Below, one piece after another: positions 1 to 53,790 of a stretch of DNA of 53,790 nucleotides; positions within the stretch are counted from its first letter, which is position 1; every line of letters begins with the position of its first letter. The translations under genes were made by a program, and so were the position numbers. This DNA is from an uncultured Bacilli bacterium (GTDB taxonomy: Bacteria > Bacillota_I > Bacilli_A > RFN20 > CAG-631): positions 1-53,790 of the forward strand of contig CANQTM010000008.1 of NCBI GenBank assembly GCA_947626825.1. The letters are read 5' to 3'. The notes under the pieces were generated by a model. The model worked only from the letters and a program-made list of their open reading frames with translations, was not told the DNA's origin and searched no databases.

Positions 1-8
1 TTCATAAT

Positions 9-50
9 TAAAAAACCTCCTGCTTTTATTTTACAGGAAGGCTTCTTTTA
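9..50 (-). terminator. Rho-independent terminator-like hairpin
   Basis: CCTCCTG (16-22) pairs with CAGGAAGG (34-41) with one bulge. Read on the minus strand the stem is followed by a T6 run. It lies beyond the terminator of the ABC transporter gene, so it is either a second leftward terminator or serves a rightward gene outside the window. Confidence 0.5.
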
Positions 51-105
51 TTTATATATAGGGGAATTACCGCTTACTTTGACTCTTTTTTTTAATTTGA
101 AAAAT

Positions 106-155
106 AAAAAGAAGTATCAATGTAAAACAATAACTTTTCATAATACTTCTTTTTT
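106..155 (-). terminator. Terminator of the ABC transporter gene
   Basis: AAAAAGAAGTAT (106-117) and ATACTTCTTTTT (143-153) form an A/T-rich stem with T-runs on both strands, just past the stop codon of the ABC transporter fusion gene at 163. It can act in both directions. Confidence 0.65.
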
Positions 156-162
156 TAATTTA

Positions 163-2964
163 TTATTCTATTCTTAAGGCTTCAACTGGATCTTTTCTAG
201 CTGCAGCTCTTGCAGGGAATACTCCAGAAATTAAAGTTAAAATAATACTTACTATAATCATGATAATAGCATCTTTAAATTGCAATGCTGCAATTGTATA
301 AATGCCACTTAATTGACCAACTATTACATTAATAATTAAAGAGAAAATTAATGTAATTGCAATACCCATTAATCCACTTGCTAGTCCAATAATAAATGTT
401 TCTGCAATAAATAATGCTGAGACATCTTTTTTCCTACCACCAAGTGATCTTATTACACCAATTTCTTTAATACGTTCTACAACTGATACATAAGTGATAA
501 TACCAATCATTACAGTAGAAACAACTAACGATAAAGCAGTAAATACAACTAAAGCCCAAGTAATTATATTAATCATAGTATTAATCATGTTAATTACTAG
601 TTCCAGATTATCACTATAAGTAATTTTTTTTCTATCAATTAATTCTTGATTATTATTATCAAATATTTTAACATTTTCATCATTCCATTCATCTAAATAA
701 TGAGTCACTAAATCTTTATTATCAAAATCAATTGGATAAATTGCAATAAAGTTTGGTAAATCATTTCCGCCAAGTTGTCTTAAACTGATACTATAAAATT
801 TATTACTAGTTGAATTATCAGTATCACTACCACTATCACCAGGCGAAGGCATTAAACTTTGCATTAATGAAGCAAATAATGATGTATTTGTTTCACTTCC
901 TAAATAGCCTTTAACATCTTTAAATGGCGTATCATCATTATATTTATAACGATAATTAAATGTAACACCCATATCAATTGGAATAGGTGTTTCCATACCT
1001 GGAATTCCAGTTGATAGTCCACTAGTAATTGAATCAATAGGATTTTCAGAATTTTCATTTATTTCATTATAATATTGTATTATTTCAGAATTTTTATTAA
1101 TACCAATCATTTTTTGAGTAAAAGCTTCAGTATAATAAAATCCAGCTTGTAAACAGCCAAAAGATATATTTTCTTTAGGTTGCAATATACCAACAACTTT
1201 TAAAGTCATTTTGTCATCTTTTTTATTATTATCAATATCATTTTCATATGCAACACACGAAAATGGATTATAAGCATTTAAATAATCAAGCATATTAGGA
1301 TCTTTTTTAAAAATTGAATCATTTGGATACCAACGAAATTCACGATTTAAGATTTCATCAAATGAAAATTTCGTTTTATCATATTCTTTATTATAAGCAT
1401 CATCTTCTGTTGCTTTAAAAACAATATTAATAAATTCTTTCTGTGTATAATAACCAAGTTGTGCTAACACAACATCAGTTAGTTGATTATTTTTATTAAT
1501 AACAACCATTATTTCATCTTCATTTGTGGCAATTTTACCATCAAGTAAATCATATTGTGATAAGATATAATCATTATTATTTGGAGCTTGAGAAATTGCC
1601 ACATTTAATTGAGAAATATATGATGAATATGATGAATATTCTGTATCTTCTAAAACTGATGTATACATTTTTGTAATACCAGCAACTGACATTGATTCAC
1701 TTTGACTTGTACCATCATATTTCCAATCAGTAAATATATTATTAGATATATCAAGACCATAATCAAAATTCATTGCTGCATATGATTCTTTTGGCATATT
1801 TTTTAAATATTCAATATATTCTTCTTTTATTTCATTTTCAACACGAAAACTTGACATTTTTTGTGATTGTTTTATTAAATATTCAACCAATGAATTAACA
1901 TTTACAAAGCCATTTTCAACAACAATTTTAGTTTGTTCTACAGATGACATATCAGAAATCATATTATTTAAATCATAAGCCACTTCGCTAATTGTAACAG
2001 GATTTCCAGATAACATATCATCTTGCATAGATTCTATGTAATTGTGAACGCCAGAAGAAACAGCCAAAACAGTAGAAACTCCTACAATACCAATTGATCC
2101 AGCAATACAAACTAAAATTGTTCTTTTTAATTTTGAAACCAAATTTCTTAAAGACAATCTAAATGCTGTAAAAAATGACATTTTAGCTTTTTCATTTTTA
2201 ATTTCAATTTTTTTACTTGGAATAATTTTTTCTTTAAATGGATTAGAATCATCAATAACTTTACCATCTAATAATCTTATAATTCTTGATGAATATTTTT
2301 CAGCAATATCAGGATTATGGGTAACCATAATAACAAGTTTTTCTTTAGAAATTTCAGCAATTAAATCCATTATTTGTTGAGAAGTTACTGTATCTAAAGC
2401 ACCAGTTGGCTCATCAGCCAATAAAATTTCAGGTTCATTTACTAATGCTCTTGCTATTGCAACTCTTTGACATTGTCCACCTGATAATTGATTTGGATGT
2501 TTATCATATTGATTAGCAAGGCCAACTTTATCAAGAGCCCTTTTGGCTTTTTCAATTCTTTCTTTTTTACTCATACCTGCAATAGTTAAAGCAAGTTCAA
2601 CATTGCCAAGAATTGTTTGATGAGGGATCAAATTGTAACTTTGAAAAATAAAACCAATACGATGATTACGATATACATCCCAATCACGATCTGTAAATTG
2701 TTTAGTTGATCTGCTTGAAATAATTAAATCGCCATCACTATATTTATCAAGGCCACCTATAATATTTAAAAGAGTTGTTTTACCACAACCAGATGGTCCT
2801 AATATGGAAACAAATTCATTAGTTCTAAAACTAATATTAATACCTTTTAATGCATGAACAGGTTCATTATTCCCGACAACTGGATAATCTTTTTTGATGT
2901 TAACTAATTTCAAAATTGCATCAGTATAATTATTTGAATTAATTGATTTATTTATTTTTTTCAT
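163..2964 (-). CDS. MacB-like ABC transporter, ATPase fused to FtsX-type permease
   Basis: A single 933-residue chain combines an ABC ATPase and an FtsX/MacB-type permease in the cell membrane. The ATPase has a Walker A motif GPSGCGKTT (56-64), signature LSGGQ (161-165) and Walker [13 protein letters not shown] (181-192), as in the LolD/MacB subfamily. One membrane segment lies near 280-300, followed by a large extracytoplasmic domain (about 300-780) and three C-terminal segments with the FtsX-like core (VVERIKEIGVIRSLGG). Such mechanotransmission-type transporters usually act on periplasmic or cell-surface substrates, peptides or lipoproteins rather than small nutrients. The start is supported by AGGAGGA at 2971-2977. 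The usual Gram-positive arrangement is two genes, so the fusion is mildly unusual. The substrate cannot be told from the sequence. Confidence 0.88.
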   Translation of the reverse strand: MKKINKSINSNNYTDAILKLVNIKKDYPVVGNNEPVHALKGINISFRTNEFVSILGPSGCGKTTLLNIIGGLDKYSDGDLIISSRSTKQFTDRDWDVYRNHRIGFIFQSYNLIPHQTILGNVELALTIAGMSKKERIEKAKRALDKVGLANQYDKHPNQLSGGQCQRVAIARALVNEPEILLADEPTGALDTVTSQQIMDLIAEISKEKLVIMVTHNPDIAEKYSSRIIRLLDGKVIDDSNPFKEKIIPSKKIEIKNEKAKMSFFTAFRLSLRNLVSKLKRTILVCIAGSIGIVGVSTVLAVSSGVHNYIESMQDDMLSGNPVTISEVAYDLNNMISDMSSVEQTKIVVENGFVNVNSLVEYLIKQSQKMSSFRVENEIKEEYIEYLKNMPKESYAAMNFDYGLDISNNIFTDWKYDGTSQSESMSVAGITKMYTSVLEDTEYSSYSSYISQLNVAISQAPNNNDYILSQYDLLDGKIATNEDEIMVVINKNNQLTDVVLAQLGYYTQKEFINIVFKATEDDAYNKEYDKTKFSFDEILNREFRWYPNDSIFKKDPNMLDYLNAYNPFSCVAYENDIDNNKKDDKMTLKVVGILQPKENISFGCLQAGFYYTEAFTQKMIGINKNSEIIQYYNEINENSENPIDSITSGLSTGIPGMETPIPIDMGVTFNYRYKYNDDTPFKDVKGYLGSETNTSLFASLMQSLMPSPGDSGSDTDNSTSNKFYSISLRQLGGNDLPNFIAIYPIDFDNKDLVTHYLDEWNDENVKIFDNNNQELIDRKKITYSDNLELVINMINTMINIITWALVVFTALSLVVSTVMIGIITYVSVVERIKEIGVIRSLGGRKKDVSALFIAETFIIGLASGLMGIAITLIFSLIINVIVGQLSGIYTIAALQFKDAIIMIIVSIILTLISGVFPARAAARKDPVEALRIE

Positions 2965-3037
2965 TAACAGTCCTCCTATTCTTTTTGCAACATTATAACA
3001 TGATATAAAAAAAAATACATTAAATTTATTAATAAAT

Positions 3038-3898
3038 TTAATCTTTAATAATTTTAGATGTATTTTTAAAATTTATTTTAGCATAATTTTCTAAAAATGA
3101 CGGGCCATTTTTTTGCAACATTTCTAACGCAAAGGCATCAACATTATTACCTGCTCCTAATGGAATAGTACAATTTAATTGTTGATTCAATTTTTTAATT
3201 TCATTTAAAAATATATTTCTTGCTAAAATAGAACCACAAGCAACCCCTATATATTTATTTTCAGCTTTGCATTCAAAAATAATATTTCTTACAATATCAT
3301 TTGAATATGATTTTAAATAATTATAATATAAATTTTCATCACAAAATTTATCAATAACAATTGGCCCATGATAATTTATTTTTTTAACTAATTGGGCTAT
3401 TACAAAGTTATGTAAATATGCTTTTATTTTATTCATATTATATTCATTTGTTATTTCATTATATTTTTTATTGGTCAAAATAAAATAAGCATAATTAACT
3501 TTAGATTTAATTAAAGGAGCTAATTTTAAAATAGTTTCATCACTTAACATCTTAGAATCTTTAACACCAATTTCTTTTAAATAATTGATATTTTCTTTTT
3601 TAACATAACAACAACATACAACAATTGGTGCCAAATAATCACCACAGCCAACTTCATCAGATCCTATATGACTAAAATAATGAGATTCATCTGCTATATT
3701 TCCTTGCCATTTTAAATATTCATTTTCAGCATTATTACCTTGAAAATAGACACGACCATTAGAATAAATTATTAAGCTACAATCTGGCATTTTGGCCTTA
3801 AATAAAAAATTATTATTGGTATTTTCTTCTTTAAATGACCAATAATAGTTAATAATATTTGTAATTAAAGATTTGTCAGCAATAAATGATTTATTCAT
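3038..3898 (-). CDS. rnhC: Ribonuclease HIII
   Basis: RNase HIII cleaves the RNA strand of RNA-DNA hybrids, removing R-loops and primer RNA in the cytoplasm. The 286-residue length, an N-terminal TBP-like substrate-binding region (about 1-75) and the catalytic motif GSDEVGCGDY (79-88, with D81 and E82) identify the HIII type rather than HII. Further conserved acidic positions lie in VKDSKML and IDKFC. The family usually has GTG or GSG after DEV; here it is GCG. The gene overlaps the downstream end of the 119-residue gene by 8 bp, so the two are co-transcribed. Confidence 0.92.
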   Translation of the reverse strand: MNKSFIADKSLITNIINYYWSFKEENTNNNFLFKAKMPDCSLIIYSNGRVYFQGNNAENEYLKWQGNIADESHYFSHIGSDEVGCGDYLAPIVVCCCYVKKENINYLKEIGVKDSKMLSDETILKLAPLIKSKVNYAYFILTNKKYNEITNEYNMNKIKAYLHNFVIAQLVKKINYHGPIVIDKFCDENLYYNYLKSYSNDIVRNIIFECKAENKYIGVACGSILARNIFLNEIKKLNQQLNCTIPLGAGNNVDAFALEMLQKNGPSFLENYAKINFKNTSKIIKD

Positions 3899-4250
3899 AT
3901 GATAAATATTGATTTAATTCTTCTTTAAATTTATTTAATAAAAATCGTAATGCTTTTCTTGTTTTGCCACGATTAGATGGCGAAAAAATAGAAACATCAA
4001 TACTTGTAATTCCTGTTGTTGAACCAAGAAAATTAATGGTAACTTCAAAACCAGCTTTTGATGTAAAAATTTCATTAAAAACATCATTATATCTAATTGT
4101 TTTATATTTTAAACTTTTTAATATTTCAATGACTCTTTCTGCAAGAATTGTAGGATCCATTTTTACATTAACAGTTCTTAATGTAGAATCAGGATTTAAT
4201 GGAGAACTTTGAGAATATGTTTCAAAAGCTTCTTTAATTCGTTCAAACAT
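3891..4250 (-). CDS. Hypothetical protein, 119 aa
   Basis: No family was recognised. The protein is soluble, with mixed charge, no signal peptide and no membrane segment. The central part (about 25-90) alternates strand-like and helix-like stretches, including FEVTINFLGS and TSIDVSIFSPSNRGKTRKALR. It ends 8 bp inside rnhC and is its only operon partner. In Bacillus the gene beside rnhC is zapA, but this sequence shows no ZapA-like features. A role in RNA or nucleic-acid metabolism would be a guess from context only. Confidence 0.6.
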   Translation of the reverse strand: MFERIKEAFETYSQSSPLNPDSTLRTVNVKMDPTILAERVIEILKSLKYKTIRYNDVFNEIFTSKAGFEVTINFLGSTTGITSIDVSIFSPSNRGKTRKALRFLLNKFKEELNQYLSYE

Positions 4251-4335
4251 GTTAAATAATATAATTAATATAAATTAATTACTTTCCTTTCAAAAATATT
4301 ATAACAAATATTTATGAAAAAATCATTGACTATTT

Positions 4336-5139
4336 TTATTTATCTAATTCTTTCAAACGATAATTAAAATACAAAAATAATAAAAGTGTCAAAATAAATG
4401 GTAAAATAAATATAAGTCCACTATAAATCAAATAAGTATACCATGGAAAACTAGTAATATAATTATTATAATTAATAAGATTTATTATATTTAAAATAAT
4501 AAATAAAACTAACAAAGAAACGTTTATTCCAAATAAAATCCATTTTAAAATAATCAATGTTTTTCTTTTATAATTTAAAGTAATAATAAAACGTATTAAA
4601 AAATATATTCCAACAAAAATAATATAATATACTAATTCATAAAGACTACTGCCAGATATCTTTGTATTATCAAAATATAAAAATATTGGAATTATTGCCA
4701 ATGCAGAACTTATTAATGAATAACTAGGTTTTTTTATTAATAATGGACAAATTAAAGCAATAATTATTATTGTTAATGGTCTAATAAATATAAAATAAAC
4801 CATAACACTTGTAGGATCATATTTAAAAAGTAATGTTGGAATTAATATTCCAGTTAAAGCATAAATAATAAATAATCCAATAGACAATAATATATTTTGT
4901 TGTTTTTTTAAATTTTTTGAATTTTCAAGTGTAATTAAAGTGGCATCTTGTTCATTTATTAATTCATCTAATGAAATATTAAATTGTTTTGAAATTGTTT
5001 TTAAACTTTCAATGTTTGGATAACCTTTACCATTTTCCCATTTAGAAATAGCATTCCTTGTTACATATAATTTTTTTGCCATATCATCTTGTGTTAAATT
5101 GTTTTTAATTCTTAATTCTTTCAATTTATCTTTAAACAT
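4336..5139 (-). CDS. XRE-family regulator with multi-pass membrane domain
   Basis: Residues 5-60 are a typical Cro/C1-type helix-turn-helix (LRIKNNLTQDDMAKKLYV, then ISKWENGKGYPNIESLKTI). The remaining 200 residues contain about six hydrophobic segments, so this is a membrane-anchored DNA-binding protein, a common Firmicutes architecture thought to sense membrane or cell-envelope state. It is transcribed alone, divergently from leuS. A good promoter and a TGTC/GACA dyad overlapping its -35 element suggest autoregulation. The target genes are unknown. Confidence 0.8.
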   Translation of the reverse strand: MFKDKLKELRIKNNLTQDDMAKKLYVTRNAISKWENGKGYPNIESLKTISKQFNISLDELINEQDATLITLENSKNLKKQQNILLSIGLFIIYALTGILIPTLLFKYDPTSVMVYFIFIRPLTIIIIALICPLLIKKPSYSLISSALAIIPIFLYFDNTKISGSSLYELVYYIIFVGIYFLIRFIITLNYKRKTLIILKWILFGINVSLLVLFIILNIINLINYNNYITSFPWYTYLIYSGLIFILPFILTLLLFLYFNYRLKELDK

Positions 5140-5163
5140 ATTAAGTACCTTCTTTCAACTTAA

Positions 5164-5195
5164 ATTATAAAAAATTTCAAGTAAATGTCACGACA
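5164..5195 (-). promoter_or_regulatory. Promoter and candidate operator of the XRE regulator gene
   Basis: On the minus strand GTGACA (5191-5186) and TATAAT (5169-5164) are separated by 16 bp. The -35 lies inside the near-palindrome TGTCACGACA (5186-5195; arms TGTC and GACA), the kind of short dyad that Cro/C1-type proteins bind. Autorepression by the adjacent regulator is an inference. Confidence 0.5.
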
Positions 5196-5245
5196 CTTTT
5201 TGTTACATTTAAAAAAATAACGAGTAAATTATCAAAAAAATATTA

Positions 5246-5274
5246 TTGAATATTAAATATTATTTTTGTAAAAT
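5246..5274 (+). promoter_or_regulatory. Promoter of the T-box leuS transcript
   Basis: TTGAAT (5246-5251), a 17-bp spacer and TAAAAT (5269-5274) resemble a sigma-A promoter. It lies immediately upstream of the T-box leader. Confidence 0.6.
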
Positions 5275-5280
5275 ATAAGT

Positions 5281-5456
5281 GCGATGAGACGAAGAAGTAC
5301 TATTTAAAAGAAATATAGAGAGTTCTTGGTTGGTGGAAAAGAATCTTCTTACTTAGGAAATTAAACGTTGAGCAACAAAAAAAATTAAGAGCATAGGAAA
5401 CTATGAACTAAGGTGGTACCGCGCTAATAGCGTCCTTAGATTTAGGATGCTTTTTT
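5281..5456 (+). promoter_or_regulatory. T-box riboswitch (leucine) with terminator
   Basis: The leader carries a stem I distal element (AGAGAG, then GGTTGGTGGA near 5328-5338) and the invariant T-box AAGGTGGTACCGCG at 5410-5423. A terminator stem GCGTCCTTA/TAGGATGC (5430-5450) with a T-run at 5451-5456 follows. Uncharged tRNA-Leu would stabilise the antiterminator and allow leuS transcription. The likeliest specifier is CTT at 5352-5354, but TTA one base later is also a Leu codon, so the exact triplet is uncertain. The downstream gene confirms the amino acid. Confidence 0.9.
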
Positions 5457-5477
5457 ATTTTAAAGGAGGTCATTATA

Positions 5478-7877
5478 ATGGCATATAATCATTTAGAAAT
5501 TGAAAAAAAATGGCAAAAATATTGGGAAGAAAATAATACATTTACGACCGATGTAAATGATTTTTCAAAGCCTAAATATTATGTATTGGATATGTTTCCA
5601 TATCCATCAGGACAAGGATTACATGTTGGTCATCCTGAAGGTTATACCGCAAGCGATATTATAGCTAGAATGAAAAGAATGCAAGGTTATAATGTTTTGC
5701 ATCCAATGGGATTTGATTCATTTGGTTTACCTGCTGAACAATATGCTATCAAAACTGGACACCATCCTGAAGGATTCACTAATAAAAACATAGAAACATT
5801 TACTAAACAATTGAAAATGCTAGGTTTTTCTTTTGATTGGAGTAAACAAATATCTACATGTAGTCCAAAATATTATAAATGGACTCAATGGATTTTTAAA
5901 AGATTATATGAAAAAGGCCTTGCAAAGCTTATTGACATGCCTGTTAATTGGTGTGAAGAATTAGGTACAGTCTTAGCAAATGATGAAGTTATTGATGGTA
6001 AATCAGAACGTGGTGGATATCCAGTAATTAGAAAAAATATGAAACAATGGGTTTTAGATATACCAGTTTATGCTGAAAGATTATTATCAGGACTTGATAG
6101 TATTGATTGGCCTGAATCAACAAAAGAAATCCAAAGAAATTGGATTGGTAAATCAATTGGTGCTCATATTAATTTTAAAGTTGATAATAGTGATGAAACA
6201 TTTGTTGTTTTTACAACAAGATGTGATACTTTATTTGGAGCAACATATTGTGTGTTAGCCCCTGAACATCCATTAATTAAAAAAATAATGACAAAAGAAT
6301 GCCAAGATGATGTTTTAAAATATATCGATGAAGCAGCAAAAAAATCAGAACTTGAAAGAACCGAATTAAATAAAGAAAAGACAGGCGTTTTTACTGGTGC
6401 ATATGCCATTAATCCAGTTAATAATAAAAAAATTCCTATTTGGATTTCAGATTATGTCTTAGCAACATATGGAACAGGTGCTATTATGGCTGTTCCAGCA
6501 CATGACGATAGAGATTATGCATTTGCTAAAAAATTCAATATTGAAATCATTCCTGTTTTAGAAGGTGGCGATATTTCAAAAGAAGCTTTCACTGGTGATG
6601 GTACTCATATTAATTCTGATTTCTTAAATGGTTTAAATAAACAAGATGCCATAAAGAAAATGATTGAATTTTTAGAAAAAAATAATCTTGGAAGCGAAAA
6701 AGTTAATTATAAAATGCGTGAATGGGTTTTTGCACGTCAAAGATATTGGGGTGAACCTATTCCAATTGTTTATGTTGATAAAGAAACTTATGCTTTAAAT
6801 GATGATCAACTACCACTAGTTTTACCAGTTGTAGATGATTATGGACGCAGTCAAGACGGACAATCACCACTTGCTAAAGCAAAAGATTGGGTCAATACAA
6901 CTTATAATGGTAAACCTGCTATAAGAGAAACTTCAACAATGCCTGGGTCTGCTGGTTCAAGTTGGTATTATATGCGTTATATTGATCCAAATAATGAAAA
7001 AATGTTAGCTAATCCAATTTTATTAAAACATTGGTTACCTGTTGATTTATATATTGGTGGTGCTGAACATGCTGTTGGCCATTTATTATATGCTAGATTT
7101 TGGAATAAATTTTTATATGATTTGGGCATTTCTCCAGTAGAAGAGCCATTTAAAAAATTATATCACCAAGGAATGATTTTAGGTGAAAATGGTGAAAAAA
7201 TGTCAAAATCTAAAGGAAATGTTGTAAATCCTGATGATGTTATAAAAGAATATGGTGCCGATGCATTAAGATTATATGAAATGTTTATGGGTCCATTAAA
7301 AGATGAAAAACCATGGTCATCTGCTGGACTTCAAGCGTCAAGAAAATTTATTGATCGTGTTTATCGTCTTGTTTGTGGTAAAACAAACATTATTATAACG
7401 ATAGAAGATACTGACAATTTATTAAAAAGTTATCATAAAACTGTTAAAAAAGTTACAAATGATTTTGAAACTTTGTCATTTAATACTGCAATTGCCCAAA
7501 TGATGATTTTTGTAAATGATTGCTATAAAGAAAAATATGTTTTTAAAGGTTTAATGGAAGGATTAGTTAAATTACTTTCACCTATTTGCCCACATGTATG
7601 TGAAGAGATGTGGCTATATATGGGCCATTATAATACTTTAGCTTATGAATCATGGCCAACATATGATGAAAAATATTGTGTTGACGATACAATTACCATT
7701 GGTGTACAAATAAATGGTAAATTAAGAGCAACTATTGAAGTTAATAAAGATACTCCAAGCAATGAATTAGAAAAAATTGCTTTAGAAAATAGTGATATAA
7801 TTAGACATTTGCAAGGAAAGCAAATAAAAAAAGTAATTGCAATTGTCAATAAAATCGTTAATATTGTTGCAATATAA
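5478..7877 (+). CDS. leuS: Leucyl-tRNA synthetase
   Basis: This is a class I aminoacyl-tRNA synthetase that charges tRNA-Leu in the cytoplasm. The 799-residue length is normal for bacterial LeuRS. The HIGH motif is HVGH (49-52) and the KMSKS loop is at about 574-578. The inserted CP1 editing domain shows its threonine-rich patch ([16 protein letters not shown]) and the [15 protein letters not shown] motif. A strong AAAGGAGGT (5462-5470) sets the start. Expression is controlled by the upstream T-box. The following ABC transporter genes start 25 bp after the stop and may receive read-through transcription. Confidence 0.97.
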
Positions 7878-7902
7878 TTTTATTTAGGGGAAGATTTTAA
7901 TT

Positions 7903-8604
7903 ATGGCTTATATCGAATTAAAAAATGTTAATAAAATCTATAAGTCTGGGGAAGTTGAAGTTAAGGCATTAAATAATACTACGTTTGAAATAGAAAAAGG
8001 TGAACTTGTTTGTATTTTAGGACCATCTGGTGCTGGTAAAACAAGTTGTCTAAATATTTTAGGTGGAATGGATAATGCAACAAGTGGTTCAATAAAAGTT
8101 GATAATGAAGATATCTTTAATATGAACAATAAACAAGCAATTACTTATCGCCGAAATTCTATTGGTTTTGTTTTCCAATTTTACAATTTGATTCAAAATT
8201 TAACAGCTTTAGAAAATGTTGAATTAGCTATACAACTTTGTAAAGATCATTTAGACCCTGTTGATGTTTTAAATAAAGTTGGATTAAGTAATCGTTTGCA
8301 AAATTTTCCATCTCAACTGTCAGGTGGCGAACAACAACGTGTTGCAATTGCTAGAGCATTAGCAAAAAATCCTAAATTACTTTTATGTGATGAACCAACA
8401 GGAGCACTAGATTATAAAACAGGTAAACAAATTTTAAAATTGTTAGAAGATACTTGTCGAAAAGAAAAAATGACGGTTATTATTATTACTCATAATAGTG
8501 CAATAGCTCCGATTGCTGATAGAATTATTAAATTTAAAAATGGTTGCGTTGAAGATGTTATTTTAAATAAACAACCTAAATCAATTGATGATATCGAATG
8601 GTAA
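7903..8604 (+). CDS. ABC transporter ATP-binding protein, MacB/LolD type
   Basis: This 233-residue ATPase partners the permease encoded 6 bp downstream. It has Walker [10 protein letters not shown] (40-48), a Q-loop FQFYNLI (91-97), signature LSGGE (139-143) and Walker [13 protein letters not shown] (159-170). The subfamily drives export or surface-sensing permeases such as MacB, BceA and YknY. The short distance from leuS and the lack of a terminator between them suggest that it may also be transcribed from the T-box promoter. Confidence 0.93.
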
Positions 8605-8610
8605 AACACT

Positions 8611-11460
8611 ATGAAAAATCAATTGATAAATAACAATTTAAGAAATATTAAAAAAAATTTACCTAGATTTTTCTCATTATTAATAATGGGATTTTTAGGT
8701 GTTTTTGTTTTTGCTGGTTTAAAAGCAACTGCACCTGACATGTTAAAAACTTTAGATACATATTTAAAAAATGGAAATGTATATGATATTAAACTTGTTT
8801 CATCAGGTGGTTTAACAGATTATGATATTAGTTCAATTCAAGAAATTGATGAAACAAAAGATATTGAAGGAAGTTACTCAATCGATACAATTTTACAAAT
8901 TAATGATGCTGTATATGTTATAAATATTAATTCATTACCTAACAAAATAAATACATTGAACATCATTTCTGGTAGACTTCCAAATAATAAAAATGAAATA
9001 GTGATTGAACCAAATTTTTTAAAAGATTTTTCATTTAAACTAAACGATACAATTAGTTTTAACAATAATTCTTTAAATAGTGAAACATTTACAATTGTTG
9101 GAACAATTGATAGTCCTTTATTTTTTAATAATGTTTCCTTAGGTCAAGAAAGAGGCACATCATCCATTGGTAGTGGAAAGATAAATTATTATAGTTATAT
9201 TTTAAAAGATAATTTTAAACTTGATTATTATAATTCTATTTATGTAACCATTAATGATGCTAATAATTATCAAACAGGAAGCAATCAATATAAGCAAATT
9301 GTTGACAATTATATTGATAAAATAAATGAAATGAAAAATGATTTACAGCAACATAGATATCAAGAAATTTATGATATTTATAATAATGAAATTTTAAAAA
9401 ATGAAGAAGAACTTAATAAAACCAAAAACATATTAGAAGAATCTAATAATGAATTAATTGCTGCAAAAAAATCATTAGATGATGGAAAAAATAAAATTGA
9501 AGAAAACATAAATAGTATTAATGAAACTGTGACTTTACTTTCTCAAGAAGAATTAAATTTAACATTTGATAACGTTGATGAAAAAATTTCTGGAATTAAA
9601 CAACTAATTTCAGATGATGATCCAAGAAAAAATTTGTTAGAAGCTTTATTAAATTTATATTTAGTTCCTTTACAAGAAAGCATTAATGAATACAACGAAA
9701 ATTTAGCAATTTATAATGAAAATCAAAAAAATTATAATAAGGCTTATAATAGTTATTTAGAAGCTCAAGAAGAAATAAATATTGCAAAAAATGAATTAAA
9801 AAATTTACCAGAAATAACTTTATTTGTCTTTGATTTAACAAATAATGCTACATATTCTGATTATCTTGATGATAGTAATAGTATTAAAAATCTTGCACTT
9901 ATTTTTCCAATTGTATTTTATGCAGTTGCTATTTTAGTTAGTTTAATTTCAATGAATAGAATGGTTGAAAATGATCGTGGAGAAATTGGTACATTAAAAT
10001 CACTTGGTTTTTCAAATTTTAGTATTTTAAAGAAATATTTATTATTTGCATTTTTAGCAACTTCAATTGGTGGAATATTGGGCAATTTTTTAGGTGTTAT
10101 AATTATTCCAAAACTTATATTCTCAATATATACGATTTTATTTGAATTACCACCATTAATAATTGAATATAATTTTATCAATTTTATTTTAGGTTTATTA
10201 ATTGCATTAATTTGTATTTTGGGTTCTACTTTTTATACGACATATGAAGTTTTAAAAGAACGACCAGCTGATTTATTAAGGCCTAAGGCTCCTATAGCTG
10301 GAAAAAGGGTTTTACTTGAAAAAATTCCATTTATCTGGAATCATTTAAATTTTTCAAAAAAAATAACAATTAGGAATTTATTTAGATATTATAAAAGAGG
10401 TTTAATCACTATCTTTAGTATTGCTGGATGTACTGCTTTACTTCTTTGTGGTTTTGCAATTAGAGATTCAATTGTTGATATTCCTACAAAACAATTTGGT
10501 GAAGTATTTAACTTTGATGCAACATTACAAGTTAACAATTTTGAAATTGAAGATGAAGAATTTTTAAAACAAAACGTGCAAATAATTGATTATGTCAAAG
10601 TTGATTCTATAATGGTTAATGTTGATAATTATGATGTTACACTAATAGTTTTTGAAAATAATGAAAGTTTAAATAAAGTAATAAATTTAGTTGATTATCA
10701 AACTAAAGAATCATTATCTTTAAGCCAAGGAAATGTCATAATTAGTGAAAAGTTGGCCAGTTTAACAAAACTAAAAGTTGGTGATGAAATTAAAATCATT
10801 GATGGAGATAACCAAATTCAAAATTATAATATTTCTGGTATTGCAAAAAATTATATTAATCACTATATTTTCATAGATGAACAAACTTATAGTTTATATA
10901 ATAAAGAAATAATTACAAATACAATATATTTAAAAACCAAATCTTTAAATGATAGTGAAAAGAACATATTAACTAGTATTCTTTTACAAAATGATAGTGT
11001 GCTTAATGTAAAATATATGGAACAATTTAAAGAAACTGTGGCAAATATGTTAAAGTCATTAGACAAAGTTGTGTTTATATTAATTGTTTTATCAGCATTA
11101 TTAGCATTAGTTGTATTATATAATTTATCAAATATAAATATTAATGAAAGAAAAAGAGAAATTTCTACATTAAAAGTTTTAGGTTTTTATAATAAAGAAG
11201 TTGATTCATATATAACAAAAGAAACCATCATTTTAACAATATTAGGAATTATTATTGGTTTAGTTTTAGGATATTTTTTATCAATGAGTGTTATAACTAC
11301 TATTGAAATTGAAAGAGCTAGATTTATTAAAAATATACATTTTATTAGTTATATTTATTCTATTTTAATTGCCTTATTGTTTACTTTTATTGTCAATTTT
11401 GTAACTCATTTTATATTAAAGAAAATTAATATGATAGATAGTTTAAAAAGTGTTGAATAA
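8611..11460 (+). CDS. ABC transporter permease, double FtsX domain with coiled coil
   Basis: A 949-residue membrane protein with an N-terminal anchor (about 20-40), a large extracytoplasmic region, and two FtsX-like modules of several membrane segments (about 430-545 and 820-945). Both modules carry the ERKREISTLKVLGF-type hallmark (NDRGEIGTLKSLGF in the first). Residues about 230-400 are rich in Glu, Lys and Asn and form a long predicted coiled coil that would project outside the cell. This is the layout of large Gram-positive MacB-like permeases of unknown substrate. With the preceding ATPase it forms a complete transporter, and a terminator follows. Confidence 0.88.
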   Translation: MKNQLINNNLRNIKKNLPRFFSLLIMGFLGVFVFAGLKATAPDMLKTLDTYLKNGNVYDIKLVSSGGLTDYDISSIQEIDETKDIEGSYSIDTILQINDAVYVININSLPNKINTLNIISGRLPNNKNEIVIEPNFLKDFSFKLNDTISFNNNSLNSETFTIVGTIDSPLFFNNVSLGQERGTSSIGSGKINYYSYILKDNFKLDYYNSIYVTINDANNYQTGSNQYKQIVDNYIDKINEMKNDLQQHRYQEIYDIYNNEILKNEEELNKTKNILEESNNELIAAKKSLDDGKNKIEENINSINETVTLLSQEELNLTFDNVDEKISGIKQLISDDDPRKNLLEALLNLYLVPLQESINEYNENLAIYNENQKNYNKAYNSYLEAQEEINIAKNELKNLPEITLFVFDLTNNATYSDYLDDSNSIKNLALIFPIVFYAVAILVSLISMNRMVENDRGEIGTLKSLGFSNFSILKKYLLFAFLATSIGGILGNFLGVIIIPKLIFSIYTILFELPPLIIEYNFINFILGLLIALICILGSTFYTTYEVLKERPADLLRPKAPIAGKRVLLEKIPFIWNHLNFSKKITIRNLFRYYKRGLITIFSIAGCTALLLCGFAIRDSIVDIPTKQFGEVFNFDATLQVNNFEIEDEEFLKQNVQIIDYVKVDSIMVNVDNYDVTLIVFENNESLNKVINLVDYQTKESLSLSQGNVIISEKLASLTKLKVGDEIKIIDGDNQIQNYNISGIAKNYINHYIFIDEQTYSLYNKEIITNTIYLKTKSLNDSEKNILTSILLQNDSVLNVKYMEQFKETVANMLKSLDKVVFILIVLSALLALVVLYNLSNININERKREISTLKVLGFYNKEVDSYITKETIILTILGIIIGLVLGYFLSMSVITTIEIERARFIKNIHFISYIYSILIALLFTFIVNFVTHFILKKINMIDSLKSVE

Positions 11461-11462
11461 AA

Positions 11463-11507
11463 TAAAAGCATTCACTTACCAAAATTAATGTAGTTGAATG
11501 CTTTTTT
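11463..11507. terminator. Bidirectional terminator
   Basis: AAAAGCATTCA (11464-11474) pairs with TGAATGCTTTT (11495-11505), with T-rich flanks on both strands. It separates the converging ABC permease gene and the 70-residue gene. Confidence 0.8.
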
Positions 11508-11718
11508 ATAGTTTGATTCTATTAATTGAAATACGATTATAATCATTACATACAAATTCTTGACTATGTTTATTGTCACGATAGATAATTTCTGAAACTT
11601 CAAGATTATATTTGTTTAATAAACGTTCCAAATATTTATCTGCTTGTTCTCTATCAATAAAGTTTTTATGTAACAATTCTTCATTATTTATAATAGCATC
11701 TAATTTATAAATTTTCAT
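11506..11718 (-). CDS. Small hypothetical protein, 70 aa
   Basis: A soluble protein of 70 residues with no recognised family. It is mixed helix and strand, and the second half contains EVSEIIYRDNKHSQEFVC. A good ribosome site (GGAGAAATG region) precedes the ATG. It is a single-gene unit bounded by a terminator. Its interest lies in the promoter region, where two cre-like LacI-family operators stand 21 bp apart, suggesting control by carbon supply. No function can be assigned. Confidence 0.6.
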   Translation of the reverse strand: MKIYKLDAIINNEELLHKNFIDREQADKYLERLLNKYNLEVSEIIYRDNKHSQEFVCNDYNRISINRIKL

Positions 11719-11782
11719 TTTACATTTCTCCTTCCTTTTTTTACTAATAACATTTTATACATTAAAAATTAATAAAAAAAAT

Positions 11783-11817
11783 TGAAAACGATTTCATTTT
11801 TTTTGAAAGTGCTTTCA
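11783..11817 (-). promoter_or_regulatory. Tandem cre-like operators
   Basis: TGAAAACGATTTCA (11783-11796) matches the CcpA consensus TGWAANCGNTNWCA at every position. TGAAAGTGCTTTCA (11804-11817) differs from the ideal palindrome at one base. Their centres are 21 bp apart, two helical turns. They lie just upstream of the 70-residue gene. With TATAAA (11759-11754, minus strand) as its -10, the nearer site overlaps the -35 region, which would suit repression. CcpA binding is inferred; another LacI-family protein is possible. Confidence 0.7.
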
Positions 11818-11857
11818 ACTTTTATTAATATACAAAATTATAAAATATGATGATAAA

Positions 11858-13165
11858 TTATTTAGTTAAACTAATTTGATTATCAAGTTTAAATTCTATA
11901 ATAGTTTCATAAAATTCTTTAATTGCCTTAACCATATAATCACTGTCTAAAGTACCTGCAGTTTCCATTGCAGAATGCATTGCAAGTTGCGCAAGTCCAA
12001 TATCTACCATCGGAATTGAAACATGTCTTAAAGATAAATTACCTAAAGTAGAGCCACCAACAACACCACTTCTATTAGTAAATATTTGTGTTGGTACATC
12101 AACTTTTTTACATATGTTTGCAAATATAATTCCTGTTAGTGAATCAGATGTATAAGATTGTGAAGCATTATATTTAATGACAATGCCTTTATTCATATAT
12201 GTTTTATTTTGTTGATCAGTTAACTCTGGATGATTTGGCATTACTGCATGAGCATTATCAGATGAAATCATAAAAGAATTGCCAAGTGCAGTCAAATGAT
12301 TTGCTAAATCAATTTTTAAAGCTAAAGATATTTTTATTAAAGTATTATTCAAAAAATCAGAATTAGCTCCTTGTCTTGTTGATGAACCAACTTCTTCATT
12401 ATCAAAACAACAATAAACTGAAACATTATGTTTATTTTCACTTTTAATAAAACCAAGTAAAGTAGTATAGGCACATTGCAAATCATCAAGTCTTGGAGAT
12501 GATAAAAATTCATCATCATTGCCCCAAAAATAACCTTCTTGGCGATTGTAAACATATAAATCATGACTTAAAATGTTTTCTTCTAAAATATCATATTCTT
12601 TAGATAAAATATTATTTAAAGAAATATTATTAGATGACATTGTTGGAAACATATCACAAGCTAAATCATATTTAGCATTTTCATTAGCATTACGATTAAA
12701 ATGAATAGGAACAGATGGAATTGATAACATATTTTTATCAAAATTTACTAATTTGCTAACAATATTTTCATTTTCTTTGACCATTATTCTTCCAGCAATT
12801 GATAATGGTCTATCAAACCATGTCGATCTTAACATTCCACCATAACCTTCAATATTTAATTTATTATATCCATCACTATTTAAAGTAGAAATTGGTTTAA
12901 TTTTTAAACATGGACTATCTGAATGTGATGCAACAATATTAAAACTATATTTATCTAATAATTCACCTATTTTAAAGGCAATAATTGATGAATCGTTACG
13001 AATAACATAATATTTTCCTGTTCTTTGAATTTTAAAATTTATATTTTCAAATAATTGAACAAAACCTTCTCTTTTTAAAATTTTAACAATTGAGGCAACA
13101 CTATGAAAACTTGTTGGAGAATTCTTAATAAATGTTAAAAGATTTTTACTTGTAGAATTAATCAT
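11858..13165 (-). CDS. M18-family aminopeptidase
   Basis: A cytoplasmic zinc aminopeptidase of the M18 family (aspartyl aminopeptidase/ApeB type) that trims acidic or neutral N-terminal residues from peptides. Metal-site motifs are SHSDSPCLKIKP, CFDNEEVGSSTRQGA and SSDNAHAVMPNHPE. The open frame extends ten codons further upstream, but the ATG at 13165 fits the family N-terminus (MINSTSKNLLTFIKNSPTSF) and has GAGG nine bases ahead. It starts one base after the pepF stop codon, so the two peptidases form an operon that probably completes the breakdown of oligopeptides. Confidence 0.92.
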   Translation of the reverse strand: MINSTSKNLLTFIKNSPTSFHSVASIVKILKREGFVQLFENINFKIQRTGKYYVIRNDSSIIAFKIGELLDKYSFNIVASHSDSPCLKIKPISTLNSDGYNKLNIEGYGGMLRSTWFDRPLSIAGRIMVKENENIVSKLVNFDKNMLSIPSVPIHFNRNANENAKYDLACDMFPTMSSNNISLNNILSKEYDILEENILSHDLYVYNRQEGYFWGNDDEFLSSPRLDDLQCAYTTLLGFIKSENKHNVSVYCCFDNEEVGSSTRQGANSDFLNNTLIKISLALKIDLANHLTALGNSFMISSDNAHAVMPNHPELTDQQNKTYMNKGIVIKYNASQSYTSDSLTGIIFANICKKVDVPTQIFTNRSGVVGGSTLGNLSLRHVSIPMVDIGLAQLAMHSAMETAGTLDSDYMVKAIKEFYETIIEFKLDNQISLTK

Positions 13166-13166
13166 T

Positions 13167-14936
13167 TTAGTTTGCCTCATTAAGAAGATTTTCAAGTTCG
13201 TTAACTAATTCATCCATTCGATGAACAACTGCCATATATGTATCTTTAGAAGTCAAATCAATTCCCGCTTCTTGAGTTTGTATAATTGGATATTTACTAC
13301 CACCTGATTTTAAAAGATTTATATAATTTTCAAAAGCATTAGGCTTTTTATTTTTAACATTTTCATATAATGCAAAGCTTGCAGCAAAACTTGTAGCATA
13401 TTGATAAACATAAAATGGGGTATGGAATAAATGTGGAATGTATGCCCAAACATATTGCTTAACTTTTTCTTTTTTAATATTTAATCCATAATATTGTTTG
13501 TATAATTTAATCATTATATTTGATAAAACTTCATGATTAATTGGTTCATCTTTTTCAACGAGTTTAGATACTTCATATTCATAATGAGCAAACAAAGTTT
13601 GACGATAAAACGTTGACATAATTTCATCAATTTGTTTTTGTAAAAGCATTATTTTTTCATTGGAACTTAAAGATGATGATGTTAATAAATAATCAAGTAA
13701 CATATGTTCATTAAATGTTGAAGCAATTTCTGCAACAAAAATAGTGTAATTTTGTAAATTTGCAGGTTGATTTTCCATAGCATATAATGAATGAATAGAA
13801 TGACCAGATTCATGAGCAACAGTAAATACATCATCTAAAGTATTTGCATAATTTAATAAAATAAAAGGATGTAAATCAGCTTGTGATGATGAATATGCTC
13901 CTGTTCTTTTGCCTTCAGTTTCATAAACATCTACAAAACCATCTTTTAAAACTTCATGAGCTTTTTCTTGAAAATCATTTGGAGTATTAGCAATAGATGC
14001 ATAAAATATGTTTTTAGCGTCATCATATGAATATTTTTTATCAGAATGCGCAAGTTGTAAAAAACGATCATAAGAATAATGATTTTTTAAATGTAAATAT
14101 TTAGTTCTTAACTTAATATATTTTTTTAATGATTTATTATTATGGCTTGCAACATCAAGTAAAGTTGTATAAAGTTTCACTGGAATATTATTTTTAAACA
14201 AATGAGATTCTAAAATAGAACTAAAATTACGAGCTTTACTATTAGCTAAATCCATTTGATAAGACAATTGATAAATTTTGGCAAAAGTATTTTTATTTTC
14301 ATCATAATAATCAAAAATTGCTCTAAAAATTTTCTTACGATCTTTTTCGTTTTGACTATCGCAAATTAAAGAACGCCAATTCCCTTGAGTTACTAAAACT
14401 TTTTGCTTATTTGATAATGTTATCATTTTATCTTTATGATCACTTGTAGCTAATGAATCATAAAGATCACTACCTGCCTCACTACATGCTGAAAAATAAG
14501 AAAGTATTTTTTCTTTTGAAGCATCTAAAACATGTTCATTCATATGAAATAATTTTTCCATTGAAAATTTATGCGAAGCAATACATGGATTATTATCAAT
14601 CATTTTCATAACATTTTTTTGACCAATTGCTAAAATTTCTGGTGACTCAAATGATGTTGCTTGAATTAAATTATTTAAAAACATATATACTTTTTGTAAA
14701 TTTGCTGCAGCTGCAACATCTTTTTTATTTAAATCACTTTTTAAATGAGCATATTGAAAAACTAATCCTAGTTTTTTATCTATTTCATCAGATAAAAGCA
14801 TATATTCAACAAAACTTTTTTCTTCAGATAATTTATTTTGATATGATTTTACTTTATCAATGTAAGGATTTAATTCATTTAAAGCCTTTACAAAATCTTC
14901 TTCATTTTTAAAAAAATAAGTTAAATTCCATTTCAT
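13167..14936 (-). CDS. pepF: Oligoendopeptidase F
   Basis: A 589-residue M3-family zinc metallopeptidase that cuts oligopeptides inside the cytoplasm. The zinc motif HESGH lies at about 374-378 in FTVAHESGHSIHSLY, with the downstream helix (FVAEIASTFNEHMLLD) supplying the third ligand. Length and the C-terminal YQYATSFAASFALY segment are typical of PepF. It is the first gene of a two-gene peptidase operon with the M18 aminopeptidase. A plausible promoter (TTGTTT, 16-17 bp, TATAAA on the minus strand) lies between 14980 and 15020. Confidence 0.95.
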   Translation of the reverse strand: MKWNLTYFFKNEEDFVKALNELNPYIDKVKSYQNKLSEEKSFVEYMLLSDEIDKKLGLVFQYAHLKSDLNKKDVAAAANLQKVYMFLNNLIQATSFESPEILAIGQKNVMKMIDNNPCIASHKFSMEKLFHMNEHVLDASKEKILSYFSACSEAGSDLYDSLATSDHKDKMITLSNKQKVLVTQGNWRSLICDSQNEKDRKKIFRAIFDYYDENKNTFAKIYQLSYQMDLANSKARNFSSILESHLFKNNIPVKLYTTLLDVASHNNKSLKKYIKLRTKYLHLKNHYSYDRFLQLAHSDKKYSYDDAKNIFYASIANTPNDFQEKAHEVLKDGFVDVYETEGKRTGAYSSSQADLHPFILLNYANTLDDVFTVAHESGHSIHSLYAMENQPANLQNYTIFVAEIASTFNEHMLLDYLLTSSSLSSNEKIMLLQKQIDEIMSTFYRQTLFAHYEYEVSKLVEKDEPINHEVLSNIMIKLYKQYYGLNIKKEKVKQYVWAYIPHLFHTPFYVYQYATSFAASFALYENVKNKKPNAFENYINLLKSGGSKYPIIQTQEAGIDLTSKDTYMAVVHRMDELVNELENLLNEAN

Positions 14937-15057
14937 AATTTCTTATTAATAACTAAATTGTACTTTTAATTATTATCCTTTCATTTTTTTATAAAATGTT
15001 GTTAGTACAAAACAACAAAGACATTTTAAAAATATAAATTCATTATACACTATTTAT

Positions 15058-15075
15058 TAAATAGTTAACTATTTA
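15058..15075. promoter_or_regulatory. 18-bp perfect palindrome between divergent genes
   Basis: TAAATAGTTAACTATTTA is a perfect inverted repeat with no loop, in the 262-bp gap between pepF (minus) and the DUF2188 gene (plus). It looks like a dimer operator rather than a terminator because no T-run follows. No regulator gene is adjacent. Nothing else in the gap was recognised. Confidence 0.4.
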
Positions 15076-15198
15076 TTTTTTTAAAATTATTGAATTAGCA
15101 ATAAATTTAAATTTATTATTTTGATATTTAATTATAAAAAAAGAATAAAAGACATTTTTTTTGAGAAAATAATAATGGGATAATAGAAAGGAAATTAT

Positions 15199-15492
15199 AT
15201 GAGCCGTAAGTCTATTCATGTTACTTATCGTAAAAGTGATGGTCAATGGCATGTCTGTAATGGTTTAAATGGTACTTCATCTGGTAAATATCAAACACAA
15301 AAAGAAGCTATTTCAGCTGGAAGAAAATTAGCAATGGAAGCATCAGCTGAATTTTGTGTTCATGGAAAAGATGGAAAAATTAGATTATCAACATCATATG
15401 GAAACGATCCAAGTGATTCAATGAAGTATAAACGTAGCAAGACTGTAACTACTAAAAGACCTTCAAGAAGAAATTCAAGATCAGGTAATTAA
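15199..15492 (+). CDS. DUF2188 domain protein
   Basis: A 97-residue basic protein with the DUF2188 pattern: an N-terminal strand pair (IHVTYRKSDGQWHVCNG), a helix after YQTQKEAISAGRKLA, then CVHGKDGKIRLSTSYGNDP. The C-terminal 20 residues are Lys/Arg/Ser-rich (KYKRSKTVTTKRPSRRNSRS), suggesting nucleic-acid contact. The family is widespread but has no settled function. GAAAGGAAA precedes the ATG and a terminator follows, so it stands alone. Confidence 0.8.
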   Translation: MSRKSIHVTYRKSDGQWHVCNGLNGTSSGKYQTQKEAISAGRKLAMEASAEFCVHGKDGKIRLSTSYGNDPSDSMKYKRSKTVTTKRPSRRNSRSGN

Positions 15493-15499
15493 CCTTAGG

Positions 15500-15543
15500 A
15501 AACTGTAATTAATTTTACAGTTTTTTTAGACTCTTTAGAGTCT
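15500..15543 (+). terminator. Terminator followed by a second hairpin
   Basis: AAACTGTAA (15500-15508) pairs with TTACAGTTT (15515-15523) and is followed by a T7 run, ending the DUF2188 transcript. A second stem AGACTC-TTTA-GAGTCT (15528-15543) follows at once and would lie in or just before the leader of the secretion operon. Confidence 0.75.
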
Positions 15544-15602
15544 CTTACAAATTTTTAGAATTTTTAAATTTTTTTTTAATAATAATTTTGAGAGGAAGTG
15601 AT

Positions 15603-15971
15603 ATGATGCCTACAAAAAAAAGTCAGCATTATATAAGTGCTACAAATAATTCAAAGCATTCAATTAAATATTTACAAAACAAGGTAATGGAATATTTCAT
15701 AAAATATAACCGTTGCCAAATTGAAATTCAATATTATGATTCAATTATTAAAAACTGTTCAAAAAACATAACATCAAAAGATGATTTGATTCAATATGTT
15801 AACTATATTGATGAAATAATAAATCATCTAAGTGAGGATGCACAAGAAATTTTTAAAAATGAATTTGTTGTAAGCAATAATAATTCTTGGTGGGAAAGAA
15901 AATATAATCGTTCAAAATATTTTAAAGTCAAAAAAAATGCTTTAAGTGAGTTCTTATTATATGCATCCTAA
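15603..15971 (+). CDS. Small protein with WW..R.Y.RSKY motif, first gene of secretion operon
   Basis: The ATG at 15603 (or 15606) is chosen over an upstream TTG because AGAGGAAG sits seven bases before it. The roughly 122-residue product is basic and helical. Its C-terminal third (LSEDAQEIFKNEF, then WWERKYNRSKYFKVKKNA) resembles the recognition helix of sigma-like or ArpU/MG284-type phage and mycoplasma regulators. That resemblance is by eye only. It overlaps the next gene by 11 bp, so it could be a dedicated regulator of the secretion locus. A structural role cannot be excluded. Confidence 0.6.
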   Translation: MMPTKKSQHYISATNNSKHSIKYLQNKVMEYFIKYNRCQIEIQYYDSIIKNCSKNITSKDDLIQYVNYIDEIINHLSEDAQEIFKNEFVVSNNNSWWERKYNRSKYFKVKKNALSEFLLYAS

Positions 15972-16962
15972 TTTAAAAATGTTATTAATGAGTTCAATAA
16001 TGCCATTTTCTATAAGCACTCGTGCATCAGTGGTGCAAGATTTAGATCCTATATCTATTAGTGGCTTTGTAGAAATGCCAAATTTAAATCATGCAATTCC
16101 ACTTAATTTAAATATGGTCGATGGACATCCCTTTGCATATATTGATGTTGTTGTTAAAGTAAATGGTAAAATTGAAATAAACGAAGAAATTATTACAAAA
16201 TATTTATCTACCAAAAATTATTCTATTTCAGGTTTTAAAAATCCAAATGAATCTAAACAAATTGAAATTAGTGTTTCTTATACTAAAACAAATGTTACTC
16301 CTTCAGTTTGTAAATTTAATTTTTATGCACCAAGATGTGGTGAAATCTTAATTGAAAATGTAGGAAGAAGAGAATATGTTGAACAAAATCCTATTAGAAT
16401 TGATTTTTCAATGAAGGGGAGTTCAAATAATATTGTAAATACTAATGAATCTGCTCAATTTATTGGAACTAGTGGCATTACTTGTCAAAATACTAGATAT
16501 GTATTTTTTGATTGGTTTAATTTTTATATTAAAAATAGCAAAACTGATATTAAAGAATGTGAGGCTAGATTATATACCAAAGTTGATAACTCTGATTTAA
16601 TTTATAATGGTGAATATGTTTCTTTTTCATTACCAGTTTGGCAATTTTCTGAAGGAAAATATCAAGTTTATGATTTAGGCAGTTTTTATATAAATAATAA
16701 AACTGGTGGTGTACAAATAAACTATACTGATGATTGTGATACTGAATTGTTAAAATTTTTCATGCCTTTTTCATATGGTACTGATACAACGTTATTCGGA
16801 GAATTAGTTTATCATAATGTTGGGAAAAACATGAACACATATATTTATAGATTTATTATTAAAATATATGATACTGTTAGCAAAAACAGTGGTATATATG
16901 GTAGCTTTTTACAATTTGAATATCGAGAATTTGATGACTATTTGGATGTAGATTATGAATAA
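15961..16962 (+). CDS. Putative secreted beta-rich protein of the Tad-like locus
   Basis: No family was recognised. Starting at the ATG at 15961, the 333-residue product has a short basic N-terminus, a hydrophobic stretch (MLLMSSIMPFSIS) and a possible signal cleavage after TRA. The rest alternates short strands and is rich in Asn, Tyr and Ser, as expected for an exported beta-sandwich or adhesin-like protein. It overlaps the genes on both sides (11 and 8 bp), so it is made together with the secretion machine and is a candidate pilus-tip, assembly or substrate protein. An upstream GTG would add five residues but has no ribosome site. Confidence 0.6.
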   Translation: MHPNLKMLLMSSIMPFSISTRASVVQDLDPISISGFVEMPNLNHAIPLNLNMVDGHPFAYIDVVVKVNGKIEINEEIITKYLSTKNYSISGFKNPNESKQIEISVSYTKTNVTPSVCKFNFYAPRCGEILIENVGRREYVEQNPIRIDFSMKGSSNNIVNTNESAQFIGTSGITCQNTRYVFFDWFNFYIKNSKTDIKECEARLYTKVDNSDLIYNGEYVSFSLPVWQFSEGKYQVYDLGSFYINNKTGGVQINYTDDCDTELLKFFMPFSYGTDTTLFGELVYHNVGKNMNTYIYRFIIKIYDTVSKNSGIYGSFLQFEYREFDDYLDVDYE

Positions 16963-17365
16963 TTGCTTTTCAATTATGTTAGCAAGTATTATATCTATTC
17001 AAACATTTGCCAACATAGTTATTTCAAATAAAATTGATGCAACACTAAATCTAATTAATGAAGAAATGGTGGCGGCATCTATAACTGAAAAAAGTAAATT
17101 AGAAGCATACCATTATAATGATCCATCAGAACTTGCAATTGATCAAAAAATGTTAATGAAATTAGTTTCAACAACCATTGAAAAAAATTTATCATTTTTA
17201 GATTATGAAGCAAATTATTATTTTTATCACAATAAAATAAAAAGACAATGTCCAATTGATACAGAAAACTATATTTGTAATAGTGTTCAAATGCAAATAA
17301 TAATTTTTTATCAAAATAAATCATATGAGGAAAATTTAAGATATGAGCCTACTAAAATCTACTAA
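16955..17365 (+). CDS. Pilin-like (TadE-like) membrane protein, 136 aa
   Basis: A hydrophobic N-terminal helix (about 4-24, CFSIMLASIISIQTFANIV) is followed by a helical and then strand-rich extracytoplasmic domain of about 110 residues. This is the architecture of TadE/TadF or minor pseudopilins. It overlaps the upstream gene by 8 bp and the ATPase gene by 23 bp. No glutamate at the usual pilin +5 position is obvious, so processing by a prepilin peptidase is uncertain. The pilin-like role is inferred from shape and context. Confidence 0.55.
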   Translation: MNNCFSIMLASIISIQTFANIVISNKIDATLNLINEEMVAASITEKSKLEAYHYNDPSELAIDQKMLMKLVSTTIEKNLSFLDYEANYYFYHNKIKRQCPIDTENYICNSVQMQIIIFYQNKSYEENLRYEPTKIY

Positions 17366-18497
17366 AAAAAAGAAAATTGAAAAAAAAGAAAATACTATAA
17401 TTCAGGAAAATTCAGAAGAATGTATAAATTTAGTTGAAAATTCATTTTTAAAAGGTGTATTTAATGATACTACTACAGATGTATCATACAATGGAGAAGC
17501 TTTATTTGCTCAAGATAATGATATAGGAAGATATCCATTAAATATTAAAGTTAGTAATGATGATGTAATGGAATTTATTAAAAAAATAGCTAACTACATG
17601 CTACAACCATTTTCTACAAAAAGTCCATCACTTGATGTATCATTTGGAGATTATCGCTTAAATGCACTTCATCCATCATTTGCTAGAAATAATAATAAAA
17701 AAGTTGTGACTTTTTCATTAAGAAGAATTACTGCCACATTAAAAATAAAAGAAAATGATCCATGTTTATGTCCATTAGTTGTTCACAATTTTTTAAAATG
17801 TCTAATGTTAAGTTATCAAAGCATTCTTATTTCAGGGCAAACAGGAGCTGGTAAAACTGAATTTCAAAAATATTTAATTTCTTTAATGAATAAAAAAGAT
17901 CGAATAATAATCATTGAAGAAAGTTACGAAACACATATTAAGGAAATATATCCTGAAATGGATATCACAAGTTGGATTACAAATAATCATATAGAAGAAT
18001 TATCAAATTTAATAAAAATAGCATTACGAAATAATCCCGATTGGTTGATAGTAGCAGAGACACGAGGTATTGAAGCCTACGATATGATTCAAGCTGCAAT
18101 GACTGGACATAGTGCTATTACAACAATACATAGCGAATCCGCTAAATTTTCATTAGATAGAATTTCAAGTATGTGTAAAAAAAGCATTGATTTTGATGAG
18201 CAGTTAATGTTATCAAATATTGCTAAACATATAAAAATAGGTATTCATTTAGAAAAGATTTTTGATCAAGATAGAAATAAATATATTCGCCGAATTTCTG
18301 AAATCGTTGAATATATTCCAATGGTTAAAGGCTATAAAACTAATGTTTTATTTCAAATTGTTAAAAATGATAAATTAAAAGAAAAATACGTTTATAAAAT
18401 AATAAGCAAGGATTTAAAAAAGGTATTTATTAAAAATAATATATCATTAAATAATATTACTAAATTTATTAAAGAGGATCGCAAAAGTGAAGATTAA
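17343..18497 (+). CDS. CpaF/TadA-type secretion ATPase
   Basis: A hexameric type II/IV secretion ATPase that powers assembly of Tad-type pili or a related export machine at the cytoplasmic face. Walker A is GQTGAGKTE (about 165-173). IIIIEESYE is the acidic Asp/Glu box, DWLIVAETRG is the Walker B region, and TGHSAITTIHS is the His box, all in the CpaF/VirB11 order. At 384 residues it lacks much of the long N-terminal region of typical TadA proteins. The first 30 residues are very Lys/Glu-rich. It lies directly upstream of the two membrane-platform genes, with 11-bp overlap. Confidence 0.9.
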   Translation: MSLLKSTKKKKIEKKENTIIQENSEECINLVENSFLKGVFNDTTTDVSYNGEALFAQDNDIGRYPLNIKVSNDDVMEFIKKIANYMLQPFSTKSPSLDVSFGDYRLNALHPSFARNNNKKVVTFSLRRITATLKIKENDPCLCPLVVHNFLKCLMLSYQSILISGQTGAGKTEFQKYLISLMNKKDRIIIIEESYETHIKEIYPEMDITSWITNNHIEELSNLIKIALRNNPDWLIVAETRGIEAYDMIQAAMTGHSAITTIHSESAKFSLDRISSMCKKSIDFDEQLMLSNIAKHIKIGIHLEKIFDQDRNKYIRRISEIVEYIPMVKGYKTNVLFQIVKNDKLKEKYVYKIISKDLKKVFIKNNISLNNITKFIKEDRKSED

Positions 18498-19179
18498 AAA
18501 ATTTAAAAATTTGTTATATTTTATTATATTTTTATTTGTAGCAACATTTACTGTATGGTATGCAACAAATTCCCTACTTTTATCTTTAGCATTTGATATT
18601 TTAATTTTAATTGGAATGATTAGAATAAAAAAATTAAATACTAAAAAGAATAAATTAATTCACAATATAGATGCAGCATATAATTTTGTAAATCTAATGA
18701 ACATTCAAATGCTATCTACAACAAGTGTTTATGAGGCTTACAAAAGTATAGAAAATTATATTGATGCTGATTTTGCAAATATTGATAGTGATGATATTCA
18801 TGAGCAATTAAATGAAGTAGCTAATAATTATAATTTAAATTCATTTAAAATGTATGTTCACACTCTACAAATTTATGAAAATGAAGGCGGAAATTTTAAA
18901 AAAATGCAGGAAATTCCAACTTCATTATGTCAAAAATGTAAAATTTATTATCACAAATTAGAAAAAAATAAATTTTCAAAGCTCATAGAAATATCTACAT
19001 TATTTATTTTATGGATATTGATAATTTATATTTTAAGAATATCAATTCCAGATTATTATGAAAAAATGATGGAAAATGTTCTAACACAAATTGGAATGTT
19101 TGCCATTATTGCCACAGGCGGTTTCTTATATTACCAAGCTGTAAAAGAATATTTAATCAATGAAATAAGAGGTTTATAA
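18487..19179 (+). CDS. TadB-like platform membrane protein
   Basis: A 230-residue protein with two N-terminal membrane segments (about 8-45), a cytoplasmic helical domain (50-165) and two C-terminal segments (about 170-190 and 203-222). This matches the T2SF/TadB platform layout. The cytoplasmic part contains the alternating TSVYEAYKSIENYI and LQIYENEGGNFKKMQEIP stretches typical of T2SF domains. It overlaps the ATPase gene and is followed two bases later by the second platform gene. Sequence similarity is weak, so the assignment relies on topology and gene order. Confidence 0.75.
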   Translation: MKIKKFKNLLYFIIFLFVATFTVWYATNSLLLSLAFDILILIGMIRIKKLNTKKNKLIHNIDAAYNFVNLMNIQMLSTTSVYEAYKSIENYIDADFANIDSDDIHEQLNEVANNYNLNSFKMYVHTLQIYENEGGNFKKMQEIPTSLCQKCKIYYHKLEKNKFSKLIEISTLFILWILIIYILRISIPDYYEKMMENVLTQIGMFAIIATGGFLYYQAVKEYLINEIRGL

Positions 19180-19181
19180 AA

Positions 19182-19847
19182 ATGTTTGACAAGTATAAAG
19201 AAATGTGTAAAAAATTAAAAATCAATTTCAAAAAAGATTTCTCTCTAACCCTATCAATTTTTCTAATAATGATAATTGCTAGTATAACGTTATTTTTCTT
19301 CTATTCATATATAACTTTATGTCTAGGCATTATGTGCTCTTTTCTATATTTATTTACACATTTTGAAAATCTAAAAGCATCTTTAAAACAACTTACCAAT
19401 GCCAAAGAAATCGCCTTTAATGGTTTTTATAGATATGTTGTAACTTTATTAACAAATGGAAATGTATTATATTCTGCCTTGCAGATGTCTACAGAATATG
19501 TTGATAATGTTCTAGTTGATGATGTAAATGAATTAATTGCCGATATTGAAAATGATACTTCAATTGAACCATTCTTTAAATTTATGAGTAATTTCAATGA
19601 TGAATCAATAAAACAAATGATTTTACTTTTATATAAAACACAAGAAGTAGGAATTATTAATGATGTATTAGATAGTATTAATGAAAGCATGATTAACTTA
19701 CAAGATAATTCCATTTCAAATTATATTTCCAAAGAAGAAAAAAATATTGAAAGGTTTTATATGGTACCTATTCTTTTATCAGCATTAGTAATGGTTTTTA
19801 TTTCACTTTATATCTTTTCATTAATAGGAGAAGGAATTTATGTCTAA
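19182..19847 (+). CDS. TadC-like platform membrane protein
   Basis: A 221-residue protein with two closely spaced N-terminal membrane segments (about 20-60), a cytoplasmic helical domain with TNGNVLYSALQMSTEYVDNV and LLYKTQEVGIINDVLDSINE, and one C-terminal segment (about 193-215). It pairs with the preceding TadB-like protein as the inner-membrane platform against which the CpaF ATPase works. It ends 8 bp inside the next gene. Confidence 0.75.
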   Translation: MFDKYKEMCKKLKINFKKDFSLTLSIFLIMIIASITLFFFYSYITLCLGIMCSFLYLFTHFENLKASLKQLTNAKEIAFNGFYRYVVTLLTNGNVLYSALQMSTEYVDNVLVDDVNELIADIENDTSIEPFFKFMSNFNDESIKQMILLLYKTQEVGIINDVLDSINESMINLQDNSISNYISKEEKNIERFYMVPILLSALVMVFISLYIFSLIGEGIYV

Positions 19848-20193
19848 TAATTTTGGATTAATGTTATCAATGATTTTTCTTAGTCTATTTATTGTCTTAT
19901 CTGGTGAAATTATATCCTATCAACAAACATCAGCAATTGCAATGTCTAAAACTAGTATTATTGCTTCATTTATAGAAAGAAATGGATATAATGAAATAAC
20001 AATAAATAATTTAGAAGTTACAAAATATTTTGATCGCTTTGAAATGAACATAGATAGAAATGTAGAGACTGGTATTGCAAATTATTGTTTAACAACATAT
20101 AAACAATACAATGCAATTTCCAAAGTATATTCTTTTTTTAGCGGTGAAATAACATGTGAATTAGTCATATGTAGAAAGGAGTATTATGTCTGA
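19840..20193 (+). CDS. Pilin-like (TadE-like) protein, 117 aa
   Basis: An N-terminal hydrophobic helix (about 6-27, LMLSMIFLSLFIVLSGEII) is followed by a roughly 90-residue extracytoplasmic domain with two cysteines far apart (NYCLTT and EITCEL). This is minor-pilin architecture. It ends with TGA, overlapping the ATG of the 48-residue gene. It is probably a TadE/TadF equivalent; no exact family was identified. Confidence 0.6.
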   Translation: MSNNFGLMLSMIFLSLFIVLSGEIISYQQTSAIAMSKTSIIASFIERNGYNEITINNLEVTKYFDRFEMNIDRNVETGIANYCLTTYKQYNAISKVYSFFSGEITCELVICRKEYYV

Positions 20194-20332
20194 GTTTAAA
20201 GCACAAATTTTAGGTATTTTAATTGTTGTTGCAGTTTTTGGTGTTTTAATGGTTTCTTATAAAAAACTAACAGAAAACACTATTTCTGATGTAACACAAA
20301 AAGTCTCAGAAGTTGTTAATTCTACTAATTAA
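20186..20332 (+). CDS. 48-aa Flp-pilin-like protein
   Basis: This is a short gene that length cut-offs would miss. AGAAAGGAG (20172-20180) is well placed before ATG at 20186, which overlaps the previous stop. The product begins MSEFKAQILGILIVVAVFGV, continues with one hydrophobic helix to about residue 24, then a polar amphipathic tail (KKLTENTISDVTQKVSEVV). Size and pattern match Flp-type major pilins, which form the fibre in Tad systems. The conserved Glu/Tyr after the cleavage site is not present, so the processing site is unclear. As the last gene of the operon it is the best candidate for the main fibre subunit. Confidence 0.65.
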   Translation: MSEFKAQILGILIVVAVFGVLMVSYKKLTENTISDVTQKVSEVVNSTN

Positions 20333-20349
20333 AATAATAATAAAATACT

Positions 20350-20380
20350 GACCTCTCATATAATTTATGGGAGGTTTTTT
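20350..20380 (+). terminator. Terminator-like hairpin that contains the next gene's ribosome site
   Basis: ACCTCTCAT pairs with ATGGGAGGT across a short AT loop (20350-20375) and is followed by T6, a classic intrinsic terminator after the pilin operon. The 3' arm contains GGGAGG (20369-20374), which is also the ribosome site for the ATG at 20381, so read-through transcripts would have a sequestered ribosome site. Confidence 0.6.
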
Positions 20381-20827
20381 ATGATTAAAAAAGTTATTAA
20401 ATTTTTAAATTTGATTTTAATTATTATTGCCATAATAATTTCATATTTAATGTTTACCAATAAAGAAGAAAATTTTAAAAAATTACACAATTTGTTTAAT
20501 GTTATAACTAATTATTTAAACCTTGGTTATAAAGAAAAAAGTGTTTCAAGTAGTATTAAATTTATTAATATTGAAAACGATAATTATTTTAATTATGATT
20601 ACCAAGTATATGCACCATCTAATGGTACCATTTTAGATTGTAATGATAATTCCATTATCGTTAAATGTGAAAATGGTTATTTAGCAATTTTTGAAAATTT
20701 AATTAATGTAAATGTTAGTAAATTTGATGTTGTTTATAAAAATGATAGATTAGCTAATTTTATAGAAACATTTACTTTTTATTATTTTTTAAATGGTGAA
20801 AAATATACCTATGAAGAAATTATATAA
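20381..20827 (+). CDS. SpoIVFA-like membrane protein with degenerate LytM domain
   Basis: A 148-residue protein with one membrane helix (about 8-25) and a C-terminal LytM/M23-like fold (VYAPSNGTILDCNDNSIIV, then NGYLAIFENL). The zinc-binding His residues of active M23 peptidases are absent. The same combination of a membrane anchor, an inactive M23 domain and an adjacent M50 protease is seen in SpoIVFA, which holds and inhibits SpoIVFB in Bacillus. Here the gene directly precedes and overlaps an M50 protease gene. Similarity to SpoIVFA is structural and positional rather than strong in sequence. Confidence 0.6.
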   Translation: MIKKVIKFLNLILIIIAIIISYLMFTNKEENFKKLHNLFNVITNYLNLGYKEKSVSSSIKFINIENDNYFNYDYQVYAPSNGTILDCNDNSIIVKCENGYLAIFENLINVNVSKFDVVYKNDRLANFIETFTFYYFLNGEKYTYEEII

Positions 20828-21578
20828 ATTACTTAATGTTTTCAATATAAAGTTATCAACTATTCTTATCATTATTTTTTCTATTTTATTTGGGAATTTT
20901 AAGCAAATGCTTTGGTTATTTATTATTGCTTTAATACATGAATGTTTTCATTTATTGGCATGTTTATTACTAAAAATAAAAATAGAAAAACTAACATTAT
21001 TACCATTTGGAGCATATTTAAAAGTAAACGATGTAGAAAATATTAGTTTTATAAAACAAATAATAATTTATATTGCTGGCCCATTATCAATGTTTTTTAA
21101 TTTAATTTGGATAAATTTATTTTATAAATATCATTTTCTAAATGAAATAAATTTCACATTTTTAAAACAAATTAATTTTAATATGTTTATTGTAAATATA
21201 TTACCTATATATCCATTAGATGGTTATATGATAATAAGAGCGATAATTGGTTTTTTTAAACCATATAAAAAGACTTTAAAACTATCATATATTATTTCAA
21301 TAATTACTTTTTTATTTTTTGTTTTATATAATTTTATTTCATTTCAGCCAATGTTAACTATTTTTCTTTTAATAGAACAAATAAAAGCAATTTTAAAATA
21401 TAAAGATATATACAAAAAATTTCTAATTAATAAAAGTAAATTTAAAAAGCAAAAGAAATTTAAAATAATTCCAGATTATTTAATGTTTAAAGACACAAAC
21501 AATTATAAAATTGAAAATGAAAAAATTTTAAACGATTCAGATATTGCCATTAAAGAACTAAAAAACTATGTAAAATAA
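20811..21578 (+). CDS. M50 site-2 protease, SpoIVFB-like
   Basis: An intramembrane zinc protease of 255 residues from the ATG at 20811 (an upstream ATG at 20793 would add six residues). HECFH (43-47) in LIALIHECFHLLACLL-type context is the HExxH zinc motif, and NILPIYPLDG (129-138) supplies the conserved Asp. About five membrane segments are seen, plus a Lys-rich C-terminal tail of about 60 residues. SpoIVFB cuts pro-sigma-K during sporulation. In this probably non-sporulating lineage the substrate may be another membrane-tethered regulator. The usual C-terminal CBS domain is missing, but a CBS protein gene lies 53 bp downstream. Confidence 0.85.
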   Translation: MKKLYKLLNVFNIKLSTILIIIFSILFGNFKQMLWLFIIALIHECFHLLACLLLKIKIEKLTLLPFGAYLKVNDVENISFIKQIIIYIAGPLSMFFNLIWINLFYKYHFLNEINFTFLKQINFNMFIVNILPIYPLDGYMIIRAIIGFFKPYKKTLKLSYIISIITFLFFVLYNFISFQPMLTIFLLIEQIKAILKYKDIYKKFLINKSKFKKQKKFKIIPDYLMFKDTNNYKIENEKILNDSDIAIKELKNYVK

Positions 21579-21607
21579 TTGTCTAAGTTTTGTTATTTTG
21601 TTATAAT
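21579..21607 (+). promoter_or_regulatory. Promoter of the CBS protein gene
   Basis: TTGTCT (21579-21584), 17 bp, TATAAT (21602-21607). Transcription would start about 18 bases before the ATG, almost at the AGGAGGA site (21614-21620). Confidence 0.65.
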
Positions 21608-21631
21608 CATTTTAGGAGGACAAATTTAAAA

Positions 21632-22048
21632 ATGAACATTTTGTTTTTTATACTACCAAAGGAGAAAACACATTTTATTTATGATTATTTTTCATTAAGA
21701 CAAGCCATTGAGAAAATGGAAAATAGTGGTTTTACTTCTATCCCAATTATTAATAAAAATGGTGAATATATTAAAACCATAACTGAAGGAGATATTTTAA
21801 GATATGTAAAAAACAAAGAAAATCTTTCACTTAAAAATTCTGAAAAAGTTGTAATTAGTAGCATTGAAATTAAAAGAGAAGTTAAAAGTATCAAAATTTA
21901 TTCAAATATAGAAGATTTATTAGAAATTGCCTTAGATCAAAACTTTGTTCCTGTTGTTGATGATATGAATCATTTTATTGGAATTGTTACTAGAAAAAAT
22001 ATTATTTCATATTTTATGAAACAAAATAATTTAGTTGGAAATAAATAA
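21632..22048 (+). CDS. CBS-domain-pair protein
   Basis: The start at 21632 is set by AGGAGGA at 21614-21620; the frame is open for 14 codons further upstream but without a ribosome site. The 138-residue product is two CBS motifs: one around FSLRQAIEKMENSGFTSIPI and one around IEDLLEIALDQNFVPVVDD followed by HFIGIVTRKNII. Stand-alone CBS pairs of this size (the YkuL/CbpB type) bind adenine nucleotides, in some relatives c-di-AMP, and signal energy or nucleotide status. It lies next to an M50 protease that lacks its own CBS domain. The ligand and partner are not known. Confidence 0.8.
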   Translation: MNILFFILPKEKTHFIYDYFSLRQAIEKMENSGFTSIPIINKNGEYIKTITEGDILRYVKNKENLSLKNSEKVVISSIEIKREVKSIKIYSNIEDLLEIALDQNFVPVVDDMNHFIGIVTRKNIISYFMKQNNLVGNK

Positions 22049-22049
22049 A

Positions 22050-22943
22050 ATGGAAACAAAAAATTTTATAAATAAACAAAATCAAATTATATATTATGAA
22101 TCTTGGGAAATTACTAATCCAATTTGTAATGTAGTTATATCACATGGTATGGCAGAACATCCTAAAAGATATGATGATTTTGCACTTTATTTAAATAAAA
22201 AGCAAATCAATGTATTTGCAATATATCATATTGGACATGGTCCATATACAAAAATATTAGGACATATGGACATTGGTGACTTTAATAAATGTGTTGATAA
22301 TTTAAATGAATTAATTTCTATAATTAATTTAAATAATTTACCTACTTTTTTACTTGGTCATTCAATGGGCTCATTTATTTCACAAATTTATGTTTGCCAT
22401 TATAATAACATCAAAGGTTTAATATTATCATGTTCTACAAAAGCTTCATTTATTACAAAAGTTGGTGCTCTATTAACAAAAATAATTAAAACATTTTCTA
22501 AAGATTTAACTAAAAAAAGTCCAAAATTAGATAAACTAATTTTTGGGAACTATAACAAAAAAATAATTAATCCACAAAATAAATTTGCTTGGTTAACTAA
22601 AGATAATGATATTGTTTTAAAATATATAAATGATCCATTATGTGGTTTTATTTGTAGTAAAGGTTTTTATTATAACTTAACTAATGGTTGTGTTATTATG
22701 GGACAAAAAAAATATATTAAGAATATAGATAAAAATTTACCAATTTTTATTCATTCTGGTCTTGATGATCCTGTATCAAATTATGGAAAAGGTGTTAAAA
22801 AATTATATCAACAATATCAAAAATTACAAATAAAAAATATTTCATTAAAATTATATGATGGTGATCGCCATGAAATTTATAATGAAACAAATAAAAATGA
22901 AGTATATGACAACACATTAAAATTTATTTTAAATAATTTATAA
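22050..22943 (+). CDS. Alpha/beta hydrolase (monoacylglycerol lipase/lysophospholipase-like)
   Basis: A roughly 297-residue serine hydrolase of the S33/Hydrolase_4 group. The oxyanion region is VVISHGMAEHPKRYDDFA, the nucleophile elbow is GHSMGS, and the likely acid and base are in SGLDDPVSNYG and DGDRHEIYNE. HG near the start and DGDRHE near the end are typical of bacterial monoacylglycerol lipases. No signal peptide is present, so it is cytoplasmic. The ATG at 22050 overlaps no ribosome site of note; the upstream TTG at 22035 adds five residues. A terminator follows. Confidence 0.85.
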   Translation: METKNFINKQNQIIYYESWEITNPICNVVISHGMAEHPKRYDDFALYLNKKQINVFAIYHIGHGPYTKILGHMDIGDFNKCVDNLNELISIINLNNLPTFLLGHSMGSFISQIYVCHYNNIKGLILSCSTKASFITKVGALLTKIIKTFSKDLTKKSPKLDKLIFGNYNKKIINPQNKFAWLTKDNDIVLKYINDPLCGFICSKGFYYNLTNGCVIMGQKKYIKNIDKNLPIFIHSGLDDPVSNYGKGVKKLYQQYQKLQIKNISLKLYDGDRHEIYNETNKNEVYDNTLKFILNNL

Positions 22944-22947
22944 TTTT

Positions 22948-22971
22948 AAAAAGATCTTTTGATCTTTTTTT
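22948..22971. terminator. Bidirectional terminator
   Basis: AAAAAGATC (22948-22956), loop TTTT, GATCTTTTTTT. It lies between the converging hydrolase and zinc-ribbon genes. Confidence 0.7.
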
Positions 22972-23317
22972 AATTATTTTCTAAAAGCATTAAAATACCT
23001 GCAATCTGACTAACAAAAATTAATGTACAAATTTTAAACCCTAATGAAACAGGAGTTCCATTTTTAGAAGCATTAAAATAAGTAACAGTCATAGGAATAG
23101 TCCAAATTAGTGGAATTAAAAGAGTACCACTAGCAATACATCCAATAATCAAAAAAACTTTAATAATTGTAGATAAACCTTTATCTGTTTGTACATTACT
23201 ATTTTGGTTATAATTTGAGTTAACATTTGTATAATTTAGAATTTTAGCCCCACAATTAGTACAAAATTTATCGTTTTCGTTTAATTTTTGGCCACAATTT
23301 GTACAATACATTTGCAT
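22970..23317 (-). CDS. Zinc-ribbon membrane protein, 115 aa
   Basis: The N-terminus is a zinc ribbon with two CxxCG knuckles (YCTNCGQKL and FCTNCGAKI, residues 4-26). An Asn-rich linker and two hydrophobic segments (about 52-75 and 95-112) follow. Proteins of this design are common and uncharacterised in Firmicutes. GGAGGC eight bases before the ATG fixes the start. It is a single-gene unit. Confidence 0.75.
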   Translation of the reverse strand: MQMYCTNCGQKLNENDKFCTNCGAKILNYTNVNSNYNQNSNVQTDKGLSTIIKVFLIIGCIASGTLLIPLIWTIPMTVTYFNASKNGTPVSLGFKICTLIFVSQIAGILMLLENN

Positions 23318-23443
23318 AAATTAATGCCTCCTTTTTTCTTATATAGTATATCATTATTTTTTATATATTCCAATAAAACATACTAAATAGATTTTCTTGC
23401 AAAAATTACATTTGTTTTATATTATATATTTTAGGTGAATAAA

Positions 23444-24067
23444 ATGAAGAATAACAAAGAAAATATTTATATTAATAAAACTAAACTTTATTGTAAAAAC
23501 ATTTATAAAGACAATGACATTGCCCATGATTATTCACATATTTTAAGAGTATATAACACTTCATTAGAAATTGCTAAAAATTATAAATGTGATTTATTTT
23601 TAATAAAAATGTTAGCTTTACTTCATGATATTGATGATGATAAATTAATATCAAAACAAAAAGAAAAACAAAATATTAAAGATTTTTTAGAAAGCATCAA
23701 CGTTCCTAAAGATATTATAGAAAATATTATATTTATTTTGCCATTTATGTCATTTAGAAAATATAAAAAATTAAATAATAATTTCCCAATTGAGGGAAAA
23801 ATTGTCATAGATGCTGATAGGCTTGATGCTATTGGTGCAATTGGGATTGCTAGAGTTTTTTCATATAGCAGTTATATTAAAAGACCATTTTATAGTGATG
23901 ATGAAAATATTCCAACAGCTATTAAGCACTTTGATGAAAAATTATTGATAATACATAATTATCTATATACCAAAGAGGCCAAGATCATTGCCAAAAAACG
24001 CCATAAATTTATTAAAGATTTTTATGTTGAATTTTTAAAAGAAGTAGGAATTAATAATGGAAATTAA
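23444..24067 (+). CDS. HD-domain phosphohydrolase
   Basis: A 207-residue cytoplasmic protein with the HD metal motif: H in AHDYSHILRV, HD in LLHDIDDDKL, and a later Asp in IVIDADRLDAIGAIGIAR. That last motif is typical of the YedJ/YpgQ-type nucleotide phosphohydrolases. AGGTG precedes the ATG at 23444; a GTG three codons earlier is possible. It overlaps the YigZ gene by 11 bp. A nucleotide substrate is likely but not determined. Confidence 0.85.
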   Translation: MKNNKENIYINKTKLYCKNIYKDNDIAHDYSHILRVYNTSLEIAKNYKCDLFLIKMLALLHDIDDDKLISKQKEKQNIKDFLESINVPKDIIENIIFILPFMSFRKYKKLNNNFPIEGKIVIDADRLDAIGAIGIARVFSYSSYIKRPFYSDDENIPTAIKHFDEKLLIIHNYLYTKEAKIIAKKRHKFIKDFYVEFLKEVGINNGN

Positions 24068-24686
24068 AACAATAAAAGAGCCAGTCACAAAACAAATAAT
24101 TATTGAAAAAAGTAAGTTTATTACTTATCTTTTACCATGTAATAGTAAAGATGAAGTTTTAAAATTACTTTCATCTTTAAAAGAAAAACATTTAGATGCA
24201 AATCATATTTGTTATGGTTATATTATCAATGAAGATGGAACAATTTATTATAAATCAAGTGATGACAAAGAACCAGCAAATACAGCTGGTATGCCAATAT
24301 TAAATGTTTTAAGAAAAAGCAATCTTAATAATATTTTATGTGCTGTTGTAAGATATTTTGGTGGCATAAAATTAGGAGCTGGTGGACTAACAAGAGCATA
24401 TAGTAATAGTGCTAGTAATGCCATTAATTTTGCAAATATTGTTACATTAAAAACTGCTTTTACTTATGATTTGATTTTTGATTATAATCTAACAAAAGAT
24501 GTTGATAAATTAATTGAACAAAATAACATTAAAATATTAAAAAAAGATTATAATGAACAAGTAACATATACGATATTATTTTTTGATGAAAATAAATTCC
24601 TTTTAATTCAAAATAAATATTCTTATTTACCAATTACATTTAATAAGAAAGAAAAAATCTTAACTTCTATAGATAATGATGCATAA
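24057..24686 (+). CDS. YigZ/IMPACT-family protein
   Basis: A 209-residue protein with the conserved IMPACT N-terminal fold: SKFITYLLPC, then HICYGYIINEDG, SDDKEPANTAGMPIL and VVRYFGGIKLGAGGL. The smaller second domain (about 135-205) is the DUF1949 ferredoxin-like region. Bacterial YigZ/YvyE proteins are widespread and linked to ribosome or stress functions without a fixed biochemical role. It is translated with the HD-domain gene. The terminator hairpin starts within its last codons. Confidence 0.92.
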   Translation: MEIKTIKEPVTKQIIIEKSKFITYLLPCNSKDEVLKLLSSLKEKHLDANHICYGYIINEDGTIYYKSSDDKEPANTAGMPILNVLRKSNLNNILCAVVRYFGGIKLGAGGLTRAYSNSASNAINFANIVTLKTAFTYDLIFDYNLTKDVDKLIEQNNIKILKKDYNEQVTYTILFFDENKFLLIQNKYSYLPITFNKKEKILTSIDNDA

Positions 24687-24710
24687 AAAAATTATGCATT
24701 TATTTTTTAT
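24679..24710 (+). terminator. Terminator after the YigZ gene
   Basis: ATGCATAA and TTATGCAT (24679-24699) form a stem that includes the last codons and stop of the YigZ gene, followed by a T-rich stretch. Confidence 0.6.
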
Positions 24711-24739
24711 TTAAGTTTATATAATAACTGACATTTACT

Positions 24740-24841
24740 CTTTTAGTTAAAAGATTTTTTTATATTATATAAAAAACATATTGTTTTTTGGCCAAAAAAA
24801 TGTTATTGTTATTTCGATTTCGGCTTTGTTAATAAACAAAG
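24740..24841 (+). promoter_or_regulatory. Upstream region of pckA with inverted repeats
   Basis: Three dyads lie within 100 bp: CTTTT-agtt-AAAAG followed by T-rich sequence (24740-24763), a perfect 16-bp palindrome TTTTTTGGCCAAAAAA (24784-24799), and CTTTGTT-aata-AACAAAG (24824-24841). The ribosome site GGTGGAGG follows. An AT-rich -10-like stretch (TATATTATATAA) lies around 24761-24772. Operator or leader structure is likely but the regulator is unknown; none of the three matches cre. Confidence 0.4.
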
Positions 24842-24869
24842 AAGAAAAAATATTGGTGGAGGAAAAATT

Positions 24870-26549
24870 ATGTCAACAAAAGCTTATTATCCAATCGATG
24901 AAATTGGAAAAGGCAAACCAGGATTTGCCAAAACTCGTTCAATCATTGAAGCCGCATTTTATGGCAACAATGTAGTTAAAATTACTTCTTTAAAGGAAGC
25001 ATACAATCTTGCAAAAAATTCTCCAGGAACTATCGTAACAGATATGAAAGTTTATAATCCTGAAGCAATTGGACTTGATAATGACGCAAGAGTATTATTA
25101 TTTAATGATGGTTCAATTACTGGACGTTATGCTGCTGCAAGAAGAATTCAAGGTAAACCAGGAGTAAATGCTGAAAAATTAGATAAAATTTTAATGGATG
25201 CTGTTTATGATACACGTTATAAAAAAATGTATCATGCTGAAGCATATATAGGTCTTGATAAAGAATTTATGGTTAAAGCACATCTTCTAATACCAGAAGG
25301 TGAAGAAAACATTTTATACAATTGGTTATTAAATTTCCAATATATTAATGATTCATATTTAACAATGTATAAAGATTCAAAGCCAATTGGAAATGAACCA
25401 GATATTTATATTTTCTCAGATCCTCAATGGAAAGGCACTGATCAAACTGATGTTTGTGAAGGTAAATGTTTAGCATATTTTTCAACTGAAACAAACTGTG
25501 CTGCTATTTTAGGTATGAGATATTTTGGTGAACATAAAAAAGGAACATTAACAATTGCTTGGGCTATTGCTAATAGAAATGGTTATGCATCTTGTCATGG
25601 TGGACAAAAAGAATATACATTAAAAGATGGTACAAATAGAAAATTTGTTGCCTCTGTATATGGCTTATCTGGCAGTGGTAAATCAACAATTACTCATGCT
25701 AAACATAATGGCAAATATGATGTTTTAGTATTACATGATGATGCATTTATTATTAATACTGACACTTGTGCATCTATAGCTCTTGAACCTTCATATTTTG
25801 ATAAAACTGCTGATTATCCAACTGGTTGTAAAGATAATAAATATCTTATTACAGTTCAAAATTGTTCAGCTACATTAGATGAAAATGGCCATGTTGTTTT
25901 GGTTACAGAAGATATCAGAAATGGAAATGGTCGTGCTATTAAATCAAAACTTTGGTCACCAAATAGAGTTGATAAATTAGAATCTCCAGTAAATGCAATC
26001 TTTTGGATTATGAAAGATCCAACATTACCACCAATTGTAAAACTAAACGGACCTTCACTTGCAGCTGTAATGGGTGCTACACTTGCCACAAAACGTTCAA
26101 GTGCTGAAAGACTTGCTCCAGGAGTAGATCCAAATGCATTAGTCGTTGAACCATATGCAAATCCATTTAGAACATATCCTTTAGCAAATGATTATGTAAA
26201 ATTTAAAAAATTATTTGAAGAGAAAAAAGTTGATTGTTACATTATTAACACAGGCGACTTTATGGGTAAAAAAGTTCAAAAAGAAGATACTTTAGGTGTT
26301 ATTGAAGCTGTTGTTGATGGCACTGCAAAATTCGAAAAATGGGGTCCATTTAGTGATATTGAAATATTTAATTGGGAAGGCTTTGTACCAAATTTAAAAG
26401 ATGATGCATATCTTACTCAATTAAAGGCACGTATGCAAGATCGTTATAATTTTGTTGAATCAAAAATTACAGCTGATGGTGGTTATGATAAACTACCTGA
26501 TGATGCTTTAAAAGCACTAGATAAAGTAATTAAAGAATTAAATAAATAA
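24870..26549 (+). CDS. pckA: Phosphoenolpyruvate carboxykinase (ATP)
   Basis: This enzyme interconverts oxaloacetate plus ATP with PEP, CO2 and ADP in the cytoplasm. The P-loop (kinase-1a) is GLSGSGKST in VYGLSGSGKSTITHA, the metal and kinase-2 region is VLHDDAFIINTD, and TGCKDNKYLITVQN and RNGNGRAIKSKLWSPNR complete the active site. At 559 residues it is slightly longer than the usual 525-540. GGTGGAGG precedes the ATG. It heads an operon with the oxaloacetate decarboxylase subunits, so it may run in the PEP-to-oxaloacetate, ATP-forming direction here. Confidence 0.95.
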   Translation: MSTKAYYPIDEIGKGKPGFAKTRSIIEAAFYGNNVVKITSLKEAYNLAKNSPGTIVTDMKVYNPEAIGLDNDARVLLFNDGSITGRYAAARRIQGKPGVNAEKLDKILMDAVYDTRYKKMYHAEAYIGLDKEFMVKAHLLIPEGEENILYNWLLNFQYINDSYLTMYKDSKPIGNEPDIYIFSDPQWKGTDQTDVCEGKCLAYFSTETNCAAILGMRYFGEHKKGTLTIAWAIANRNGYASCHGGQKEYTLKDGTNRKFVASVYGLSGSGKSTITHAKHNGKYDVLVLHDDAFIINTDTCASIALEPSYFDKTADYPTGCKDNKYLITVQNCSATLDENGHVVLVTEDIRNGNGRAIKSKLWSPNRVDKLESPVNAIFWIMKDPTLPPIVKLNGPSLAAVMGATLATKRSSAERLAPGVDPNALVVEPYANPFRTYPLANDYVKFKKLFEEKKVDCYIINTGDFMGKKVQKEDTLGVIEAVVDGTAKFEKWGPFSDIEIFNWEGFVPNLKDDAYLTQLKARMQDRYNFVESKITADGGYDKLPDDALKALDKVIKELNK

Positions 26550-26575
26550 TTACATTATCATTATAGGTTTAATAT

Positions 26576-27958
26576 ATGGGTATAAAAATAGTAGATACAG
26601 TGTTTCGTGATGGACCACAATCATTAATTGCTACTAGGATGACTACTGATGAAATCCTTTCATGTGCTTCCATACTTGATAAAGCTGGTTATCATGCTTT
26701 AGAAGTATGGGGTGGAGCTACATTTGATTCTTGTATTAGTTTTTTAAATGAAGATCCATGGGAGAGATTAAGAGCCATTAGAAAAGCATGTCCAAATACG
26801 AAATTACAAATGTTATTTAGAGGACAAAACATTTTAGGATATCGTCATTATTCTGATGATATTGTAGAAAAATTTGTTCAAAAATCTTTAGAAAATGGCA
26901 TCGATATTATTCGTGTTTTTGATGCATTAAATGATATTAGAAATTTAAAAAGTGCAGTAACTGCTACAAAAAAATATCATGGTCATTGCCAAATAGCTTT
27001 AAGTTATACAACAAGTCCTGTTCATACAGTTGAATATTATGTAAAACTTGCACAAGAAGTTGAAAAAATGGGTGCTGATTCGTTATGTATCAAAGATATG
27101 GCTGGAGTATTATTACCAGATGATGCTTATAAATTAATTAAACAATTAAAAGCCAATACAAAATTACCAATTGAATTACATTCACATTGTACTGGTGGTA
27201 TTTGCGAAATGACTTATCAAAAGGCCATTGAAGCAGGCGTAGATATTATAGATACAGCTTTATCACCATTTGCAAATGGTACTAGTCAACCTGCTACAGA
27301 AGCTTTTAATTATGCTTTGAAAAACACAAAATACGATCCTAAATTGAATCAAGATTGTTTAAATCAAGCAGCTGAAATTTTAACAAAAATTAAAGATAAA
27401 TATTTAGCTAATGGAATTTTAAATCCTAAAGCGTTATCTTCAAATCCTAATATTTTAAAATATCAAGTACCTGGTGGCATGTTATCAAATTTAATGAATC
27501 AACTTGCCAAACAAGGTGCAATGGATAAATATGAAGAAGTTTTAAAAGAAGTACCTCGTGTACGTCAAGAACTTGGCTATCCACCACTTGTAACTCCATT
27601 GTCACAAATGGTCGGGACACAAGCAGTTATGAACATCATAACTAATGAACGCTATAAAATGGTTCCAAAAGAAATTAAAGATTATCTTCATGGATTATAT
27701 GGAAAAGCTCCAGCACCAATTGATCAAAACATTTTAAAAAAGATTATTGGTGATGATAAAGTAATTACACATCGCCCAGCTGATGATTTAAAACCAGAAT
27801 TTGCTCAATTAAAAGAAAAATATAAAGATTTAGTTAAATGTGATGAAGATGTTTTATCTATTGCCTTATTTGAACAAAAGGCCATCAAATTTTTAACTGA
27901 AAAATATCACCCAACTCCAAAAGATGAAGTTGAAGAATTTAATTTGTATGTAGGGTAG
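26576..27958 (+). CDS. oadA: Oxaloacetate decarboxylase alpha subunit, carboxyltransferase part
   Basis: The 460-residue product transfers the carboxyl group of oxaloacetate to biotin, leaving pyruvate. It has the DRE-TIM motif in variant form, DTVFRDGPQSLIATRM (with D7 and D12), the carbamylated lysine K173 in CIKDMAGVL, and the metal histidines H202 and H204 in ELHSHCTGG. The biotin domain that normally ends OadA is absent and is encoded separately two genes downstream. The DGPQSL sequence replaces the commoner DAHQSL. It is part of a five-gene operon with pckA. Confidence 0.93.
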   Translation: MGIKIVDTVFRDGPQSLIATRMTTDEILSCASILDKAGYHALEVWGGATFDSCISFLNEDPWERLRAIRKACPNTKLQMLFRGQNILGYRHYSDDIVEKFVQKSLENGIDIIRVFDALNDIRNLKSAVTATKKYHGHCQIALSYTTSPVHTVEYYVKLAQEVEKMGADSLCIKDMAGVLLPDDAYKLIKQLKANTKLPIELHSHCTGGICEMTYQKAIEAGVDIIDTALSPFANGTSQPATEAFNYALKNTKYDPKLNQDCLNQAAEILTKIKDKYLANGILNPKALSSNPNILKYQVPGGMLSNLMNQLAKQGAMDKYEEVLKEVPRVRQELGYPPLVTPLSQMVGTQAVMNIITNERYKMVPKEIKDYLHGLYGKAPAPIDQNILKKIIGDDKVITHRPADDLKPEFAQLKEKYKDLVKCDEDVLSIALFEQKAIKFLTEKYHPTPKDEVEEFNLYVG

Positions 27959-27967
27959 GTGAAAAAT

Positions 27968-28291
27968 ATGTTTATATTATCATTTCAAAAAAATTGGGAT
28001 TCTTTTGTTAAAAATGGTTTACTTCAATCATTATTAAGTATTTTAGTAGTTTTTTGTGTGTTAGCTTTTATTATGTTTATTTTGATGATAATTAATAAAA
28101 TCAATTTTAAAAATAAAAAGGAAACACAAACAAATAATGTTGTTCAAAGTCCAAAAGAACCAGATAAAGTGTTAAAAATAGAAGATATTGTTGATGATGA
28201 TATGATGGTTGCCGTATTGGTTGCAACAATCGATTATCGAAATCAAACTAAAACAGATGTTCGTTTAAAAAATGTAAAACAAATTGGATAG
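27968..28291 (+). CDS. oadG: Oxaloacetate decarboxylase gamma-like subunit
   Basis: A 107-residue protein with one membrane helix (about 22-45) and a charged linker. Its C-terminal segment (DDDMMVAVLVATIDYRNQ) matches the OadG pattern of an acidic run followed by an Ala/Val-rich helix. OadG anchors the alpha subunit to the membrane beta subunit. AGGTG precedes the ATG at 27968; a GTG three codons upstream overlaps the oadA stop. Recognition rests on size, topology and position between oadA and the biotin carrier. Confidence 0.8.
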   Translation: MFILSFQKNWDSFVKNGLLQSLLSILVVFCVLAFIMFILMIINKINFKNKKETQTNNVVQSPKEPDKVLKIEDIVDDDMMVAVLVATIDYRNQTKTDVRLKNVKQIG

Positions 28292-28300
28292 GAGATTTTT

Positions 28301-28648
28301 ATGAAAATATATAAAGTAAAAGTTAACGGAAAAGTTTATGAAGTAGAACTTGAAAGTGTTAGCGAAAATGAAAAAAGCATTGTTAATGATGTTAAAGAAG
28401 CCACACCTACAAATAAAGAATCTACAAATGGAACAAATACAAGCGTTAAAGCACCAATGCAAGGAACAATTTTAAGTGTTAATGTAAAAGTAAATGATAC
28501 TGTTAAAAAAGGACAAGTATTAATGATTCTTGAAGCAATGAAATTAGAAAATGAAATTCCTTCACCAGTAGATGGTGTAGTAAAAGCCATTTCTGTTAAT
28601 AAAGGCCAAACAGTAAATAATGGTCAAGAACTATTAATCATAGGATAA
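28301..28648 (+). CDS. Biotin carboxyl carrier protein of the decarboxylase
   Basis: A 115-residue protein with an N-terminal strand region (1-20), an Asn/Thr/Ser-rich linker (25-48) and a biotinyl domain (50-115). The acceptor lysine is K81 in ILEAMKLENEI; the usual motif is EAMKM, and Leu at the last position is found in many decarboxylase carriers. It moves the carboxyl group from the carboxyltransferase to the membrane beta subunit. TAGGAG lies ahead of the ATG. A biotin ligase is not in the window. Confidence 0.93.
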   Translation: MKIYKVKVNGKVYEVELESVSENEKSIVNDVKEATPTNKESTNGTNTSVKAPMQGTILSVNVKVNDTVKKGQVLMILEAMKLENEIPSPVDGVVKAISVNKGQTVNNGQELLIIG

Positions 28649-28651
28649 TTT

Positions 28652-30007
28652 ATGAATTTTGGTGAAAAAATACTTGAATTTTTAAAGAGTACAGGTATTG
28701 CAGGATTTTTTCAAGATGGTGGTTGGAAAAATTTAATAATGATTCTAATTGCACTTGTCTTGCTATATTTTGCAATCTTTAAAAAAGCTGAACCTTATTT
28801 ATTAATTCCAATTGCTTTTGGAGTTTTATTAGTCAATTTACCTTTTTCTGATATTTTTGTAGATTCTTCCAAGCAATTATATAATGCAAAAGAATTTGCA
28901 GAATTAGTCGGAATTGATATAGAACAAGCTACAGAAATATTTAAATTTTCTAGTTTAGACATATCCACTCAGTATCAATTAAGTGAAATAATCCAAGCTA
29001 ATCAACAATTTGTAGATATGTTAAATGGCCTTAAATTAACTTCAATACAATTAAATAATATTGTTGATTTATCAACTGCTCATTATGATGGTTTACTTGG
29101 ATTTTTATATTATGGCGTTAAAACAGGTATTTATCCTTGTTTAATCTTCTTAGGAATTGGTGCTACTACTGATTTTGGTCCACTAATTTCTAACCCTAAA
29201 TCATTGCTTTTAGGCGCTGCTGCACAAATTGGTATTTTTATTACATTCTTAGGCGCTTTATTATTAGGATTTGATCCAAAAGAAGCTGGATCAATTGGTA
29301 TTATTGGTGGTGCTGATGGTCCTACTGCAATATTAGTAACAAAAACATTAGCTCCTCATCTATTATCTTCTATTTCTATTGCTGCTTATTCTTATATGGC
29401 ACTTGTACCATTTATTCAACCTCCAATTATTCGTCTTTTAACTACTAAGAAAGAAAGACAAATTAAAATGGATAGTAATGTTAAAGAAGTAAGCAAAACA
29501 AAAAAGATTTTATTTCCAATTATTGTAACTGTTGTTGTAGGTTTGTTAATTCCATCATGTATTCCACTAATTGGTTGTCTAATGCTTGGTAATTTGATTA
29601 AAGAATCGGGCGTTGTTCCAAAACTTGTGGAAGCTGCTGGTAATACTATTTTATATTTAGTTACTATTTTATTAGGTTTATGCGTAGGCGCTACAGCTAA
29701 TGCTTCAACATTCTTATCATTAGAAACTATTGAAATCTTTATTTTAGGAATTTTAGCATTTGCAGTTGCTACTGCTGGTGGTGTTTTACTTGGCAAGTTG
29801 ATGTGTGTACTAAGCCATGGTAAAATAAATCCTATGATTGGTGCTGCAGGTGTTAGTGCTGTACCAATGGCTGCAAGAGTAGTTCATAAAGAAGGTCTAA
29901 AAGAAGATCCTTCAAACTTCTTATTAATGCATGCAATGGGACCAAATGTAGCAGGTGTTATTGGTAGTGCAATTGCAGCTGGTATGCTGATGTTATTATT
30001 TGCATAA
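28652..30007 (+). CDS. oadB: Na+-pumping decarboxylase beta subunit
   Basis: A multi-pass membrane protein of 451 residues that decarboxylates carboxybiotin and exports Na+. The family signatures are present: LGIGATTDFGPLISNPK (167-183), GIIGGADGPTAI (about 213-224) and, near the end, GAAGVSAVPMAARV with MHAMGPNVAGVIGSA. An unusual polar stretch of about 80 residues (roughly 66-148, IDIEQATEIFKF and following) lies between the first membrane segments and the TDFGPL loop, longer than in typical family members. It is the last gene of the pckA-oad operon. Confidence 0.95.
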   Translation: MNFGEKILEFLKSTGIAGFFQDGGWKNLIMILIALVLLYFAIFKKAEPYLLIPIAFGVLLVNLPFSDIFVDSSKQLYNAKEFAELVGIDIEQATEIFKFSSLDISTQYQLSEIIQANQQFVDMLNGLKLTSIQLNNIVDLSTAHYDGLLGFLYYGVKTGIYPCLIFLGIGATTDFGPLISNPKSLLLGAAAQIGIFITFLGALLLGFDPKEAGSIGIIGGADGPTAILVTKTLAPHLLSSISIAAYSYMALVPFIQPPIIRLLTTKKERQIKMDSNVKEVSKTKKILFPIIVTVVVGLLIPSCIPLIGCLMLGNLIKESGVVPKLVEAAGNTILYLVTILLGLCVGATANASTFLSLETIEIFILGILAFAVATAGGVLLGKLMCVLSHGKINPMIGAAGVSAVPMAARVVHKEGLKEDPSNFLLMHAMGPNVAGVIGSAIAAGMLMLLFA

Positions 30008-30016
30008 TACAAATTA

Positions 30017-30050
30017 AAACTTATAGGTTAATAACTTATAAGTTTTTTTT
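30017..30050 (+). terminator. Terminator of the pckA-oad operon
   Basis: AAAACTTATA (30017-30025) pairs with TATAAGTTTT (30037-30046) and runs into T8. Confidence 0.8.
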
Positions 30051-30126
30051 ATTTGACTTTTAAAATAATAAAGAGTTTAATATATGTAGAAGTTAACTTT
30101 ATTAAAAATTAAAAGGAAATTATATA

Positions 30127-30912
30127 ATGATATTTAGTTTTTTTAATGATTATAAAATATATGAAGTTCCAAATAGATTCAGTTATCAACATATATTATT
30201 GCTTTTAATTTCGGCAATATATATTATTTTAGTAATTTTTATTTTAAAGAAAAAATCATATAAAACACAAAAAATATTTTTAGTTACGATAAATATATGT
30301 TGCATAATAATTTTTTCTTTAAGAATGTTTTTTGGATGGGAAGGTTCTCGTATATACAATGATGGAAATAAAACAACATTATTACCATTTGAATTATGTA
30401 ATTTAAATATTTTTATAACATTAATTGCTTTATTAACAAACAAAAAATATTTAAATAATTATTTGTATTATGTATCATTAATTGGAGGATTAATTCCATT
30501 ATTTGTATTTCCTGATATTCATATGATAACTCATGGCAACAATTTATTCCATTATATGTTTTTTGATTATTATTTCATCCATACCCAATTAGTTATGATT
30601 CCAATTGCCATGATTAGTTTTAATTGGTTTAAACCTGATATTAAAATTATTCCATTTGTTGCATTATTTGTTGCTGGCATTCATCTATTTTGTTTTGTAA
30701 GTAGTATGATTTTAAGAAATTTTCAAAGTTTTGCAAATGCCAATTACATGTATACAATAAATCATAATAATTTACCAATTTTAAAAGATTTATATAAATT
30801 AATTCCATATCCATACCTATACCAATTACCATTAATTATTCCAATAATTGTTTTATTTTATTTATTAGGCTTACCATTTTATATTTTAAGGAGGAAAACA
30901 AAAAATGCTTAA
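30127..30912 (+). CDS. YwaF-family membrane protein (first of a pair)
   Basis: A 261-residue integral membrane protein with about six to seven hydrophobic segments. It shows the YwaF/TIGR02206 (TMEM164-like) features: an early His in SYQHILLLL, LLPFELCNLNIFI in the middle and FDYYFIHTQLVMIPI later. AAAAGGAAA lies before the ATG. It overlaps its paralogue by 8 bp. In eukaryotes the related TMEM164 is an acyltransferase for ether lipids, and the conserved Cys and His suggest a lipid role, but this is not shown for bacterial members. Confidence 0.8.
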   Translation: MIFSFFNDYKIYEVPNRFSYQHILLLLISAIYIILVIFILKKKSYKTQKIFLVTINICCIIIFSLRMFFGWEGSRIYNDGNKTTLLPFELCNLNIFITLIALLTNKKYLNNYLYYVSLIGGLIPLFVFPDIHMITHGNNLFHYMFFDYYFIHTQLVMIPIAMISFNWFKPDIKIIPFVALFVAGIHLFCFVSSMILRNFQSFANANYMYTINHNNLPILKDLYKLIPYPYLYQLPLIIPIIVLFYLLGLPFYILRRKTKNA

Positions 30913-31711
30913 TTCTATTTTTATACCCATGGGAAAATATGGTCCAGCCCATATACTAACAGTATTATTTTTCCCATTATTTGCTGTTGCTTCATATTTT
31001 ATTTTTAGAAAACGTTCAATGAAAGCAAAAGCCATTTATTTATATGTTTTAATGGGAATAATTTTTGTAGCTACATGGGGTACTTTTATTACTGATTGTA
31101 TTACAGATTATAATGGACAAAGACTTAATATTTGGACTAGACTTCCTTTACAAATGTGTTCAATAAATGTCATGTTATATCCATTATTTTTTGCAATACG
31201 AAATAAAGTTAAACCATTAATAAAAGACACACTTTTTGCATATATGTACTTTTTTGGTAGTATAGGAGCTATACTTGCAATGATAGTTACTGCACCTGGT
31301 GATTGTATAGGTAAAGATGTAAATTTATTAAGATATAATGTTTTAGTATATTGGATAAAACACGGATTAATTTTTATAATACCTATTTTATTTGTTATTT
31401 TTAATTTTTACAAACCTCGTCTTATTGATACTATAAAAGCAACAGTCTTTTTATTGATTTTATTGACTATTATGGAAGGTGTAAATTTATTATTTAGTTG
31501 GTTTAATCACCTACATGGTGGTAGTGCAATTGCAAATTATTTTTATACTAGAACTGGAAAAGGAACACAAGTTTTAGAAACATTTTATAATTTAATACCA
31601 GTTGAATTAATTTACATGTTACCATTAGCTTTTATTGCTGTACCATTATTTTTATTATGGTATTCACCTATTGGCATTATTAACTTAATTAAAAAACATA
31701 AATCTAAATAA
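30905..31711 (+). CDS. YwaF-family membrane protein (second of a pair)
   Basis: A 268-residue paralogue of the preceding protein, with matching landmarks in the same order: GPAHILTVL, TRLPLQMCSINVML, KHGLIFIIPILF. It has about seven hydrophobic segments. A strong AGGAGGA inside the end of the first gene drives its start. Being adjacent and co-translated, the two may form a heterodimer. Function unknown beyond the family level. Confidence 0.8.
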   Translation: MLNSIFIPMGKYGPAHILTVLFFPLFAVASYFIFRKRSMKAKAIYLYVLMGIIFVATWGTFITDCITDYNGQRLNIWTRLPLQMCSINVMLYPLFFAIRNKVKPLIKDTLFAYMYFFGSIGAILAMIVTAPGDCIGKDVNLLRYNVLVYWIKHGLIFIIPILFVIFNFYKPRLIDTIKATVFLLILLTIMEGVNLLFSWFNHLHGGSAIANYFYTRTGKGTQVLETFYNLIPVELIYMLPLAFIAVPLFLLWYSPIGIINLIKKHKSK

Positions 31712-31732
31712 TTTGTTAAATCATAATATAAT

Positions 31733-31774
31733 GTGAAAGAATAAAATTAAATTTTCTTTCATAAAATTTTATGA
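31733..31774 (+). promoter_or_regulatory. Hairpin in the dapA-like leader
   Basis: TGAAAGAA and TTCTTTCA (about 31733-31762) can form a stem, followed by the palindrome CATAAAATTTTATG (31761-31774), just before the ribosome site. No known riboswitch (lysine or other) was recognised here. Confidence 0.3.
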
Positions 31775-31790
31775 TTTGGAAAGTGATAAC

Positions 31791-32645
31791 ATGTTTGGTA
31801 AGATAATTACTGCCGTTGTAACCCCATTTGATGAAAATAATAATATCGATTTTGAAAGTTTTAGTAAAGTATTAGAACATTTAGTTAAAACACATACTGA
31901 TAGTATAGTTGTAGCTGGAACAACTGGAGAAAGTTCAACCTTAACAATTAATGAAAAAATTAATTTATTTACTTATGCAAAAGAAAAATTACCAAAAAAA
32001 ATAAAAGTAATTGCTGCTATTGGTACTAATAATACTAACGAAACTATTAAAATAGTTAAAAAAATAAATAAAAGTAATGTAGATGGCTATTTAATAGTAA
32101 CACCATATTTTAATAAACCTTCTCAAGAAGGACTTTATCAACATTTTAAGGCTATTGATAGTATTTCTACAAAACCAATTATTATTTATAATGTTGCATC
32201 AAGATGTGGTGTAGAAGTTAATAGTCAAACATTAATTAGATTATATCATGATTGTAATCATATAATTGGGTTAAAACATGCTTCTAAAAATATAAACATG
32301 ATTGCCTATTTAAAAAAAGAAATGCCACAATTTTTAATTTATGGTGGCGATGATCATTATATTTTAGATGTTTTAAAAAATGGTGGTGATGGCATAATTT
32401 CAGTAATAAGTAATTATTATGGAAATGAAGTTTATGAATTAATAAACGATTATTATAATGGTTTTGAAAATATGACATTATATGAATATACACAAATGAT
32501 TGCCGAAATAGCTTTTATTGAAGCTTCTCCAGCACCGATCAAATATATATTATATAAGCACAATTTAATCTTAAACAATTTAAGATTACCATTAGTGCCT
32601 TTATCTTCACCATTTAAACAATTAATAGATAACATTTTGGACTAA
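31791..32645 (+). CDS. dapA: Dihydrodipicolinate synthase/N-acetylneuraminate lyase family protein
   Basis: A 284-residue class I aldolase of the DHDPS/NAL family. VAGTTGESSTL is the pyruvate-binding loop, YLIVTPYFNKPSQEG and IIIYNVASRCG carry the catalytic Tyr residues, and the Schiff-base Lys is in IIGLKHASKN (usually KEAT in DapA). The start at 31791 is chosen over a TTG at 31776 because GGAAAGTGA is correctly spaced. No other lysine-pathway gene is nearby. DapA is the likeliest role, but another family aldolase is possible. Confidence 0.82.
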   Translation: MFGKIITAVVTPFDENNNIDFESFSKVLEHLVKTHTDSIVVAGTTGESSTLTINEKINLFTYAKEKLPKKIKVIAAIGTNNTNETIKIVKKINKSNVDGYLIVTPYFNKPSQEGLYQHFKAIDSISTKPIIIYNVASRCGVEVNSQTLIRLYHDCNHIIGLKHASKNINMIAYLKKEMPQFLIYGGDDHYILDVLKNGGDGIISVISNYYGNEVYELINDYYNGFENMTLYEYTQMIAEIAFIEASPAPIKYILYKHNLILNNLRLPLVPLSSPFKQLIDNILD

Positions 32646-32661
32646 ACATTTATTTTAGTCC
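32637..32661. terminator. Hairpin at overlapping convergent gene ends
   Basis: TGGACTAAA and TTTAGTCCA form a stem containing the stop codons of both the dapA-like gene and the MATE gene, which overlap by four bases. T-runs are short, so termination would be weak. Confidence 0.4.
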
Positions 32662-34087
32662 ATTTTCTTGAATGGAAACGTAATAAATTGAATGTCATTC
32701 TTAAGGCTTGATCTACAAATTGGGCAATCCATGCTCCATAAACACCAAGACCACGAATAGTGTTTCCATTTTCATCAATATGATTAAAAATAAGATAAAC
32801 ACATACATAAGTAACTAATGGTCTAATTATTGTCACAGATAATAATGAAGTCATAGCAGTAAATCTACTATCCCCAGCTGATCTTAAAATACCTGTATTA
32901 ATCCATTGAATATTTTGGAAAATACAAGCAGCAGCTGCAATTAACAAAGCATTATTAATAACATTAAATTTATATTCATTGGATGGATTATAAAGATTTA
33001 TAATTGGTCTTCTAATTAAAATCATCACAATACAAATCATTATGCCGCAACTAACTGATAAAATCATGGCGACTTTTGCATAAACAATGGCTAAATCAAT
33101 TCTTTTTTCACCTAATTTATGGCCAACAATAGCTGCAGTTCCTATTGAAAATCCATCAGCCAAAGTAAACAATAAAGAATTTATATCATTACAAACTCCC
33201 ATAATATATGTATCAGTTGTTCCAAGACCATTAACTATAATTGCAAATAAAATAAAACCAATACGCATTAAAACTTGTTCAATTGTAACAGCTGGTAATA
33301 ATTTCATAATTGGTTTAAAAATACTACGATTCCATTTAAATAAATTTTTAAAACGAAATTTAATATAATCTTTTTGAAGATAAATTGCAATTAAAGAAAT
33401 TATAAAACAAACAAATTGTCCAATTATAGTAGCAATACCAGCACCCGTAATTCCAAGACTTGGAAAACCAAATTGTCCTGTAATTAAACAATAATTAAAA
33501 AAGATATTAACTAAATTAGAAACGACATTAGATATCATCGAAATTTTAGTGTTACCCATACCTTTTTGACATGCATTAAATGTCATAGCTAAAGCATTAA
33601 AAATAAAACCACCAGATAATATTCTAAGATATGTTACTGCATAAGGTAATGTATCTTCTTCTGTTTGCATTAAAAGACATAATGGCTTAGCAAAAGCAAC
33701 AAATAATATTGATAATATTATTGATAAAATAGTGGCCATTACAATACCAAGATGCATTGTTTTATTAGCACCTTCAATATCTTTTTGACCGCGCCTTCTT
33801 GCTATAATGGCACTAATAACAACATTTAAAGATGTAATTAAACAAACCAAAATAAAATATGGTTGTTTACAAATGGTAATAGCAGTGTTGCATATATTAC
33901 CTATTTCACCACCAATTGAGGCTACCTGAATTCCATCAAATAAAGTAACAAGGGCTACTAAAAATGATTCAATCATACTAGCCCAAACTATTTTCATAAT
34001 ATCTTTTGATATTTTGAAAAAAGAGGGTATTTCCCCCTGAATTTCATTTTGTCTACAATATTTTGTTGTATTAAATAAAGCTAACAA
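32642..34087 (-). CDS. MATE-family multidrug/toxin exporter
   Basis: A 481-residue membrane protein with about twelve membrane segments in two MatE halves, for example the conserved GIPGAGIATIIGQ-like LGITGAGIATIIGQFVCF and VYGAWIAQFVDQ stretches. MATE proteins export cationic drugs or metabolites using Na+ or H+ gradients. The start is TTG at 34087, supported by AGAAGGTG 7-8 bases upstream and by the lack of a suitable ATG. It follows the small two-helix membrane gene closely and ends within the dapA-like stop codon. Substrate not known. Confidence 0.9.
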   Translation of the reverse strand: MLALFNTTKYCRQNEIQGEIPSFFKISKDIMKIVWASMIESFLVALVTLFDGIQVASIGGEIGNICNTAITICKQPYFILVCLITSLNVVISAIIARRRGQKDIEGANKTMHLGIVMATILSIILSILFVAFAKPLCLLMQTEEDTLPYAVTYLRILSGGFIFNALAMTFNACQKGMGNTKISMISNVVSNLVNIFFNYCLITGQFGFPSLGITGAGIATIIGQFVCFIISLIAIYLQKDYIKFRFKNLFKWNRSIFKPIMKLLPAVTIEQVLMRIGFILFAIIVNGLGTTDTYIMGVCNDINSLLFTLADGFSIGTAAIVGHKLGEKRIDLAIVYAKVAMILSVSCGIMICIVMILIRRPIINLYNPSNEYKFNVINNALLIAAAACIFQNIQWINTGILRSAGDSRFTAMTSLLSVTIIRPLVTYVCVYLIFNHIDENGNTIRGLGVYGAWIAQFVDQALRMTFNLLRFHSRKWTKINV

Positions 34088-34099
34088 AGTTACACCTTC

Positions 34100-34414
34100 T
34101 TACAAATCTTCATTTTTATTTTGTTCATTTTCTTTTTTGATGGCTTGATCAATATCTTTTTGTAAATTTTCAACACTTTTGCGTCTTTGCAAATATGAAA
34201 TAACATTAATAACAATAACTACCATCCCAATTAAAATAAGAGAAATAACGCCACCAACAATATCAGGATTTAAAATAAAATAATATATTGCAAATAAAAT
34301 GATTACAATTCCTACAAAGATTCCAAGATAACTAAAAACATATTTTTGACGAATTTTAGTTATTTTTTTAGAAAGTTCTTCAATCAAGCCGCTATAATCT
34401 TCTTCAAATTTCAT
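34100..34414 (-). CDS. Two-helix membrane protein, 104 aa
   Basis: A charged N-terminus (about 1-24), two hydrophobic helices (about 27-48 and 54-76), and a charged C-terminal coiled-coil-like tail (VENLQKDIDQAIKKENEQN). No family was recognised. It overlaps the pseudouridine synthase gene by 11 bp and is followed by the MATE gene, so it is in the same leftward operon. Confidence 0.6.
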   Translation of the reverse strand: MKFEEDYSGLIEELSKKITKIRQKYVFSYLGIFVGIVIILFAIYYFILNPDIVGGVISLILIGMVVIVINVISYLQRRKSVENLQKDIDQAIKKENEQNKNEDL

Positions 34415-35111
34415 TATTTTTTAGCATAGTTACTTCATTTTCATTAAGTAATCTATATTTTCCTTCCTGCAAATTATTATCTAATACTAACGGACCAAAA
34501 CTAATTCTTTTTAAATTAACAACTTCCATATTTAATGATTTAAACATTCTTTTTACTTGGTGAAATTTTCCTTCATATATTGTTAAAAAAGCTTCATATG
34601 TTGAAATTATAGAAATTTCACTTGGTAATGTTTTATAACCATCATCTAAAATTATACCACTTAAAAACAAATTATAATAACTTTCTTTAAATTCCCCTTT
34701 AAATTCAACATAATATTTTTTTGATACATGATGTTTTGGAGAAAGCAAATTATGTGATAAAGCTCCATCATTAGTTAATAAAAGTAAACCAGTTGTATCA
34801 ATATCTAAACGTCCAACAGGAAAAATATTATATGATTTATATTCATCAATTAAATCTAAAACTGTTTTTTCTTTATTATCAAAAGTTGCTGAAACAACAC
34901 CTTTTGGTTTATTTAGCATTAAATAAATATTTTTATGATATGTGACATTTTCATTAAAAACAATTACTTCATCAAATTCTTCATTTATTTTAAAATCATC
35001 ATCAAAAATAATTTCACCATTTACTAACACTTGTCCTTTGCGAATATATTCTTTGACATCTTTTCTACTACCATAGCCACAATGAGATAACATTTTATCA
35101 AGGCGCATCAT
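34404..35111 (-). CDS. RsuA/RluB-family rRNA pseudouridine synthase
   Basis: This enzyme isomerises a uridine in rRNA. An S4 RNA-binding domain at the N-terminus (MRLDKMLSHCGYGSRKDVKE, residues 1-60) is followed by the catalytic domain with the active Asp in GRLDIDTTGLLLLTNDG. The motif HQVKRMFKSLNMEV lies near the end. Size (about 235 aa) fits RsuA/YtzF-type 16S or RluB-type 23S enzymes, and I cannot separate these. The ATG at 35111 forms an ATGA overlap with the RlmA-like gene; an ATG one codon further in is equally possible. Confidence 0.9.
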   Translation of the reverse strand: MMRLDKMLSHCGYGSRKDVKEYIRKGQVLVNGEIIFDDDFKINEEFDEVIVFNENVTYHKNIYLMLNKPKGVVSATFDNKEKTVLDLIDEYKSYNIFPVGRLDIDTTGLLLLTNDGALSHNLLSPKHHVSKKYYVEFKGEFKESYYNLFLSGIILDDGYKTLPSEISIISTYEAFLTIYEGKFHQVKRMFKSLNMEVVNLKRISFGPLVLDNNLQEGKYRLLNENEVTMLKNNEI

Positions 35112-35941
35112 AAACATTTTTGATATATTAACAAAATAAAATCAGCTCTTACTTGTAATGATTTTAGTTTTGCTAATTTATCTATACTTTCTTTTTTCGA
35201 TTTATAGTAATATGGCGTCATAGTAAATAGATTATAAATTTCTTGATAATTTTTTAAAAAGATATCTTGATGAATATGAATCTCATCAAGTAATTTAAGA
35301 CCTAAAACATTTTTTTCTTTAGTTTCATTTAAAATAACATTATCATATAAATATTTTTTTAATTCATAAAGATGGTAAGTATCAGGTAATATTCTAATAA
35401 ATAAGCCTTTATCTTTTAAAACTCTTAAAAATTCTTTTTGTTCAAATAAAGCAAAACAATTTAATAAACAATCAAAACTTTGATCAAGAAAAGGTAAATT
35501 CATTAAATTGCCAACACAATAATTAATATTTTCTAAATGAAATTCTTTTTTCTTTTTACAAGCTTCAATAATGGCATATTTTGAAATATCAATACCATAA
35601 GTTATAACATTTTTCTTTAAACTTAATTGGCTATGTAAATAATTTGTATAATAACCTTCACCACAAGCTAAATCAGCAAACAATAAATTATTATTTAAAA
35701 AATATTTTAATATTGTATTTAAAATAGTTTCTCTTAAAAAAGAATAATAATCTAATTTTAAAAAATTAACTCTTGATAAAATCATTTCTTTTGAATCACC
35801 AGGATTTATAGAATGTTTTTGATTAGCAAGTAATAAATTAACATAACCTTTAGATGAGATATCATAATTATGATTATTTATGCAACGATAAACATTATTA
35901 TCAAAAAATAATTTTTGATAGCAAACTGGGCATCTATACAT
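35108..35941 (-). CDS. RlmA-family 23S rRNA (guanine-N1)-methyltransferase
   Basis: The zinc-finger N-terminus (CPVC, then CINNHNYDISSKGYVNLL) and the Rossmann methyltransferase domain (LLFADLACGEGYYTNYL, YGIDISKYAI, DCLLNCFALFEQ) match the RlmA group, which methylates a hairpin-35 guanine of 23S rRNA. AGGAGGT at 35951-35957 points to the ATG at 35941 (277 aa) rather than the two upstream ATGs. It ends with TGA overlapping the pseudouridine synthase start, making a small rRNA-modification operon. Confidence 0.9.
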   Translation of the reverse strand: MYRCPVCYQKLFFDNNVYRCINNHNYDISSKGYVNLLLANQKHSINPGDSKEMILSRVNFLKLDYYSFLRETILNTILKYFLNNNLLFADLACGEGYYTNYLHSQLSLKKNVITYGIDISKYAIIEACKKKKEFHLENINYCVGNLMNLPFLDQSFDCLLNCFALFEQKEFLRVLKDKGLFIRILPDTYHLYELKKYLYDNVILNETKEKNVLGLKLLDEIHIHQDIFLKNYQEIYNLFTMTPYYYKSKKESIDKLAKLKSLQVRADFILLIYQKCL

Positions 35942-36100
35942 AGTTATCATACCTCCTTTAAGCATTTAAATTTTATCATATTTACCTTATTTTGGCTATA
36001 AAAATGACATTTTATTAAGTAATTTAGAAATTTATAAAATAGACTTGTAATCTATCAATTTTTATGTTTTAATAATCGAATGAAAGATAAAGGTAAAAGT

Positions 36101-37312
36101 ATGGAAAAAAATCTTCTAGTTGGACAATCAGGTGGACCTACATGTGTTATAAATTCTTCATTATATGGCATTATTAAAGAAGCCAAAAAACATTTAGAAA
36201 TAAATAAAATATATGGAAGTCTAAATGGTATTGAAGGAACAATTAATGATCAAATAATTGATTTGACATCATTAGATGAAATGAATTTAGAATTGTTAAA
36301 ACAAACTCCTGGAGCCATTTTAGGAAGTGCAAGATATTGTTTAAAAGATAATTTAAATGATAATGATTATAAAAAAATTAAAGAAACATTTGTAAAACAT
36401 AACATACATTATTTTCTTTATATTGGTGGCAATGATTCCATGGATACTGTTAATAAAATTAATATGTATTTTCAAAAAAATAATTTTGATTGTCAAGTTA
36501 TTGGAATTCCTAAAACAATTGATAATGATTTATTATATAGTGATCATACTCCAGGTTATGCTAGCGCCATAAGATTTATTGCAAATAGCATCAATGATAT
36601 TAAGCAAGATATTAAATGTTATAAAAAAGGAAAAGTTACCATTGTTGAGATAATGGGTAGAAATACAGGATGGCTTGCAGCTGGAAGTAAACTTGCATCA
36701 TTAAATGATAATGCTCCTGATTTAATTTATCTTCCCGAAGGCAATTTTTCAATTGCTAAATTTGTTGAAGATGTAAAAAATGTTTATCAAAAAAATCAAA
36801 ATGCTTTAGTATGTGTTAATGAAGAAATTAAAGATGAAAATGGACAATATTTATTACAAGAAAACAACAACTCAATTGAAAGTGATAGTTTTGGTCATAA
36901 ACAATTTGGTGGTGTTGCCAATAATTTAGCAACTATTATTAAAAACAAATTACACATTCCAGTAAGAGCAATTGAATTAAATTTATTGCAAAGATGTTTT
37001 AGTAGTAGCATTTCTTTAGTTGATATTAAAGAAGCTATAAATTGTGGCAAATTTGCAGTAAGACAACTTTTAAAAAATCAAACTGGTAAAGTTGTCATTT
37101 TAAAAAGAAATCCTAATCAATATAGGATTTCTTATAAATTAATTTCAGTAGATAAAATTGCTAATAAAATCAAATATTTTCCAAAAGAATGGATTATTAA
37201 TGATAATGATATTAGTAATAAATTTATTGAATATGCTTTGCCATTGATTACTAAATCATACCATTGTAAATGTGAAAATGGTTTAGTAAAATTTGCCAAA
37301 TTAAAGAAATAA
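36101..37312 (+). CDS. pfp: 6-phosphofructokinase, probably PPi-dependent
   Basis: A 403-residue PfkA-superfamily enzyme that phosphorylates fructose 6-phosphate. The donor-specificity positions read GGNDS (109-113) and PKTIDND (137-143). Asp in place of the ATP-type Gly, and Lys in the second motif, mark the diphosphate-using class. GYASAIRFI and EIMGRNTGWLAAGS are the substrate regions. Asn111 replaces the usual Asp of GGDDS. The ATG at 36101 has AAAGG eight bases upstream; an upstream ATG at 36080 is less likely. It abuts the GH31 gene end to end. Confidence 0.85.
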   Translation: MEKNLLVGQSGGPTCVINSSLYGIIKEAKKHLEINKIYGSLNGIEGTINDQIIDLTSLDEMNLELLKQTPGAILGSARYCLKDNLNDNDYKKIKETFVKHNIHYFLYIGGNDSMDTVNKINMYFQKNNFDCQVIGIPKTIDNDLLYSDHTPGYASAIRFIANSINDIKQDIKCYKKGKVTIVEIMGRNTGWLAAGSKLASLNDNAPDLIYLPEGNFSIAKFVEDVKNVYQKNQNALVCVNEEIKDENGQYLLQENNNSIESDSFGHKQFGGVANNLATIIKNKLHIPVRAIELNLLQRCFSSSISLVDIKEAINCGKFAVRQLLKNQTGKVVILKRNPNQYRISYKLISVDKIANKIKYFPKEWIINDNDISNKFIEYALPLITKSYHCKCENGLVKFAKLKK

Positions 37313-39646
37313 TTATTTTAATTTTTTTAATTCATTAATAGGATCAATTAAGTTTTTATTTCCTATTAATTTATAATTTTTATTATGAAGAAGTGGAGCA
37401 AATAACTCCATTTTTTTATCATTGTTCATTTGATATGTTGATACTAAATCAATTAGTTCATCATTAAAGTCTTTATTTGTTAAAAATTTACAATTATCAA
37501 GTTTAATAACAATATCATTTGAACAATCATGGAATTTTATCATTAAACATGAACCTTTAATTTTTTTATATGAAACATTACAAGTTATTTTGGCTTTTAA
37601 TACATCTTTAAAAACAATTTGAATATTTCGTTTAAAATTCATGTTTGTTAAAGCATTTATATTTTTACTAATTTTTAAAATAATTTGGTTACCATTCAAT
37701 GAATTAGTAATTTCTTTTATTGAAAACAGACCATTTTCATATGATTTAGTTTCACCATCATCTTCATATAATTTAAATTGATTGTTTCCACTATAAACTA
37801 AAATTTTTAAATCTTGATTGTTATCAATATTGTTCGTTTTATTATCAACAAATAAAGGAATAATGGCACCTTGTTTTGCAAAAACTGGAATATTCTCAAT
37901 ATTACGATAAATATTTAATACCATTGGACCTTCATAAATTTTATTAGTAAAAATATCAAACCATTTTCCTTTTGGCAAATATGTTTTAACTTTAGCAAGT
38001 TTTGTTATTTTATTTGTTTTTGTTGTAATTGGTGATACTAATAATTCACTTCCAAATAAATATTCATTTTTAAATTCATAAGCTTGCTTTTCTTTATAAA
38101 TATAATATAAAGGCATAACTAAAGGTAAGGCATTTTTATAAGTTTGATAATTCATTGAATATAAATAAGGAATTAAACTTTTTCGAAGTCTTAAATAATT
38201 AGTTGCTATTTCTTGAGTTGACTTAACAAATTTCCAAGGTTCTTTACCTGTAAATTCATTACATGTAGAATGTAATCTATTAATTGGTGAAAAAACACCA
38301 AGTTGCAGCCATCTTAAATATAATTCATCATCTTTATAACCACCCATATGTCCACCAATATCATGACTCCACCAAACATAACCAATATTTGATGATGTTA
38401 AAGTGAAATATGGTTGAAAAGCTAACGCCTCCCATGTCATATATGTATCACCTGAAAAACCAATTGGATAACGATGACTTCCTGGTCCACTAAAACGTGA
38501 TAAAATTAATGGCCTTTTGTCATTTCGATCATTATCTTTATAATGATAATAATTTAAGGCCCATAATGGATCAAGACCAGCCATTGATGATTTAACACCT
38601 TGTTGCCAATCAATCCACCAAAAATCCACACCATCATTTTCATATGGATGATGAATGATTTCAAAATAAGCTTTGATAAAATCTTTAGAAGTTATATCAA
38701 AAGGAATTATTCTTGTAGTTTTACTATCAATATTTAAAGCATTTGCCATATTAGTAAACATAGCTTCATATTTTCTAACGCCAGAATTTGGATGTAAATT
38801 TAGTGTGACTTTAAGATTATTTTGATGTAAAACATTTAAAAATTTCTTATAATCTTTAAATAAATGAGAATTAAATGTATAACCTGTCCAACCATCATAA
38901 TATTCATTTTGAATTTTTTTATTTTGTAATTCTTCTTTAGTAAATAAACTATCATCTCTAAATTCATGATAATTATCAACATAATGCCAATCCATATCAA
39001 TTACTGAAACAGAAATTGGAATATTTTCTTTTTTAAAATGATTTATTAAATTCAAATATTCTTTATCAGTATATGCATGATATCTACTCCACCAATTTCC
39101 TAAAGCAAATTTTGGAATTAAAGGAACATTGCCAGTAAGTTTATAAAACACTTTTAATGCTTCTAAATAATCATTTTGATAAGCAAAATAATAATAATCA
39201 ATTGATTTGTCTCTTGGATAAATTGTATCATTTTCAACTATTAAACTTAAACTATCATCTAATATTGCAACACCATTTTTTGACATTATGCCATCATTTA
39301 AAGGACAAGAAGCATTCACACCATCTAGTGTTCTTGCAGTTCCTTTTAAATTATATGTTTTAAAATCTGTTACTTCTTCCATATTATTTAAAAATGTAAT
39401 TTTATTAACATCACCATTGGAAGTTATTTCAACTTTAATATCTTTTGTAATAAATTCAAAGCCATTAGAAATTTCATTAACATCGACAAAAAAATTATCA
39501 TCTATATTTCTATTAATAATTACTTGAGTTGGACTATCAAGATAATGATATTTTTCAAGACGAAATAATTTAGTTGTTAAAAAACTAATACGATAATTAT
39601 CTGTAACAATAATAAAATTTTCAGAAGTTTTTGTTTGATTTTTCAT
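37313..39646 (-). CDS. Glycoside hydrolase family 31 alpha-glucosidase/xylosidase
   Basis: A 777-residue GH31 enzyme cleaving terminal alpha-glycosides. The nucleophile is D346 in FWWIDWQQG and the likely acid/base is D400 in IGFSGDTYMTW. DIGGHMGGYKDDELYLRWLQ and SPINRLHS follow, and C-terminal beta-domains contain LPKGKWFDIFTNKIYEGP. The nucleophile motif WIDWQ differs from the WIDMNE of classic alpha-glucosidases and suggests a distinct GH31 subgroup. No signal peptide is present, so it acts on imported sugars. AAGGAGC lies before the ATG. No sugar transporter is adjacent. Confidence 0.92.
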   Translation of the reverse strand: MKNQTKTSENFIIVTDNYRISFLTTKLFRLEKYHYLDSPTQVIINRNIDDNFFVDVNEISNGFEFITKDIKVEITSNGDVNKITFLNNMEEVTDFKTYNLKGTARTLDGVNASCPLNDGIMSKNGVAILDDSLSLIVENDTIYPRDKSIDYYYFAYQNDYLEALKVFYKLTGNVPLIPKFALGNWWSRYHAYTDKEYLNLINHFKKENIPISVSVIDMDWHYVDNYHEFRDDSLFTKEELQNKKIQNEYYDGWTGYTFNSHLFKDYKKFLNVLHQNNLKVTLNLHPNSGVRKYEAMFTNMANALNIDSKTTRIIPFDITSKDFIKAYFEIIHHPYENDGVDFWWIDWQQGVKSSMAGLDPLWALNYYHYKDNDRNDKRPLILSRFSGPGSHRYPIGFSGDTYMTWEALAFQPYFTLTSSNIGYVWWSHDIGGHMGGYKDDELYLRWLQLGVFSPINRLHSTCNEFTGKEPWKFVKSTQEIATNYLRLRKSLIPYLYSMNYQTYKNALPLVMPLYYIYKEKQAYEFKNEYLFGSELLVSPITTKTNKITKLAKVKTYLPKGKWFDIFTNKIYEGPMVLNIYRNIENIPVFAKQGAIIPLFVDNKTNNIDNNQDLKILVYSGNNQFKLYEDDGETKSYENGLFSIKEITNSLNGNQIILKISKNINALTNMNFKRNIQIVFKDVLKAKITCNVSYKKIKGSCLMIKFHDCSNDIVIKLDNCKFLTNKDFNDELIDLVSTYQMNNDKKMELFAPLLHNKNYKLIGNKNLIDPINELKKLK

Positions 39647-39808
39647 TATAAATTGCTCCTTTTTGATTACAAAATGATTTTATCACATTATTAAATGATA
39701 GAATACTAATATTTAAAAATATTTAACACAATTATTAAAAAATAATGGTACTATACATTGCAAAAATATGATAAAATAAAAACAACTAGCAAAAGGAGAC
39801 TTATTATA

Positions 39809-41689
39809 ATGAAGAAAATAACATATTTGTTTATGCTAATTCCTCTTATTACTTTAGCAAGTTGTGATAATTTGTCTGTTTTTAATGAAAGTGATAGTCA
39901 AGAAAATAGTGATACTTTATCTAGTGATAAACAAGAAAATAGTGACACAACAAGTTCATCAGTAAATAGTAATGTACCTGATGATATCACTTTAGATGTC
40001 AGAAATGAGGAATTATTTAGATTATCATCTATTGATGATAGTTTTACAGCAAATGGTGATGCTATCTATGGAATGTTAGTACCATATACTGATAGTTATA
40101 ATTTTACAGGTTCAAATTTAACAAATATAAAATTATATGATAAAGATGAAAACCTTTTAAAAGAAGGTAGTAGTTTTGATTATAACTTGAATGCTAATGA
40201 TACAGTTTATGTTGAAATTACTGGAGAAGCCAATAAAGCATTTAAATTTAGAATAAAAGCTAAAGATCATTTTGTTGTTTTACCATATGAAGTTAATTCA
40301 AATGTTTCATTAAATGATTTCAAAACAAGTGGTAATAATAATGTAAATCCTACAAAAGCTGCAGAAATTGAATATGTAAAACGTCATGATAGTAGAGGCC
40401 TTTATGTCAATTGTAATAATCCAGAATTATTATCATCAAATGAATTAAATAAAGCATTAACTCGTCAATACGTTACTGGAAAAGATGTTTTCTTTACATT
40501 TGAACATAATAATGGCATTAAAAATTTCTATTATGGATATCGTGTTACTAATAAAGGTAATAAAGATTTATATATAACTATTAACAATTTAGGTTATCAA
40601 ATGGATGGCGCAGGCACATGGCTTGGTGAAAAAGAATGGGTAGATTTTTATAATTTATCATTTAGATATGATCCTTCAAATTGGACTGAATCACAAAAAG
40701 CTAATTTCAAGGCTTGGTATGGTTTTTGTAATGAATACAATTCAAAAAATCGTCAACCTATAACTTATCGTATTCCTGCTGGTAAATATATATATGCCAT
40801 TGGTGGTACAACACAAGATGCCTATAATAATATTAATGTTTTTGAATCAGCTAACCAAAGAGTTACTGGTGCAGTAGGTAATGGTGCCGTTTTATTTTCA
40901 TGTAGAAATAGTACTGCAGAAGGAAGTTTCTTAATCTATAATGATTATAATGCAAGCACAATTAATAATTCAAAATATGTAACTGGTTCTGAACAAAATG
41001 GATATGTTTATAATCGTGATGGTGTAGATGTTGGCAGTCAATATGTTGGTTATGATACTTGTCATGGTGTCGTTGATGCCGATTTTGCTTGGACAATTAA
41101 TGATAAAACTGAAAATGGTGTCTTAAAAGTTTCATACACTAATCCATATAACACATCTCAAAGAAGTGGAAAACAATATTCTATAATTTCTAATTTAATT
41201 GAACAACCTTTAACAAATGTTGGTTCCTGGGTTACTCATATAAATCCAAATAGCACTTATAATGCAGTTGGTACTGATATGACTAAATATATAACAATTG
41301 ATAATGTTACTAAACAAGAAGTTATTATTGATCCTGAACATTTTGATGGTAAAGGTGAACTTGCAAACATTGGAAACTGGATGGTTGATTATATAGATAC
41401 ATTTACTTTAGTAAATCAAGGAGATAAAAAAAGAAATTTCACATATTTTATGCGACATAATGGTGCAATACTTGCATTTATTAGAAATAAAGATGGTTTA
41501 TTAGTTGATTCATATAAACCTAAATATTGTATTTATAAAAGTGCATCTGAGCATGGTGATGCTATTTATGATGGCTTTACATATACAGTTGAAATACCAG
41601 CACATAGCATTGTTAGATTTTCTGTTGATTACAATTTACTTGCTAATTCAAATGGTTATATATTCCATCAAGCTTCATTAAGCGACTAA
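39809..41689 (+). CDS. Lipoprotein of an unrecognised family (paralogue A)
   Basis: The start at 39809 follows AAAGGAG and gives a lipoprotein signal (MKKITYLFMLIPLITLASCD, lipobox LASC, Cys19). A Ser/Asp/Asn linker with two QENSDT units (to about residue 65) leads to a roughly 560-residue, Asn/Tyr-rich, probably beta-rich surface domain. It is similar end to end with the cytoplasmic-looking protein at 46852-48522. Shared blocks include CNNPE, FTFEHNN, WLGEKEWVDFYN, TYRIPAGKYIY, GSQYVGYD followed by CHGVVD, VGTDMTKY and NIGNWM. I know no family with these blocks. The conserved Trp, Tyr and Asp suggest carbohydrate binding or hydrolysis, but this is a guess. A strong terminator follows. Confidence 0.8.
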   Translation: MKKITYLFMLIPLITLASCDNLSVFNESDSQENSDTLSSDKQENSDTTSSSVNSNVPDDITLDVRNEELFRLSSIDDSFTANGDAIYGMLVPYTDSYNFTGSNLTNIKLYDKDENLLKEGSSFDYNLNANDTVYVEITGEANKAFKFRIKAKDHFVVLPYEVNSNVSLNDFKTSGNNNVNPTKAAEIEYVKRHDSRGLYVNCNNPELLSSNELNKALTRQYVTGKDVFFTFEHNNGIKNFYYGYRVTNKGNKDLYITINNLGYQMDGAGTWLGEKEWVDFYNLSFRYDPSNWTESQKANFKAWYGFCNEYNSKNRQPITYRIPAGKYIYAIGGTTQDAYNNINVFESANQRVTGAVGNGAVLFSCRNSTAEGSFLIYNDYNASTINNSKYVTGSEQNGYVYNRDGVDVGSQYVGYDTCHGVVDADFAWTINDKTENGVLKVSYTNPYNTSQRSGKQYSIISNLIEQPLTNVGSWVTHINPNSTYNAVGTDMTKYITIDNVTKQEVIIDPEHFDGKGELANIGNWMVDYIDTFTLVNQGDKKRNFTYFMRHNGAILAFIRNKDGLLVDSYKPKYCIYKSASEHGDAIYDGFTYTVEIPAHSIVRFSVDYNLLANSNGYIFHQASLSD

Positions 41690-41692
41690 AAG

Positions 41693-41731
41693 AAAGACTA
41701 TTTCAAGTGTTTGAAATAGTCTTTTATTTTC
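41693..41731. terminator. Strong bidirectional terminator
   Basis: A 14-bp perfect stem AAAGACTATTTCAA/TTGAAATAGTCTTT (41693-41706 and 41711-41724) with loop GTGT and a T-rich tail. It separates the lipoprotein gene from the converging metallophosphoesterase gene. Confidence 0.9.
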
Positions 41732-41733
41732 TA

Positions 41734-43488
41734 TTAATAATAATAATTAATTTGTAAAATTTCACTTCTACCTGTAGTTCTTAATGGAACTCCCCACATA
41801 CCATAACCACCTGTTACATACATTGTAAAATCATCTTCTTTATATAATCCATTTACAACATTAGCACCATACCTAAATTGTGAATAAATTTTTACCAACA
41901 AATTAATTGGAAACACTTGACCATTATGCGTATGACCTGATAATTGTAATGTTACATTATAATTTTTTGAATCCTCATAATCTTGTGGTTGATGATCTAA
42001 AACAATTATTGAAGAAAATTGTTGAGAAATAGTTTCTGGAACAATTTTATCTAAAGGTTTTCTACTATAACTATCAATATAATCAACACGACCAATAACC
42101 AAGACATCTTCAATTATTTTATATTCATCAGCTAAAAGGTTAATGCATGTAGAATTATAAAATTCTTTAATTTCGCTAAAATAGTTATATTCATATTCAT
42201 GGTTACCCAATATAGCATATATTCCATATTTTGTTTTAATTTTAGACATATTTTCGTTAAAATAATCAATATCTATATTTTCTATTTTATTATCAATTAC
42301 ATCACCAAGTAAGAAAACAACATCAGGATTTAATTTGTTAATTTCATTAGATAATTTATTCAAATCAATATCAACACCAATAGTACCATAATGAATATCA
42401 GAAACAGCAACTATATTTAATTTTTCTTGACCAGTACCAACATTTAAAGTAGTAACTTTAGGATTAAATCCACAAAAAATACCAATAGGAATAATAATTA
42501 AACAAGGTATTATAGAACAATAAATTGATAATCCTTTAAATAATTTACTTTTCAAAATTGATTTTTTTGAAAATAAATAAACTATGTATCTAACAATGTT
42601 TATAAATATTAATGATAAAAGAAAATAAATATAAAATACTATAATAATAAAACCAATACCAGCAACAAATGATAAAAAGGCATTATCAGATTGACCTAAA
42701 AAGACATATACAGATATAAATGGAATTAAGACACTAATAAAATAAATTATCAAAGATATTTTTGGAAATTTTAAAAAGCGACGATAGAAAAAACAACCTA
42801 AATAAAGAGCTAACAAAATATAGGCAAATATTCCAAGTATAATTAAAGTTGTATCTGTTGTAGCTTCAAAACCATATAATTCTTGATAAACCCAATCATT
42901 TTTAGCAATAATAACCAAAGTAGCAATTAAATCAATAAGAAATATAGAAATAAAAACAATTACAATTGGTAAATGATATTTTTCTTTTATTTTTTTATCA
43001 ATTTGCCTTTTTAACAAAGGCAAAACAAACATGGCAATTAATGTTCCTAAAACTCCCCAAATTAAAGCAACAATTAAACTTACATATTTATATGATAATG
43101 GAAACATTCCATCATAAGTCCACAAAACAGTATTGAAAGCTAGTTCAAAAAAATTTCCAACAAGAAATTCGACTAAAGAAATGCCACTTCCTAATATTAA
43201 AGTATATAAAAAGAAATTTGAAATGGAGGCTTTAGGTGTTTTTATAAAACATAAACCAACAAAAACTACACAAAAATAAATTGGCAAAAATGGTCCAATT
43301 AAAAATCCTCTATCACATAATCTATCTATATCAATATAATCAATTATAGTTTCGGCAAAAAAAGCAACTACTCCGACAATTAAGGCAATAAAAAAGATAT
43401 CAAATAAATTATGTTTACTAATTTTAACAAATGGAAATTTATTTTGATATTCTATTTCAAAGGCATTGCCAGAAAAAAGTTCTTTCAT
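41734..43488 (-). CDS. CmpB-like membrane domain fused to metallophosphoesterase
   Basis: A 584-residue membrane protein. Residues about 20-165 match the 'ABC_trans_CmpB' membrane domain (DRGFLIGPFLPIYF is its landmark). Further membrane segments follow (about 175-345), and residues about 355-580 are a calcineurin-type phosphoesterase with VSDIHYG, LLGDVID, LGNHEY and LSGHTHNGQ. The phosphoesterase half resembles YkuE/YaeI-type enzymes that cleave phospholipids, usually on the outer face after a membrane anchor. The CmpB fusion is unusual. Substrate unknown. Confidence 0.85.
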   Translation of the reverse strand: MKELFSGNAFEIEYQNKFPFVKISKHNLFDIFFIALIVGVVAFFAETIIDYIDIDRLCDRGFLIGPFLPIYFCVVFVGLCFIKTPKASISNFFLYTLILGSGISLVEFLVGNFFELAFNTVLWTYDGMFPLSYKYVSLIVALIWGVLGTLIAMFVLPLLKRQIDKKIKEKYHLPIVIVFISIFLIDLIATLVIIAKNDWVYQELYGFEATTDTTLIILGIFAYILLALYLGCFFYRRFLKFPKISLIIYFISVLIPFISVYVFLGQSDNAFLSFVAGIGFIIIVFYIYFLLSLIFINIVRYIVYLFSKKSILKSKLFKGLSIYCSIIPCLIIIPIGIFCGFNPKVTTLNVGTGQEKLNIVAVSDIHYGTIGVDIDLNKLSNEINKLNPDVVFLLGDVIDNKIENIDIDYFNENMSKIKTKYGIYAILGNHEYEYNYFSEIKEFYNSTCINLLADEYKIIEDVLVIGRVDYIDSYSRKPLDKIVPETISQQFSSIIVLDHQPQDYEDSKNYNVTLQLSGHTHNGQVFPINLLVKIYSQFRYGANVVNGLYKEDDFTMYVTGGYGMWGVPLRTTGRSEILQINYYY

Positions 43489-43570
43489 GTTTTATAATTC
43501 TCCATATTTAATTATTCTTTTAAATACTAACACATCAAAAATTTCATTGCAAGTTAATAAAAACCAATAT

Positions 43571-45202
43571 CTATTTACTTTTATCTATATATTTTAAGTT
43601 TATTTTATTATCTTTTTTATTTAAAAAAAACTTATCAAAAATAAAATAAATAGCTAATCCAAAAATTAATGAATATATAAATCCTAAAATATTTGAAAAA
43701 GAAAAACAATTAATTAATTTATAATTACTAATATTAAATAAATCTTTAATAAAATCAAAAATATTGTTGGCATATATAAAGTTAAAACCTATTATTAACA
43801 AAACTAATGTACTGATAACTAATGGAATTAATGAAGAAACATTCATTATTTTCATTTTAGTATCATAACTTTTTTGTAAAGTTTTATTATTTTTCTTTAT
43901 AAAAACATATACAAAAATTTTTGTCATATAGGCAATTGTTAAGCCACCAGTGATAATAAAAATTGCTTCAATTAATTTATTTAAGAAAAAACTAAAACCA
44001 TTTAAAGATAAACCATACTCAATTATAGCTTCATGAATTAAACTTTTAGCATAATAGCCTCCAAATAATGGCATACCACAAATGGCCAACATTGCAATTA
44101 TAAGGCAAATCATCAATAAATATTTTTGATGGCCAAAACCTTTTACTTCATTTAAATTATGTGAATGGGTATTCAAATAAATTATTGCTGTTATTGTAAA
44201 TAATATTAATTTTACTATTGAGTGATTCATAATATAAAGAATGATACCTTCAAATGCCATTGATTTATCTTCTAATAAAATTAAAAATGATACACCTAAT
44301 AATATAAATCCCATTTGTGACATTGAAGAACATGCAAATGTTTTCTTAATATTTAATGTAAAAAGGGCCATTATTGCACCAATTAACATAGATAATATTG
44401 CAAGAACAATTAATATAACTGCCATAGCAAAACTATATCTAAAAATATTTGTAACACAAATAATAATGCCAAATAAACCAGATTTTGTTAAGATACCTGA
44501 TAATAAGCTACTTGTTGGTGTTAAAGAAGCAACATGAGCTCTTTCTAAATAAAATTGCAAAGGAAAAATTCCTGCTTTAGAACTATATCCTAAGATCATC
44601 AATAAACCGCCTATAAAAGTTTTAATATTTATTTGTTTTAGATTTAAAGATGATAAATAACTAAAATCAACTGTTTTTAATTCATGATAAATCATAATTA
44701 AACCCGTCAACAATAAAACAAAAGAAATTATTGTAACAATAAGATATATTTTACCGGCCTTTAATGTTTCTTCTTTTTCATCATGAATAACTAAAATTAA
44801 TGCCGAAAAAGACATCAACTCAAAAAATGAAAAATTAGTTATAAAATCATTAGACATAAATACGCCAAGTATAGCACCTAAAGTAATAAGATTTGCTAAA
44901 TAATAACGATCATGTTTTAAATATCTTAACATATATTCATTTGATAATAACAAACTCATAGTCCACATGAATGTTGCAATTGTACATAAAATTGCTCTAA
45001 AGCCATCAATTTTAAAAGTAAAATGCCAAAACTTATAAGTAAATGGAACGTGAAAACAAACAAAAATCATTATTGCCAATTCAGTAATTGCAGTTGAAAC
45101 AGCAATAATATTTCTTAAATATTTAGTATATTTGCTAATTATATAATTACATATTCCCATTAATATAGGAAATATAATCAAAAAAGGTATGATGATATTC
45201 AT
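43571..45202 (-). CDS. NuoL/MrpD-type proton or sodium antiporter subunit
   Basis: A 543-residue protein of about fourteen membrane segments, homologous to complex I, Mrp antiporter and hydrogenase-4 subunits. NFSFFELMSFSALILV carries the conserved Glu, and KAGIFPLQFYLERAHVASLTPTSSLLSG is the broken-helix channel motif with the key Lys. AGGAGG lies before the ATG. It follows a second such subunit by 33 bp, but no other Nuo, Mrp, Ech or DUF2309 gene is nearby. The role is inferred as ion translocation; the partner complex is unknown. Confidence 0.85.
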   Translation of the reverse strand: MNIIIPFLIIFPILMGICNYIISKYTKYLRNIIAVSTAITELAIMIFVCFHVPFTYKFWHFTFKIDGFRAILCTIATFMWTMSLLLSNEYMLRYLKHDRYYLANLITLGAILGVFMSNDFITNFSFFELMSFSALILVIHDEKEETLKAGKIYLIVTIISFVLLLTGLIMIYHELKTVDFSYLSSLNLKQINIKTFIGGLLMILGYSSKAGIFPLQFYLERAHVASLTPTSSLLSGILTKSGLFGIIICVTNIFRYSFAMAVILIVLAILSMLIGAIMALFTLNIKKTFACSSMSQMGFILLGVSFLILLEDKSMAFEGIILYIMNHSIVKLILFTITAIIYLNTHSHNLNEVKGFGHQKYLLMICLIIAMLAICGMPLFGGYYAKSLIHEAIIEYGLSLNGFSFFLNKLIEAIFIITGGLTIAYMTKIFVYVFIKKNNKTLQKSYDTKMKIMNVSSLIPLVISTLVLLIIGFNFIYANNIFDFIKDLFNISNYKLINCFSFSNILGFIYSLIFGLAIYFIFDKFFLNKKDNKINLKYIDKSK

Positions 45203-45244
45203 AAAAGCCTCCTCTTACACAACTTTATTAAATAATAACCTAAT

Positions 45245-46636
45245 TTAACCTGGTAAAATTGCTTCAATTATTACAAGAATTGGTTGAATATAAATGCCAA
45301 AAAATATATTTAAAATTGAAAGAACAATTAAAGGTATTGTCATTAAATTAATAGCATGTTTATTTCTTTTAAAAAATCTTCTTTTAGTTGCAAAAAACAT
45401 TTGATAAAGATTAAACATTAAAACTAAGGCCAGTGCTAAAGTTGTACAGATTATTGTGATGATTATTATATATGCTAATATTGGATTAAAAGTTTCCATT
45501 ATATAAGTTATCAAATACCATTTTGAAGTGAAACCTAAAGTAAAAGGTAAACCTATAATACTAAAACAGCTTATTGTTAAACTAATACTTTCAAATAAAA
45601 ATACCTTACCATAACCATTTAAAGAGACAATAGATAAATTATTAATTTTTTTATTTGCAATATTTAAAAATAAAAAGTTAGAAACACTTGATAATATAAA
45701 TGTTAATAACATCAATAAAGATGTTGTAAAACCATCATGGAAAAATAAAAATATTGAACAAAGAATATATGATAATTGAATCATGGTAACATAAATTAAA
45801 CGATTGTTAAAATTTTTAGTTATTAAAGATAATATTGTACTTATTAAAATAACAAATAAACCTAAAATCATAAATAAAATTTGTAAATAACTATTTATGA
45901 AAATATTTGTTCCAACAACAAAATAAATAATACGAATAATAATAAACATAATAATACTACTTAACATTGTGACAAATAATGTAGATGTTTTAGAAAACAA
46001 ACAACTAATTGGAAATAATAAACATTGAATAAATAAACTTAAAATAATTAAAAATAAAATAACATTATTTAACAATTTAAATGGTGAAAGATCATGATAA
46101 TTAAATTTAAAATTGCCACCATTACAAATAACATAAATAATGCCAATTAAATTTATAATCATTATAAACAAATAGATAAATAAATATATTTTATTATTAA
46201 TTTTCTTTAGATTTAAAATGAGTATTGGAAAACTAATACTAACTAATTCCATAAAAATATAAATAGTTAATAAATTTATTGAATAGCAAATTGCAAGTAA
46301 ATTACTAAAAATAAAATAATAAAAGAAATAGAATTTTTTATAATTTAATTTTTCATCAAGATTCTTAATTAAATAGATGGTTATTAACAAATATATAAAA
46401 GTTATGAAAAATGCCATAAACTTACCAAGACCATCGCAACTTAAAATAAAATAATTATCAAATAGTTTTAATGAATCGAATTTAACAAAAGATGTAAATG
46501 TTACAAATAATAAAATTAACAAATTCGTTAATAAAATGATCATTCTTCTTAAAATTATTGATTTTTCATCAATAAAACATTGCATAATTCCAGATATCGT
46601 TGGCAATAAAATTGGTAATAATAATAAATATTCCAT
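45245..46636 (-). CDS. Divergent NuoN/MrpD-like membrane subunit
   Basis: The ATG at 46636 with GGGG ahead is the likelier start (MEYLLLLPILLPTISGIM), although the frame opens 19 codons earlier. The 463-residue protein has about thirteen or fourteen membrane segments. YIFMELVSISFPILIL keeps the conserved Glu of the family, but the channel motif is degenerate (LFPISCLFSKTSTLFVTML lacks the usual His, Pro and Asp). It is co-transcribed with the better-conserved subunit downstream, so the pair may form a two-subunit ion translocator. Confidence 0.75.
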   Translation of the reverse strand: MEYLLLLPILLPTISGIMQCFIDEKSIILRRMIILLTNLLILLFVTFTSFVKFDSLKLFDNYFILSCDGLGKFMAFFITFIYLLITIYLIKNLDEKLNYKKFYFFYYFIFSNLLAICYSINLLTIYIFMELVSISFPILILNLKKINNKIYLFIYLFIMIINLIGIIYVICNGGNFKFNYHDLSPFKLLNNVILFLIILSLFIQCLLFPISCLFSKTSTLFVTMLSSIIMFIIIRIIYFVVGTNIFINSYLQILFMILGLFVILISTILSLITKNFNNRLIYVTMIQLSYILCSIFLFFHDGFTTSLLMLLTFILSSVSNFLFLNIANKKINNLSIVSLNGYGKVFLFESISLTISCFSIIGLPFTLGFTSKWYLITYIMETFNPILAYIIIITIICTTLALALVLMFNLYQMFFATKRRFFKRNKHAINLMTIPLIVLSILNIFFGIYIQPILVIIEAILPG

Positions 46637-46851
46637 AATAAACCCCATAAAAATCATTAATTGTTTTAATGACAACCTTGTTAATATTAACATATTATTA
46701 GTTATTTTTCATTTTTATTTTAACAATATTTATTTAAATAATAAATACATAATGACATATGTTAATTATTTTGTGACATTATTTAGTAAATGTTTTCTAA
46801 TGATTTTCAAATTTTTCTTATTTGTTTATAATCAATTCGAGGTGACTAACT

Positions 46852-48522
46852 ATGTTAAATAAAAACGATTTAAGACTTTCATCAATTAGAGATTTTTTTA
46901 ATACCAAAAACCAATCTTTATCTTATTTAATGAAAGTTCCTTATGATGATACTTATGCTATTTCTTTTAAAAAATTATCTAAAGTAGCAATTTTTGATGA
47001 AAATAATAATTTATTAATTGAAGAAACAAATAGTTTTAAAATAACTTTAAAGAAAAATCAATTAATCACAATGATTGCTTACAAAGGCACTAGTAAAAAT
47101 GTAATAATTGATATAACTGCTTTACATAATAAAGCTATTTTACCATATGAACCTTATAATCAAGTTAATACTAGAAAATTAAAAACACATGGTGATAATT
47201 CCGTTGATCCATTAAAACCAGCTGTAATTAAAGCAATTAAAAGAAATGATGGTAATGGATTATATATTAATTGTAACAATCCTGAAAAGTTAACAGAAAA
47301 AGACATGGGTAAAGCTTTATCACGTGTTGATATTTCTAATTTAAAAGTATTTTTCACTTTTGAACATAATAATTTTGATAAACCATTTTATTATGGCTAT
47401 CAAGTTAAAAACACAGGTAATGAAGATTTATATGTAACTGTGTTAAATATGGGATTTCAACTTGATGGTCAAGGTTGTTGGCTTGGTGAAAAAGAATGGG
47501 TAGATTTCTATAATGCCAATTTTAGATATGATGGCTCATCATGGAACGAAAAACAACAAAAATTATTTAAAGATTTCTTTAATTTTTCAAATACATACAA
47601 AACAAAAAAAATGCAACCAACAACTTATCGTATTCCTGCTGGTAAATATATTTATATTATGGGTGGAACAACTAAAGATGCCTATAAACATATAAATGTT
47701 TGGAAAACAGCAGATAAATCTGTTTGTGGTGGTTGTTCTAATGCAGTTGTTTTGTTTGATGTAATTGGTCAAGCAGAAGGTTCTTTCTTTGTTTATACTG
47801 ATCCAAAACAAATTGAAAATAATAATACTCACCAAGGATATCTTGTTGAACGTGATGGTCATAAATTTGGTAGTCAATATGTAGGTTATGATAATTGTCA
47901 TGGTGTTGTTGATACTAATATTACTTATGTTTTCAATGATTTAACACCATCTTTAGATTTACCAGTTACATATGAAAATTATTATGATGAAAAAGCTACA
48001 CAATATGAAAAAATTCCATATAAAAAATTAAATAGTACAGCTCATATTCAAAATAATAATTTTTGGGTAACTCATATTAATCCTCAGGGTTGTCATGATG
48101 GTGTTGGTACTGATATGACTAAATATAATACAATAAAAGCGGACACAAAAGAAAAAGTTTGTCTTGATGAAAACATATTAGATGGCCATGGCAATCTAAC
48201 AAATATTGGTAATTGGATGATGGATTATATGGATTATTTTACATTAGTAAATCAAGGAGATAAAGAAAGAGAATTTACTATTAATTTAACAAATACTGGC
48301 TCAGTTTGTGTTTTACTAAGAGATAAACATGGTAAATTAATTAAATCTTCTCCAATGTTTACTATTATGTGTAAACAAACTGATGACAAAGAAGCAATTT
48401 TAGCAAATGACTTTACTTATATAGTTAAGATAAAACCACATAGCATAAAACAATTTATTATGGAATATAATTTACTTGCTAACTCATGTGGATATGTTGT
48501 TCACAAAGCTAAATTAAAATAA
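46852..48522 (+). CDS. Cytoplasmic paralogue B of the unrecognised family
   Basis: A 556-residue protein starting at ATG with GAGGTG upstream. It has no signal peptide or lipobox. It aligns along its whole length with the lipoprotein domain at 39809-41689, sharing blocks such as GLYINCNNPE, FFTFEHNN, WLGEKEWVDFYN, TYRIPAGKYIY, AEGSFFVY, GSQYVGYDNCHGVVD, WVTHINP, VGTDMTKY, NIGNWMMDYMD, LVNQGDKEREF and YNLLANSCGY. It is more Lys- and Cys-rich than its exported relative. The paralogues lie on either side of the antiporter-like genes. Function unknown. Confidence 0.8.
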   Translation: MLNKNDLRLSSIRDFFNTKNQSLSYLMKVPYDDTYAISFKKLSKVAIFDENNNLLIEETNSFKITLKKNQLITMIAYKGTSKNVIIDITALHNKAILPYEPYNQVNTRKLKTHGDNSVDPLKPAVIKAIKRNDGNGLYINCNNPEKLTEKDMGKALSRVDISNLKVFFTFEHNNFDKPFYYGYQVKNTGNEDLYVTVLNMGFQLDGQGCWLGEKEWVDFYNANFRYDGSSWNEKQQKLFKDFFNFSNTYKTKKMQPTTYRIPAGKYIYIMGGTTKDAYKHINVWKTADKSVCGGCSNAVVLFDVIGQAEGSFFVYTDPKQIENNNTHQGYLVERDGHKFGSQYVGYDNCHGVVDTNITYVFNDLTPSLDLPVTYENYYDEKATQYEKIPYKKLNSTAHIQNNNFWVTHINPQGCHDGVGTDMTKYNTIKADTKEKVCLDENILDGHGNLTNIGNWMMDYMDYFTLVNQGDKEREFTINLTNTGSVCVLLRDKHGKLIKSSPMFTIMCKQTDDKEAILANDFTYIVKIKPHSIKQFIMEYNLLANSCGYVVHKAKLK

Positions 48523-48526
48523 TTTT

Positions 48527-48552
48527 AAAAACTAGAATTTTCTAGTTTTTTT
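48527..48552 (+). terminator. Terminator after paralogue B
   Basis: AAAAACTAGAA pairs with TTCTAGTTTTT (48527-48550) and continues as a T-run. Confidence 0.75.
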
Positions 48553-48564
48553 ATTATTTGCAAA

Positions 48565-48578
48565 AGAAAGCGTTTACA
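48565..48578 (+). promoter_or_regulatory. cre-like operator upstream of the antiporter gene
   Basis: AGAAAGCGTTTACA matches TGWAANCGNTNWCA except at the first base. It ends 11 bp before the -35 element of the antiporter promoter, a position compatible with CcpA-type activation. CcpA binding is inferred. Confidence 0.5.
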
Positions 48579-48589
48579 TAAAAAACTTG

Positions 48590-48618
48590 TTGAATTTGCC
48601 ATTTGATAGTGCTATAGT
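48590..48618 (+). promoter_or_regulatory. Promoter of the CPA2 antiporter gene
   Basis: TTGAAT (48590-48595), 17 bp, TATAGT (48613-48618), followed by AAGAGG (48638-48643) as the ribosome site. Confidence 0.65.
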
Positions 48619-48653
48619 TTTCAATTGCAAAATAGAAAAGAGGCGTTTTGCAA

Positions 48654-49955
48654 ATGAATTTAGTTTTGTTTGTTGGTATTTTACTAGTTTTAGGATTAGC
48701 ATCGACAAGATTGATGAAATTATTCAAACTTCCTAATGTTACTGGGTATTTAATTATTGGACTTTTAGCAGCCCTTATTTGCATTTTAATTGATCGTTTT
48801 TCTAATGGTTCATTGCATTTAGTAACTGATTTAAATAATTTAAATAATACAGTTTCTAATATTGCTTTAGGCTTTATTGCCTTAGCAATTGGTGAAGAAT
48901 TTAGATTAATAAAAATAAAACAATATGGAAAAAAGATTATAACAATAACTTTTTTCCAAGCATTATTAACTGTTATTGTTGTTGATATTGCCTTAGTTAT
49001 TTTGTGTTTATTATTTGATTTACCTTACAATATTGCATTATGTCTTGGTGCAGTTGCCACAGCTACAGCACCTGCAGCTACTCTTATGGTTATCCACCAA
49101 TACAATGCCAAAGGTCCTTTAGTTGATATATTACTTCCTGTTGTAGCTTTCGATGATGCTATTGGATTAATTATCTTTTCTATATCAATTGCTATTTCAA
49201 AATTAATTGTTACACCTGGTTCTACTATTAATTTTATAAGTTTAGTTTTAGTACCACTACTTGAAATTGTAGGTTCATTACTTGTTGGTTTCATTTTAGG
49301 AATATTACTTCATTTAATGATTAAATATTTTAAAAGTAGAAACAATCATGTCACAATGATTATAGCCTTTACTTTACTTGGCATTGGTACAATCACTGCC
49401 TTAAATTTAATTAAAATTAATGGTGAATCAATGGATTTTTCTAATCTTTTATGTTGTATGATGATTGGAGCAACATATAATAATATGGCCCATAAAGATA
49501 AAGATGTAGAAATAATGGAAAGAGATTTTTCCTTAGTAGATCGTTGGACGCCATTCCTATTTATGCTATTTTTTGTTTTAAGTGGTACTCATTTAGTAAC
49601 CTCATTTCACGAAATGATAGAACAAAAAATCAATATTTTATTAGTTTTAGGTGTTTTTGTTGTTTATTTGATTGCAAGATCACTTGGAAAATATTTTGGT
49701 GCTTTCTTTGGCTGTAAAATAACTAAACAATCAAAAGATATCACAAGATATCTTGGCTTAACTCTTTTACCGCAAGCCGGGGTAGCTATTGGTATGGCCA
49801 ACCAAATTGCTTCAATTGAAGCCTTTCAAGCAAATCAAACTGGAAATATTATAATTACTTGCGTTTTATGCGCAACACTTGTTTATGAATTAATTGGACC
49901 ATTACTAACAAAATTTGCTTTAAATAAAACAGGTGAAATTGATAAAACAATATAA
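48654..49955 (+). CDS. CPA2-family cation:proton antiporter
   Basis: A 433-residue membrane protein with about twelve segments, from the Kef/NapA-type CPA2 family that exchanges Na+ or K+ for H+. NVTGYLIIGLLAAL, IALGFIALAIGEEF, LGAVATATAPAAT and the ion-binding VVAFDDAIGLIIFS (adjacent Asp pair) are family features. No C-terminal RCK/TrkA domain is fused. ATG at 48654 is preferred over TTG at 48648 because AAGAGG is properly spaced. It is monocistronic, with a cre-like site upstream. Confidence 0.9.
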   Translation: MNLVLFVGILLVLGLASTRLMKLFKLPNVTGYLIIGLLAALICILIDRFSNGSLHLVTDLNNLNNTVSNIALGFIALAIGEEFRLIKIKQYGKKIITITFFQALLTVIVVDIALVILCLLFDLPYNIALCLGAVATATAPAATLMVIHQYNAKGPLVDILLPVVAFDDAIGLIIFSISIAISKLIVTPGSTINFISLVLVPLLEIVGSLLVGFILGILLHLMIKYFKSRNNHVTMIIAFTLLGIGTITALNLIKINGESMDFSNLLCCMMIGATYNNMAHKDKDVEIMERDFSLVDRWTPFLFMLFFVLSGTHLVTSFHEMIEQKINILLVLGVFVVYLIARSLGKYFGAFFGCKITKQSKDITRYLGLTLLPQAGVAIGMANQIASIEAFQANQTGNIIITCVLCATLVYELIGPLLTKFALNKTGEIDKTI

Positions 49956-49956
49956 A

Positions 49957-50010
49957 AAAATAAGTATATTCTCACAATTAATTTAATTATGAAAATATAC
50001 TTTTTTATTA
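49957..50010. terminator. Bidirectional terminator
   Basis: AAGTATATT (49962-49970) pairs with AATATACTT (49994-50002), with A/T runs on both sides, between the converging antiporter and thymidine kinase genes. Confidence 0.7.
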
Positions 50011-50592
50011 TTTTATAATTTGATGGCAATTTCTACATCTTGCTTCATAACATTCAGAAGCTCCAACTAAAATAATTGGATCATTATATTTAGCAGGTTT
50101 GCCATTAATCAATCTTTGTGTCTTGGTAGCTGGAGCACCACAAATTGAACATACTGCTGACAATTTAGTAATAAATTCAGCTCTAGCCATTAATGAAGCT
50201 GTTACTTTAAATGGTTCTCCGCGAAAATCAGTATCAAGACCAGCGACAATTACTCTTTTTTTTGCATTAGCTAATTTTTCACAAACCTCAACAATGCCTT
50301 CATCAAAAAATTGCACTTCTTCAATTATAATAATTTCAACTTTACGATCATCAACATATTTTTCAATACTAGCTAAATCATGAGGGTCAACACAAATACA
50401 TTTACAAAAATTACCAGCATGAGATGCAATCATGGTATCTGAATAGCGATTATCAATTGTTGGTTTAATTGCTACAACATTTTTTTTAGCATATTCATAA
50501 ACTCTAATTCTTTTAATTAATTCTTCTGTTTTTCCAGCAAACATACAGCCACAAATAACTTCAATCCATCCAGGATTATAAGTACGATACAT
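50008..50592 (-). CDS. tdk: Thymidine kinase
   Basis: Type II thymidine kinase, 194 residues, which phosphorylates deoxythymidine for nucleotide salvage. P-loop GCMFAGKT (15-22), DTDF region GLDTDFRGEPF, catalytic Glu in IIIEEVQFFDE, and a structural zinc site formed by CSICG and CRNCH. GGGAGG eight bases upstream places the start at 50592, not 50607. It overlaps no gene but directly follows the DUF402 gene. Confidence 0.96.
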   Translation of the reverse strand: MYRTYNPGWIEVICGCMFAGKTEELIKRIRVYEYAKKNVVAIKPTIDNRYSDTMIASHAGNFCKCICVDPHDLASIEKYVDDRKVEIIIIEEVQFFDEGIVEVCEKLANAKKRVIVAGLDTDFRGEPFKVTASLMARAEFITKLSAVCSICGAPATKTQRLINGKPAKYNDPIILVGASECYEARCRNCHQIIK

Positions 50593-50594
50593 TT

Positions 50595-51113
50595 CTAATC
50601 CTCCCAATTTAAATATTTAATATATAATTCTTCAACAGCTTCATGATTAAAAGGAAACTGTTTTTCTATTATCATCTCTTTAACAACTTTAAAATTATAT
50701 GTAATGACTTTATCTAAATCATCAGAATAATTTAATTCTCTTTTATGACGTTTATATTCAAGTTCATCTAAAACACGAATATCATATTCATTATCAACCT
50801 TAAAATCCAAATCATAATCTATATATTTTATAACATTATTTTCAAAGATTGATGGAGAAGCAATATTAACATAATAACAAATGCCATTGGGTTTAATCAT
50901 ACATACAACATTAAACCACTTTTTTTTAAAAAAGATAGAAACAGCTGGTTCAATTGCAGACCATCTTCGGCCATCAGATTCAATCACAAAAGAATGTGAA
51001 CTTCCAATAGCCACATATTCATTATTGTCTTCAATTAAGTATGTTTGATACCATGTTCGATGAACTAAACCATTATGCTTAAAAGCAACAATGACTGTTT
51101 CTTGATTTGACAT
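50595..51113 (-). CDS. DUF402 protein, nucleoside tri/diphosphate phosphatase-like
   Basis: A 172-residue cytoplasmic protein of the DUF402 family: HNGLVHRTWYQTYLI at the start, then the WSAIEPAVSIFFKKKWFNV and YYVNIASPSIFENN strands. YIDYDLDFKV carries the metal-binding Asp pair, and DELEYKRHKRE follows. Characterised members hydrolyse nucleoside di- and triphosphates. GAAAGGAAA precedes the ATG. It is in operon with tdk, which supports a nucleotide role. Confidence 0.88.
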   Translation of the reverse strand: MSNQETVIVAFKHNGLVHRTWYQTYLIEDNNEYVAIGSSHSFVIESDGRRWSAIEPAVSIFFKKKWFNVVCMIKPNGICYYVNIASPSIFENNVIKYIDYDLDFKVDNEYDIRVLDELEYKRHKRELNYSDDLDKVITYNFKVVKEMIIEKQFPFNHEAVEELYIKYLNWED

Positions 51114-51253
51114 TTGTAATTTTTCCTTTCAATTATCAGTTGTTATTATAGCATTTTGAAGGTCTATTTTAAAGAACAAATATAAGAAAGTTAACATTAA
51201 TAAAACGACTGACATTTTTATTTATGATAACTAAAATAATACTTTGATTTATA

Positions 51254-51284
51254 AAATAAAAAAACAAGCATTTTTTGCTTGTGA
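51254..51284 (-). terminator. Terminator of the 128-aa gene
   Basis: ACAAGCA (51264-51270) pairs with TGCTTGT (51276-51282). On the minus strand the stem is followed by a T-rich run. The gap 51114-51298 otherwise shows only AT-rich sequence with the promoter region of the DUF402 gene. Confidence 0.75.
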
Positions 51285-51298
51285 AAGTAATTTGCTAA

Positions 51299-51685
51299 TT
51301 ATTTTAATATTTCATTAAATTTTTTTATTATTTTTTTCCAATCTATACAGAACAATAACATCTTTTGATCATTAAAATAAATTTCATTTGTATTTTCATT
51401 TATTAAATAATATACAATAAATGTATCTACACCATTAAAAAATAATAAATCTTCTTTATTAAACTGTTCATTAGTACATGCAACAACAATTAATGTTTTT
51501 TTCTTAGAAAAATTATTATTTGTATTTTCATTAAATACATCAAGTAAAGATTTAATATTTTCTTTATTAATTTTTTCATCATAGAAAATAACATATCTTC
51601 TTTTTATAACTTCAAAACATTCAAAAAAGCAATCTATTTTTTTAGTTAATGGATATTCTTTTATTAATTTATCTTTTATAATCAT
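51299..51685 (-). CDS. Small protein in immunity-gene position, 128 aa
   Basis: No family was recognised. The soluble 128-residue product is Lys/Asn/Phe-rich, with alternating strands and helices (RYVIFYDE, KKKTLIVVACTNE, VDTFIVYYLINE). AAGG precedes the ATG. It lies 48 bp downstream of the broken RHS toxin tip, on the same strand and ahead of a terminator. That is the normal place for the immunity gene of a polymorphic toxin, so an immunity role is inferred from position only. It remains intact although the toxin is not. Confidence 0.5.
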   Translation of the reverse strand: MIIKDKLIKEYPLTKKIDCFFECFEVIKRRYVIFYDEKINKENIKSLLDVFNENTNNNFSKKKTLIVVACTNEQFNKEDLLFFNGVDTFIVYYLINENTNEIYFNDQKMLLFCIDWKKIIKKFNEILK

Positions 51686-51733
51686 AATTTTTAACCTTCA
51701 CATTATATTAATTTAAAAAACGTTTTTCTTTTA

Positions 51734-52177
51734 TTATGGTTTAATTGTTACTAAATTACTGAATATAAAACACAACATATTTAACATTTTTTGTATTTGT
51801 TCAATATCAATTTTATCTTTTTTGTTAAATACATAAATATTATGGATAATATTTAATGCCTTTTTAAATTGTTCACTTTCGTAAAATTTAATTTCATTTA
51901 AACAACTAAAGTTTTTAATTTCTAAATTTTGTGGATGCCACCTAAACCAGCACCTACTCCACATAATACTCCAGAAATTGCTTCTCAAACATATCCAGCA
52001 GCAAAATTACCTTCATTAGCTTCAGTGACATAACCATTTATAAGTGATCCTGACCCTACGCTGATTAATATACCACCAAGAATACCACCAACTATAGCTA
52101 CACCACTAATCAACCATGCAGCCCATTTAGGTAAATGTCCACTAGAATCTGCGTACATTATAGGTGTCTTGTAAAAA
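51734..52177 (-). pseudogene. Broken C-terminal tip of an RHS-type polymorphic toxin
   Basis: Reading leftward from about 52177, the frame gives YKTPIMYADSSGHLPKWAAW and a glycine-rich hydrophobic stretch (VAIVGGILGGILI, GSLINGYVTEANEGNFAAGYV). This is the hallmark junction after the RHS core (usually NNNPIMYxDSSGH). A TGA follows GYV, the frame continues as EAISGVLCGVGAGLGG, and after a frameshift near 51945 a further 70 codons run to TAA at 51734 (EIKNFSCLNEIKFYESEQF and onward), presumably the former toxin domain. No full RHS gene is present. The 84-codon open frame annotatable here is an artefact of this remnant. Confidence 0.7.
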
Positions 52178-52190
52178 TTAAGACCCGTTT
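52157..52190. other. Probable integration junction of the recombinase element
   Basis: The recombinase gene stop (52178-52180) and the first recognisable RHS codons meet here. The RHS frame appears to read TGLN over 52177-52188, overlapping the last recombinase codons. Large serine recombinase genes normally end close to one attachment site, so the crossover core is likely in this stretch. The exact core dinucleotide cannot be set without the other end. Confidence 0.4.
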
Positions 52191-53608
52191 TTTATTTTAT
52201 TAACAAAATTATACTCTATCTCTATTTTTTGAGTTCTAACTCCATTAATAATTTCTCTTTCATAAACAACTATCTTATTAATTAATTCATTTAGAATTTT
52301 TGCATCAAGTTCTTTAATGTTTTTATACTTTTCTATTAGTTCTATAAAGTGTTGAACTTGCTTTTCAGTATCTTTATTTAAATTAATTGCATTTGATAGT
52401 TCTTCAATTCTTTTCTTTAAATTCTTTTTTTCTTCTTCATAATCTTTCGTGAGATTACCAAACATTTCAGGTGTTATCCTTTCAAGTGCCATATCTTCAT
52501 ATAAACGCTTTTCAATCTTTTGTAGCTCATTAAGTCTTACTTCATGTTTCTTAATTTCTTTTTCATATAAGAATTTAGATCTTTGTTCATTTTGATTTGT
52601 ATTAATCATAATACTTTTTATAAATGCTTCTTTATCACTTAAAGCTAACTTAATTTGTTTTCTAATATCATTTAATACAAAATCATATAAGTTCTCATAT
52701 CTAATATAATGAGCCGAACAATAACTCTTTCCAAACGAACGATAAGTCACACAACAAAATGAATCCCATTTCTTATCACTAGAATATAATGATAATGCTT
52801 TACCACAAACATCACATCTAAGTAGTCCAGAAAACATACTTCTCTTTCCGTCCTTTTTAGGACGTTTTTTAATTCGATAAAAGATTTCATTTGCTCTTTT
52901 AAATGTATCTTCATCGATAATTGCATCATGAGTATTTTTCTTAATAATCCATTTATCTTTATCTACTGGTAATAACTTTTTACTTTTATATGATGAAGTT
53001 GATGCTTTATTGCATACTAGATGACCTAAATATTCTTCATTCTTAATCATTGCATAAATAGTCATTGTACTCCAGTCATAAGGGTGTTTCACCCATAATG
53101 GATTATAATATCTACCATTATCATTCATTATTTGTGCTCGTGGTTTTAAAACTTTATCTTCTCTTAATACTCTACAAATTTGATAAGCTGTTAATCCATC
53201 ACACGCCATTTGGAATATTCTTTTTACAACTTTAGCAGTTTCTTCATTAACGATTAATTGATGTTTATTATTTGGATTCTTTTTATATCCATATGGAGCG
53301 TATGCTCCTGTAAACTCTCCATTCATTGCTTTAATCTTATAAGCACTTCTAATCTTTTTAGAAATATCTTTTGCATACCACTCATTCATTATATTTTTAA
53401 ATGGTGTGAAATCATTTATTCCTTTTTCCGAATCTACATCATCATTAATAGCTATGAATCTTACTTTATATTCAGGAAAGAAATGTTCTAAATAATAGCC
53501 AGTCATAATATGATCTCTTCCAAGTCTAGATAAGTCTTTTACAATAACTACTCCAACTTTTCCTTTTTCAATATCATTCTTTAATCTTTGAAATTCTGGT
53601 CTATCAAA
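52178..53608 (-). pseudogene. Large serine recombinase, N-terminally truncated
   Basis: Site-specific recombinase of the large serine integrase type found on Firmicutes conjugative and mobilisable elements. From FDRPEFQRLKNDIEKGKV through IVKDLSRLGRDHIMTGYYLE the second half of the resolvase domain is intact. The recombinase domain (GAYAPYGYKKNP to about residue 260), zinc-ribbon (LRCDVCGKALSLY, later CCVTY and YCSAHY) and a C-terminal coiled coil (KKHEVRLNELQKIEKRLYE) follow. The first roughly 80 residues, with the catalytic Ser, are missing. The frame upstream of 53608 runs open by chance into unrelated sequence, so an ATG at 53674 is not the native start. Confidence 0.85.
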
Positions 53609-53790
53609 AGCTGACGTTAGATAACGATACTTTTGAAAACACTGAAAAATCAAGGTTTTTCGAGCGACGGACAAGCAGGGTATTGTACTAAAAACTGAAT
53701 ACGACGCAGAAGCGGCGTTTCTTACTCTCTATACGGGAGAACAGGAACGCCGCTTTTTTCATGCCCTTGTTACGCAGTAGGGGCAGAAAA
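53609..53790. other. Foreign higher-GC sequence at the window edge
   Basis: From about 53650 the base composition rises to near 50% G+C, unlike the rest of the window. Several frames stay open over 40 codons, and a plus-strand frame from 53646 to 53780 has no credible start. No protein family was recognised. This is either another mobile element or an assembly join. Confidence 0.5.
53710..53759 (+). terminator. GC-rich terminator in the foreign segment
   Basis: AAGCGGCGTT (53710-53719) pairs with AACGCCGCTT (53746-53755), followed by T6. Its GC-rich stem contrasts with all other terminators of the window and suggests an origin in a higher-GC genome. Confidence 0.75.

Follow-up and report, generated by a model that had tools for sequence, protein, structure and literature searches.

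The operon at 15603–20332 of the window (the whole stretch of 53,790 nucleotides analysed here, a contig of a metagenome-assembled genome of 1.84 Mb, 95% complete) encodes a Tad-like motor and platform with pilin-like proteins. The evidence leans modestly towards a Tad-like surface machine that was captured by the chromosome, does without a prepilin peptidase and serves in adhesion. A wider proposal, which falls somewhat short of being probable, places it in a distinct class of type IV filaments with leaderless, unprocessed pilins and no prepilin peptidase. This class would occur in Gram-positive conjugative elements and as a captured, order-wide surface organelle in uncultured gut Bacilli, and several lineages would later have dropped motor and subunit together, keeping a static complex. 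The filament superfamily itself is already known; what differs is the peptidase-free, leaderless variant. Cleavage of the pilins by an A24 peptidase counts as a hallmark of this superfamily, and an order-wide machine in genomes lacking A24 would, if the proposal is true, show that the superfamily can do without this step.

Layout and gene content

Eight open reading frames (A–H) lie in this interval of the window, all on the + strand. Adjacent genes overlap by 8–23 nt at six of the seven junctions; at the seventh, E and F are separated by 2 nt. The features are:

A, 15603..15971, + strand: 122 aa, predicted DNA-binding regulator of the MG284/MPN403 family (NF045770, E 2.9e-15, above the cut-off); conserved start of the operon
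B, 15961..16962, + strand: 333 aa, secreted, all-beta, putative surface or tip adhesin (no Pfam/NCBIfam family; AF2 model; profile match)
C, 16955..17365, + strand: 136 aa, pilin-like, N-terminal helix and small alpha/beta head (AF2 model; pLS20-family counterpart 91%)
D, 17343..18497, + strand: 384 aa, CpaF/TadA-type motor ATPase (PF00437, E 4.9e-26; PDB matches; tree)
E, 18487..19179, + strand: 230 aa, TadB-like platform protein (profile TadB 76%, TadC 7%; pLS20-family counterpart 97%)
F, 19182..19847, + strand: 221 aa, TadC-like platform protein (profile TadC 76%; PF00482 hit by 5 of 20 members, at best 2.3e-5; pLS20-family counterpart 97%)
G, 19840..20193, + strand: 117 aa, putative TadE/TadF-like minor pilin, leaderless (Pfam TadF hit by 3 of 37 members, at best 2.5e-4; pLS20-family counterpart 96%)
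H, 20186..20332, + strand: 48 aa, Flp-like putative filament subunit with an MSExK(G/A)QxLG signature (five residues invariant; co-lost with D)
Terminator-like hairpin, 20350..20376, + strand: intrinsic, stem of 11 pairs with a T run after it, at the operon end

The overlaps, the hairpin and the order kept in relatives confirm the preliminary description of eight tightly packed genes as one unit; the protein sizes given there (333, 117 and 136 aa) are correct, and its set of a CpaF/TadA-type ATPase, TadB- and TadC-like platform proteins and three pilin-like proteins is supported. None of the accessory proteins proved to belong to a Com or phage family. Weak Pfam matches in the operon (FliJ, terminase, Zeta toxin, BlyA holin) were judged to be chance.

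The operon is flanked by a DUF2188 gene upstream and by M23-like and membrane protease-like genes downstream; no conjugation genes adjoin it in the window or in the chromosomal loci examined. The short DUF2188 protein (window 15199–15492) is encoded immediately 5' of the operon, and has the same position in L035, the only same-genus genome examined, and in G002 (L037). The 3' genes (window 20381–21578) encode an M23-like and a membrane metalloprotease-like protein, the latter S2P/M50-type by eye, and in close relatives this pair precedes genes resembling L21-Prp-L27-Obg. In Bacilli spoIVFA-spoIVFB have the same arrangement ahead of L21-Prp-L27-Obg; sporulation is not known in the lineage of the window organism.

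The product of the small first gene is recognisable: A reaches 56 bits with the NCBIfam model of the MG284/MPN403 C-terminal domain (cut-off 37.3). It ends in the motif WW..YSRSTYYR.K, whose YSRSTYYR.K segment looks like a helix-turn-helix.

B has no family in Pfam or NCBIfam. Its AF2 model is all-beta (pLDDT 66), and the fold search against PDB returned just weak Ig-like, pilin and adhesin matches (TM about 0.2). In the conjugative elements L066 and L069 the slot of B is occupied by a surface protein, and the profile of B matches its C-terminal half (82%, E 1e-5, against at most 0.4% in controls with shuffled or reversed sequences); B is possibly related to this protein. Comparison with TIE, the thioester adhesin of plasmids, gave 2.4%. 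The uncertain model, the weak Ig-like matches and this one homology, seen at profile level only, make B a putative adhesin. A C-terminal CxxSx[YFW]C end is present in 36 of 81 B proteins and absent from that of the window.

Conservation in the order and relatives on conjugative elements

Homologues of D were found in 140 of the 196 relatives searched, a number that falls to about 136 once hits attributed to ATPases of type IV pili or of other kinds are removed. Profiles were built from 20 loci, and gene order was followed in 20 fully read loci and in another 80 from named genomes (uncultured Bacilli, Bacillales and Erysipelotrichaceae metagenome-assembled genomes, Candidatus Onthovivens and Candidatus Fiminaster). 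Most loci with sufficient flanking sequence keep the order A-B-C-D-E-F-G-H, or B–H, across many genera of the group, GTDB order RFN20, so the operon is not a chance assembly. The survey of gene order in related Bacilli thus came out in favour of a conserved unit. A literature search on Tad systems in RF39/RFN20, on the Tad genes of pLS20 and on MG284 returned nothing from its coverage, which leaves out most subscription journals.

The ATPase motifs of D are conserved, and its best PDB matches include CpaF, VirB11, FlaI and archaeal GspE. D falls below the cut-offs of the ComGA model (NF041000, 62.5 bits against 300) and of the VirB11 equivalog (TIGR02788, 104 bits against 250), and it is the sole ATPase above the T2SSE cut-off in the window genome. 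In profile comparison with canonical TadB and TadC of Bacilli, E prefers TadB and F prefers TadC (76% each).

The nearest homologues of D outside the order come from Bacillus atrophaeus, Robertmurraya and a Bacillota metagenome-assembled genome, in conjugative contexts, and others lie on pLS20-type plasmids of Bacillus, Listeria, Enterococcus, Brochothrix and Paraclostridium. In the ATPase tree D of the order is nested among ATPases of conjugative elements: the order clade (support 92) stands beside elements with TrbL/PrgI/VirB4 genes (100), pLS20-type plasmids lie further out (93), and canonical Tads fall outside these (86). On the simplest reading, a conjugative-element module was captured by the ancestor of the order, a direction that depends on rooting and sampling.

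The pLS20-type plasmids (B. subtilis pLS20 HXD20_RS00060–RS00085, pLM5578, E. faecium pZB18) share homologous C-D-E-F-G genes in the same order. Profiles of C, D, E, F and G match the plasmid gene at the same position at 91, 100, 97, 97 and 96%, respectively, and the single cross-match was of F with its paralogue E. These plasmids also lack A24 (0 of 9, with hosts that may supply ComC) and carry a surface protein upstream, and several have small single-helix ORFs 3' of G. They differ in their additional genes for VirD4, a relaxase and further T4SS parts, and in that a thioester adhesin (TIE) stands where the operon has B; gene A was not seen there, and homology of H to the small plasmid proteins was not demonstrable in a profile comparison whose set included one wrongly picked plasmid sequence. 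Efficient mating of pLS20 depends on the neighbouring thioester adhesin (PMC8092201). Gram-positive conjugation systems are described as lacking pili in two papers on pLS20 (PMC8092201, PMC11730352).

Conjugative elements of Bacillota metagenome-assembled genomes (L066, L069, L073, L195) have the ATPases sister to the order clade (100). L066 and L069 carry the surface protein at the slot of B, and L066 encodes a 46-aa small protein beginning with MSEN; in all four the module differs from the operon in being embedded in TrbL/PrgI/VirB4-type genes. What comes closest to the operon is a module that has been overlooked on conjugative plasmids such as pLS20, and since pLS20 is a tractable B. subtilis plasmid, it could be tested in a laboratory strain whether a filament forms without the peptidase. 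Of the "unknown" 333-, 136- and 117-aa proteins of the preliminary description, the last two (C and G) have plasmid counterparts, and B, still outside any Pfam or NCBIfam family, has its possible relative on conjugative elements.

Genes of CPBP-type intramembrane proteases were noted near the Tad-like module at L143:15736–16437 and L147:821–1267, on one Listeria and one Enterococcus plasmid.

Leaderless pilin-like proteins and the prepilin peptidase

The AF2 model of C (pLDDT 94.7, pTM 0.84) has a 32-residue N-terminal helix (residues 2–33), further helices and a three-stranded sheet. Its outline is pilin-like, although the fold search against PDB gave nothing significant; no protein family was found for C. 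In profile comparison G reaches 22% with TadE and C has no match to it, while H shows a weak similarity to Flp pilins (21%). Residues S2, E3, K5, L9 and F18 of H are invariant in an alignment of 40 sequences, and a short conserved S-E-x-K-G/A-Q segment precedes the helix.

In C, G and H the single helix starts at the N terminus, where the longest possible ORF usually begins as well. The prepilin motif is absent from all of them (0 of 81 C, 0 of 73 G, 0 of 70 H), as is the full Flp processing motif G/A-xxxx-E(Y) from H (0 of 70). All 64 H proteins scored have Ser at position 2, and 66 of 73 G proteins have Ser, Gly or Ala there. Methionine aminopeptidase usually removes Met before a small second residue, so Met removal is expected in H and G, giving a free N terminus. 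The short conserved segment with Gly/Ala ahead of the helix of H could instead be cut by some other peptidase.

No A24 peptidase (PF01478) was detected in the window genome even at E ≤ 10, and no secretin was found in it or in any of the 196 genomes. The lack of a prepilin peptidase and of an outer-membrane gene, described earlier for the operon, therefore holds genome-wide, and TadZ/CpaE is missing among the eight operon genes. A24 is absent from 187 of 196 relatives and present in nine, eight of which also have a separate long PilB-type ATPase gene. Because the search detects A24 in relatives with such a gene, it works in these genomes. About 130 genomes have D without A24, and the loci examined show no candidate peptidase that recurs next to the operon. 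A few relatives, sporadically distributed, have the genes for a separate PilB-type type IV pilus ATPase and for A24 on one contig (G011, G025, G053, G083, G105, G157, G166, G181).

The operon resembles a canonical Tad/Flp (type IVc) pilus in its CpaF/TadA ATPase, TadB and TadC, putative small Flp-like subunit and, possibly, its minor proteins, of which G may be TadE/F-like. It differs in having no TadV, no GxxxxEY pilin motif and no RcpC/SAF or secretin, and in an ATPase outside the canonical clade. The operon is not simply the minimal monoderm version described earlier: it lies on a separate ATPase branch, shared with pLS20-type plasmids and conjugative elements, and lacks both the peptidase and the pilin motif that define a Tad. 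Gram-positive tad loci whose pilin motifs could not be recognised have been reported, yet with tadV (PMC3244431). For MSH and other systems known to have no A24 gene of their own, the genome contains another system able to supply one (PMC6668835). The literature covered, outside which most subscription journals lie, yielded no peptidase-free, leaderless version common to chromosomes and conjugative elements. With the ComG competence pseudopilus the operon shares membership of the monoderm type IV filament superfamily; it differs in a ComGA match far below the cut-off, two platform genes and no ComC.

Paired loss of motor and subunit, and possible functions

Among genomes with G, D and H are both present in 131 and both absent from eight, with three exceptions. 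The genomes without both are five of family f3, G086 (genus g25) and G133 and G185 (genus g44). Two exceptions (G165, G194) are contig ends; the third, G057, has a D degenerate in Walker A and catalytic motifs and no H. The remaining order is A-B-C-E-F-G in g44 and B-C-E-F-G in G086. In the tree G057 and G086 are sisters (0.954) and g44 is separate; f3 being another family, D and H were lost independently at least three times, with two losses placed by the tree. The paired loss suggests that D is the motor and H its substrate, for which it is an independent genetic argument, and the persistence of the other genes suggests that they are useful without D and H.

The genes retained in f3 (A, B, C, G and that of a 357-aa membrane protein) are under purifying selection (dN/dS 0.06–0.30). 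In G086 the C protein (L167:4729–5145) is a predicted lipoprotein with an LTGC signal and LPAM_1 above the cut-off; this gain of a lipoprotein signal fits an extracytoplasmic head of C. In the motor-less f3 operons L164–L166 and L176 a membrane protein of 357–372 aa stands at the E/F position; neither similarity to E or F nor an origin as an E/F fusion was demonstrable (3%).

Judged from its genes, the operon may form a fibre or export a substrate. In the proposed mechanism C, G and H would be made already mature, with the N terminus at the helix, and inserted N-in/C-out without need of A24. D would drive E and F to polymerise H into a thin filament, C and G being minor or initiating subunits. 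B would exit by Sec and be held by C/G as the contact-making part, by analogy with the thioester adhesin beside the plasmid module in mating. After loss of motor and subunit, B-C-G on the platform would stay as a static display.

An ordinary Tad pilus whose pilins are cut by a non-A24 or an undetectably divergent A24 peptidase would account for the conserved segment before the helix of H, and a membrane metalloprotease-like gene does lie 3' of the operon in the family of the window. It is nevertheless unlikely, as C and G lack any leader or E5 motif, no recurrent peptidase candidate adjoins the operon in the loci examined, and the plasmid relatives are also without A24. Replacement of ComG by the operon, which would deliver DNA to ComEC, is quite unlikely. 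Some bacteria use Tad pili to take up DNA (PMC6370729, PMC8513845), and the window genome encodes ComEC and no ATPase other than D over the T2SSE cut-off. ComEC is independent of D in the 196 genomes, however (89/47 vs 40/20, p = 1), and is kept in operon-less families, while the ComG-type pilin and ComC are absent; a competence role was rejected because ComEC does not track the operon.

That the operon is a pseudopilus-type exporter with B as its substrate is distinctly improbable: B is secreted and co-operonic and the ATPase and platform are T2SS-like, but B, C and G persist together in motor-less loci, and Sec alone would release B in a monoderm. Least credible, and highly improbable, is a leftover conjugation part with a VirB11-like ATPase and no surface role. 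NCBI and the pLS20 literature name D VirB11 and its closest relatives sit in conjugative elements; against this, the chromosomal operon is isolated from conjugation genes and kept order-wide, with conserved ATPase motifs and TadB/TadC-like partners. A captured, peptidase-free surface machine remains the preferred reading.

Another leaderless Tad-like cluster was noted in family f17 of the same class (L198–L202). It encodes a C-like protein, a SAF/RcpC-resembling protein, an ATPase, TadB/TadC-like proteins, a small protein beginning with MKEATGE and a G-like protein. Four cluster-bearing f17 genomes (G215, G226, G245, G253) have a second ATPase locus, a Tad of canonical type.
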